DNA of 27,328 nucleotides, from IMG/VR virus record IMGVR_UViG_3300027736_002674, positions 1 through 27,328 of that record. One strand, given 5' to 3'. The stretch is from a virus. Under the pieces are notes generated by a model. The model was not told the DNA's origin. It did not search any database and saw nothing but the letters and a program-made list of their open reading frames with translations. Positions within the stretch are counted from its first letter, which is position 1. Each line of letters opens with the position of its first letter. Positions 1 to 27,328 of this stretch are shown piece by piece. A program made the position numbers and the translations under genes.

Positions 1-187
1 GATGGCTACCCTTATGTTTATCAACTGTCATTACTGCCCACATATTCCGTCGCGTTTCCGGATCAACTGAGGCTCAGTGAGTGCCTATTTCATGTAAGTG
101 AGGGAGTAGCCGAGCTACGGCGGGCGCTTCAAATCCCATAATCCTGATCAACTTACCTAACGGTGTGGGTAACCTGTATAACTGTGT
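1..187 (-). other. 5' part of a gene leaving the left edge, interrupted frame
   Basis: Reading leftward, one frame is open from 187 to 77, meets a TGA at 74-76, then stays open to the edge. Both parts look protein-like: an ATG at 139 begins MGFEAPAVARLLPHLHE, and after the TGA comes ASVDPETRRNMWAV. An ATG at 43 (MWAVMTVDKHKGSH) follows an ACGGA ribosome-site-like sequence. Either the true gene starts at 43 with a leader upstream, or this is a gene with a nonsense mutation. Two leftward promoters just upstream (296-324, 393-421) support transcription through here. I do not recognise the product. The stretch 188-290 holds no gene, only a short hairpin (CCCAGA/TCTGGG, about 203-220). Confidence 0.3.
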
Positions 188-295
188 TTACATATAGTGC
201 CCAGAACTGAATCTGGGTACACCATACAAAATTGTATTTTTAATGAACCTTGCTGCACTGTGTCGATGCACTGTGCTGCTTTCTAACTAGTCTCT

Positions 296-324
296 AGTAT
301 AACACCAAGTGCAATACTGGTCAA
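296..324 (-). promoter_or_regulatory. sigma70-type promoter
   Basis: On the minus strand there is TTGACC (319-324), a 17-base spacer and TATACT (296-301). It fires leftward toward the gene that leaves the left edge. It lies 70 bases downstream of a second promoter of the same design. Confidence 0.6.
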
Positions 325-329
325 CTCGT

Positions 330-365
330 TTTGTAAAGCCCTACAATTTGGAAGGACTTTACAAA
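330..365. repeat. 9-bp perfect inverted repeat between two promoters
   Basis: TTTGTAAAG at 330-338 is the exact reverse complement of CTTTACAAA at 357-365, with 18 bases between. It lies in the transcribed stretch between the upstream promoter (393-421) and the downstream one (296-324). No U-run follows, so it is not an intrinsic terminator. An operator or a leader RNA hairpin are both possible. Confidence 0.5.
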
Positions 366-392
366 TCTTGCTGTTTTTCCCTATTTGCCGCT

Positions 393-421
393 ATTGTAGC
401 AGTTGGGCAATTAGTGGTCAA
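393..421 (-). promoter_or_regulatory. sigma70-type promoter, extended -10
   Basis: On the minus strand there is TTGACC (416-421), a 17-base spacer ending in TGC, and TACAAT (393-398). It sits directly after the intrinsic terminator at 427-452, so it opens a new leftward transcription unit. Confidence 0.6.
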
Positions 422-426
422 CCACC

Positions 427-452
427 AAAAAAAAACCCGCCTAGTTGGCGGG
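427..452 (-). terminator. intrinsic terminator
   Basis: On the minus strand CCCGCC, loop AACTA, GGCGGG is followed by nine U. It ends the short unit at 476-574 and insulates it from the promoter at 393-421. Confidence 0.85.
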
Positions 453-475
453 TCTTTCGTGAAATTTGTGTAGTA

Positions 476-574
476 TCAAATATCACTAGGCCCGCTGAAG
501 TCATAATCCAGCGCCTCACTCGCATAGTTGAGTGAGGGTATCTCTCGGGACAGTTGGGCTTGTTGCATAATCAT
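476..574 (-). CDS. possible 32-residue microprotein or small RNA
   Basis: A 32-codon frame begins MIMQQAQLSREIPSLNYASE and ends DFSGPSDI, then TGA. A promoter lies immediately upstream (580-608) and its expected transcription start falls on or beside the ATG at 574, so translation would be leaderless. The terminator at 427-452 follows closely. Promoter, short body and terminator give a transcript of about 145 nt, which could equally be a small non-coding RNA. I recognise no family. Without a Shine-Dalgarno sequence the coding call is uncertain; the transcription unit itself is better supported. Confidence 0.4.
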   Translation of the reverse strand: MIMQQAQLSREIPSLNYASEALDYDFSGPSDI

Positions 575-579
575 AGTGT

Positions 580-608
580 ATTATATATGCCTATTGACAA
601 AAAAGCAA
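580..608 (-). promoter_or_regulatory. sigma70-type promoter of the short unit
   Basis: On the minus strand there is TTGCTT (603-608), a 17-base spacer and a perfect TATAAT (580-585). The same -35 (TTGCTT) and spacing occur in the promoter at 2183-2211. Confidence 0.6.
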
Positions 609-627
609 TTGTTTTCGGCAATTTTCA

Positions 628-762
628 TCAGATAATTATTTCTTCGTAATCTTCCCGACCACAACCGCATTCTGGGCAAGTGAATGTGTCGGGCAACGAG
701 TCCCAGGTGCCTTCAGTAGCTTCATCGTGGACATGCCCACATACTAAACAAACGTGTTCCAT
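628..762 (-). CDS. rubredoxin-like iron protein (44 aa)
   Basis: This small protein carries two knuckles, CLVCGHVHDE near the N terminus (Cys5, Cys8) and CPECGCG near the C terminus (Cys29, Cys32). That is the Cys4 pattern that holds one iron in rubredoxins and in the C-terminal domain of rubrerythrin. The aromatic and acidic residues between them (GTWDSLPDTFTCPECG) also fit. The ATG overlaps the stop of the rubrerythrin gene by one base (TAATG), so the two are almost surely translationally coupled. It probably passes electrons to the rubrerythrin di-iron site during peroxide reduction. At 44 residues it is slightly shorter than free rubredoxins (about 52) and close to the fused domain. Confidence 0.85.
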   Translation of the reverse strand: MEHVCLVCGHVHDEATEGTWDSLPDTFTCPECGCGREDYEEIII

Positions 763-1211
763 TATAGTGCCTCCAATTTTGATTGATATGCTGCTGCATG
801 GCGTTGCTCAATGCGAGACAATGCTGCAAACTTTTTCTCTGCACGAGCCAGCACAGACTTGAACTGCTCTGCATGCTCTTGGCTCTCGGCGATCTGATGG
901 GCAGCTTCAATCACTGCACGGGCATTGCCTTCGTGCTCGGCTGCTCTGCGGAATTCAGGATACATGGTTTCGAATTCATAGGTCTCACCTTCGATGGCTT
1001 TTTCCAAACATTCACGTGTGCTAGGTTTTCCAATCAGCAGTTCCAAATGGCTCCAGGCGTGCAAGAGTTCTTGATCTGCTGTGTGCTCAAAGTGTTGAGC
1101 GACGTCTTCGTAGCCTTCTTCTCTAGCGATCTTTGCAAAGTAACGATACTTGATGTGTGCTTGGCTTTCTCCGGCCAGTGCGCTTTCTAAGTTTTTGATT
1201 GTGATTGACAT
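762..1211 (-). CDS. rubrerythrin-like di-iron protein (149 aa)
   Basis: This is a ferritin-like four-helix protein of the rubrerythrin family. The first helix pair has ESALAGESQAHIKYRYFA and QHFEHTADQELLHA; the second has ETMYPEFRRAAEHEGNARA and ESQEHAEQF. These supply the repeated Glu and ExxH ligands of a di-iron centre. Family members reduce hydrogen peroxide. Normal rubrerythrin ends with a fused rubredoxin domain; here it stops at the ferritin-like domain and the rubredoxin is the next gene. The start at 1211 (MSITIKNLESAL) is chosen because AAGGA lies just upstream. A longer frame back to 1262 would overlap the promoter at 1234-1262. The role would be protection of infected cells from oxidative stress. 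Confidence 0.88.
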   Translation of the reverse strand: MSITIKNLESALAGESQAHIKYRYFAKIAREEGYEDVAQHFEHTADQELLHAWSHLELLIGKPSTRECLEKAIEGETYEFETMYPEFRRAAEHEGNARAVIEAAHQIAESQEHAEQFKSVLARAEKKFAALSRIEQRHAAAYQSKLEAL

Positions 1212-1233
1212 AAGGTCCTTTCTGTAAAATATC

Positions 1234-1262
1234 ATTGTACAGATATTTACTATAGTTGTCAA
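1234..1262 (-). promoter_or_regulatory. near-consensus sigma70 promoter for the rubrerythrin/rubredoxin pair
   Basis: On the minus strand there is a perfect TTGACA (1257-1262), a 17-base spacer ending in TG, and TACAAT (1234-1239). The predicted transcript starts near 1227 and the gene at 1211. Confidence 0.75.
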
Positions 1263-1304
1263 CTACAAACAACAGTTTTGCAATTGAAATTTTCTATAAC
1301 GACG

Positions 1305-1496
1305 TTAGGCCATTTTATCAATGTTTTGCCCTGGACGATTCATGCGACGATTGATTTCGATGCGATGGGCTTCTTCGACCTGGTGTTGAAATTTTGCTCG
1401 AGCAGCTTCTTGTACTTTTTCCTGATGCTGTTGGTCCACGTGTTTTACGTCTTGAAGCCTGTGCAGTTGATTGTTGTATGCTGTGTCAATTTTCAT
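1305..1496 (-). CDS. small hypothetical protein (63 aa), helical and charged
   Basis: This is a 63-residue, charged, Gln/Glu/Arg-rich protein (for example QEKVQEAARAKFQHQVEEAH) likely to form one long helix or coiled coil. It starts 11 bases after the stop of the upstream gene in the same direction. No strong ribosome site is visible. I recognise no family. It is kept as a gene because of operon spacing and even amino-acid composition; function unknown. Confidence 0.6.
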   Translation of the reverse strand: MKIDTAYNNQLHRLQDVKHVDQQHQEKVQEAARAKFQHQVEEAHRIEINRRMNRPGQNIDKMA

Positions 1497-1507
1497 ACTG
1501 TTATTTA

Positions 1508-1753
1508 CTAATCCATTGGAACCAGTTTTTTTATATCTCGGTGACGGACCACTATGATGCGGTGAATCTTTTGTTCAAATTGAATTGGCAAATCCAAGTG
1601 TATCGAGATGCGTGGACCAGTATTGTCAATCACAGTGTCGTTGCCCACACTGCCCACAAATGGTATTTTGTTCCAGTGGCCAAACACACGATCGCCGATC
1701 CAGTACTTGGGTCGATAGCCAATGCTGTCAAAGTATTCAGTTTGTTTGCCCAT
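1508..1753 (-). CDS. hypothetical protein (81 aa)
   Basis: The start at 1753 overlaps the stop of the SGNH hydrolase by one base (TAATG), which decides it over an upstream in-frame start inside that gene. The protein begins MGKQTEYFDSIGYRPKYWIG and continues GDRVFGHWNKIPFVGSVGND, then a basic C terminus (RIIVVRHRDIKKL). A short beta-rich fold is likely from the alternating hydrophobic pattern. No family is recognised. Coupling suggests it is made with the hydrolase. Confidence 0.65.
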   Translation of the reverse strand: MGKQTEYFDSIGYRPKYWIGDRVFGHWNKIPFVGSVGNDTVIDNTGPRISIHLDLPIQFEQKIHRIIVVRHRDIKKLVPMD

Positions 1754-2160
1754 TATTTTGTTCTTTCGGCAATGTTTTTGTAGCCTGCCCAACTGGGATG
1801 AATACCATCAGGTTGTAATCTGTTGATTTCTAAAACAGTATCTCCAAACCCGGCAGCAACTTCCCGTATACGGGCTTGTATATCAGGGTTGATAGCCGGC
1901 AATATCCAAAATACTCGTTTGGCTCGTACTGCCAACCGTATTCTTGATATTTCTTCTAGAGTTTTTACGCCTCGATGATCATTGGATCCCAAGCTGATTA
2001 TCACTGTTTCGGCAGCAAGATTGTTACCTTGATCTCGTTCTAGATATTCTTTGCGCCACTGCCAGCTGTTGATACCTCCACGAGCATGGGCCACGCATTC
2101 GGGTCTGAACTGATGTGTACCTACAGCAATGCTGTCGCCTAAAATCATACAGTCAATCAT
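1753..2160 (-). CDS. SGNH/GDSL-type hydrolase (135 aa)
   Basis: The four SGNH blocks are visible: GDSI (Ser10), ARGGINS (Gly block), SLGSND (Asn60) and DGIHP (Asp118, His121). The family hydrolyses esters, often acetyl groups on sugars or lipids. At 135 residues it is shorter than most members (about 200) but keeps all catalytic positions. The start MIDCMILGDS at 2160 has AAGGA about ten bases upstream; a longer frame to 2211 would run into the terminator. It is driven by its own promoter at 2183-2211. The substrate is unknown; deacetylation of surface polysaccharide or peptidoglycan is a reasonable guess. Confidence 0.82.
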   Translation of the reverse strand: MIDCMILGDSIAVGTHQFRPECVAHARGGINSWQWRKEYLERDQGNNLAAETVIISLGSNDHRGVKTLEEISRIRLAVRAKRVFWILPAINPDIQARIREVAAGFGDTVLEINRLQPDGIHPSWAGYKNIAERTK

Positions 2161-2182
2161 GTTGAGTTGTCCTTTAATACTT

Positions 2183-2211
2183 ATTATAAACAAAAAAGGT
2201 TGCCTAAGCAA
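2183..2211 (-). promoter_or_regulatory. sigma70-type promoter overlapping a terminator hairpin
   Basis: On the minus strand there is TTGCTT (2206-2211), a 17-base spacer and a perfect TATAAT (2183-2188). The -35 box lies inside the terminator stem at 2191-2216, so the hairpin and the promoter share bases. Confidence 0.6.
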
Positions 2212-2216
2212 CCTTT
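2191..2216 (-). terminator. intrinsic terminator containing a stop codon
   Basis: On the minus strand AAAGGTTGC, loop TTAG, GCAACCTTT is followed by a T-run. The loop contains the TAG stop of the Asp-rich frame at 2204-2461. Confidence 0.8.
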
Positions 2217-2461
2217 CTGGTCAAGACCTGCAATGCCTTGGCTCGGGCCACAGCCAGTCTAACTAACACATGGTCAGACAATTCATCTTGATCGTGGTCA
2301 TGACATTGATCATTGCACGGTATTAGACTGGGACGACGATATGCCACATGAAGATCAGGAAAGTCGTCATAGTCGTCATAGTCGTCGTCATCTAATTCAG
2401 ATGGATTACTTCTTTGCAGGCTCAGTTGTTTTTGTTTCGACCTTGGCAGCAGGTGCTTCAC
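2204..2461 (-). CDS. hypothetical Asp-rich protein (up to 85 aa)
   Basis: The frame has a strongly acidic centre (DDDDYDDYDDFPD) and a helical C terminus (DELSDHVLVRLAVARAKALQ) that looks like a real protein. Its only visible initiator is a GTG at 2461 inside the 3' part of the preceding exported-protein gene. There is no Shine-Dalgarno sequence, so the true start, or a frameshift origin, is uncertain. The stop lies in the terminator loop, as expected for the last gene of a unit. No family recognised. Confidence 0.45.
   Translation of the reverse strand: MKHLLPRSKQKQLSLQRSNPSELDDDDYDDYDDFPDLHVAYRRPSLIPCNDQCHDHDQDELSDHVLVRLAVARAKALQVLTRKVA
2362..2391. repeat. short tandem repeat encoding the Asp/Tyr tract
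   Basis: The 9-base unit AGTCGTCAT occurs twice in tandem (2362-2379), followed by a 12-base variant (2380-2391). On the minus strand it encodes the repeated DDY of the acidic protein, so it could vary in length by slippage without changing frame. Confidence 0.7.
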
Positions 2462-2615
2462 TTTTGACAGGCGTTGCCTTGGCTTCTACCTTGCAAGTCT
2501 TGTCTTTAGCAGGATCACATTTTGCAGCAGCAGCAGGTGCGGCAGTCTTGGCAGGCTCGGTGGCAAAAGCAGCAGTTGCTACCAAAGTAGCGATAACAGT
2601 AGCGATGGTTTTCAT
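2406..2615 (-). CDS. small exported Ala/Lys-rich protein (69 aa)
   Basis: A clear signal peptide (MKTIATVIATLVATAAFA) ends at an AFA-T cleavage-like site near residue 18. The mature part is rich in Ala, Lys, Pro and Thr and has two cysteines (KCDPAKDKTCK) that could form a disulfide in the periplasm. The Shine-Dalgarno sequence AAGGA is within the end of the preceding frame. Such low-complexity exported proteins are common in proteobacteria but unusual in phages. The role is unknown; an envelope change during infection is possible. Confidence 0.75.
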   Translation of the reverse strand: MKTIATVIATLVATAAFATEPAKTAAPAAAAKCDPAKDKTCKVEAKATPVKSEAPAAKVETKTTEPAKK

Positions 2616-2777
2616 TTAGAGTTCCTTTAGGTTAATGAAATTTATGCCGGACATTGTCAGTTCGACGACATGGTGTACTGCGTCTCTCATCACAATTGGA
2701 TTGTCTCCAATCATAACCGGTGGGCAAATACTGTTCCTGAAACGGTTCGGTTTTATCCGCTTTCGTTTCATAGTCAT
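2616..2777 (-). CDS. uncertain small protein before the exported gene (53 aa)
   Basis: One frame gives MTMKRKRIKPNRF, then PPVMIGDNPIVMRDAVHHVV, and ends directly before the ATG at 2615. A second frame over the same bases (about 2632-2838) has a plausible N-terminal half (MQDKKQLDDYETKADKTEPF) and a poor C-terminal half. Either frame could be the gene, or one gene has suffered a frameshift near 2720. No ribosome site is clear for either. The unit lies between the terminator at 2842 and the exported protein, downstream of the 38-base element at 2798-2835. Confidence 0.35.
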   Translation of the reverse strand: MTMKRKRIKPNRFRNSICPPVMIGDNPIVMRDAVHHVVELTMSGINFINLKEL

Positions 2778-2797
2778 CAAGTTGTTTTTTGTCTTGC

Positions 2798-2835
2798 ATA
2801 CATATATAACGCGGTAGCCCAGCATTACGTTGACA
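2798..2835 (-). promoter_or_regulatory. 38-base conserved element, copy B
   Basis: On the minus strand it has TGTCAAC, AATGC, GCGTTATA and ATGTAT at fixed spacing. The same blocks with identical spacing occur at 3438-3475 (29 of 38 bases equal by my count). It starts just after a terminator and precedes the exported-protein unit, as a promoter would. No good sigma70 -35 is present. Confidence 0.5.
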
Positions 2836-2841
2836 CAAGCC

Positions 2842-2867
2842 AAAAAAAAGCCCACCGAAGTGGGCTT
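2842..2867 (-). terminator. strong intrinsic terminator of the tmRNA
   Basis: On the minus strand AAGCCCAC, a UUCG tetraloop and GTGGGCTT are followed by six more T. It lies just past the 3' hairpin of the tmRNA coding piece. Confidence 0.9.
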
Positions 2868-2869
2868 GG

Positions 2870-3026
2870 TTGTTTCTGTTACGAGGTATTTCCTACCCTA
2901 GGCAACTCACGCTGCCAAAGAATAAACGCTGTCGTTTGCATTTACGGTTTTTGCTTGATTAACGGTCATCGCCTACCGTGCTGTCCACTTCAATACTTCT
3001 GACCCAATCGATCCTGTGTCATCCCC
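2870..3026 (-). ncRNA. ssrA: tmRNA coding piece (permuted, two-piece tmRNA)
   Basis: The 5' end GGGGATGACACAGGATCGAT matches the tmRNA tRNA-like D-arm half. The seven bases GGGGATG pair with CATCTCC of the acceptor piece (one G-U). Further in, an ACGG/CCGT stem (pseudoknot region) precedes the tag frame at 2907-2939, which reads from a GCA resume codon as ANDSVYSLAA and ends in TGA. A hairpin (GTTGC..GGTA/TACC..GTAAC) closes the 3' side, then the terminator. The tag has the usual AND start and LAA end that ClpXP recognises. The 3' boundary is approximate. The acceptor half is encoded upstream, so this is the circularly permuted form. Confidence 0.88.
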
Positions 3027-3050
3027 ACCTAAATACACCTTATACACTTA
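3027..3050 (-). ncRNA. excised linker of the permuted tmRNA precursor
   Basis: These 24 bases join the acceptor piece to the coding piece. Together with the flanks they form a hairpin (CCACCTAA against TTTAGGTGG) that continues the acceptor stem. Processing would remove this segment to leave two RNA chains held by base pairing, as known for permuted tmRNAs. Confidence 0.75.
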
Positions 3051-3088
3051 GGTGGAGATGCCGGGCACTGCCCCCGGGTCTTGGCTCC
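3051..3088 (-). ncRNA. ssrA: tmRNA acceptor piece
   Basis: The segment begins near GGAGCCAAGA. It then forms a T-arm-like stem CCGGG/CCCGG around the loop GGCAGTG, followed by CATCTCC (acceptor strand) and ACC. Only CC of the CCA end is encoded; the final A would be added after processing. The loop lacks the usual TTC of T-loops. The 5' end may extend toward 3108. No clear promoter is visible between this piece and the gene at 3123, so it may be co-transcribed with that gene. Confidence 0.83.
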
Positions 3089-3122
3089 ATTTTTATCCGC
3101 TTCATACAGCAATAACTCTTAT

Positions 3123-3425
3123 TTAACGCTGATAGCAATTGCGCTCGCGGTAAATTTGTCCATCCGGCATCTGAATTTCTCTCCACGACGTGCAAATGGT
3201 CTGGGGTGGTACGATCACTTGCTCACGTTGAACAACTACTGGTTGCGGTTGATTCTGATTGGCAATGATTGCGCCTGCAATGCCACCAATGATCAATGGT
3301 GCCACCCAATCATTACGTTCAACAACAACAGTGCGTGGTGGTTCCCAATAACGATGCTCATGCCGCCATTGTGCTTGTGCTGCGGTTGCTGCCAGCAATG
3401 CGATTACCAAAAATAATTTTTTCAT
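3123..3425 (-). CDS. exported glycine-zipper-like protein (100 aa)
   Basis: A signal peptide (MKKLFLVIALLAATAAQA) ends at an AQA-Q site. The mature protein has a short hydrophobic Gly/Ala segment (APLIIGGIAGAIIANQ) like the glycine-zipper segments of outer-membrane-associated bacterial proteins. It ends with a Cys-bearing tail (TICTSWREIQMPDGQIYRER). GGAG lies eight bases before the ATG. It is preceded by the 38-base element (3438-3475) and followed by the tmRNA. Such a protein probably acts in the host envelope; exact role unknown. Confidence 0.78.
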   Translation of the reverse strand: MKKLFLVIALLAATAAQAQWRHEHRYWEPPRTVVVERNDWVAPLIIGGIAGAIIANQNQPQPVVVQREQVIVPPQTICTSWREIQMPDGQIYRERNCYQR

Positions 3426-3437
3426 AATTTATCTCCT

Positions 3438-3475
3438 ATACATGTATAACGCACAAGACATGCATTTAGTTGACA
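3438..3475 (-). promoter_or_regulatory. 38-base conserved element, copy A
   Basis: It has the same blocks and spacing as 2798-2835: TGTCAAC, AATGC, GCGTTATA, ATGTAT. It ends 12 bases before the exported-protein ATG, with GGAG in between. The ATACATGTAT here is a perfect palindrome. Confidence 0.5.
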
Positions 3476-3676
3476 TCATTGTACAACAAGATGCCCTGTG
3501 GCATACATAATGGCCATCACAGGCCCTGCAATATGCTCGCCAATTTCATACAACGCCCATGCCGTGAGAGCCACTGCCCACCAGGGATTTGATTCTGCTT
3601 TCTTGCCCAACCACATGAAAAACTTTCCATGTGCTTGACCAATTTTGTTTGCCAGTCGTACTATCATCACAATCAC
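3476..3676 (-). CDS. small membrane-type hypothetical protein (66 aa)
   Basis: The N-terminal part is basic (RLANKIGQAHGKFFMWLGKK) and is followed by a hydrophobic segment (WWAVALTAWALYEIGEHIAG) and a second short one, so it is probably a small inner-membrane protein. The start could be GTG at 3676, which overlaps the preceding stop (GTGA), or ATG at 3667. No family recognised. Confidence 0.55.
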   Translation of the reverse strand: MIVMIVRLANKIGQAHGKFFMWLGKKAESNPWWAVALTAWALYEIGEHIAGPVMAIMYATGHLVVQ

Positions 3677-3765
3677 TTGCGCTTACGCACATAGGCCTTG
3701 GCAGCTCGCTTGGCCATGGTTTTCAAGCTCTTGGGTCGCGGGGTTGTTGTTTTACGTGTTGCCAT
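3673..3765 (-). CDS. tiny basic protein (30 aa)
   Basis: The sequence starts MATRKTTTPRPKSLKTMAKR and ends AYVRKRK; about a third of residues are Lys or Arg. GAGG lies about eleven bases before the ATG. It overlaps the next gene by four bases (GTGA). Nucleic-acid binding is suggested by charge only. No family recognised. Confidence 0.65.
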   Translation of the reverse strand: MATRKTTTPRPKSLKTMAKRAAKAYVRKRK

Positions 3766-3788
3766 AGTGTTACCTCTTAAAAAAATAT

Positions 3789-4178
3789 TTAGCCAACTTC
3801 TTCATCGTATGGTTGCACAATCCAGCCAATGGCAAACAGATCTTGTTGAATTTCGTCAGTGACTATGCTTTCACTCACGTAGCCTTTGGTTCCGTCGGCA
3901 TCGCCATTGCCCAGTCCATCTCCTATGCCTGAGCAGTACCAGTCCATGTAATCGCCTGAATTTCGCAAGCGAGCAATCAGGCCGCCGGCACTGCGCCATG
4001 AACATGACCAGTATTCATCCTTGAGCAATGACCATACATCGTTTTTTTGAAACACATTGTTGCACATGGCCGCGTAGAGATTCTGTGCGTAGTTCTCACT
4101 GTCTTGTACTTTTTGCAACATCCAGGCACATGTTCGAATGTCCTGCTCTAGGTCGTGATCAACTGTGTTTTTTTTCAT
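3789..4178 (-). CDS. conserved T4-like phage hypothetical protein (129 aa)
   Basis: The protein begins MKKNTVDHDLEQDIRTCAWM, six bases after the 3' end of the tRNA gene; a longer frame would run through the tRNA and is rejected. The central part (WSCSWRSAGGLIARLRNSGD, then YMDWYCSGIGDG) and the C terminus (VTDEIQQDLFAIGWIVQPYD) resemble, from memory, a conserved hypothetical protein of marine T4-like phages. It is rich in Trp and Cys. Function unknown. No Shine-Dalgarno sequence precedes the start, probably because the tRNA end sits there. Confidence 0.75.
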   Translation of the reverse strand: MKKNTVDHDLEQDIRTCAWMLQKVQDSENYAQNLYAAMCNNVFQKNDVWSLLKDEYWSCSWRSAGGLIARLRNSGDYMDWYCSGIGDGLGNGDADGTKGYVSESIVTDEIQQDLFAIGWIVQPYDEEVG

Positions 4179-4183
4179 AAATC

Positions 4184-4258
4184 TGGTCCGGCGTAACAGA
4201 ATCGAACTGCTATTTAGGGAGTAGAAATCCCCTGTATTATCCATTATACGAACGCCAG
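4184..4258 (-). tRNA. tRNA-Arg (anticodon UCU), CCA encoded
   Basis: All arms fold: acceptor CTGGCGT/ACGCCGG, D-stem GTAT/ATAC, anticodon stem GGGGA/TCCCT around TTTCTAC (anticodon TCT), T-stem AGCAG/CTGTT around TTCGATT. Discriminator A and CCA are encoded. It would read AGA and AGG codons. Confidence 0.93.
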
Positions 4259-4263
4259 TTGTT

Positions 4264-4340
4264 TGGTGGGACCTGTGTGATTCGAACACACCACCCAGCG
4301 ATTATGAGTCGCTTGCTCTAACCTAATGAGCTAAGGTCCC
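4264..4340 (-). tRNA. tRNA with CAU anticodon, probably Ile2 (AUA)
   Basis: Acceptor GGGACCT/AGGTCCC, D-stem GCTC/GAGC, anticodon stem AGCGA/TCGCT around CTCATAA (CAT), T-stem GTGTG/CACAC around TTCGAAT, then ACCA. The anticodon stem-loop GCGACTCATAATCGC is that of bacterial tRNA-Ile2, whose C34 is modified by TilS to read AUA. Elongator Met is the alternative. Confidence 0.9.
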
Positions 4341-4348
4341 TAAGCTAT

Positions 4349-4377
4349 AGTATAGCAGGAAAACTATTTATGGTCAA
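4349..4377 (-). promoter_or_regulatory. sigma70-type promoter for the tRNA pair
   Basis: On the minus strand there is TTGACC (4372-4377), a 17-base spacer ending in TGC, and TATACT (4349-4354). The first tRNA begins nine bases further on. It is of the same type as the promoters at 296-324 and 393-421. Confidence 0.75.
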
Positions 4378-4392
4378 TTGTTTTTTAGCTCT

Positions 4393-4770
4393 TTATGTGG
4401 TCTTTAGGTATTTCAAAAATCGTTTCAAATCTCCATACAACGCATACATGGTGGCTTCTTGAGTGCCATACAGTATTATTTGAGGCTGTTTTTTTGCCAA
4501 CATTTTTTTGCCCATCATGATAAAATAAGGGCAGGTAAGTTTGTTGTTCAACAATATCAACTGGGCTGGCCCTATTGCAAAATCAGTATCAAATGACCAA
4601 GATTCTATTTCCAACTGGGTCATGACGCTGTAGCCTTCCCAACTCAATCGCAACCCGCTGTCTTCACGAATGTCTTGCCACCATTCTTTTATGGCTGTGT
4701 CTTCAGTTGGCCGATCATCATCGGGCAGCAGTTTCAGCAGTTGCTGAGTGTAATAGAGTTTATGTGGCAT
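4393..4770 (-). CDS. conserved phage hypothetical protein (125 aa)
   Basis: The start MPHKLYYTQQLLKLLPDDDR overlaps the upstream gene by 11 bases. The block AIKEWWQDIREDSGLRLSWE, then GYSVMTQLEIESWSFDTDFA, is compact and looks like a conserved globular domain I recall among marine T4-like phage hypotheticals. The C terminus is basic. No catalytic motif stands out; function unknown. It is the last gene before the tRNA promoter. Confidence 0.72.
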   Translation of the reverse strand: MPHKLYYTQQLLKLLPDDDRPTEDTAIKEWWQDIREDSGLRLSWEGYSVMTQLEIESWSFDTDFAIGPAQLILLNNKLTCPYFIMMGKKMLAKKQPQIILYGTQEATMYALYGDLKRFLKYLKTT

Positions 4771-5056
4771 CGGGGTATACTTGTGACCCCTGAGTTAGCA
4801 ACACCACTGTGAACTTGTCAGTCTTGAATTGAGTGTTCAGCTTGCGGGACAGATTTTTAGCATGGCCCGGATTTGAAAAACTTACCTTTTTGTACTTGGG
4901 TCCTGGGTACTGTGTGAGCATATGGCTGGTTTTGAGATTGATGGGTTTGGCATCGTAAAATACTGCCCACACTCCTTCGCTGGCCAAAACTTGTTCTGTT
5001 TTGTAAGTTACTTTGTTGGTGTGTTCAATCAACACCTGTGGACGTGGCCTGCTCAT
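4760..5056 (-). CDS. conserved phage hypothetical protein (98 aa)
   Basis: It starts MSRPRPQVLIEHTNKVTYKT, with an alternative GTG five codons earlier. Blocks such as VWAVFYDAKPINLK and PGPKYKKVSFSNPGHAKNLS look conserved and resemble a small marine T4-like phage hypothetical protein from memory. The many Lys residues and the PGPKYKK segment would suit nucleic-acid contact, but this is only a guess. It precedes the 125-residue gene in the same operon. Confidence 0.7.
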   Translation of the reverse strand: MSRPRPQVLIEHTNKVTYKTEQVLASEGVWAVFYDAKPINLKTSHMLTQYPGPKYKKVSFSNPGHAKNLSRKLNTQFKTDKFTVVLLTQGSQVYPDAT

Positions 5057-5076
5057 AGCATTATTTATCACATAAT

Positions 5077-5289
5077 CTATGTAGATTTAAAACTTCCACC
5101 ATCAAGTTCTATTGAAACAGTTTCGTTTTTACCAGCAGCAGGCGCTCGCATGGCGTCTAAAGTCAGCAGCAGTTTGGTTATGTCTGCATGTAGATCTTTG
5201 GCATCTCTCATGGTCATGACAAAATCACGTTGATTGCGTGATTCATGTGCTTTGATACTGTCTACAAAACGATTTATGTGCAGGCTCAT
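5077..5289 (-). CDS. small conserved phage protein (70 aa)
   Basis: A mainly helical 70-residue protein: MSLHINRFVDSIKAHESRNQ followed by DFVMTMRDAKDLHADITKLL. The start overlaps the stop of the glycosylase-like gene (ATGA). I recall similar small proteins in marine T4-like phages, but no function. The C terminus (SIELDGGSFKST) could be a short strand and tail. Confidence 0.7.
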   Translation of the reverse strand: MSLHINRFVDSIKAHESRNQRDFVMTMRDAKDLHADITKLLLTLDAMRAPAAGKNETVSIELDGGSFKST

Positions 5290-5711
5290 ACAAATACCTC
5301 TTCATCTAGATAACGGATCAATTCTTTGTCCATGGGTTGCACCTGATAGTTGCGCTTGAAAAAGATCTCGTATGAGTCTGATCCATACTTGCCGATACCA
5401 TACAGTTTGGTAGCATCTTCTCCATCCCAATTAACATAATCATCAGTCATCCTGCGTATGCGATTCTCTTTGACCGTGCTCATGCCCAGGCTCCAGATAA
5501 CGTTCTTTACTTGTTCGGGGGTGCTGAACAATAGACTACCGGGTGTGGGCCAGTGGTGCATGAACAAGGGATACACAGTCTTCACGGGGCGGCGGCCCGT
5601 TTGATTCAGCATGATCACTGCTACCATGTGTCTCCACTTTTCTATGTAAGGCACATCTTCCGAGCCCAGTTGTTGCTGCACCATGAGATCGTCACGTAGT
5701 GGAGCAATCAT
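5286..5711 (-). CDS. HhH-GPD DNA glycosylase, MBD4-like (141 aa)
   Basis: The protein has the core of the HhH-GPD superfamily. WRHMVAVIMLNQTGRRPV (about 26-43) matches the first helices of MBD4/EndoIII-type enzymes. LYGIGKYGSDSYEIF (about 103-117) is the helix-hairpin-helix. PMDKELIRYL supplies an Asp (residue 128) where MBD4 has its catalytic Asp. No iron-sulfur Cys cluster follows, again like MBD4. Such enzymes remove T or U opposite G. The start at 5711 overlaps the MazG stop (ATGA); an upstream in-frame start lies inside MazG and is less likely. The N-terminal methyl-CpG domain of MBD4 is absent. Confidence 0.78.
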   Translation of the reverse strand: MIAPLRDDLMVQQQLGSEDVPYIEKWRHMVAVIMLNQTGRRPVKTVYPLFMHHWPTPGSLLFSTPEQVKNVIWSLGMSTVKENRIRRMTDDYVNWDGEDATKLYGIGKYGSDSYEIFFKRNYQVQPMDKELIRYLDEEVFV

Positions 5712-6064
5712 GGTCTGTTCAAGAATTGTTCTAGTTTGGGCGGTGTCCAACCTTCGGGTTTGAGCACCTTGCCATCTTCACGTTTGAGAACCTTGCCGCT
5801 GGCCTGATCAATCTTGGCAAAGTTACTACGCATGACTTCGATCCAGGCACCTTCGCCATCGGCACCCATGCTGTGGATGGCACCAATTGTGACAACTAGT
5901 ATGTCAATCAAGGCATCCAGTGTGTCCACGTCAGTGTCAGCGTCTTGCAGTTCTTGAAATTCTTCCCCAATCAATCCAATATACATGTCAAATTGAGTTT
6001 GATCACCAGTGACGCTTTGGTCACAGGCCTGCATAAATTTCTCTTGATCTCTAAAAAGATTCAT
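5708..6064 (-). CDS. MazG-like nucleotide pyrophosphohydrolase (118 aa)
   Basis: The all-alpha NTP pyrophosphatase core is visible: IGEEFQEL (about 32-39, the ExxE helix) and DTLDALIDILVVTIGA (about 47-62, the second acidic helix). The family hydrolyses (d)NTPs to NMPs plus pyrophosphate; phage members are thought to adjust nucleotide or alarmone pools. The start MNLFRDQEKF at 6064 has AAGGAG seven bases upstream. It overlaps the methyltransferase stop upstream (ATGA) and the glycosylase start downstream. A C-terminal extension (GKVLKPEGWTPPKLEQF) resembles that of other phage MazG-like proteins. Confidence 0.82.
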   Translation of the reverse strand: MNLFRDQEKFMQACDQSVTGDQTQFDMYIGLIGEEFQELQDADTDVDTLDALIDILVVTIGAIHSMGADGEGAWIEVMRSNFAKIDQASGKVLKREDGKVLKPEGWTPPKLEQFLNRP

Positions 6065-6687
6065 TGATTTCTCCTTATTTCCCAAAGTGCTACCCAACCG
6101 TTAGACTTTGGAAAAAAACTGGTTTCTAATTTATGGGTCATAATACAGTCGTAGCCCATGTTTGACAGTGATTGATTAATAATAAAGAATGGTGTTTTTA
6201 AATTAAATCCGCAGTGTTTCCAAGATTGGCGGATTTGTCTTGACCCCCCAACATTAACACTCTCCGGCAAATACGCCAATGGATGCTCAGCAGACACGCA
6301 ATCGAGCATTAGATATTTTGGAACGTTACAATTTACAAGTAATTCTAAGAGATGCAATGCGCTATGGTGGTGGTATAACACACCAAAACAAATCACAACA
6401 TCAAACTGATCAACATCTGTCCTGAGCCAAACATCGTCGACAACAACTTTATTCACTCCGGGTATTTGTGTTAAAATAGAGCGGCATGATGGATTTCCTT
6501 CAATGCATTCTAAGTAAAGAGGTGCATGTTTTGCAATTAACCTAGTATGATGACCAAAATATGGACCTATTTCTAGAACTCTAGCACCATTACACACGGT
6601 AAAGTAGTTTCTATCTATAAAATCGTCATAAGCACTTTTGTCCCCAGTGACCGTTTTTACGTTTTCCTTAAAGTCGTACGGATGCAT
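6061..6687 (-). CDS. class I SAM-dependent methyltransferase (208 aa)
   Basis: The SAM-binding motif I RVLEIGPYFGHHTRLI, a motif II acidic end (YLECIEGNPSC), and FDVVICFGVLYHHHSALHLLELL (motif IV to V region) mark a class I methyltransferase of the small-molecule or glycan type. No substrate domain is recognised. The gene is visibly more AT-rich than its neighbours, which suggests separate origin. It overlaps both neighbours, so it is well integrated in the operon. The start at 6687 lies inside the 3' end of the preceding gene. Confidence 0.8.
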   Translation of the reverse strand: MHPYDFKENVKTVTGDKSAYDDFIDRNYFTVCNGARVLEIGPYFGHHTRLIAKHAPLYLECIEGNPSCRSILTQIPGVNKVVVDDVWLRTDVDQFDVVICFGVLYHHHSALHLLELLVNCNVPKYLMLDCVSAEHPLAYLPESVNVGGSRQIRQSWKHCGFNLKTPFFIINQSLSNMGYDCIMTHKLETSFFPKSNGWVALWEIRRNQ

Positions 6688-7114
6688 TATTAGCTTGTTC
6701 TTTGTTGTGATACGGGCCTTGATAGCTGTATCGTTGTAGTGTGATCAGTTTGGGATTCTGTACCATCTTCCAGGCTCGATGCTTTTTGACATAGTACCAT
6801 CCGGCAGCAAACCAGCTTTTGCTGTGTTCTTCTTGAGTGAACAGCGGCAGTCGATGTTGTATGTCCCACATGGCATTGAACACTTTTTGTCCGGTGTCAT
6901 AGCCATACACTTGATTTTCTGGATTGGGCCGGATTTCAACAGCCGGCACAAACTCAATATCTCGATCCAGCATCTTGATGGTCTTGTATTTTTTTACTGT
7001 GTTGCTGATCTTCACAGTGTAGCCATCGTCCTGTGCTTCAATTTGCCCAACCTTGCGGTTGTCTTTTTTCAGTATCCAATAGCGGTCAGCTATTACTGGC
7101 ATTGCTAATATCAT
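6668..7114 (-). CDS. conserved phage hypothetical protein (148 aa)
   Basis: The start MILAMPVIADRYWILKKDNR is at 7114, chosen because GGAG lies six bases upstream; ATG at 7102 is an alternative. Blocks such as YGYDTGQKVFNAMWDIQHRL and AAGWYYVKKHRAWKMVQNPK look well conserved and I recall similar proteins in marine T4-like phages. The gene overlaps RNase H by 29 bases. Basic, Trp/Tyr-rich; function unknown. Confidence 0.72.
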   Translation of the reverse strand: MILAMPVIADRYWILKKDNRKVGQIEAQDDGYTVKISNTVKKYKTIKMLDRDIEFVPAVEIRPNPENQVYGYDTGQKVFNAMWDIQHRLPLFTQEEHSKSWFAAGWYYVKKHRAWKMVQNPKLITLQRYSYQGPYHNKEQANNASVRL

Positions 7115-8108
7115 CTAGTTCTCCTGTGTATGTTTTGTTCAACCAGCGGCCAATGCTGTCTGCAGATTCGCTGAGTTTGACCAAATCGTATTTGCCGCAA
7201 AATCGCAAGAAGTGTGTGCCCACCTGGCCCACATCCTTGTGACTGATCTGTTCATGTATGGCTGTGTCTACCAACAGTTTGATCTCATCAGGTTGAGCAG
7301 TAAGATCGATCAAGGTGCGATTGCGTTCGTAATCGTCTAGCACACGATGTTCAGCACCTTCGTGGTCGGTCCAACGCTGCAACATGAGATTGTTCCAACT
7401 GTAGCCTTTTTTCTCTCGGTCGGCAAAGGCTTCACGGAGACCAACTTTATTCTTTGTGCCTTTTTCACGAACTCCTGGATATGCGCTGAACACATTGTCT
7501 GAGCTGTCGCCACGCATACACTTCTCAAACAGCAGCCAAGCTGGATCTGGAATGGTCTTTGGCTGTTTGGTTTTTTTATCTTTGACAGCATTGCCTTTGG
7601 CATCGAATATGCCTTCCAGCGTGATCAGTTCGTCTGTGATGCCATTGAACTGCTGAACATTGGGCGCGATCAGTTGCACAAAATCAGTGTCCGAACTAAC
7701 CACTATGTGTTCGTCCTGAGGGTGCAATGCAATCCATCGTGCAATCACATCATCTGCTTCGGCCTGGGCATGACGTATTACACTGCAATTGGTCTTGTTG
7801 CTCAGATATTGTGTCAGCTCATCATAGGTTTCCCAAAACAGCTTGTCTTCTTCGGCTTCGGTTTCAGTCATCTTGCCACGTGCCACAGCACGATTGGCCT
7901 TGTATGGCCGGTAATGGTCTTTGCGCCAGCTGCGACCTTCTAGTGCAAATACCACATGATCAGCATCAAATCTGCGAGCCACTTTGTTTGCTGCCATCAG
8001 TGTCACATGCAATGCAAACCCCAGTTTGGTCCAGGCGTCTGATGCACGGTGAGCACTGTGCCGTGCTCGGAAAAACATGTTGGCAGTGTCAATCAGTAGG
8101 TATTTCAT
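7086..8108 (-). CDS. rnh: T4-type RNase H, 5'-3' flap exonuclease (340 aa)
   Basis: The FEN/T4 RNase H signature Asp motifs are in order: LLIDTANMFFRARH (Asp7), AQAEADDVIARW, VVSSDTDFVQL and MRGDSSDNVFSAYPGVREKG. The last is the H3TH region that ends in the helix-hairpin-helix. T4 RNase H removes RNA primers from lagging-strand fragments; its length (305) is similar. The start MKYLLIDTAN at 8108 overlaps the preceding stop by 20 bases; a longer frame to 8183 would add residues from inside that gene. It is the clearest T4-like replication gene in the window. Confidence 0.88.
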   Translation of the reverse strand: MKYLLIDTANMFFRARHSAHRASDAWTKLGFALHVTLMAANKVARRFDADHVVFALEGRSWRKDHYRPYKANRAVARGKMTETEAEEDKLFWETYDELTQYLSNKTNCSVIRHAQAEADDVIARWIALHPQDEHIVVSSDTDFVQLIAPNVQQFNGITDELITLEGIFDAKGNAVKDKKTKQPKTIPDPAWLLFEKCMRGDSSDNVFSAYPGVREKGTKNKVGLREAFADREKKGYSWNNLMLQRWTDHEGAEHRVLDDYERNRTLIDLTAQPDEIKLLVDTAIHEQISHKDVGQVGTHFLRFCGKYDLVKLSESADSIGRWLNKTYTGELDDISNASNS

Positions 8109-8820
8109 CAAGGTCCAATAGTTGGTGCTGTTTGATGTATTGTAACAGATATTTGCCCCAAAAGCAATGGGCTTGTTTGCCAAAATGATAAGATTTCGGA
8201 TTTACATAGTCAAATCCGTTGTTTTTGAGCACATGATCGTAGCTTGATTGGGTACAGTATGGATCTAAATAACAGTGGTTCCAAACTTTGGGGTCTTGAG
8301 CCAAATCACTGAATGTGCTGTTGCCATTGAAGAACAGATGCTTTACACCTTTTCTGGAGAGATATTGATGCAATTTCCATGCCAGGTCATGGCCGGCTCT
8401 GGTGCAAGCATCATAGTCTATGTCAATGATATATTGACGATATCGTTGTTCCAGTTCGCCTGGCACATGATCCGCACCCGATGCATTCACCTGGTACCAT
8501 ACGCCATCATGAAACCATTCTTCTCTTTCCCAGGTGCTCCATTGTATCAGCATGAATGTGTCTGCCAGTAAATCAGGATTGGACTGCACCCACTCAACAG
8601 TGGTTCGGTAAATTCGAGCATTACTACCGCCAGCTTGGCTTTGATTGATTCGCTCGCAGCCTAGTAACCGAGCCAGTTCAGCACCAAAACTTACCGCTTC
8701 GTTGTCAGGATGTGGATGCCGACCTTGGCCCCAAAAGCGACCATCATCCTCAGCCCAGCCATACGATACTTCAGCTTCGGCGCCAGCTGCATGGCTATCG
8801 CCATTGATGTACAATATCAT
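8089..8820 (-). CDS. SGNH-hydrolase-like phage protein (243 aa)
   Basis: The N terminus LYINGDSHAAGAEAE carries the GDSH block of SGNH folds (Ser9). A Gly/Asn block (NQSQAGGSNARIYRTTVEW) and a C-terminal His region (YHFGKQAHCFWGKYLLQYI) follow in the right order. It is larger than the SGNH protein at 1753-2160 and of a different subgroup. The substrate is unknown. It overlaps the cytidylyltransferase stop (ATGA) and runs into RNase H. It could act on cell-surface sugars or on small molecules. Confidence 0.72.
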   Translation of the reverse strand: MILYINGDSHAAGAEAEVSYGWAEDDGRFWGQGRHPHPDNEAVSFGAELARLLGCERINQSQAGGSNARIYRTTVEWVQSNPDLLADTFMLIQWSTWEREEWFHDGVWYQVNASGADHVPGELEQRYRQYIIDIDYDACTRAGHDLAWKLHQYLSRKGVKHLFFNGNSTFSDLAQDPKVWNHCYLDPYCTQSSYDHVLKNNGFDYVNPKSYHFGKQAHCFWGKYLLQYIKQHQLLDLDEIPTD

Positions 8821-9293
8821 TTTTGTGCAAGTACCTTGTGACTCTCGGCTGCTGCCACACGTCGGCGCAGGTTTGAACTGCTGAATGAATGATCGCGGCC
8901 ATTGAATACCAGTTCAATACCTCGCATGGTGCCTTCGTCTCGCCCAGTGAAATCTAGGCCTTGATATTCCACGCCCAAAATACGCACATCCACTGGCAAG
9001 ATCAACAACAGATCCACAAGATCCTCTTCAGTCTGATACACCACAACTTCATCCACATAGCGACAAGCAGCCAATTGTATCTGGCGTTCCACTATGCTCT
9101 GCACTGGTGGATTCTTTTCTGTAGGTCGATCAATTGTGGGGTCAGTTTGTAGTCCACATATCAAATAGTCACAGTGGTTCTTGGCTTCCGATAGCATGGC
9201 AATGTGGCCTGCATGCAGCATATCAAATGTGCTAAAGGTAATGCCGATACGTTTGCCATCTACCTTGAGTTGTTTGATGTGATTGAAGATCAT
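8817..9293 (-). CDS. cytidylyltransferase, TagD/RfaE-like (158 aa)
   Basis: The nucleotidyltransferase signature is clear: GITFSTFDMLHAGHIAML with HAGH (27-30), GLQTDPTIDR, IVERQIQLAACRYVDEVVVY, and HSFSSSNLRRRV (the SSS-LR block near the C terminus). Family members join CTP (or ATP) to glycerol-3-phosphate, sugar phosphates or related molecules. Length and motifs best fit glycerol-3-phosphate cytidylyltransferase-like proteins. It belongs with the epimerase, aminotransferase and glycosyltransferases elsewhere in the window. It overlaps both neighbours by four bases. Confidence 0.83.
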   Translation of the reverse strand: MIFNHIKQLKVDGKRIGITFSTFDMLHAGHIAMLSEAKNHCDYLICGLQTDPTIDRPTEKNPPVQSIVERQIQLAACRYVDEVVVYQTEEDLVDLLLILPVDVRILGVEYQGLDFTGRDEGTMRGIELVFNGRDHSFSSSNLRRRVAAAESHKVLAQK

Positions 9294-9700
9294 GATATCT
9301 CGCTGCGGCCATCGCCGATGTTTCTTGACTGTACATACACTCCAGAATTCTTGATAGCTTGTTCTTGTTCCCAGGTCTCCATGACCACATGCCTACATAC
9401 GTTTTGGAACCAACGGTCCACTATGTCTGAATCAGCATCATCTTTCTTGATCATGTAGCCCGCTTTGACCAGGCGCGCCACAAAGATCTCATTCCAGTCT
9501 AGTTCGAACGCACCTTGATGCAAGTTGTTGGGATCCACATCCATACGCAACACAGCCACATATGGCTCGTTGGCTTCGGTAGCCAGTTGTTTAGCAGACT
9601 TGGGTTCTTCTTTAGGCACTCGAACTCGGGGTGCAGCTGGTGCTACTTTTGGTTCTGGTACCGGTGTCGCTTTCTTTCGAAAAATATCAAATAATCCCAT
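9290..9700 (-). CDS. conserved phage hypothetical protein (136 aa)
   Basis: The N terminus MGLFDIFRKKATPVPEPKVA is followed by a Pro/Lys-rich linker and a conserved domain: EPYVAVLRMDVDPNNLHQGA, FELDWNEIFVARLVKAGYMI, DIVDRWFQNVCRHVVMETWE. I recall this arrangement from T4-like cyanophage hypotheticals. An amphipathic N terminus might contact membrane or a partner protein. Function unknown. Confidence 0.75.
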   Translation of the reverse strand: MGLFDIFRKKATPVPEPKVAPAAPRVRVPKEEPKSAKQLATEANEPYVAVLRMDVDPNNLHQGAFELDWNEIFVARLVKAGYMIKKDDADSDIVDRWFQNVCRHVVMETWEQEQAIKNSGVYVQSRNIGDGRSEIS

Positions 9701-9701
9701 A

Positions 9702-10175
9702 TCAATCCTCTTTTGTTTCCATCCAAGTATGGTCGCCCATGTACTTTACCTGTGCCACATACTCATAATCTTCTGGCGCTGTGCTACTCCAACCATTTGG
9801 TCCAGTGGGCACCAGTAACATTTTTTCTCGTCTTTTCTCCCAGACCAACCAATAACATCTACCCATCACCAGTTTGAATTGAAACTCTGCTCCGTGTACA
9901 GCATCTGTTATTTCTAATCTGCGTTTGATCTGCCGTGCCTGGTCTTCTAACACATGCACCAGGGCCATTATGCGATCATACTCTTGTTGAGCATACATCC
10001 TGGCATGATTGATCATGAGATCCTTCTGCTCGGTGACAGGGATCAAATCAAACTTGGGCCCACTGCTTTCGGTAGCATAAGGTGTCACATTCCTATTTAA
10101 AAAAGGAACAAGCGATCCTGTACTGGTGCTGTCGTAGCTGGCGCGTCCTTTGACAAGATTTGATTTGTCAGTCAC
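9702..10175 (-). CDS. DUF2452 family protein (157 aa)
   Basis: Blocks ARMYAQQEYDRIMALVHVLE, DQARQIKRRLEITDAVHGAE and FQFKLVMGRCYWLVWEKR, with a C-terminal EDYEYVAQVKYMGDHTW, match the DUF2452 (C1orf50-like) family as I know it. Its function is unknown; members occur in phages, bacteria and animals. I place the start at GTG 10175, five bases after the QueE stop. An ATG at 10241 would read back through the end of queE. No strong ribosome site is seen. Confidence 0.75.
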   Translation of the reverse strand: MTDKSNLVKGRASYDSTSTGSLVPFLNRNVTPYATESSGPKFDLIPVTEQKDLMINHARMYAQQEYDRIMALVHVLEDQARQIKRRLEITDAVHGAEFQFKLVMGRCYWLVWEKRREKMLLVPTGPNGWSSTAPEDYEYVAQVKYMGDHTWMETKED

Positions 10176-10179
10176 TCTG

Positions 10180-11043
10180 TCAGGTGCCCCATTCGTTTTT
10201 AAACAACGGAACCTGCAATCGATCACTGTATCGTAATCCATGTTTCATTGCCAACAGTGCTACATTACGATTGTTCATTGCATAAACACTTTCTACCCCG
10301 CCCACTGGCATTAGATAAACGTGTCCTGAGAATCCAGCACTACGATATTCAACAATGGCACGTTCGGCATCCACAAAGTCTTGTTCTGTGGCAATAACAA
10401 ACTTCAAATATGCTGTGCCATATTCTTCATACTCGTATACAAGTTTGGGTTTGATAGCATCCGACCACGGCTCTCCGCTGCATGGTAATTTGGCACTCAC
10501 ACTAAATGTAACGTCTCTCCAAAAGTCAATATCATCATGATATTTCCATGTATGCAGGTATTGTTTGAATTCAGTTGTTAGTTTCTGAGTGCCATTTGTC
10601 TCAAAGGTAATTTCTTTAAGACCTTTCATCTTGGGATGATCCAACAAGTCCGGATATTGTTTCTGCCATCCCAGCAATGGTTCGCCTCCGGTGATAACCA
10701 AATGCTCATCGCGCCACTCACCATGCGGAAGTATTTCCATAATGCGATCCACAATCGCATCTGTAGTCAGCATTGGGCTGTAGTCTTTAAAACGTGGATC
10801 CCAACTAGCATAGCTATCACAGCCTGTGCTTACTAGTGGCAAATCCTTATATGCTCCAAAAGGCATTTGTGCATCTTGTATGGCAATTGCCTCAACTTCT
10901 GTGCTTAGTTCACCACGTGGCATGCCAAAGCCTGCACATTTGAAGTTGCAACCAAATGTGCGTAAGAACACACTGGGCACACCCATGTATTTGCCTTCAC
11001 CTTGTATGCTGTAGAATAGTTCTGCTATTTTAATTTTGCTCAT
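10180..11043 (-). CDS. queE: QueE-like 7-carboxy-7-deazaguanine synthase (287 aa)
   Basis: The QueE start FYSIQGEGKYMGVPSVFLRT and the radical SAM region are clear. QueE converts 6-carboxytetrahydropterin to 7-carboxy-7-deazaguanine. The cluster motif is stretched: Cys32, Cys36, then 38 residues before Cys75 in GCDSYASW, which matches the CDTxYSW part that normally follows at once (CxxxCxxC). Further motifs are VITGGEPLLGWQ and EITFETNGTQKL. At 287 residues it is longer than the usual 210-240. It works with FolE and QueD of this window. The start overlaps the upstream stop (ATGA). Confidence 0.87.
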   Translation of the reverse strand: MSKIKIAELFYSIQGEGKYMGVPSVFLRTFGCNFKCAGFGMPRGELSTEVEAIAIQDAQMPFGAYKDLPLVSTGCDSYASWDPRFKDYSPMLTTDAIVDRIMEILPHGEWRDEHLVITGGEPLLGWQKQYPDLLDHPKMKGLKEITFETNGTQKLTTEFKQYLHTWKYHDDIDFWRDVTFSVSAKLPCSGEPWSDAIKPKLVYEYEEYGTAYLKFVIATEQDFVDAERAIVEYRSAGFSGHVYLMPVGGVESVYAMNNRNVALLAMKHGLRYSDRLQVPLFKNEWGT

Positions 11044-11747
11044 AATCTTGTTACCTTGGTCATTCCTGAGTAGTTTGGATCTTTATTTAGATTGATACTG
11101 ACTTTGTGCATTTTAACACGAGTTTCAGATTTTGTCACCCATCCTGGTAACACTGCATCTAAGTAGGCCAAATGCTCTTCAGGACTAGGATGCGGATCCG
11201 GTCCGGGTTTGGGCCAGTTGTTTTCGAAAACTGTTTTATCGTATCCGGGTAAAATGCAATCTAGCACATTGCTATAAAGTCGCATGACATCACGATATTG
11301 GCTTACATCATCGTCGTCATTGGGTCTTGCCATGAGTTCAACCATGCTCAAAAATTTCCAGTCAACTCCAGGGCGTGATTCTAACAATGTTTTGACAGCC
11401 TTGATGTATGCTAGATCTCGAATTAAAAATCCTCGCTCATCAATGTGTGAACGAATGTATTCGGGATGATATACTGTTTTGGCAAAGTATGCGTTTCCCG
11501 GAGTATGCCAACGATTGTCTATGTATCTATCTTCACGATCTATACTGGTCCAACACACAACCACAGTGTCGCCTGGACCAAATGTATTGCGTTGATCGCA
11601 TTCCATTACTGAATTGAATATGTAGTGATTACCGCCACCGGCCTGCCCCCAATTCTGTGTGTGATCAAACTCAGGCTCTAAACAATCCACCCACGTTGGC
11701 CAACGATAGTTGGTAAAACTGCAACCAAATGCAAACAGCCGTCTCAT
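11040..11747 (-). CDS. SGNH-like protein (235 aa)
   Basis: The N terminus LFAFGCSFTNYRWPTWVDCL carries the catalytic Ser block in the GCSFT form. It is followed by a Gly/Asn block NWGQAGGGNHYIFNSVME, VVVCWTSIDRED, and a C-terminal Asp/His segment (GPDPHPSPEEHLAYLDAV). This order fits SGNH-type hydrolases found next to glycan genes in phages. It is the third such protein in the window, not close in sequence to the other two. It overlaps queE and the methyltransferase by four bases each. Confidence 0.7.
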   Translation of the reverse strand: MRRLFAFGCSFTNYRWPTWVDCLEPEFDHTQNWGQAGGGNHYIFNSVMECDQRNTFGPGDTVVVCWTSIDREDRYIDNRWHTPGNAYFAKTVYHPEYIRSHIDERGFLIRDLAYIKAVKTLLESRPGVDWKFLSMVELMARPNDDDDVSQYRDVMRLYSNVLDCILPGYDKTVFENNWPKPGPDPHPSPEEHLAYLDAVLPGWVTKSETRVKMHKVSINLNKDPNYSGMTKVTRL

Positions 11748-12526
11748 GTTTTCCGAGCTTTGACCAAGAGGTGCCAGCCAAGATATTCTTTGATGGCATC
11801 TCGCATGTCAGCTGGCATGGCTTCAAACCAAGGTTCCAATTCATATCTACCTTGTTTGTAGGCCGGCACATCGTACATGAAACAATGTGCCTGACGCAGA
11901 CGCTCAATATGAAATTGGTCACCCAGCAATGCATACACTTCTTCGTTGGTGTAGGCCTTGGCATATGGGCAACCATTTTGTGCTTCAAATTGATCCAGGC
12001 CTTTGCGTATCATGCTGTACTTCCAGCTGTTCTTGGCATACACCAAAAATCTAAATTCGCCTTGGGGCATTAGAGCATCATATGCATTTTGTATCATGTG
12101 ATCAATACGTGGAAAGTGATGCATGACTCCGCAACTGTAAACCAAATCAAACTGGCCCAAGTCTTGGTATACTGCTGCATCACTAGCATCGCCGCACACA
12201 AAGTTTCCATCTAGCCCTTCAACTTTGAATCGCTGTCGAGCCAGCTCTATGGTTTGTGGGCTGATGTCAATAGCAGTGTAATCTGCACCGTATCGGGCAA
12301 ATTCAGCAGCATCTGTTCCTATGCCACAGCCAATCTCTAACACACGTTTGCCTTGCCAAAGATGAAAGCTGGCAAATTCTCTTATGTGTGATTCCACACG
12401 ATATCTGCGTTCCGACACCTGCTGATAAAATTCCAATGTTCCTACTTCGCTGGTGCCATGTAAAATATTACAAGGTTGATTGTCCCAGTAGCGTATGATA
12501 CGTTGTTCGAGTGTTCGATCATTCAT
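11744..12526 (-). CDS. class I SAM-dependent methyltransferase (260 aa)
   Basis: The SAM motifs are textbook: RVLEIGCGIGTDAAEFARYG (motif I), YTAIDISPQTIELARQRF (motif II), NFVCGDASD (motif III) and FDLVYSCGVMHHFPRID (motif IV). This is the Methyltransf_11/25 type acting on small molecules, lipids or sugars. The C-terminal part (YKQGRYELEPWFEAMPADMR) is probably substrate-specific. It sits between an SGNH-like gene and a glycosyltransferase, so a glycan substrate is likely but not shown. Confidence 0.85.
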   Translation of the reverse strand: MNDRTLEQRIIRYWDNQPCNILHGTSEVGTLEFYQQVSERRYRVESHIREFASFHLWQGKRVLEIGCGIGTDAAEFARYGADYTAIDISPQTIELARQRFKVEGLDGNFVCGDASDAAVYQDLGQFDLVYSCGVMHHFPRIDHMIQNAYDALMPQGEFRFLVYAKNSWKYSMIRKGLDQFEAQNGCPYAKAYTNEEVYALLGDQFHIERLRQAHCFMYDVPAYKQGRYELEPWFEAMPADMRDAIKEYLGWHLLVKARKT

Positions 12527-13371
12527 TTATTATCCACGATAGATCGTTTGATCTCCATGCTCCATTGTGATTGTTGACGGTTTACATCGTTGACTTTGAG
12601 TTTTTCCCAGGGATCTTGTGTGCCATTGAGAACATTTTTAAAATATGTTGTGCTCATTCCTATACTTTCCATGTACCTAGAGATTTTTTTACAATCATTA
12701 AATCGTAATTCTATCACATCCATGTATAAAAAATCTCTCGGATCATTGGGATTGCCTTCCAGCATGGGTCTGTTGTTGAAGGTGGCGTCTTGATTTTTCC
12801 CAGTGAGATCGTAACGTTCATGTGCCACATCAACAGGTATGCGGTCAAAGATATCTAGTATGTAGGCCTGTTGACTCAACCATGCATCAGAAATTTGATG
12901 TGGGCAAAGATATCCCAGCAATTCTAACCACTTGTGTGGCACAATGGGAAAAATACTGTAAGGATGCAAATTGTGTGTGCAAAATGCCAACAGTTTGAAT
13001 TCGCCGTCACGTGACATGATTTCGCTATCCCATGCAGGCGTCTGCATGACAGCATCGTCATTCCAGATGATATACCAACGTGATTTGATCATACGCGCCA
13101 TGGCATTCACATATTCGTTCAGTCGAATATATCCCATGGGTTCAAATTTTATTGCGGTGTAGTTGGCTTTGATAGAATCCAACCAAGGTTTTAAACTGGC
13201 ATAAAAATAGTCTGTGCCCACGGCATCGTCCTGATCAAACCCCAGCATTAAGTATATTGACTTTGGGTCAGCCGCATTGTCGTACAGTGATTGTACACTT
13301 CGTCTCAGTGCAGTAGTACGCCCTCGTGTGGGCAACAGCACACTGATATCATACTTGAATTCAGTATCCAT
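12523..13371 (-). CDS. family-2-type glycosyltransferase, copy 1 (282 aa)
   Basis: The N terminus DISVLLPTRGRTTALRRSVQ is the GT-A nucleotide-sugar-binding start. YIIWNDDAVMQTPAWD carries the Asp pair (105-106) in the DxD position. The protein is homologous over its length with the one at 15396-16265: both have LPTRGRTT/LATRGRTT, WNDDAVMQT, HPYSIFPI, DAWLSQQAY, DLTGN-like and GTQ-PW blocks. The acceptor is unknown. It lies directly downstream of the B12-type radical SAM gene, with its paralogue directly upstream. Confidence 0.75.
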   Translation of the reverse strand: MDTEFKYDISVLLPTRGRTTALRRSVQSLYDNAADPKSIYLMLGFDQDDAVGTDYFYASLKPWLDSIKANYTAIKFEPMGYIRLNEYVNAMARMIKSRWYIIWNDDAVMQTPAWDSEIMSRDGEFKLLAFCTHNLHPYSIFPIVPHKWLELLGYLCPHQISDAWLSQQAYILDIFDRIPVDVAHERYDLTGKNQDATFNNRPMLEGNPNDPRDFLYMDVIELRFNDCKKISRYMESIGMSTTYFKNVLNGTQDPWEKLKVNDVNRQQSQWSMEIKRSIVDNK

Positions 13372-13398
13372 AACTTCTTTTACAATTGTTTTATACGG

Positions 13399-15399
13399 TT
13401 AATACGTTTTTTTAATAGAAAAAGTACCTTGTGCTTTGGCAGCACCAGCACCGCGATGTGTACCTTCGAGGTTTTCAACTCCTACCAAATCCACTGTGGC
13501 TTTGCCAAAATTTCTGCGTCTTGCAAAATAAAACAACTCCAAAAATCGATTGCGGCTCATGGTTTTGTCTTCTGGAAAGTCCAAGCGATATGTAGTGGTG
13601 GTCTTTTGTAGAGCTTGGTTGAAACTTAGATAATCCCAAATATTATAATCCAATTCAAGATTCATTGGATATTGATTTCTGTCGGGGTATTTGATGTAGT
13701 AACCTCTTTGCAGTTTCATCAGGCTGGCCAACAAATCTTTGGGCAAGTCGTAGCGTTGTAAAAATATTTCCAAGAAATCATACAGTTCATCCACACGATC
13801 TTCTTGATGCATGTTCATACTGGTTCTATGAATGATATTCCAACCGTGTATCTCCACCCCAATTTTGGGATGGTTGATTCGACCAGTGGTCATCCAGTTG
13901 GAGAAATATTGCCTTGCTTCGGCTTCTTCCTTTTTTAACCAATCGTTGGTTAGAAAGTACGCAAATAAATCTTCATAGTAGTCGTTGTAACTTAGGCCTT
14001 TGTACTTGTTGATGAATCTAGCAACCAGAGTGGCAAATCCATTGATATGGAATGTGGTCTGGAACCACGAAAAGATTTGTGCATCCAACATCACCGGAGT
14101 AGGCATATCCTTGGTGCCTGTTATGACATCAATGCTTTCTTCAATGTGTTCCACACTGTAACTGCCAGCAAAGTAATCAGTAACAGGTTGGCTGGTGATC
14201 TTGAACAGTTTCTTTTGCAACAAGTTCATTTCGGCGTTTTCCAACAACTGCGCCTGGAACACAGTGATACCAGTGTGCTGATTCAGGTCATACAGCGCAT
14301 AGAAGTTTTTCTTCCAGGACTCCAATGACTCACCAGGCAAGCCAAGTATGAGTTCTGTGTATGCAGGAATGTTGCGCTGGTCACACAGCTCAAACACTTC
14401 TTCCAACTTGTTCATTTCCATGTTTTTGCGACGAATGTTTTCCAGCACATCCAAATCTAAACTTTGCACACTCAGTGTCAGGCCTTGATTGAAGCCACGT
14501 GCGTCCAACAATTTCTTCACAATGTCTATGACTTCTTTTTTTTGATTCTTGGCCCAGGCCACACTGAATGTTCTTGGTGAGCCGTACTTTTCTTGCATCT
14601 CAATGATCTTGTCTGCAATCATGCCATCACGTTCGGGGAACATGCCAAAGTTGGCATCTGTAATTGAGATCCAGTCAAAGTTGCGTTGGGCCATCCATTC
14701 CAGTTCGGCAAACACACGTTCTAATTCAAACTTCTTGACCTTGTTGTAGGTCAGACTGCCCCAGTCACAAAATGTACAAGCAAATGGACACCCACGATTG
14801 GTTTCCAAAGTACCTTGCCATGTCACGTCAGGATGATCGGCGATCATCTGGTCAAAGATGCCTGCCAAGTATGGACTGGCCACTTCTTCCAGTGATTCAA
14901 TACGTTTGGCATCTTGCGTCTTCACTGCTTGACCATTTCTATTGATCAACACACCAGATACATTTTCCCAATCTTTGATTTCAAAATGCTGTAGCACACT
15001 TTTGAAAGTTATTTCTCCTTCGTAGCAGATCACAAGATCTATAAAAGGTTCTTTTACAAACAAGTCGGGGTCGGTAATTGCAACTTCGGGGCCGCCAAAC
15101 ACAGTCAACACAGCAGGATTTATTTCTTTGATCCGTTTGGCCAGTGCATAATTGTACCGATGATTCCATACATAGGTGCTGAAAGTCACAATTTGATTTT
15201 GTGCTAGACGCTGTGCCAACGGTTCTATGGCATCTCTGCGCCAGATCCAATCAGTGGCTTCAAATCGTTCGCGGATCTCTGGGTCAGCTAGACTGTAACT
15301 CCATACCACACCAGCCGAATAGGGCAGGTAGTACGCATTGAACTCTTTGGGACCTTGTTGGAAATTGGGTTGGACCCAGGCAATTTTATGTTTCATCAT
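13399..15399 (-). CDS. B12-binding-type radical SAM enzyme (666 aa)
   Basis: The N-terminal about 170 residues look like a cobalamin-binding Rossmann domain (VTFSTYVWNHRYNYALAKRI, AVLTVFGGPEVAITDPDL, VICYEGEITF) without a DxHxxG motif, as usual in this class. The radical SAM core carries Cys204, Cys208 and Cys211 in TNRGCPFACTFCDWGS, followed by WISITDANFGMF and TELILGLPGESLESW. A long C-terminal extension holds no domain I know. Such enzymes perform methylations or other radical changes on unreactive carbons. The gene is flanked by two paralogous glycosyltransferases, with tight overlap upstream (ATGA). The substrate is unknown; a sugar is plausible. Confidence 0.85.
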   Translation of the reverse strand: MMKHKIAWVQPNFQQGPKEFNAYYLPYSAGVVWSYSLADPEIRERFEATDWIWRRDAIEPLAQRLAQNQIVTFSTYVWNHRYNYALAKRIKEINPAVLTVFGGPEVAITDPDLFVKEPFIDLVICYEGEITFKSVLQHFEIKDWENVSGVLINRNGQAVKTQDAKRIESLEEVASPYLAGIFDQMIADHPDVTWQGTLETNRGCPFACTFCDWGSLTYNKVKKFELERVFAELEWMAQRNFDWISITDANFGMFPERDGMIADKIIEMQEKYGSPRTFSVAWAKNQKKEVIDIVKKLLDARGFNQGLTLSVQSLDLDVLENIRRKNMEMNKLEEVFELCDQRNIPAYTELILGLPGESLESWKKNFYALYDLNQHTGITVFQAQLLENAEMNLLQKKLFKITSQPVTDYFAGSYSVEHIEESIDVITGTKDMPTPVMLDAQIFSWFQTTFHINGFATLVARFINKYKGLSYNDYYEDLFAYFLTNDWLKKEEAEARQYFSNWMTTGRINHPKIGVEIHGWNIIHRTSMNMHQEDRVDELYDFLEIFLQRYDLPKDLLASLMKLQRGYYIKYPDRNQYPMNLELDYNIWDYLSFNQALQKTTTTYRLDFPEDKTMSRNRFLELFYFARRRNFGKATVDLVGVENLEGTHRGAGAAKAQGTFSIKKTY

Positions 15400-16265
15400 G
15401 TACTTATTGATTCAGGAGCGGCCGACTTACCAAAGTGTGGATTGTTAAATTGCTTCATTTGATTGTTGGGGTCGTTTTCCAGCAGTCGCTGCCAGGGTTC
15501 CTGGGTGCCACGAAACACATTTTCAAAATATTCAGTGCTTTGCCCGTGCTGTTGCATGTACATGGCCAGCTTGGCACAGTCGCCTTGCCGAATCTGTAGA
15601 TTTGATAAACTATGAAAATCATTTGGATCCAGTGGTTTGCCTTCTAAGATATGTCTGTCCAAGAAGGTGGCATCTCCGTTGTTGCCAGTAAGATCAAAAC
15701 GATCATGCAGCACATCTGCCGGAATACGTTTGTATATGTCCAGCAGGTATGCCTGCTGACTTAACCAAGCATCCTGTGAGCTGTGTGGAGAAATGTATCC
15801 CAACAGATCAAACCATACCCGTGGAATTATAGGAAAAATGCTGTAAGGATGCATGTTGTGTGTGCGGAAACTCAGCAGCTGGAGGTGCTCACTGGTATGG
15901 CTCATGATCACATTATCCCAGCCTTTGGTTTGCATCACAGCATCATCGTTCCAGATCATCAACCATTTGCTGTCAGATACCTTGGCCAATGCATTGTTGT
16001 ATTTGTGCAGATTCACATAACCCAGTCGATCAAACCGCATGGCCGTGTAGGTCACTGATTGAGAATCCAGCCAAGGCTGTAATGTTTCTTTGAAAAAACT
16101 TGTGCCTCTTTCATCGTCCCGATCGAACGCAAACATCAGTTGCAATTTTTTAGGATCATCTGCCAACTCTACGAGACTGCGTATGCTACGTTCCAGACTG
16201 GTAGTACGGCCTCTGGTAGCCAACAACATTGCTATGTTATACTTGCGTTCAGTCATTGAATTCAT
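15396..16265 (-). CDS. family-2-type glycosyltransferase, copy 2 (289 aa)
   Basis: Paralogue of the protein at 12523-13371. It has YNIAMLLATRGRTTSLERSI at the N terminus, WLMIWNDDAVMQTKGWD (acidic pair of the GT-A fold), HPYSIFPIIPRVW and DAWLSQQAYLLDIYKRIPAD. The start at 16265 lies inside the QueD 3' end; ATG 16256 is an alternative. A GAGG is close to both. Together with copy 1 it brackets the radical SAM gene, which suggests duplication around an inserted gene or a paired function. Confidence 0.75.
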   Translation of the reverse strand: MNSMTERKYNIAMLLATRGRTTSLERSIRSLVELADDPKKLQLMFAFDRDDERGTSFFKETLQPWLDSQSVTYTAMRFDRLGYVNLHKYNNALAKVSDSKWLMIWNDDAVMQTKGWDNVIMSHTSEHLQLLSFRTHNMHPYSIFPIIPRVWFDLLGYISPHSSQDAWLSQQAYLLDIYKRIPADVLHDRFDLTGNNGDATFLDRHILEGKPLDPNDFHSLSNLQIRQGDCAKLAMYMQQHGQSTEYFENVFRGTQEPWQRLLENDPNNQMKQFNNPHFGKSAAPESIST

Positions 16266-16731
16266 GGTCCTCTCTGTGTCCCTGACGTCCTGCCATGTTT
16301 GAATCTGTTTCGCGCACTTCTACTCGAGTACACCAAACACGTCGGGCTTCTTCGCTGCCACAGTTGGGCAAGAATATGGTGTTGATGTATTCGTACAAGA
16401 AGTCGGCAATGCCTTCGCAGCCGGTCTTTTCCACTTCGGTGATCTTGGCCAGTTTGAGTCGTCCCAGTTCCAGCAGGTGTTCACGCATGGGATCGTCTTG
16501 TGCCACTAGCAAGGTGTGATCAAACCATTCTTCTAGTTTTTCTTTGAGTGGTTTGAGTCCGCCGAAGTCAGTGACCCAATTACGTGCATCTAAAGTATCT
16601 GCTTCAAACTCAAAGTGAAAGCTCATTGCATATCCGTGGATGAGATTGCAGTGACTTTGAGCACGCCATTGACGATATGCCACAGGGCCAATTTGCCTGT
16701 AAGTCTTGGTTGAAAAGTATTTTTGTGCCAT
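16249..16731 (-). CDS. queD: QueD-like 6-carboxytetrahydropterin synthase (160 aa)
   Basis: T-fold enzyme of the PTPS/QueD family. SHCNLIHGYAMSFHFEFEAD holds the zinc site (His27, His32) and Cys28, with HGY in place of the usual HGH. WVTDFGGLKPLKEKL, FDHTLLVAQDDP and CTRVEVRETDSNMA (Glu141) complete the family pattern. QueD turns dihydroneopterin triphosphate into 6-carboxytetrahydropterin, the substrate of QueE. AGGAG precedes the ATG by eight bases. It has its own promoter at 16750-16778 and heads the long downstream operon containing queE. Confidence 0.88.
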   Translation of the reverse strand: MAQKYFSTKTYRQIGPVAYRQWRAQSHCNLIHGYAMSFHFEFEADTLDARNWVTDFGGLKPLKEKLEEWFDHTLLVAQDDPMREHLLELGRLKLAKITEVEKTGCEGIADFLYEYINTIFLPNCGSEEARRVWCTRVEVRETDSNMAGRQGHREDHEFND

Positions 16732-16749
16732 GATTTTCTCCTATGTTAG

Positions 16750-16778
16750 ATTATAGCATAGGCGGCGGAGTTTGTATA
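16750..16778 (-). promoter_or_regulatory. promoter in front of queD
   Basis: On the minus strand there is TATACA (16773-16778), a 17-base spacer ending in TGC, and a perfect TATAAT (16750-16755). The extended -10 compensates for a weak -35. Confidence 0.65.
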
Positions 16779-16812
16779 GCGGGACGATGCCGATAGGCCG
16801 CTGTATGGATAT

Positions 16813-17205
16813 TTATGCTGGCTGAGTATAGCCAGCAGCTTTGTAGTCAGCCTGGCCGGGAATTACACCCCGAACACCACCAATGGGGTTTTCACTATCG
16901 CCATGCCGACGAGGAATCAAATGAACATGTGGATACATTACTGTTTGGCCAGCAGCAGTGCCCGAATTGAATCCAATATTGTATCCATCGTATTCTCCCT
17001 GTCTTACCATTCTTTCACCATATAGTAATGCACTTTCAAACGCATGATTGATAACGGTGAGGGTATTATAGTTTGGCACAAACAACAAATGGCCTGGAGT
17101 TACTGGATAACGATCTCGAAACACAGTGACGTGAAAATCACTGAGGTCTTTGAGATGTTGATCCCATGGCGCTATGCCTGCTTGCTGTGCTTGTGCTAAA
17201 TCCAT
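16813..17205 (-). CDS. HIT-family nucleotide hydrolase (130 aa)
   Basis: The HIT motif is GQTVMYPHVHLIPRR (His93, His95), with the first His of the HxHxH triad replaced by Tyr-Pro (YPHVH). Upstream blocks YPVTPGHLLFVPNYNTL and YNIGFNSGTAAGQTV also fit. HIT proteins hydrolyse dinucleoside polyphosphates or AMP-linked compounds. The start overlaps the stop of the lipoprotein gene (TAATG), so the two are coupled. A role in nucleotide turnover or alarmone removal during infection is possible. Confidence 0.82.
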   Translation of the reverse strand: MDLAQAQQAGIAPWDQHLKDLSDFHVTVFRDRYPVTPGHLLFVPNYNTLTVINHAFESALLYGERMVRQGEYDGYNIGFNSGTAAGQTVMYPHVHLIPRRHGDSENPIGGVRGVIPGQADYKAAGYTQPA

Positions 17206-18509
17206 TATAAACCTTTTGTATAAAACGTATACTGACCAAGAATGTGATTCTCGTACATTAGCACTTTGTAACTATCGTTACGGGTTTTATACAATGCCAA
17301 ATATTGCATTGATAAATCAGTTGATGTTTTACTAAATGGCACAGTATCTTGCTTCCATAATATTGCCGATAGCGCAGCCCTACCATCGCCAACGATCAGA
17401 GATATTTTTGAGCCCACATCAATCACACGAGAATACATTGCAAAAGCAAAATCATTTGTTTGTGAAGGAAAATATTTGCTGGTTTGATCAACCAAGTTGA
17501 AATTGCCCTGATTGACCAACACCGTGAATTTACCATTGGGTGTTGTGACTCTATGATTGCCATTGTCAAGCAATATCACATCCTGATCACCATCTTTATC
17601 TATGTCAACAATCACCACACTAACTATGTCGTGAGTGAGATTCATATTGTCTTTTTCTTCACTGCCGGGTAAGGCACGAGTGGTAATATAATTCATGTTG
17701 GAATCAAACACTCTCACATAAACACTGTAATTCCCTTCGTTAACAACATTGGCTGTGATAATGCCAATGTTTCCGGTAGCGGAATCTTTGACAATGCTGC
17801 ATGTGCCGGCGCTGCTGATGGGCGTGCTGGTCAACGATCTGTTTAATGTGAATGACCTTGACCCGTTGTTTACTAAAATGGTGTTGGGGCTGGTTCCACT
17901 TGCGCCCATCACAATATCTTTGCGGCCAGTTCCTCTCAGATCTCCTGCACATGCTGCATGTGCCCATACAGATTCGGTAAAGTCCTGCCGTGCCCATGTT
18001 GATCCATTGTTCCAAAACATCACACTGGCAGCCGACCGGCTGGGCACATCCTGAAATCCACCAACAAAAATATCCGGTCGGCCATCATTATCAAAATCCT
18101 CAATGAGAATTCGTTGTGCGCCAGCAATCATGTTATTTGATCCCAGCAGTGCATCCGTGCGATCTAATAACGTGCCATTTTCTTGTTGTATGAGAATTTT
18201 TACCGGCACGTTGGCGTTACGAACACCAGACCAACCGGCAGGCATCACTGCCCATCCAGTGACCACAACATCCTCTAATCCATCTCCGTTCAAATCAGCC
18301 ACTGCAACATTAAATGAATGGCTCACACTATTTTCATTTTGATAATCCATCACCTTGATGGCAGCATTGACCACAGCAGTTTGGATCATAGCGGTTTGGC
18401 TAGGCAGAGGCGCTGGACTAGGAATTGAGTTATTGCTTGAGGTTCCGTCACTGCCGCCACCGCATGCGGATAACAATAGCACAGTTAACACAATAAAAAT
18501 CTGTTTCAT
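17205..18509 (-). CDS. FG-GAP/VCBS-repeat lipoprotein (434 aa)
   Basis: A lipoprotein signal (MKQIFIVLTVLLLSAC, lipobox LSAC, Cys16) is followed by Gly/Ser/Pro linkers. A body of beta-propeller-like FG-GAP repeats comes next: VADLNGDGLEDVVVTG, IEDFDNDGRPDIFVGG, AGDLRGTGRKDIVMGA and VDIDKDGDQDVILLD. These carry DxDxDGxxD-like calcium loops; the third is degenerate. The product would be anchored in the host outer membrane or periplasm. Such a gene is rare in phages and resembles bacterial surface lipoproteins. No Shine-Dalgarno sequence is clear but the promoter is near-consensus. It could block phage receptors or change adhesion. Confidence 0.85.
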   Translation of the reverse strand: MKQIFIVLTVLLLSACGGGSDGTSSNNSIPSPAPLPSQTAMIQTAVVNAAIKVMDYQNENSVSHSFNVAVADLNGDGLEDVVVTGWAVMPAGWSGVRNANVPVKILIQQENGTLLDRTDALLGSNNMIAGAQRILIEDFDNDGRPDIFVGGFQDVPSRSAASVMFWNNGSTWARQDFTESVWAHAACAGDLRGTGRKDIVMGASGTSPNTILVNNGSRSFTLNRSLTSTPISSAGTCSIVKDSATGNIGIITANVVNEGNYSVYVRVFDSNMNYITTRALPGSEEKDNMNLTHDIVSVVIVDIDKDGDQDVILLDNGNHRVTTPNGKFTVLVNQGNFNLVDQTSKYFPSQTNDFAFAMYSRVIDVGSKISLIVGDGRAALSAILWKQDTVPFSKTSTDLSMQYLALYKTRNDSYKVLMYENHILGQYTFYTKGL

Positions 18510-18541
18510 AATGTAATCTAAATTGGTTAGTAATACTAGAC

Positions 18542-18570
18542 ATTATAACTGAAACATAATTTTGAGTCAA
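18542..18570 (-). promoter_or_regulatory. near-consensus promoter of the lipoprotein gene
   Basis: On the minus strand there is TTGACT (18565-18570), a 17-base spacer and a perfect TATAAT (18542-18547). The lipoprotein ATG follows about 33 bases after the -10 box. Confidence 0.75.
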
Positions 18571-18599
18571 CCTACCAATTTCGTCTCTTTTGAAACAAT

Positions 18600-19388
18600 T
18601 TATCTTGGTGCAAACTCTTGTTGTAGTTTGATGTTGTCAAAGAACTCTTTCTTGGTGCTTTGATCGGTCTGGAATGCGCCTTTGAGCACAGTGGTCTGTG
18701 TGAGACTTGAATGTGCCATGATGCCACGATTTTCACAGCAACCATGCACCGCTTGTACATATACTGCCACGTCTTTGGCATCAGTGGCTTTCATGATTTC
18801 TCTTGCGATGTCGTTGCAGAGTTCTTCCTGAAGAGTACCACGACGCGAGCACCATTGAGCAATACGAGTGTACTTAGACAAACCAATAAGTTTGTTAGCG
18901 GCCAAAATACCAATATAAGCAACACCGCTAACAGGTTGATGATGGTGCGAACACATTGAACGTAGCTCACTTCTAACCACAAGCATGCCTTCGTAACGGT
19001 CCGCTGAATCATTTGGAAATGCTGTTGCGTCTGGTGCTGGTTCATATCTTCCTGCCATTATTTCGTTGTAGTACATCTTGGCCAAGCGGTGTGCTGTGCC
19101 TCGTGAGTTGGGATCATTCTCACGATCGATCAGTAATGCGTCCAATACTTGTTCAAATGCTTCTGTTGCTTCGTTGATCAAATGTTCTCGATCAGATTCC
19201 GCAACATAGTCACTGATGTTGTCTCCGGCCCAGAAGCGTTTGTTGTCTGCTTGCATACGTTCACGCAATGCAGTGCTAAGATGCTTTCCGGCAGCTCCGG
19301 GTGCTTTCTTTACATACAATGTTTGTTCCATTGGCACAAATTCTTGTTCGGGAGGAGTCAGTAGTGTATCAGGTACAAAGTTGGTCAT
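18600..19388 (-). CDS. folE: GTP cyclohydrolase I (262 aa)
   Basis: FolE motifs are present: RYEGMLVVRSELRSMCSHHH (zinc Cys and His pair), PVSGVAYIGILAANKLIGLS, CSRRGTLQEELCNDIA and VHGCCENRGIMAHSSLTQT (second zinc Cys). The enzyme makes 7,8-dihydroneopterin triphosphate from GTP, the first step toward 7-deazaguanines. An N-terminal stretch of about 60 residues precedes the core. The ATG at 19388 lies two bases after the stop of the aminotransferase-like gene. It supplies QueD and QueE of this window. Confidence 0.9.
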   Translation of the reverse strand: MTNFVPDTLLTPPEQEFVPMEQTLYVKKAPGAAGKHLSTALRERMQADNKRFWAGDNISDYVAESDREHLINEATEAFEQVLDALLIDRENDPNSRGTAHRLAKMYYNEIMAGRYEPAPDATAFPNDSADRYEGMLVVRSELRSMCSHHHQPVSGVAYIGILAANKLIGLSKYTRIAQWCSRRGTLQEELCNDIAREIMKATDAKDVAVYVQAVHGCCENRGIMAHSSLTQTTVLKGAFQTDQSTKKEFFDNIKLQQEFAPR

Positions 19389-19389
19389 G

Positions 19390-19980
19390 TTATGGTTCAA
19401 TGGTTATATTTCTCAAATCTGGATACTGTACAAACACAGGTGCCTGTGATTGGTATTGCTCTAGCAATTCTAATCCGCGCACCGCATCTTCAATGGTAGG
19501 CTTGTAATGATATCCTAGCCGGAAAGTCTTTTGTGACTGCCAGGGTGTGATATTTAGGTCGCGACCATCATATCGTTGTTTTATCATGGTATTGTATGCT
19601 TTCTTGTTATCTAACAGTATAGCACCGCCATGGCCTATTTGTAAAGGTTTTGTATGTCCAAAACTCACGCATTGCATCTGCCCAGCTTGATACATGTCAG
19701 CTTCCAGGCGCCTGGCGCTGTCCCATACCCTGGTATACACAAAGTTGTATTCGCCTGTCCAAGTTTGTTCAGGTTCGTCCATGTACACATAGTCAATGCC
19801 CAATTTGTGCATGGTCATTGGTATGCTGAGATAGGTGTAAGGAGTCATTTTAAGACCGCGTACCCGATCATAACGCAAGCACAGTTCGATTGCATGGGTG
19901 CAGCAATCGGTCATGATTGCATACGGAGCGCCAGTGAATTTGGCCAGTGCTTGTTCAAACTCAAGAATTTTGTCGAACAT
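19390..19980 (-). CDS. short DegT/DnrJ/EryC1-type aminotransferase (196 aa)
   Basis: The PLP-enzyme pattern of the DegT family is visible: TGAPYAIMTDCCTHAIELCL near the N terminus, MTPYTYLSIPMTMHKLGIDY, and SFGHTKPLQIGHGGAILLDN with the likely PLP lysine at residue 111. Full-length members have about 370-400 residues; this one ends soon after the lysine region and lacks most of the small C-terminal domain. It overlaps the epimerase by 20 bases. It could be a reduced but active sugar aminotransferase or a non-catalytic relative. Confidence 0.75.
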   Translation of the reverse strand: MFDKILEFEQALAKFTGAPYAIMTDCCTHAIELCLRYDRVRGLKMTPYTYLSIPMTMHKLGIDYVYMDEPEQTWTGEYNFVYTRVWDSARRLEADMYQAGQMQCVSFGHTKPLQIGHGGAILLDNKKAYNTMIKQRYDGRDLNITPWQSQKTFRLGYHYKPTIEDAVRGLELLEQYQSQAPVFVQYPDLRNITIEP

Positions 19981-20920
19981 ACCAGTTCCAAGCGTGTTGT
20001 ATCATGTCATCCAATGAATATTTGCGCCAACTTCCAAACTGATCAAAATTTTCCGAACTTGCTGTCAACATAGCCGGATCCCCAGCACGTTTGTCACCTG
20101 ATCTAAAATTCAAAATTTGTTTTGTGATTCGTTGTGCAGAGTCAATAATTTCTAAATTACTAACACCTTGATTGCTACCAAGATTATACACACCAGCAGA
20201 TATCTTGGCATCCAATGCCGCAACATGTGCAGCGGCAATATCTTCCACATGCACATAGTCTCGCACACAGGTACCGTCATTGGTAGGATAGTCAATGCCA
20301 TTCAGCACAAATTCTTGTTTGTCTCTAATGCTTTCTAACACTCTTGAAATGATATGTGTGCCGCCGGGTTCACTGCCATGACGTCCTTGGCTGTCAGCGC
20401 CGCAGGCATTGAAATATCGAAATGCCACATAGTCAAGTTTATAAGCCCGATGATAACTGGCCAGCACTTGTTCTACCATGCGTTTGCTTTCGCCGTACGG
20501 ACTCACGGGCTCACAAGGGTCTACTTCAGCACACGGAGTTAACACAGGCTCGCCGTATACTGCTGCACTTGAACTAAAGATAACTCTGGTCTTGGGCAAA
20601 GCCGCCAGCACAAGATCCAACATGTGTATGGTCTTGACAACATTGTTATGGTAGTAGTCTGATGGATATCTAACACTAGGGCCCACCAGGCTTGTGCCAG
20701 CACAATGGACGATGGCATCAGGAACAAATTGTATCAATTTTTTGCCAGCTGTGTCACTATCAAAGTCAGCTAGCACAAACTGATTGCACACTTCTTTGAG
20801 ATGTTTTGGGCAAGGTCTGCGATCAATGCCCATGATTTCATGCCCAGCATCTTTTAGCGCCAGTGCAATTTGTCCACCAATATAACCAGCGGCACCGGTT
20901 ACTACAATTTTTTGTTTCAT
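19961..20920 (-). CDS. galE: NAD-dependent sugar epimerase, GalE-like (319 aa)
   Basis: Extended SDR fold: MKQKIVVTGAAGYIGGQIAL holds the GxxGxxG dinucleotide site. IFSSSAAVYGE and PYGESKRMVEQVL supply the Ser/Tyr142/Lys146 triad, and AFRYFNACGADSQGRHGSEP fits GalE closely. UDP-glucose/UDP-galactose interconversion is the best guess; other nucleotide sugars are possible. The length is typical (about 330). It starts one base after the stop of the radical SAM gene. It belongs to the sugar gene set with the aminotransferase and glycosyltransferases. Confidence 0.87.
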   Translation of the reverse strand: MKQKIVVTGAAGYIGGQIALALKDAGHEIMGIDRRPCPKHLKEVCNQFVLADFDSDTAGKKLIQFVPDAIVHCAGTSLVGPSVRYPSDYYHNNVVKTIHMLDLVLAALPKTRVIFSSSAAVYGEPVLTPCAEVDPCEPVSPYGESKRMVEQVLASYHRAYKLDYVAFRYFNACGADSQGRHGSEPGGTHIISRVLESIRDKQEFVLNGIDYPTNDGTCVRDYVHVEDIAAAHVAALDAKISAGVYNLGSNQGVSNLEIIDSAQRITKQILNFRSGDKRAGDPAMLTASSENFDQFGSWRKYSLDDMIQHAWNWYVRQNS

Positions 20921-20921
20921 A

Positions 20922-21767
20922 TTATCCACACTCCTTGATGCATTTTGTATCGTTTAAATTGAGAGATATGTTTGACAAATCTTCTAAGGTTTGGAATTGG
21001 TCAATTTCGGAAAAATAACAGCATCTACTTAAAGCACCATTGGCTGAAATATATATGCTGGGCATTGACAAATGCATACAGTTTTTGGGCTCGGCTGTTT
21101 TTTTTATTGAGTCAATGTTGATAACTGATCTAAATTTAGTTGTAGGTAACAGATCAAATTTCTCTCCAGTTTTGTAGTGCTTTGCTACAGTCTGAGTTCG
21201 ATAAAGTTTTGCCAATTTAAATTTTTTAAAATTTAATGTTTGGCTTAATTTCATACATTCCATCAATTGATGCTCGTTATGCAGATATGGAATAAACTGC
21301 CAAGTTGCATACCCTCCGTTGCTGATAAAAGACTGTGCGTTCTCAATCACTTTGTTAAAATCTGTACCTTGACGATATATTTCATGAACGCCAGCTAACC
21401 CGTCAATCCCAAACCAAACATCGTGCTCGACATGTTCTAATCTGGCCGCCAATTTTTTCCACCAATTAACACTTCTCAATCCGCCATTAGTATGAATCTG
21501 TATTTTTTTAGCATATTTTTTTGAAATGTCAATGATTTCGTTTACATACTTTGATGCTATAGGATCACCATAATTGCCACACAATTGCACACCATACAAA
21601 TTTGGCAACTGCAAAACAATATTTTTAAAAATATCTGGGTCCAGATCTTGCTCAATCAATCCCGGTGCAAGACCAAACCCATAATTGTTTCTTGAACAAG
21701 CCGGGCACCATGCATTACATTTTGAGCTGACTTCAACATGCACCCATTTTACGGCATCCAGCTGCAT
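20922..21767 (-). CDS. radical SAM protein with SPASM-like C terminus (281 aa)
   Basis: HVEVSSKCNAWCPACSRNNYG carries the CxxxCxxC cluster (Cys17, 21, 24 from the chosen start). The C-terminal region AEPKNCMHLSMPSIYISANG, then ALSRCCYFSEIDQF, and a final Cys pair resemble a SPASM/Twitch extension binding an extra cluster. The start at 21767 directly follows the glycosyltransferase stop; an ATG at 21812 inside that gene is an alternative. The gene is AT-richer than its neighbours. The substrate is unknown; similar short enzymes occur in phage and cell-surface clusters. Confidence 0.8.
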   Translation of the reverse strand: MQLDAVKWVHVEVSSKCNAWCPACSRNNYGFGLAPGLIEQDLDPDIFKNIVLQLPNLYGVQLCGNYGDPIASKYVNEIIDISKKYAKKIQIHTNGGLRSVNWWKKLAARLEHVEHDVWFGIDGLAGVHEIYRQGTDFNKVIENAQSFISNGGYATWQFIPYLHNEHQLMECMKLSQTLNFKKFKLAKLYRTQTVAKHYKTGEKFDLLPTTKFRSVINIDSIKKTAEPKNCMHLSMPSIYISANGALSRCCYFSEIDQFQTLEDLSNISLNLNDTKCIKECG

Positions 21768-21768
21768 G

Positions 21769-22971
21769 TCATGATTCAATCTTGACAACTTGATATTTTT
21801 CGTGAGCAACATGATCACGATATCTATTGCCAGCACGATTCCATTGTTCTCCTGTGCCTTGCAATATGTCCACCACACGATCTACGGTGCCGTTGTTCCA
21901 GTCACTGATCAATCCCATGTTGTGATGCGGATCACGCAAGAGATTTTGCAGTTTGTGATAGGCGTCATCTATGCTCCAAGGAACGTAAAGCCTGTTAGGG
22001 TCATTAGAAAAAGTTTCAGGGAAAGACCTATAAGCAGGGTATAAAACATTACAGCCAAGAGTATCTGCTTCACTGACTGTGTTGGAAACCCAATCTTGAA
22101 GGGCGCAATTAAACAACACACGAGTATTATTAAGGTGAGCGTAGTAATCATTTTTTGTGATGTTGTCGTAAATTTTCAACTTGCCGGCTGCTTCCATCCT
22201 GCGAGCACGAGTCACATATTCTGGGTTGTTGCTGCGTAACTCACCACCAGAGTAGATGGCAAACTCACATGGTTCGCTTGTGAGTTCGCCATACATTTCA
22301 ATCAGATCCATAAAAAAGCCCGGTTGCTTTTCTTGATCAAATCTTGCTGCAAAACCCACACGTCGTGGCCGGGCACCAAATGGTCGAATGTTGCCTGGCC
22401 CACCAATGCGTTCTAATACTTCCTCTTTGCCAAATGCAAGACCAGAAATGTTGTAGATAGGTGCAGTCCACCCTGCAATACGCATGTGAGCAACCATTTC
22501 TTCGTTGGTAGCTAACACACCTGTCACAAACTGATTGACCATTTTTTCGTATGTGCTCATCCAACCTGCCATGCCCCAGACATGCACAAAGTCATCTGGA
22601 TCAATTGCCTGTGCCAAACAACGTACCCATACCTGTGGACGTAATTCTGCAGGTACCTGGTCCATGATGTACGGCAGACTTTCAATACCTGGCTGGAACA
22701 TGTCTTCAAAGTAGATTACATCTTCGCTGGTAACTTCACCTTGTTGCATGAGTCTCACTAGATTCATCAGCTGACTCATACCAAAGTAGCTGCGTCCGTG
22801 TGCGTCTAACACCTGTCCAACCACAATCTTTTGACTGTTGTCTAGTGTTAGTCCTGGCACATATACCACATCAAGTCCTCGACGATCAAACACACGTCGA
22901 TTCCATTCTGTCAGTTGTAGTGTATAACGGGCTTCGTAACTTTCCAAACCCATGTAGTATAGTTTTCTCAT
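21769..22971 (-). CDS. GT4-type glycosyltransferase-like protein (400 aa)
   Basis: The C-terminal half contains RVGFAARFDQEKQPGFFMDL, the Rossmann start of a GT-B fold, and CALQDWVSNTVSEADTLGCN, which matches the nucleotide-sugar-binding E-x7-E region of family 4 in general form. The N-terminal half (MRKLYYMGLESYEARYTLQL) is the acceptor-side domain. I recall similar proteins in T4-like cyanophages. It may glycosylate a phage or host surface component, or modified DNA. The start overlaps the preceding small gene (ATGA). Confidence 0.75.
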   Translation of the reverse strand: MRKLYYMGLESYEARYTLQLTEWNRRVFDRRGLDVVYVPGLTLDNSQKIVVGQVLDAHGRSYFGMSQLMNLVRLMQQGEVTSEDVIYFEDMFQPGIESLPYIMDQVPAELRPQVWVRCLAQAIDPDDFVHVWGMAGWMSTYEKMVNQFVTGVLATNEEMVAHMRIAGWTAPIYNISGLAFGKEEVLERIGGPGNIRPFGARPRRVGFAARFDQEKQPGFFMDLIEMYGELTSEPCEFAIYSGGELRSNNPEYVTRARRMEAAGKLKIYDNITKNDYYAHLNNTRVLFNCALQDWVSNTVSEADTLGCNVLYPAYRSFPETFSNDPNRLYVPWSIDDAYHKLQNLLRDPHHNMGLISDWNNGTVDRVVDILQGTGEQWNRAGNRYRDHVAHEKYQVVKIES

Positions 22972-23192
22972 ACTCGGTGTCCTGCCAATCTACGTGCATC
23001 TTCCCACCACATGTTCTTGGCATTCTTGCCTTGAGTATACTTGGTAAACTGTTGCCAAGCATAGCTTTTGAAGTTGTATAGATCCGCTTCGTTGTAGCGA
23101 TATCCATAGTCTTTGCAAAACTCCTCGTATTGTTCAAGATGGTTGAAGATCTCAGCAACGTGAGGGTTAGTGCGGAATGCAATTTTTGCCAT
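22968..23192 (-). CDS. small conserved phage protein (74 aa)
   Basis: A 74-residue protein with MAKIAFRTNPHVAEIFNHLE, EQYEEFCKDYGYRYNEADLY and KNMWWEDARRLAG. The pattern is familiar from marine T4-like phage hypotheticals. AGGA lies seven bases before the ATG. Rich in Tyr, Trp and charged residues; function unknown. It overlaps the glycosyltransferase start (ATGA). Confidence 0.72.
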   Translation of the reverse strand: MAKIAFRTNPHVAEIFNHLEQYEEFCKDYGYRYNEADLYNFKSYAWQQFTKYTQGKNAKNMWWEDARRLAGHRV

Positions 23193-23203
23193 GTTATTTC
23201 CTA

Positions 23204-23656
23204 TTAGATTTTAATTGATTGAGCAGGATAAGTGAGATTGTATTGTATCACAGCGCCATTCTCACCATCTTCAGATACGTCGATCCATACAGCACGGTCT
23301 GGATATCTTGCAGCGATCTGATTGTAAAGATCATCTGCAATCATTTCACAACTTTTGTAATCTAGACTTAGAGTGCTGTCACGATACAGATTCTCAAGCC
23401 AACGTTTGAATTGTATAAACTCAATGTCTCTGTCATTGTGGAACACATCAATCCATACTCTGAAATGAAAGATGTGGCGATGGGGACTGCCGAGAAACGA
23501 TACGTCATATTCGTCTCCGGTGGCCAATGCAGGATCTGTAGCTGCGGCCGGATATTTATGGATACCTTCTTTGCGAAAAGTGGTCCAAATTTTACGATCC
23601 GCGTGGTGCCGAATACGGTCGCGTGTTTCTGTTAGTGATTGTTCTCTTTGATTCAT
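23204..23656 (-). CDS. T-fold protein related to PTPS/QueD (150 aa)
   Basis: GSPHRHIFHFRVWIDVFHND (His59, His61) aligns with the HGH strand of PTPS/QueD. EFIQFKRWLENLYRDSTLSL, DYKSCEMIADDLYNQIAARY and VWIDVSEDGENGAVIQY parallel the rest of that fold (LDH, ENxA and ETP regions). It is distinct from the clear QueD at 16249-16731. Near the DpdA-like gene it may be a second pterin or deazaguanine enzyme. The call rests on pattern similarity only. It starts four bases after the nuclease-like gene. Confidence 0.6.
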   Translation of the reverse strand: MNQREQSLTETRDRIRHHADRKIWTTFRKEGIHKYPAAATDPALATGDEYDVSFLGSPHRHIFHFRVWIDVFHNDRDIEFIQFKRWLENLYRDSTLSLDYKSCEMIADDLYNQIAARYPDRAVWIDVSEDGENGAVIQYNLTYPAQSIKI

Positions 23657-23660
23657 AATA

Positions 23661-24218
23661 TTATTCCAAAGTAAAAAGTTTGTGGAAAGTTGATTGAGAC
23701 ATCAACTCAATTTTTTTCATAGCACCATCTGTAAATCTGAACTGATATGATCTAGGACCGACGGCGCTACGCTCAAAAAAACCATAGTAGCCACCTGATA
23801 TATAATCACTGGTATCGCCTTGGATGATTTTCTGTCTAGCTGTTTCGTAACATTGTTCAATTTTTTCTTGTATGTACTGTGAGGAAAAGTCGTAGACTTC
23901 TGCTGAAACGATTATTTGATCTTTGGTCTTGACTCGGTATTGTTGTTGTAGTTTGTCATGAATCACAGATGCCTGATAAGGAGTTGTGACAATATCTTCG
24001 GGTGTCATTCTGCCAATTGTTTGTGCAGAAGTAGCATCAAGATCTCGTGATTTGACTTCCATATTGATCACTGGTATATCTGGTCCAGGCCCATTGGACA
24101 TAGGATAGCCTTGCTCGCCAAGTTCTTTTTCAATATATCGACCAGCAGCGCCATTGATATTTGATGGAACCAATTTACCAACCATGTTTGCTTTGAGTCG
24201 AACAACTTTGCCTTTCAT
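23661..24218 (-). CDS. PD-(D/E)XK nuclease-like protein (185 aa)
   Basis: The motif GPGPDIPVINMEVKSRDLD (Pro46-Asp47, Glu54, Lys56) has the PD-x6-ExK spacing of restriction-type nucleases. An upstream helix Glu occurs in AAGRYIEKELGE. The C-terminal half (KIEQCYETARQKI, SYQFRFTDGAMKKIELM) has no known domain. The start overlaps the stop of the preceding gene (ATGA). Its place next to the DpdA-like gene suggests a nuclease that spares modified phage DNA. The active-site call comes from reading the sequence only. Confidence 0.65.
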   Translation of the reverse strand: MKGKVVRLKANMVGKLVPSNINGAAGRYIEKELGEQGYPMSNGPGPDIPVINMEVKSRDLDATSAQTIGRMTPEDIVTTPYQASVIHDKLQQQYRVKTKDQIIVSAEVYDFSSQYIQEKIEQCYETARQKIIQGDTSDYISGGYYGFFERSAVGPRSYQFRFTDGAMKKIELMSQSTFHKLFTLE

Positions 24219-24721
24219 AATACTTCGTCCTTGGTATATTTAGACCAGTCTGTGAAATGGTCTCGATTTTGTAATTCATGTATGCTGTGACACCAAACAC
24301 CCGGGTTGGTAGCAGCAAAGTCTTTGTCGTCCAGTTTGAGTGTGGCGTTGTAGCCTAGTTGTTGGATGTAAGGCAGTTTCACAGAGATCATTGGAATGAA
24401 GTTGTTGTGTTCACACAATCCTGATTCCAGCAGGCCTTCTGCACAACCAGCGTCTATGTCCAATGTACATAGATAATCTTTCTTCAAGAATGTGGTAATC
24501 ATGTCTTCCCAGGCCCACCAGGCATCGGCATCATTGATAGCCAGGTTAGGAAAACTCTGATTTGCGCCAAAGTAAATATGCTCGCAACCTTGAATGTGTG
24601 CGGCAATATCATTGGTTGCTTGTACTCCCACCACAAACAAAGTTTTTTTGCCCAATGCTGGTGTGTGTTCTACTTCAGTACCGTAAAAGAACTGCACATT
24701 CTCATGACCTTCTCGATTCAT
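24215..24721 (-). CDS. conserved phage protein next to DpdA (168 aa)
   Basis: Blocks NVQFFYGTEVEHTPALGKKT, LFVVGVQATNDIAAHIQGCE, YFGANQSFPNLA and IPMISVKLPYIQQLGYNATL are strikingly conserved in feel. I recall close relatives in marine T4-like phages. It overlaps both neighbours by four bases and is always read in one unit with the DpdA-like gene here. Several His, Cys and Glu residues (EVEH, CEH) could bind metal. No family function is known to me; a part in deazaguanine DNA modification is an inference from position. Confidence 0.72.
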   Translation of the reverse strand: MNREGHENVQFFYGTEVEHTPALGKKTLFVVGVQATNDIAAHIQGCEHIYFGANQSFPNLAINDADAWWAWEDMITTFLKKDYLCTLDIDAGCAEGLLESGLCEHNNFIPMISVKLPYIQQLGYNATLKLDDKDFAATNPGVWCHSIHELQNRDHFTDWSKYTKDEVL

Positions 24722-26283
24722 ACCTGATCCTGTTCAAGTTGTTGTAATGCTTGTAAGTTTAACTGATCTTCGGGGTCAATGTCAACCTCTACCATGTCAA
24801 ATAATGCATTGAATTGAGTTCTTGCATTCATGGCCTTCTTGCCTTTGAAACCACGTGTGCCCACCACATCCATCCAGTAGTTGTTGTAGTGTTCAATGAT
24901 ATCCATGCTGTCTTGTTTGGTTGGAGCAGCAAAGATGGCTTCCACAATGTCATGGAATCGAGCATGATCACCTTTTTCATTCCACAGCATGCGAGGCCAC
25001 TTGGTGCCGGAATCATATTCGCGATTGGCACGTTGTACAGATTCCAAGTGTGTCCACACATTGTGCCCCATCAGCAATGCATATGAGAAACTGTCCCAGG
25101 ACGTTTTGCCTTCTTTGCCAATCTTGTTCAGATCACCAGGCTTGTAAATGCAAACATCTTTCATGGTCAAATGTCGACTGATAGGGCTTTCATCAAAGTG
25201 ACTGACCAGGCCATCTGCTACCACAGCCGGACCATATGGGCGTGTGTCTGTGCTGTATTTCTTGTCGTCAGCAATGGGACTCATTCTATAAGACCACTTG
25301 CTGTTGTGTGTGGTATCAATTTCGTGATACACTTGTCCATTGGCAGTGGCCAAAAACGGGCTGGCACAATCAAAGCTGATGGTAAATGCTGGATTCACAT
25401 GTTTTCTCACTGCACGTTGGATAGCGGTCAGCAGCACAGCCCATTCCAGTTTTGATGTGCCCAAGAAATGCATCCAGTCATGTACACCTTCTTGCAAGAG
25501 ATTATCGTAACGCAAAGCCACAAGACGTCGGAGCACCAGATGCACGTCGCACATGTTCTGCCCGCCCATACTCCACCCATCAAAGTGTGTGTCAGGATAC
25601 ACAGCAGGATCACAAAAGTGTTTCATCTCTTCATACCACGCATCAGCCGAAGTGTGATTGTCTCCTTGCAACACATTCAAAATCTTGGTGCCACCATTAG
25701 CAACACCTTTGCGGTGCCGCATGAAGTATTCGTTGTTGAATTTGGTAGCATCCACAGCTTCTTGCAGCGTGGTAATCTGGCAGGCTTTTGAGGCTTTTTT
25801 ATCGTGTATGACCCAGGTTGGGATGTCAAGAGTCATGCAATAATCAGACACATTGTCCAGCCAGTTGAGAATTGACTCACGCTTCTTTTGTGCTTTTGCA
25901 CAACCTGAGTTGGCCTTCCAGTCGCCTTCCCACAGGCCTTTGGCAATCTGGAATCCACCCGAGTCGCCCAGCATGAACGTACCCGGTTCTCTATTGCGAA
26001 CCATGTCTTCTGACCAGTCTTGTTTGTTGAGATCCAGGTTGGCATGCCCACCTGAATACAGGCTCCACTTGTACGGAAACAATGCTTGTTGGCTGTTGAG
26101 CCAGTTCAGCTGTTCCATGTCCTGTATTCCTGTGGGCATACGTGCAGGATCCACATAAGGACCATTTACTGGATCTCTTTGCTTGCCCACAAAGGTGGCG
26201 TAGAAACCGGATATGGCTGGCAAGAACACAGCATAGTCATTCTGTTTGGCAGTGAGATTGTCTTGGATTAGATCTTGAGTCAT
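24718..26283 (-). CDS. dpdA: DpdA/TGT-like DNA transglycosylase (521 aa)
   Basis: TGT-fold signs: MLGDSGGFQIAKG (Asp107, as in the DSGGF of tRNA-guanine transglycosylase), LDIPTWVI, ILNVLQGDNH, FDGWSMGGQN and ISFDCASPF (Asp305, matching the FDC nucleophile Asp). No CxCxxC zinc site is seen, unlike bacterial Tgt. Phage DpdA enzymes exchange guanine in DNA for a 7-deazaguanine. With FolE, QueD and QueE in the window, DNA rather than tRNA is the likely substrate. At 521 residues it is longer than Tgt (about 375), with a C-terminal extension. It overlaps both neighbours by four bases. Confidence 0.82.
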   Translation of the reverse strand: MTQDLIQDNLTAKQNDYAVFLPAISGFYATFVGKQRDPVNGPYVDPARMPTGIQDMEQLNWLNSQQALFPYKWSLYSGGHANLDLNKQDWSEDMVRNREPGTFMLGDSGGFQIAKGLWEGDWKANSGCAKAQKKRESILNWLDNVSDYCMTLDIPTWVIHDKKASKACQITTLQEAVDATKFNNEYFMRHRKGVANGGTKILNVLQGDNHTSADAWYEEMKHFCDPAVYPDTHFDGWSMGGQNMCDVHLVLRRLVALRYDNLLQEGVHDWMHFLGTSKLEWAVLLTAIQRAVRKHVNPAFTISFDCASPFLATANGQVYHEIDTTHNSKWSYRMSPIADDKKYSTDTRPYGPAVVADGLVSHFDESPISRHLTMKDVCIYKPGDLNKIGKEGKTSWDSFSYALLMGHNVWTHLESVQRANREYDSGTKWPRMLWNEKGDHARFHDIVEAIFAAPTKQDSMDIIEHYNNYWMDVVGTRGFKGKKAMNARTQFNALFDMVEVDIDPEDQLNLQALQQLEQDQV

Positions 26284-26627
26284 GACACCAATTCTGTAAT
26301 TATTTTTAATTTTGTCTTTGCCTGCTCAACAGCATCAACAGCATCGGCCACAGTGGGATGTTTCTCAGCCAGTACTTTTAATATTGATTCTTCATCACGC
26401 TTTTGCCGTGCCCAGTTGATCAATTCTTCAGCGTCGGGAGTCAATTTCACAGTGGCATAGCTAGACGGCATGTTCATCCAACCGGTACCGGCAAACACCT
26501 GTATCTCTGTACCCCATACACGCATCATACCTTGCATGGGAGTTTCAGTATGCATATTGACATAAGGCACACTGATGTCGCCGCCACTGATCATTACTGA
26601 GCCAGTGCCCATTAGGCCTTTGATCAT
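26280..26627 (-). CDS. conserved phage hypothetical protein (115 aa)
   Basis: The N-terminal half (MIKGLMGTGSVMISGGDISV, then GMMRVWGTEIQVFAGTGWMN) is Gly-rich and beta-like. The C-terminal half is helical (DAEELINWARQKRDEESILK, ADAVDAVEQAKTKLKIITEL). I recall this two-part small protein from T4-like cyanophages without a known function. It lies between the clamp and the DpdA-like gene with ATGA overlaps on both sides. Confidence 0.72.
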   Translation of the reverse strand: MIKGLMGTGSVMISGGDISVPYVNMHTETPMQGMMRVWGTEIQVFAGTGWMNMPSSYATVKLTPDAEELINWARQKRDEESILKVLAEKHPTVADAVDAVEQAKTKLKIITELVS

Positions 26628-27328
26628 TTTGACTGTGCTGGCAAGATGTAGTTGTAAACTGCAATGCCTGAATCCACTGTGATCTGTGCAGCACCGTCAT
26701 CGCTGATACGCATGATCTTGTCTCCGGTCAAGCTCAAGATGCTGTGTACCTGTGCAGCAGGCCAGGCCCATGCACGTTTGAGTGTGCCTTTCACTCCAGG
26801 ATGAAACACAAAGTTACCAGCGTGTGTGGAATGATCACCAAAGAACAATTTTAAATCGCCGTTTTCAATCTTCACAGTGAAGTTGGGTTCTTCTGCATTG
26901 GCAGTCATCTGCCACTTCAGTCGCTGGATAGCAGCATTGGTTGGTTCGAATTCCACATGCCAGGCGGCACCTTTGAACTTGGCAGTTTTGAGTTTGTCGT
27001 TCACAATGGTACTGGCCATGAAACGATAGGTATTGCGAAAGTCACCTGCTTTGTTTTCAAACTCAATGCCATCTGGTTCGCCATCTGCCTTCTTTGTGAT
27101 AGTCAGCGTGGCATCTTCACGATACTCCTGCAAGTTGATCAAGGTCTTGAGCTTGCCAAGATTAGGCATGCCAAAAGTACCAATAAACTCAGCCACTGGG
27201 TTTTTAAAATCCGCTTGTACAACCACACTCAAGTCTTCGGCCAATCCACTCATGCTGGTGGCAGCGTCTGTGCCTACAACTTTGACCAAACTGATACAGC
27301 CTAGATCAAACGTGTGTTCTACTAAATC
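26624..27328 (-). CDS. 45: gp45-like sliding clamp, 5' end cut by window edge
   Basis: The frame is open to the last base and lacks its start. 234 residues are visible, close to the length of T4 gp45 (228). Blocks AEFIGTFGMPNLGKLKTLIN, GDLKLFFGDHSTHAGNFVF and SGIAVYNYILPAQSK suit a two-domain clamp with a final beta strand, as I know it from T4-like cyanophages. The clamp holds DNA polymerase on DNA and, in T4, activates late transcription. A TTG at 27289 is not the real start, because coding clearly continues upstream of it (DLVEHTFDLGCISLVK). Identification is by memory of the family, so moderate. Confidence 0.62.
   Translation of the reverse strand, partial: DLVEHTFDLGCISLVKVVGTDAATSMSGLAEDLSVVVQADFKNPVAEFIGTFGMPNLGKLKTLINLQEYREDATLTITKKADGEPDGIEFENKAGDFRNTYRFMASTIVNDKLKTAKFKGAAWHVEFEPTNAAIQRLKWQMTANAEEPNFTVKIENGDLKLFFGDHSTHAGNFVFHPGVKGTLKRAWAWPAAQVHSILSLTGDKIMRISDDGAAQITVDSGIAVYNYILPAQSK

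Follow-up and report, generated by a model that had tools for sequence, protein, structure and literature searches.

A circularly permuted, two-piece tmRNA gene in a jumbo-phage fragment, with relatives whose spacers hold small protein genes

The window, by which we mean the whole stretch of 27,328 bases analysed here, is a viral record from IMG/VR. Judged by its sequence, the segment 3111-2845 on the minus strand is an intact circularly permuted tmRNA gene, phage-borne, two-piece and with its own tag. The features of the locus and its neighbours are as follows.

3119..3126, minus strand: TTAAATAA, a weak and uncertain match to the T4-type late promoter box (from enrichment in relatives)
3051..3111, minus strand: 5' piece of the precursor, with the T-arm and the acceptor 3' strand (Rfam alignment, sequence)
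3060-3054, minus strand: acceptor 3' strand CATCTCC (sequence)
3053-3051, minus strand: ACC after CATCTCC (sequence)
3027..3050, minus strand: 24-nt spacer, a hairpin extending the acceptor helix, without nested gene (sequence, fold)
2868..3026, minus strand: coding piece (Rfam alignments)
3026-3020, minus strand: acceptor 5' strand GGGGATG, the start of the coding piece (sequence)
2907..2939, minus strand: tag frame ANDSVYSLAA with stop TGA, GCA...TGA (translation)
2873..2900, minus strand: 3' signature TAGGG...CCTCGTAACAGAAA, common to the phage lineage (pattern scans)
2842..2867, minus strand: intrinsic terminator, stem 2867-2848 and then a T-run (sequence)
4184..4258, minus strand: neighbouring tRNA-Arg (TCT)
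4264..4340, minus strand: neighbouring tRNA-Met (CAT)
7086..8108, minus strand: phage exonuclease (phrog_107, 1.4e-37), used as bait for finding relatives

The acceptor piece (3060-3054) is encoded ahead of the coding piece (3026-3020) on the minus strand, with the 24-nt spacer between them. This is the layout that the first-pass annotation had read from CATCTCC-ACC and GGGGATG, and its account of the parts was confirmed. Specifically, the two halves pair over seven bases, the third pair being G-U (G3-U70), and G3-U70 in the acceptor helix is an alanine identity determinant. The hairpin linker of 24 bases is located at 3050-3027 and prolongs the acceptor helix; unlike the spacers of nested-gene relatives described below, it has no ribosome-binding site followed by an open frame filling the spacer. 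The GCA-started tag frame is present at 2939-2907, with an alanine resume codon, an Ala-Ala end and then the stop, and encodes a tag of 10 aa, not of the 27–29-aa TGEVTVSGKNVKFSAR type. The terminator predicted after the coding half has its stem at 2867-2848 and its T-run. No shuffled sequence out of 200 was as stable as the window tmRNA, with a fold z-score of −3.28.

Consistent with this layout, Infernal gave matches over the cut-off to both Rfam models of interest, which, with the sequence and the fold, supports the earlier assignment to a phage-borne permuted tmRNA. RF04321 (tmRNA_permuted), a model that covers the tRNA-like domain, matched over its full length with 126.4 bits (E 1.1e-24; cut-off 47 bits). 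RF01850 (beta_tmRNA) matched with 101.7 bits (E 3.7e-30; cut-off 84 bits); in this alignment the 3' helix is not kept and consists mostly of non-standard pairs, and despite the score the T- and D-loops of the window are of another type than those of RF01850. ARAGORN did not call a permuted tmRNA in the window. Gene order, acceptor pairing, G3-U70 and tag layout are as in the tmRNAs of RF01849 (Alphaproteobacteria) and RF01850 (Betaproteobacteria). The T-loop GGCAGTx and the ATCGA D-arm are as in most of a bacterial sample whose members with these loops we take to be alphaproteobacterial. We dropped the idea that the combination of T-loop GGCAGTG and ATCGAT D-arm is novel, as GGCAGTA or GGCGGTA with ATCGA is usual in that sample.

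The window is, by sequence comparison, a fragment of an unisolated jumbo phage, because its exonuclease shares 82–83% identity with the enzymes encoded on two viral contigs, 320 and 332 kb long, while the best isolate homologues, from Pseudomonas phages of PA5oct type, reach 54% identity. The exonuclease was found in 16 of 20 large contigs, which had been picked for a tmRNA or long-tag match, and has at least 600 relatives in IMG/VR. The 320- and 332-kb contigs each carry a tmRNA holding a spacer frame (L331 and L308), that of L308 failing the ribosome-site rule given below. Among 80 contigs reached via the exonuclease and not via the tmRNA, 20 have a permuted tmRNA over the cut-off (14/50 and 6/30); many of the other 60 are short fragments, in which absence means little. 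SmpB (PF01668) had no match in the 20 large contigs, whereas the control gave matches in 10 of 14 named genomes; the phage would accordingly rely on the SmpB of its host. A bacterial origin of the contig was rejected on the basis of the IMG/VR record, viral relatives of up to 364 kb, and PHROG matches including the exonuclease and a virion structural protein.

Several other genes are also present on the minus strand of the window. These are a rubrerythrin at 762-1214 (PF02915, 2.9e-16), followed by an apparent rubredoxin-like frame with CxxC motifs recognised by eye; a QueE-like radical SAM protein (phrog_2076) and a GTP cyclohydrolase (phrog_2197) at 10180-11043 and 18600-19400, both preQ0-type pathway genes; and a 666-aa radical SAM protein with a B12-binding domain at 13399-15399 (PF04055, PF02310).

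The domain after the tag defines the lineage. The pattern TAGGGN{4,12}CCTCGTAACAGAAA occurs in at least 120 viral stretches of IMG/VR and at 2 places in all genome_contigs, L401 and L402. L401, a MAG contig of 3 kb that carries seven tRNAs besides the tmRNA, is probably mis-binned phage DNA; L402 does not parse as a tmRNA and is a chance match. The proposal that the lineage also lives in bacteria was therefore rejected. Thus, although the window passes the RF01850 cut-off, its 3' domain is nearly confined to viral contigs. The isolate Pelagibacter phage HTVC008M has the same signature, which indicates that the lineage reaches beyond jumbo phages; it was also the only match of a tmRNA search of INPHARED, covering 26% of the query at 76% identity.

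The loci contain 145 distinct places with the 3' signature, comprising 134 parsed permuted tmRNAs, 10 unparsed places that resemble permuted tmRNAs or are truncated at the end of a contig, and the chance match L402. The 133 tmRNAs besides that of the window came from the 3' signature (79), a long-tag pattern (41), another viral scan (8), Rfam hits (4) and a MAG (1), so that the set is a mixture and none of its shares is a population estimate. That other viral scan, whose yield is a lower bound, returned many loci without a tag, which are chance matches. The third acceptor pair is G-U in all 134 tmRNAs, the window included, while both strands vary at acceptor pairs 4–7 and at the T-stem pairs. 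The acceptor pairing is thus conserved in related phages as 15 different helices among 134 distinct tmRNAs; the parsing script required seven of seven acceptor pairs, and the evidence is the variety of helices, not the pairing rate. With a covariance-model match and pairing conserved in this way, the refutation criterion set by the first-pass annotation does not hold.

Two motifs are enriched upstream of the related tmRNAs, ATAAATA occurring in 24 of 133 (3.6 expected) and TAAATAA in 19 of 133 (3.7 expected). A T4-type box matching at 7 of 8 positions was present in 40 of 132 upstream regions against 17.9 expected, a signal that we consider weak, and the idea of a firm late promoter was dropped. 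A search of the minus strand found no sigma-70-type promoter for the window tmRNA.

The tags of the lineage fall into 10-aa LAA and 27–29-aa LAV/FAV forms. The 131 tags read include 85 of 10 aa and 43 of 27–29 aa, the long ones being over-represented because 41 of the 43 came via the long-tag scan; the ends are LAA (85), LAV (26), FAV (18) and IAA (2). The window tag has the short LAA form and is near common ones such as ANDSQFALAA. The sequence ANDSVYSLAA recurs in three other distinct tmRNAs of the set, one of which (L216) has a 122-aa nested gene. Long tags were also met without the tag scan: the 20 exonuclease-reached contigs with a tmRNA include eight closed 27–29-aa tags (L206, L207, L212, L214, L215, L221, L223, L224), of which L221 and L223 do not differ over the stretch compared; in the same 20, the tag of L208 is cut and that of L219 was read without certainty. 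The long-tag pattern matches 76 viral stretches, some perhaps by chance. A related pattern had no match in genome_contigs, and a search for the source of the long tag gave none in phage records or PHROGs; the long tag may resemble cyanobacterial tags. Codon-level selection on the long tag was not upheld, with no synonymous excess (pairwise codon differences: 1914 synonymous, 4276 non-synonymous); the evidence for its conservation is therefore the peptide alignment. Long tags without the LAA end would offer a test of whether phages give tagged proteins a different fate. Separately, L160, L183, L192, L496 and L522 are phage permuted tmRNAs with further, unrelated tags of 26–31 aa.

The spacers of many relatives differ from that of the window. 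Counted with the ACC, the spacers of the 133 tmRNAs reach 386 nt, with a median length of 78 nt; those of 78 bacterial permuted tmRNAs range from 14 to 130 nt. When the spacer is long, CCA is often followed directly by a ribosome-binding site (CCACCATAAGGA...ATG), and the frame fills the space. Specifically, a nested gene with its own ribosome-binding site just fits the spacer in 26 of the 59 related tmRNAs with spacers of at least 84 nt, against 3.0 expected when the start region was kept and the spacer interior shuffled; the other 33 fail this rule. The counts are 16 of 24 for spacers of at least 120 nt (0.34 expected), 10 of 35 for 84–119 nt (2.65 expected) and 0 of 41 for 60–83 nt (0.12 expected). 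Twenty-three of the 26 cases came via the 3' signature (23/79). Six frames accepted by eye (L305, L308, L328, L363, L369, L380) fail the ribosome-site rule and stand outside the 26. None of the 78 parsed bacterial tmRNAs, nearly all of them alphaproteobacterial-like, has a nested gene. The control drew on 398 genomes, of which 158 gave a match over the cut-off and from which 80 regions were taken, the first 20 for long spans; L439 and L484 did not parse and were dropped. By tag and loops the sample contains one beta-like member (L457, ANDERFALAA), so that it hardly covers betaproteobacterial spacers.

Homologous nested frames were compared by codon position. Three of six homologous nested pairs have a third-position excess (L331/L379, 10/7/33; L216/L378, 7/1/21; L324/L347, 4/2/13) and three do not (L332/L345, 0/1/0; L321/L224, 3/0/2; L309/L356, 12/6/12). 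The nested frame of L353 differs from a homologue outside the tmRNA in L401 by 19/3/22. Nested products include a thioredoxin (PF00085, 1.4e-20; from the second scan below), a DUF2061 protein (3.5e-20), a CxxCxxCC protein (1e-05) and small membrane proteins; in a Pfam search of 20 products, most matched no family over its cut-off. A given nested frame can be combined with different T-arms, acceptor strands and tags, and homologues exist outside tmRNAs as well. The spacer would therefore be a cassette-like site, and the nested genes and long tags of the relatives look, from their sequences, like a new variant. In L307, a 52-aa frame homologous to the L353 nested frame lies between apparently decayed tmRNA ends (GGACC...GAGCC), apart from an intact tmRNA.

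A second scan used the 5' end of the spacer as the sole query and returned 56 stretches, 55 with a five-pair T-stem and 49 with a coding piece. Near-identical copies are among these 49 frames, of which 40 are distinct. The frame ends one base ahead of the 5' acceptor strand, and so of the predicted RNase P cut, in 22 cases, 12–13 bases ahead of that strand in 10, and 12–54 bases beyond it in 13. Three others stop early with a second frame after, and one runs to the end of the locus. The spacer ends TGAT in 31 of 32 nested cases (the six accepted by eye included), 40 of 101 others and 10 of the 78 bacterial tmRNAs. The two ends of the spacer pair with each other beyond base-shuffled chance, and before processing this pairing could make the ribosome-binding site inaccessible. 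The zinc-ribbon-like nested frames of L530 and L508 (best Pfam match below the cut-off) run past the 5' acceptor strand into the coding piece.

Permuted tmRNAs on phages are already known. The accessible text of PMC9004378 reports tmRNAs in 402 of 18,146 phage genomes and a two-piece form for 53 of 133 distinct phage tmRNA structures, 50 of the 53 from marine or aquatic samples, and the window copy adds one more example. With these figures and the at least 120 IMG/VR stretches carrying the 3' domain of the lineage, the first-pass annotation was right to place such RNAs on phages and overstated their rarity. The same source describes permuted tmRNAs of HTVC008M and of OM43 phage Melnitz, both phage-borne like that of the window; their hosts are marine, unlike the window, and Melnitz has a glutamine riboswitch beside the tmRNA gene, which is a further difference. 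The tmRNA of HTVC008M is called by ARAGORN, and its tag, ANFNEYALAA, differs from that of the window.

A protein gene inside a tmRNA gene has a precedent of another kind. In the accessible text of PMC11915505, 36 of 883 group I intron forms of tmRNA have an endonuclease gene. As in the relatives of the window, the gene lies in a part absent from the mature RNA, but there it is a self-splicing intron in the T-loop, whereas here it is a processed spacer, and none of the products with a match so far is an endonuclease. That text, with 79 phage sequences among 97,179, lists a permuted tmRNA whose intervening sequence contains a tRNA gene and another with a repetitive element; it contains no mention of a protein gene in a permuted spacer. 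Our literature search, which left most subscription papers outside and is not proof of absence, returned no report of such a gene or of such long tags.

From the sequence, covarying structure, tag frame, terminator and phage-lineage membership of the window element, we infer its function. Very probably, the element is an intact circularly permuted jumbo-phage tmRNA that would act as a processed two-piece RNA and rescue ribosomes with host SmpB, in a lineage whose spacer would serve as a slot for small genes. Specifically, one precursor would be transcribed from the minus strand, perhaps late, and host tRNA-processing enzymes would excise the 24-nt spacer hairpin. The two pieces would remain paired and be charged with alanine through G3-U70. 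With host SmpB, ribosomes stalled on broken mRNAs would be rescued, and ANDSVYSLAA would be added so that host proteases remove the product. Either of the two roles suggested by the first-pass annotation, rescue late in infection or redirected proteolysis, could apply to the window tmRNA; the phage copy most likely keeps ribosomes available during mRNA breakdown in infection. The window would thus represent a further phage that supplies a ribosome-rescue RNA itself, and its copy can be assigned to a jumbo-phage lineage. In the lineage as a whole, the spacer removed by processing would have become a slot for small protein genes, with the window as the empty form, and in nested-gene relatives one precursor could yield both tmRNA and protein. 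A protein gene in a permuted tmRNA spacer would be a new way to pack an mRNA and a stable RNA in one transcript, and it would make the competition between RNase P processing and translation on one RNA testable.

Instead of rescuing ribosomes, the tmRNA might mainly tag host or phage proteins for destruction, for amino acids or timing control. tmRNA acts on stalled ribosomes and not on chosen proteins, which argues against this role, as does the window tag, a short LAA form close to a common one. The strong variation of tags in the lineage, from short LAA to long LAV/FAV forms, is consistent with it, and the accessible text of PMC9004378 proposes for phage permuted tmRNAs either that they keep the host machinery running or that they have host proteins degraded selectively, the latter for Melnitz; on balance we consider it unlikely as the main function. 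The absence of the tmRNA from 60 of the 80 related contigs, though many are short fragments, would fit a passenger acquired from a host and useless to the phage. This is very unlikely, as the element persists among widely diverged relatives, its helices covary, all 134 tmRNAs have G3-U70, and its 3' signature occurs almost only in viral stretches, one of the two genome_contigs places being chance. The TLD-only tmRNA of phage DS6A, which resembles a tmRNA-inhibiting form according to the accessible text of PMC4131195 and PMC11915505, suggests a third role, that of an inhibitor or decoy sequestering host SmpB or alanyl-tRNA synthetase. In the window copy both the tag frame and the coding piece are complete, and such a role for it is extremely improbable. 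Ribosome rescue thus remains the preferred reading of the window tmRNA.

A bolder extension, which we put forward as doubtful and quite unlikely, is that the tmRNA precursor of the lineage is a dual RNA in which tmRNA maturation is coupled to translation of the nested gene, the window copy being the form without cargo. Because 22 of the 49 nested frames end one base before the predicted RNase P cut and 13 end 12–54 bases beyond it, maturation would remove nearly the whole 3' end of the nested mRNA or deprive it of its stop codon. If the coupling is true, this mRNA would be a built-in substrate of the released tmRNA, giving a self-limiting, arfA-like control of the nested protein. Some spacers hold more than one frame. 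The 380-nt spacer of L532 (with ACC) contains two, each after the same ATAAGGAAGTTT element, and L363, L529 and L544 likewise have two small frames in the spacer.
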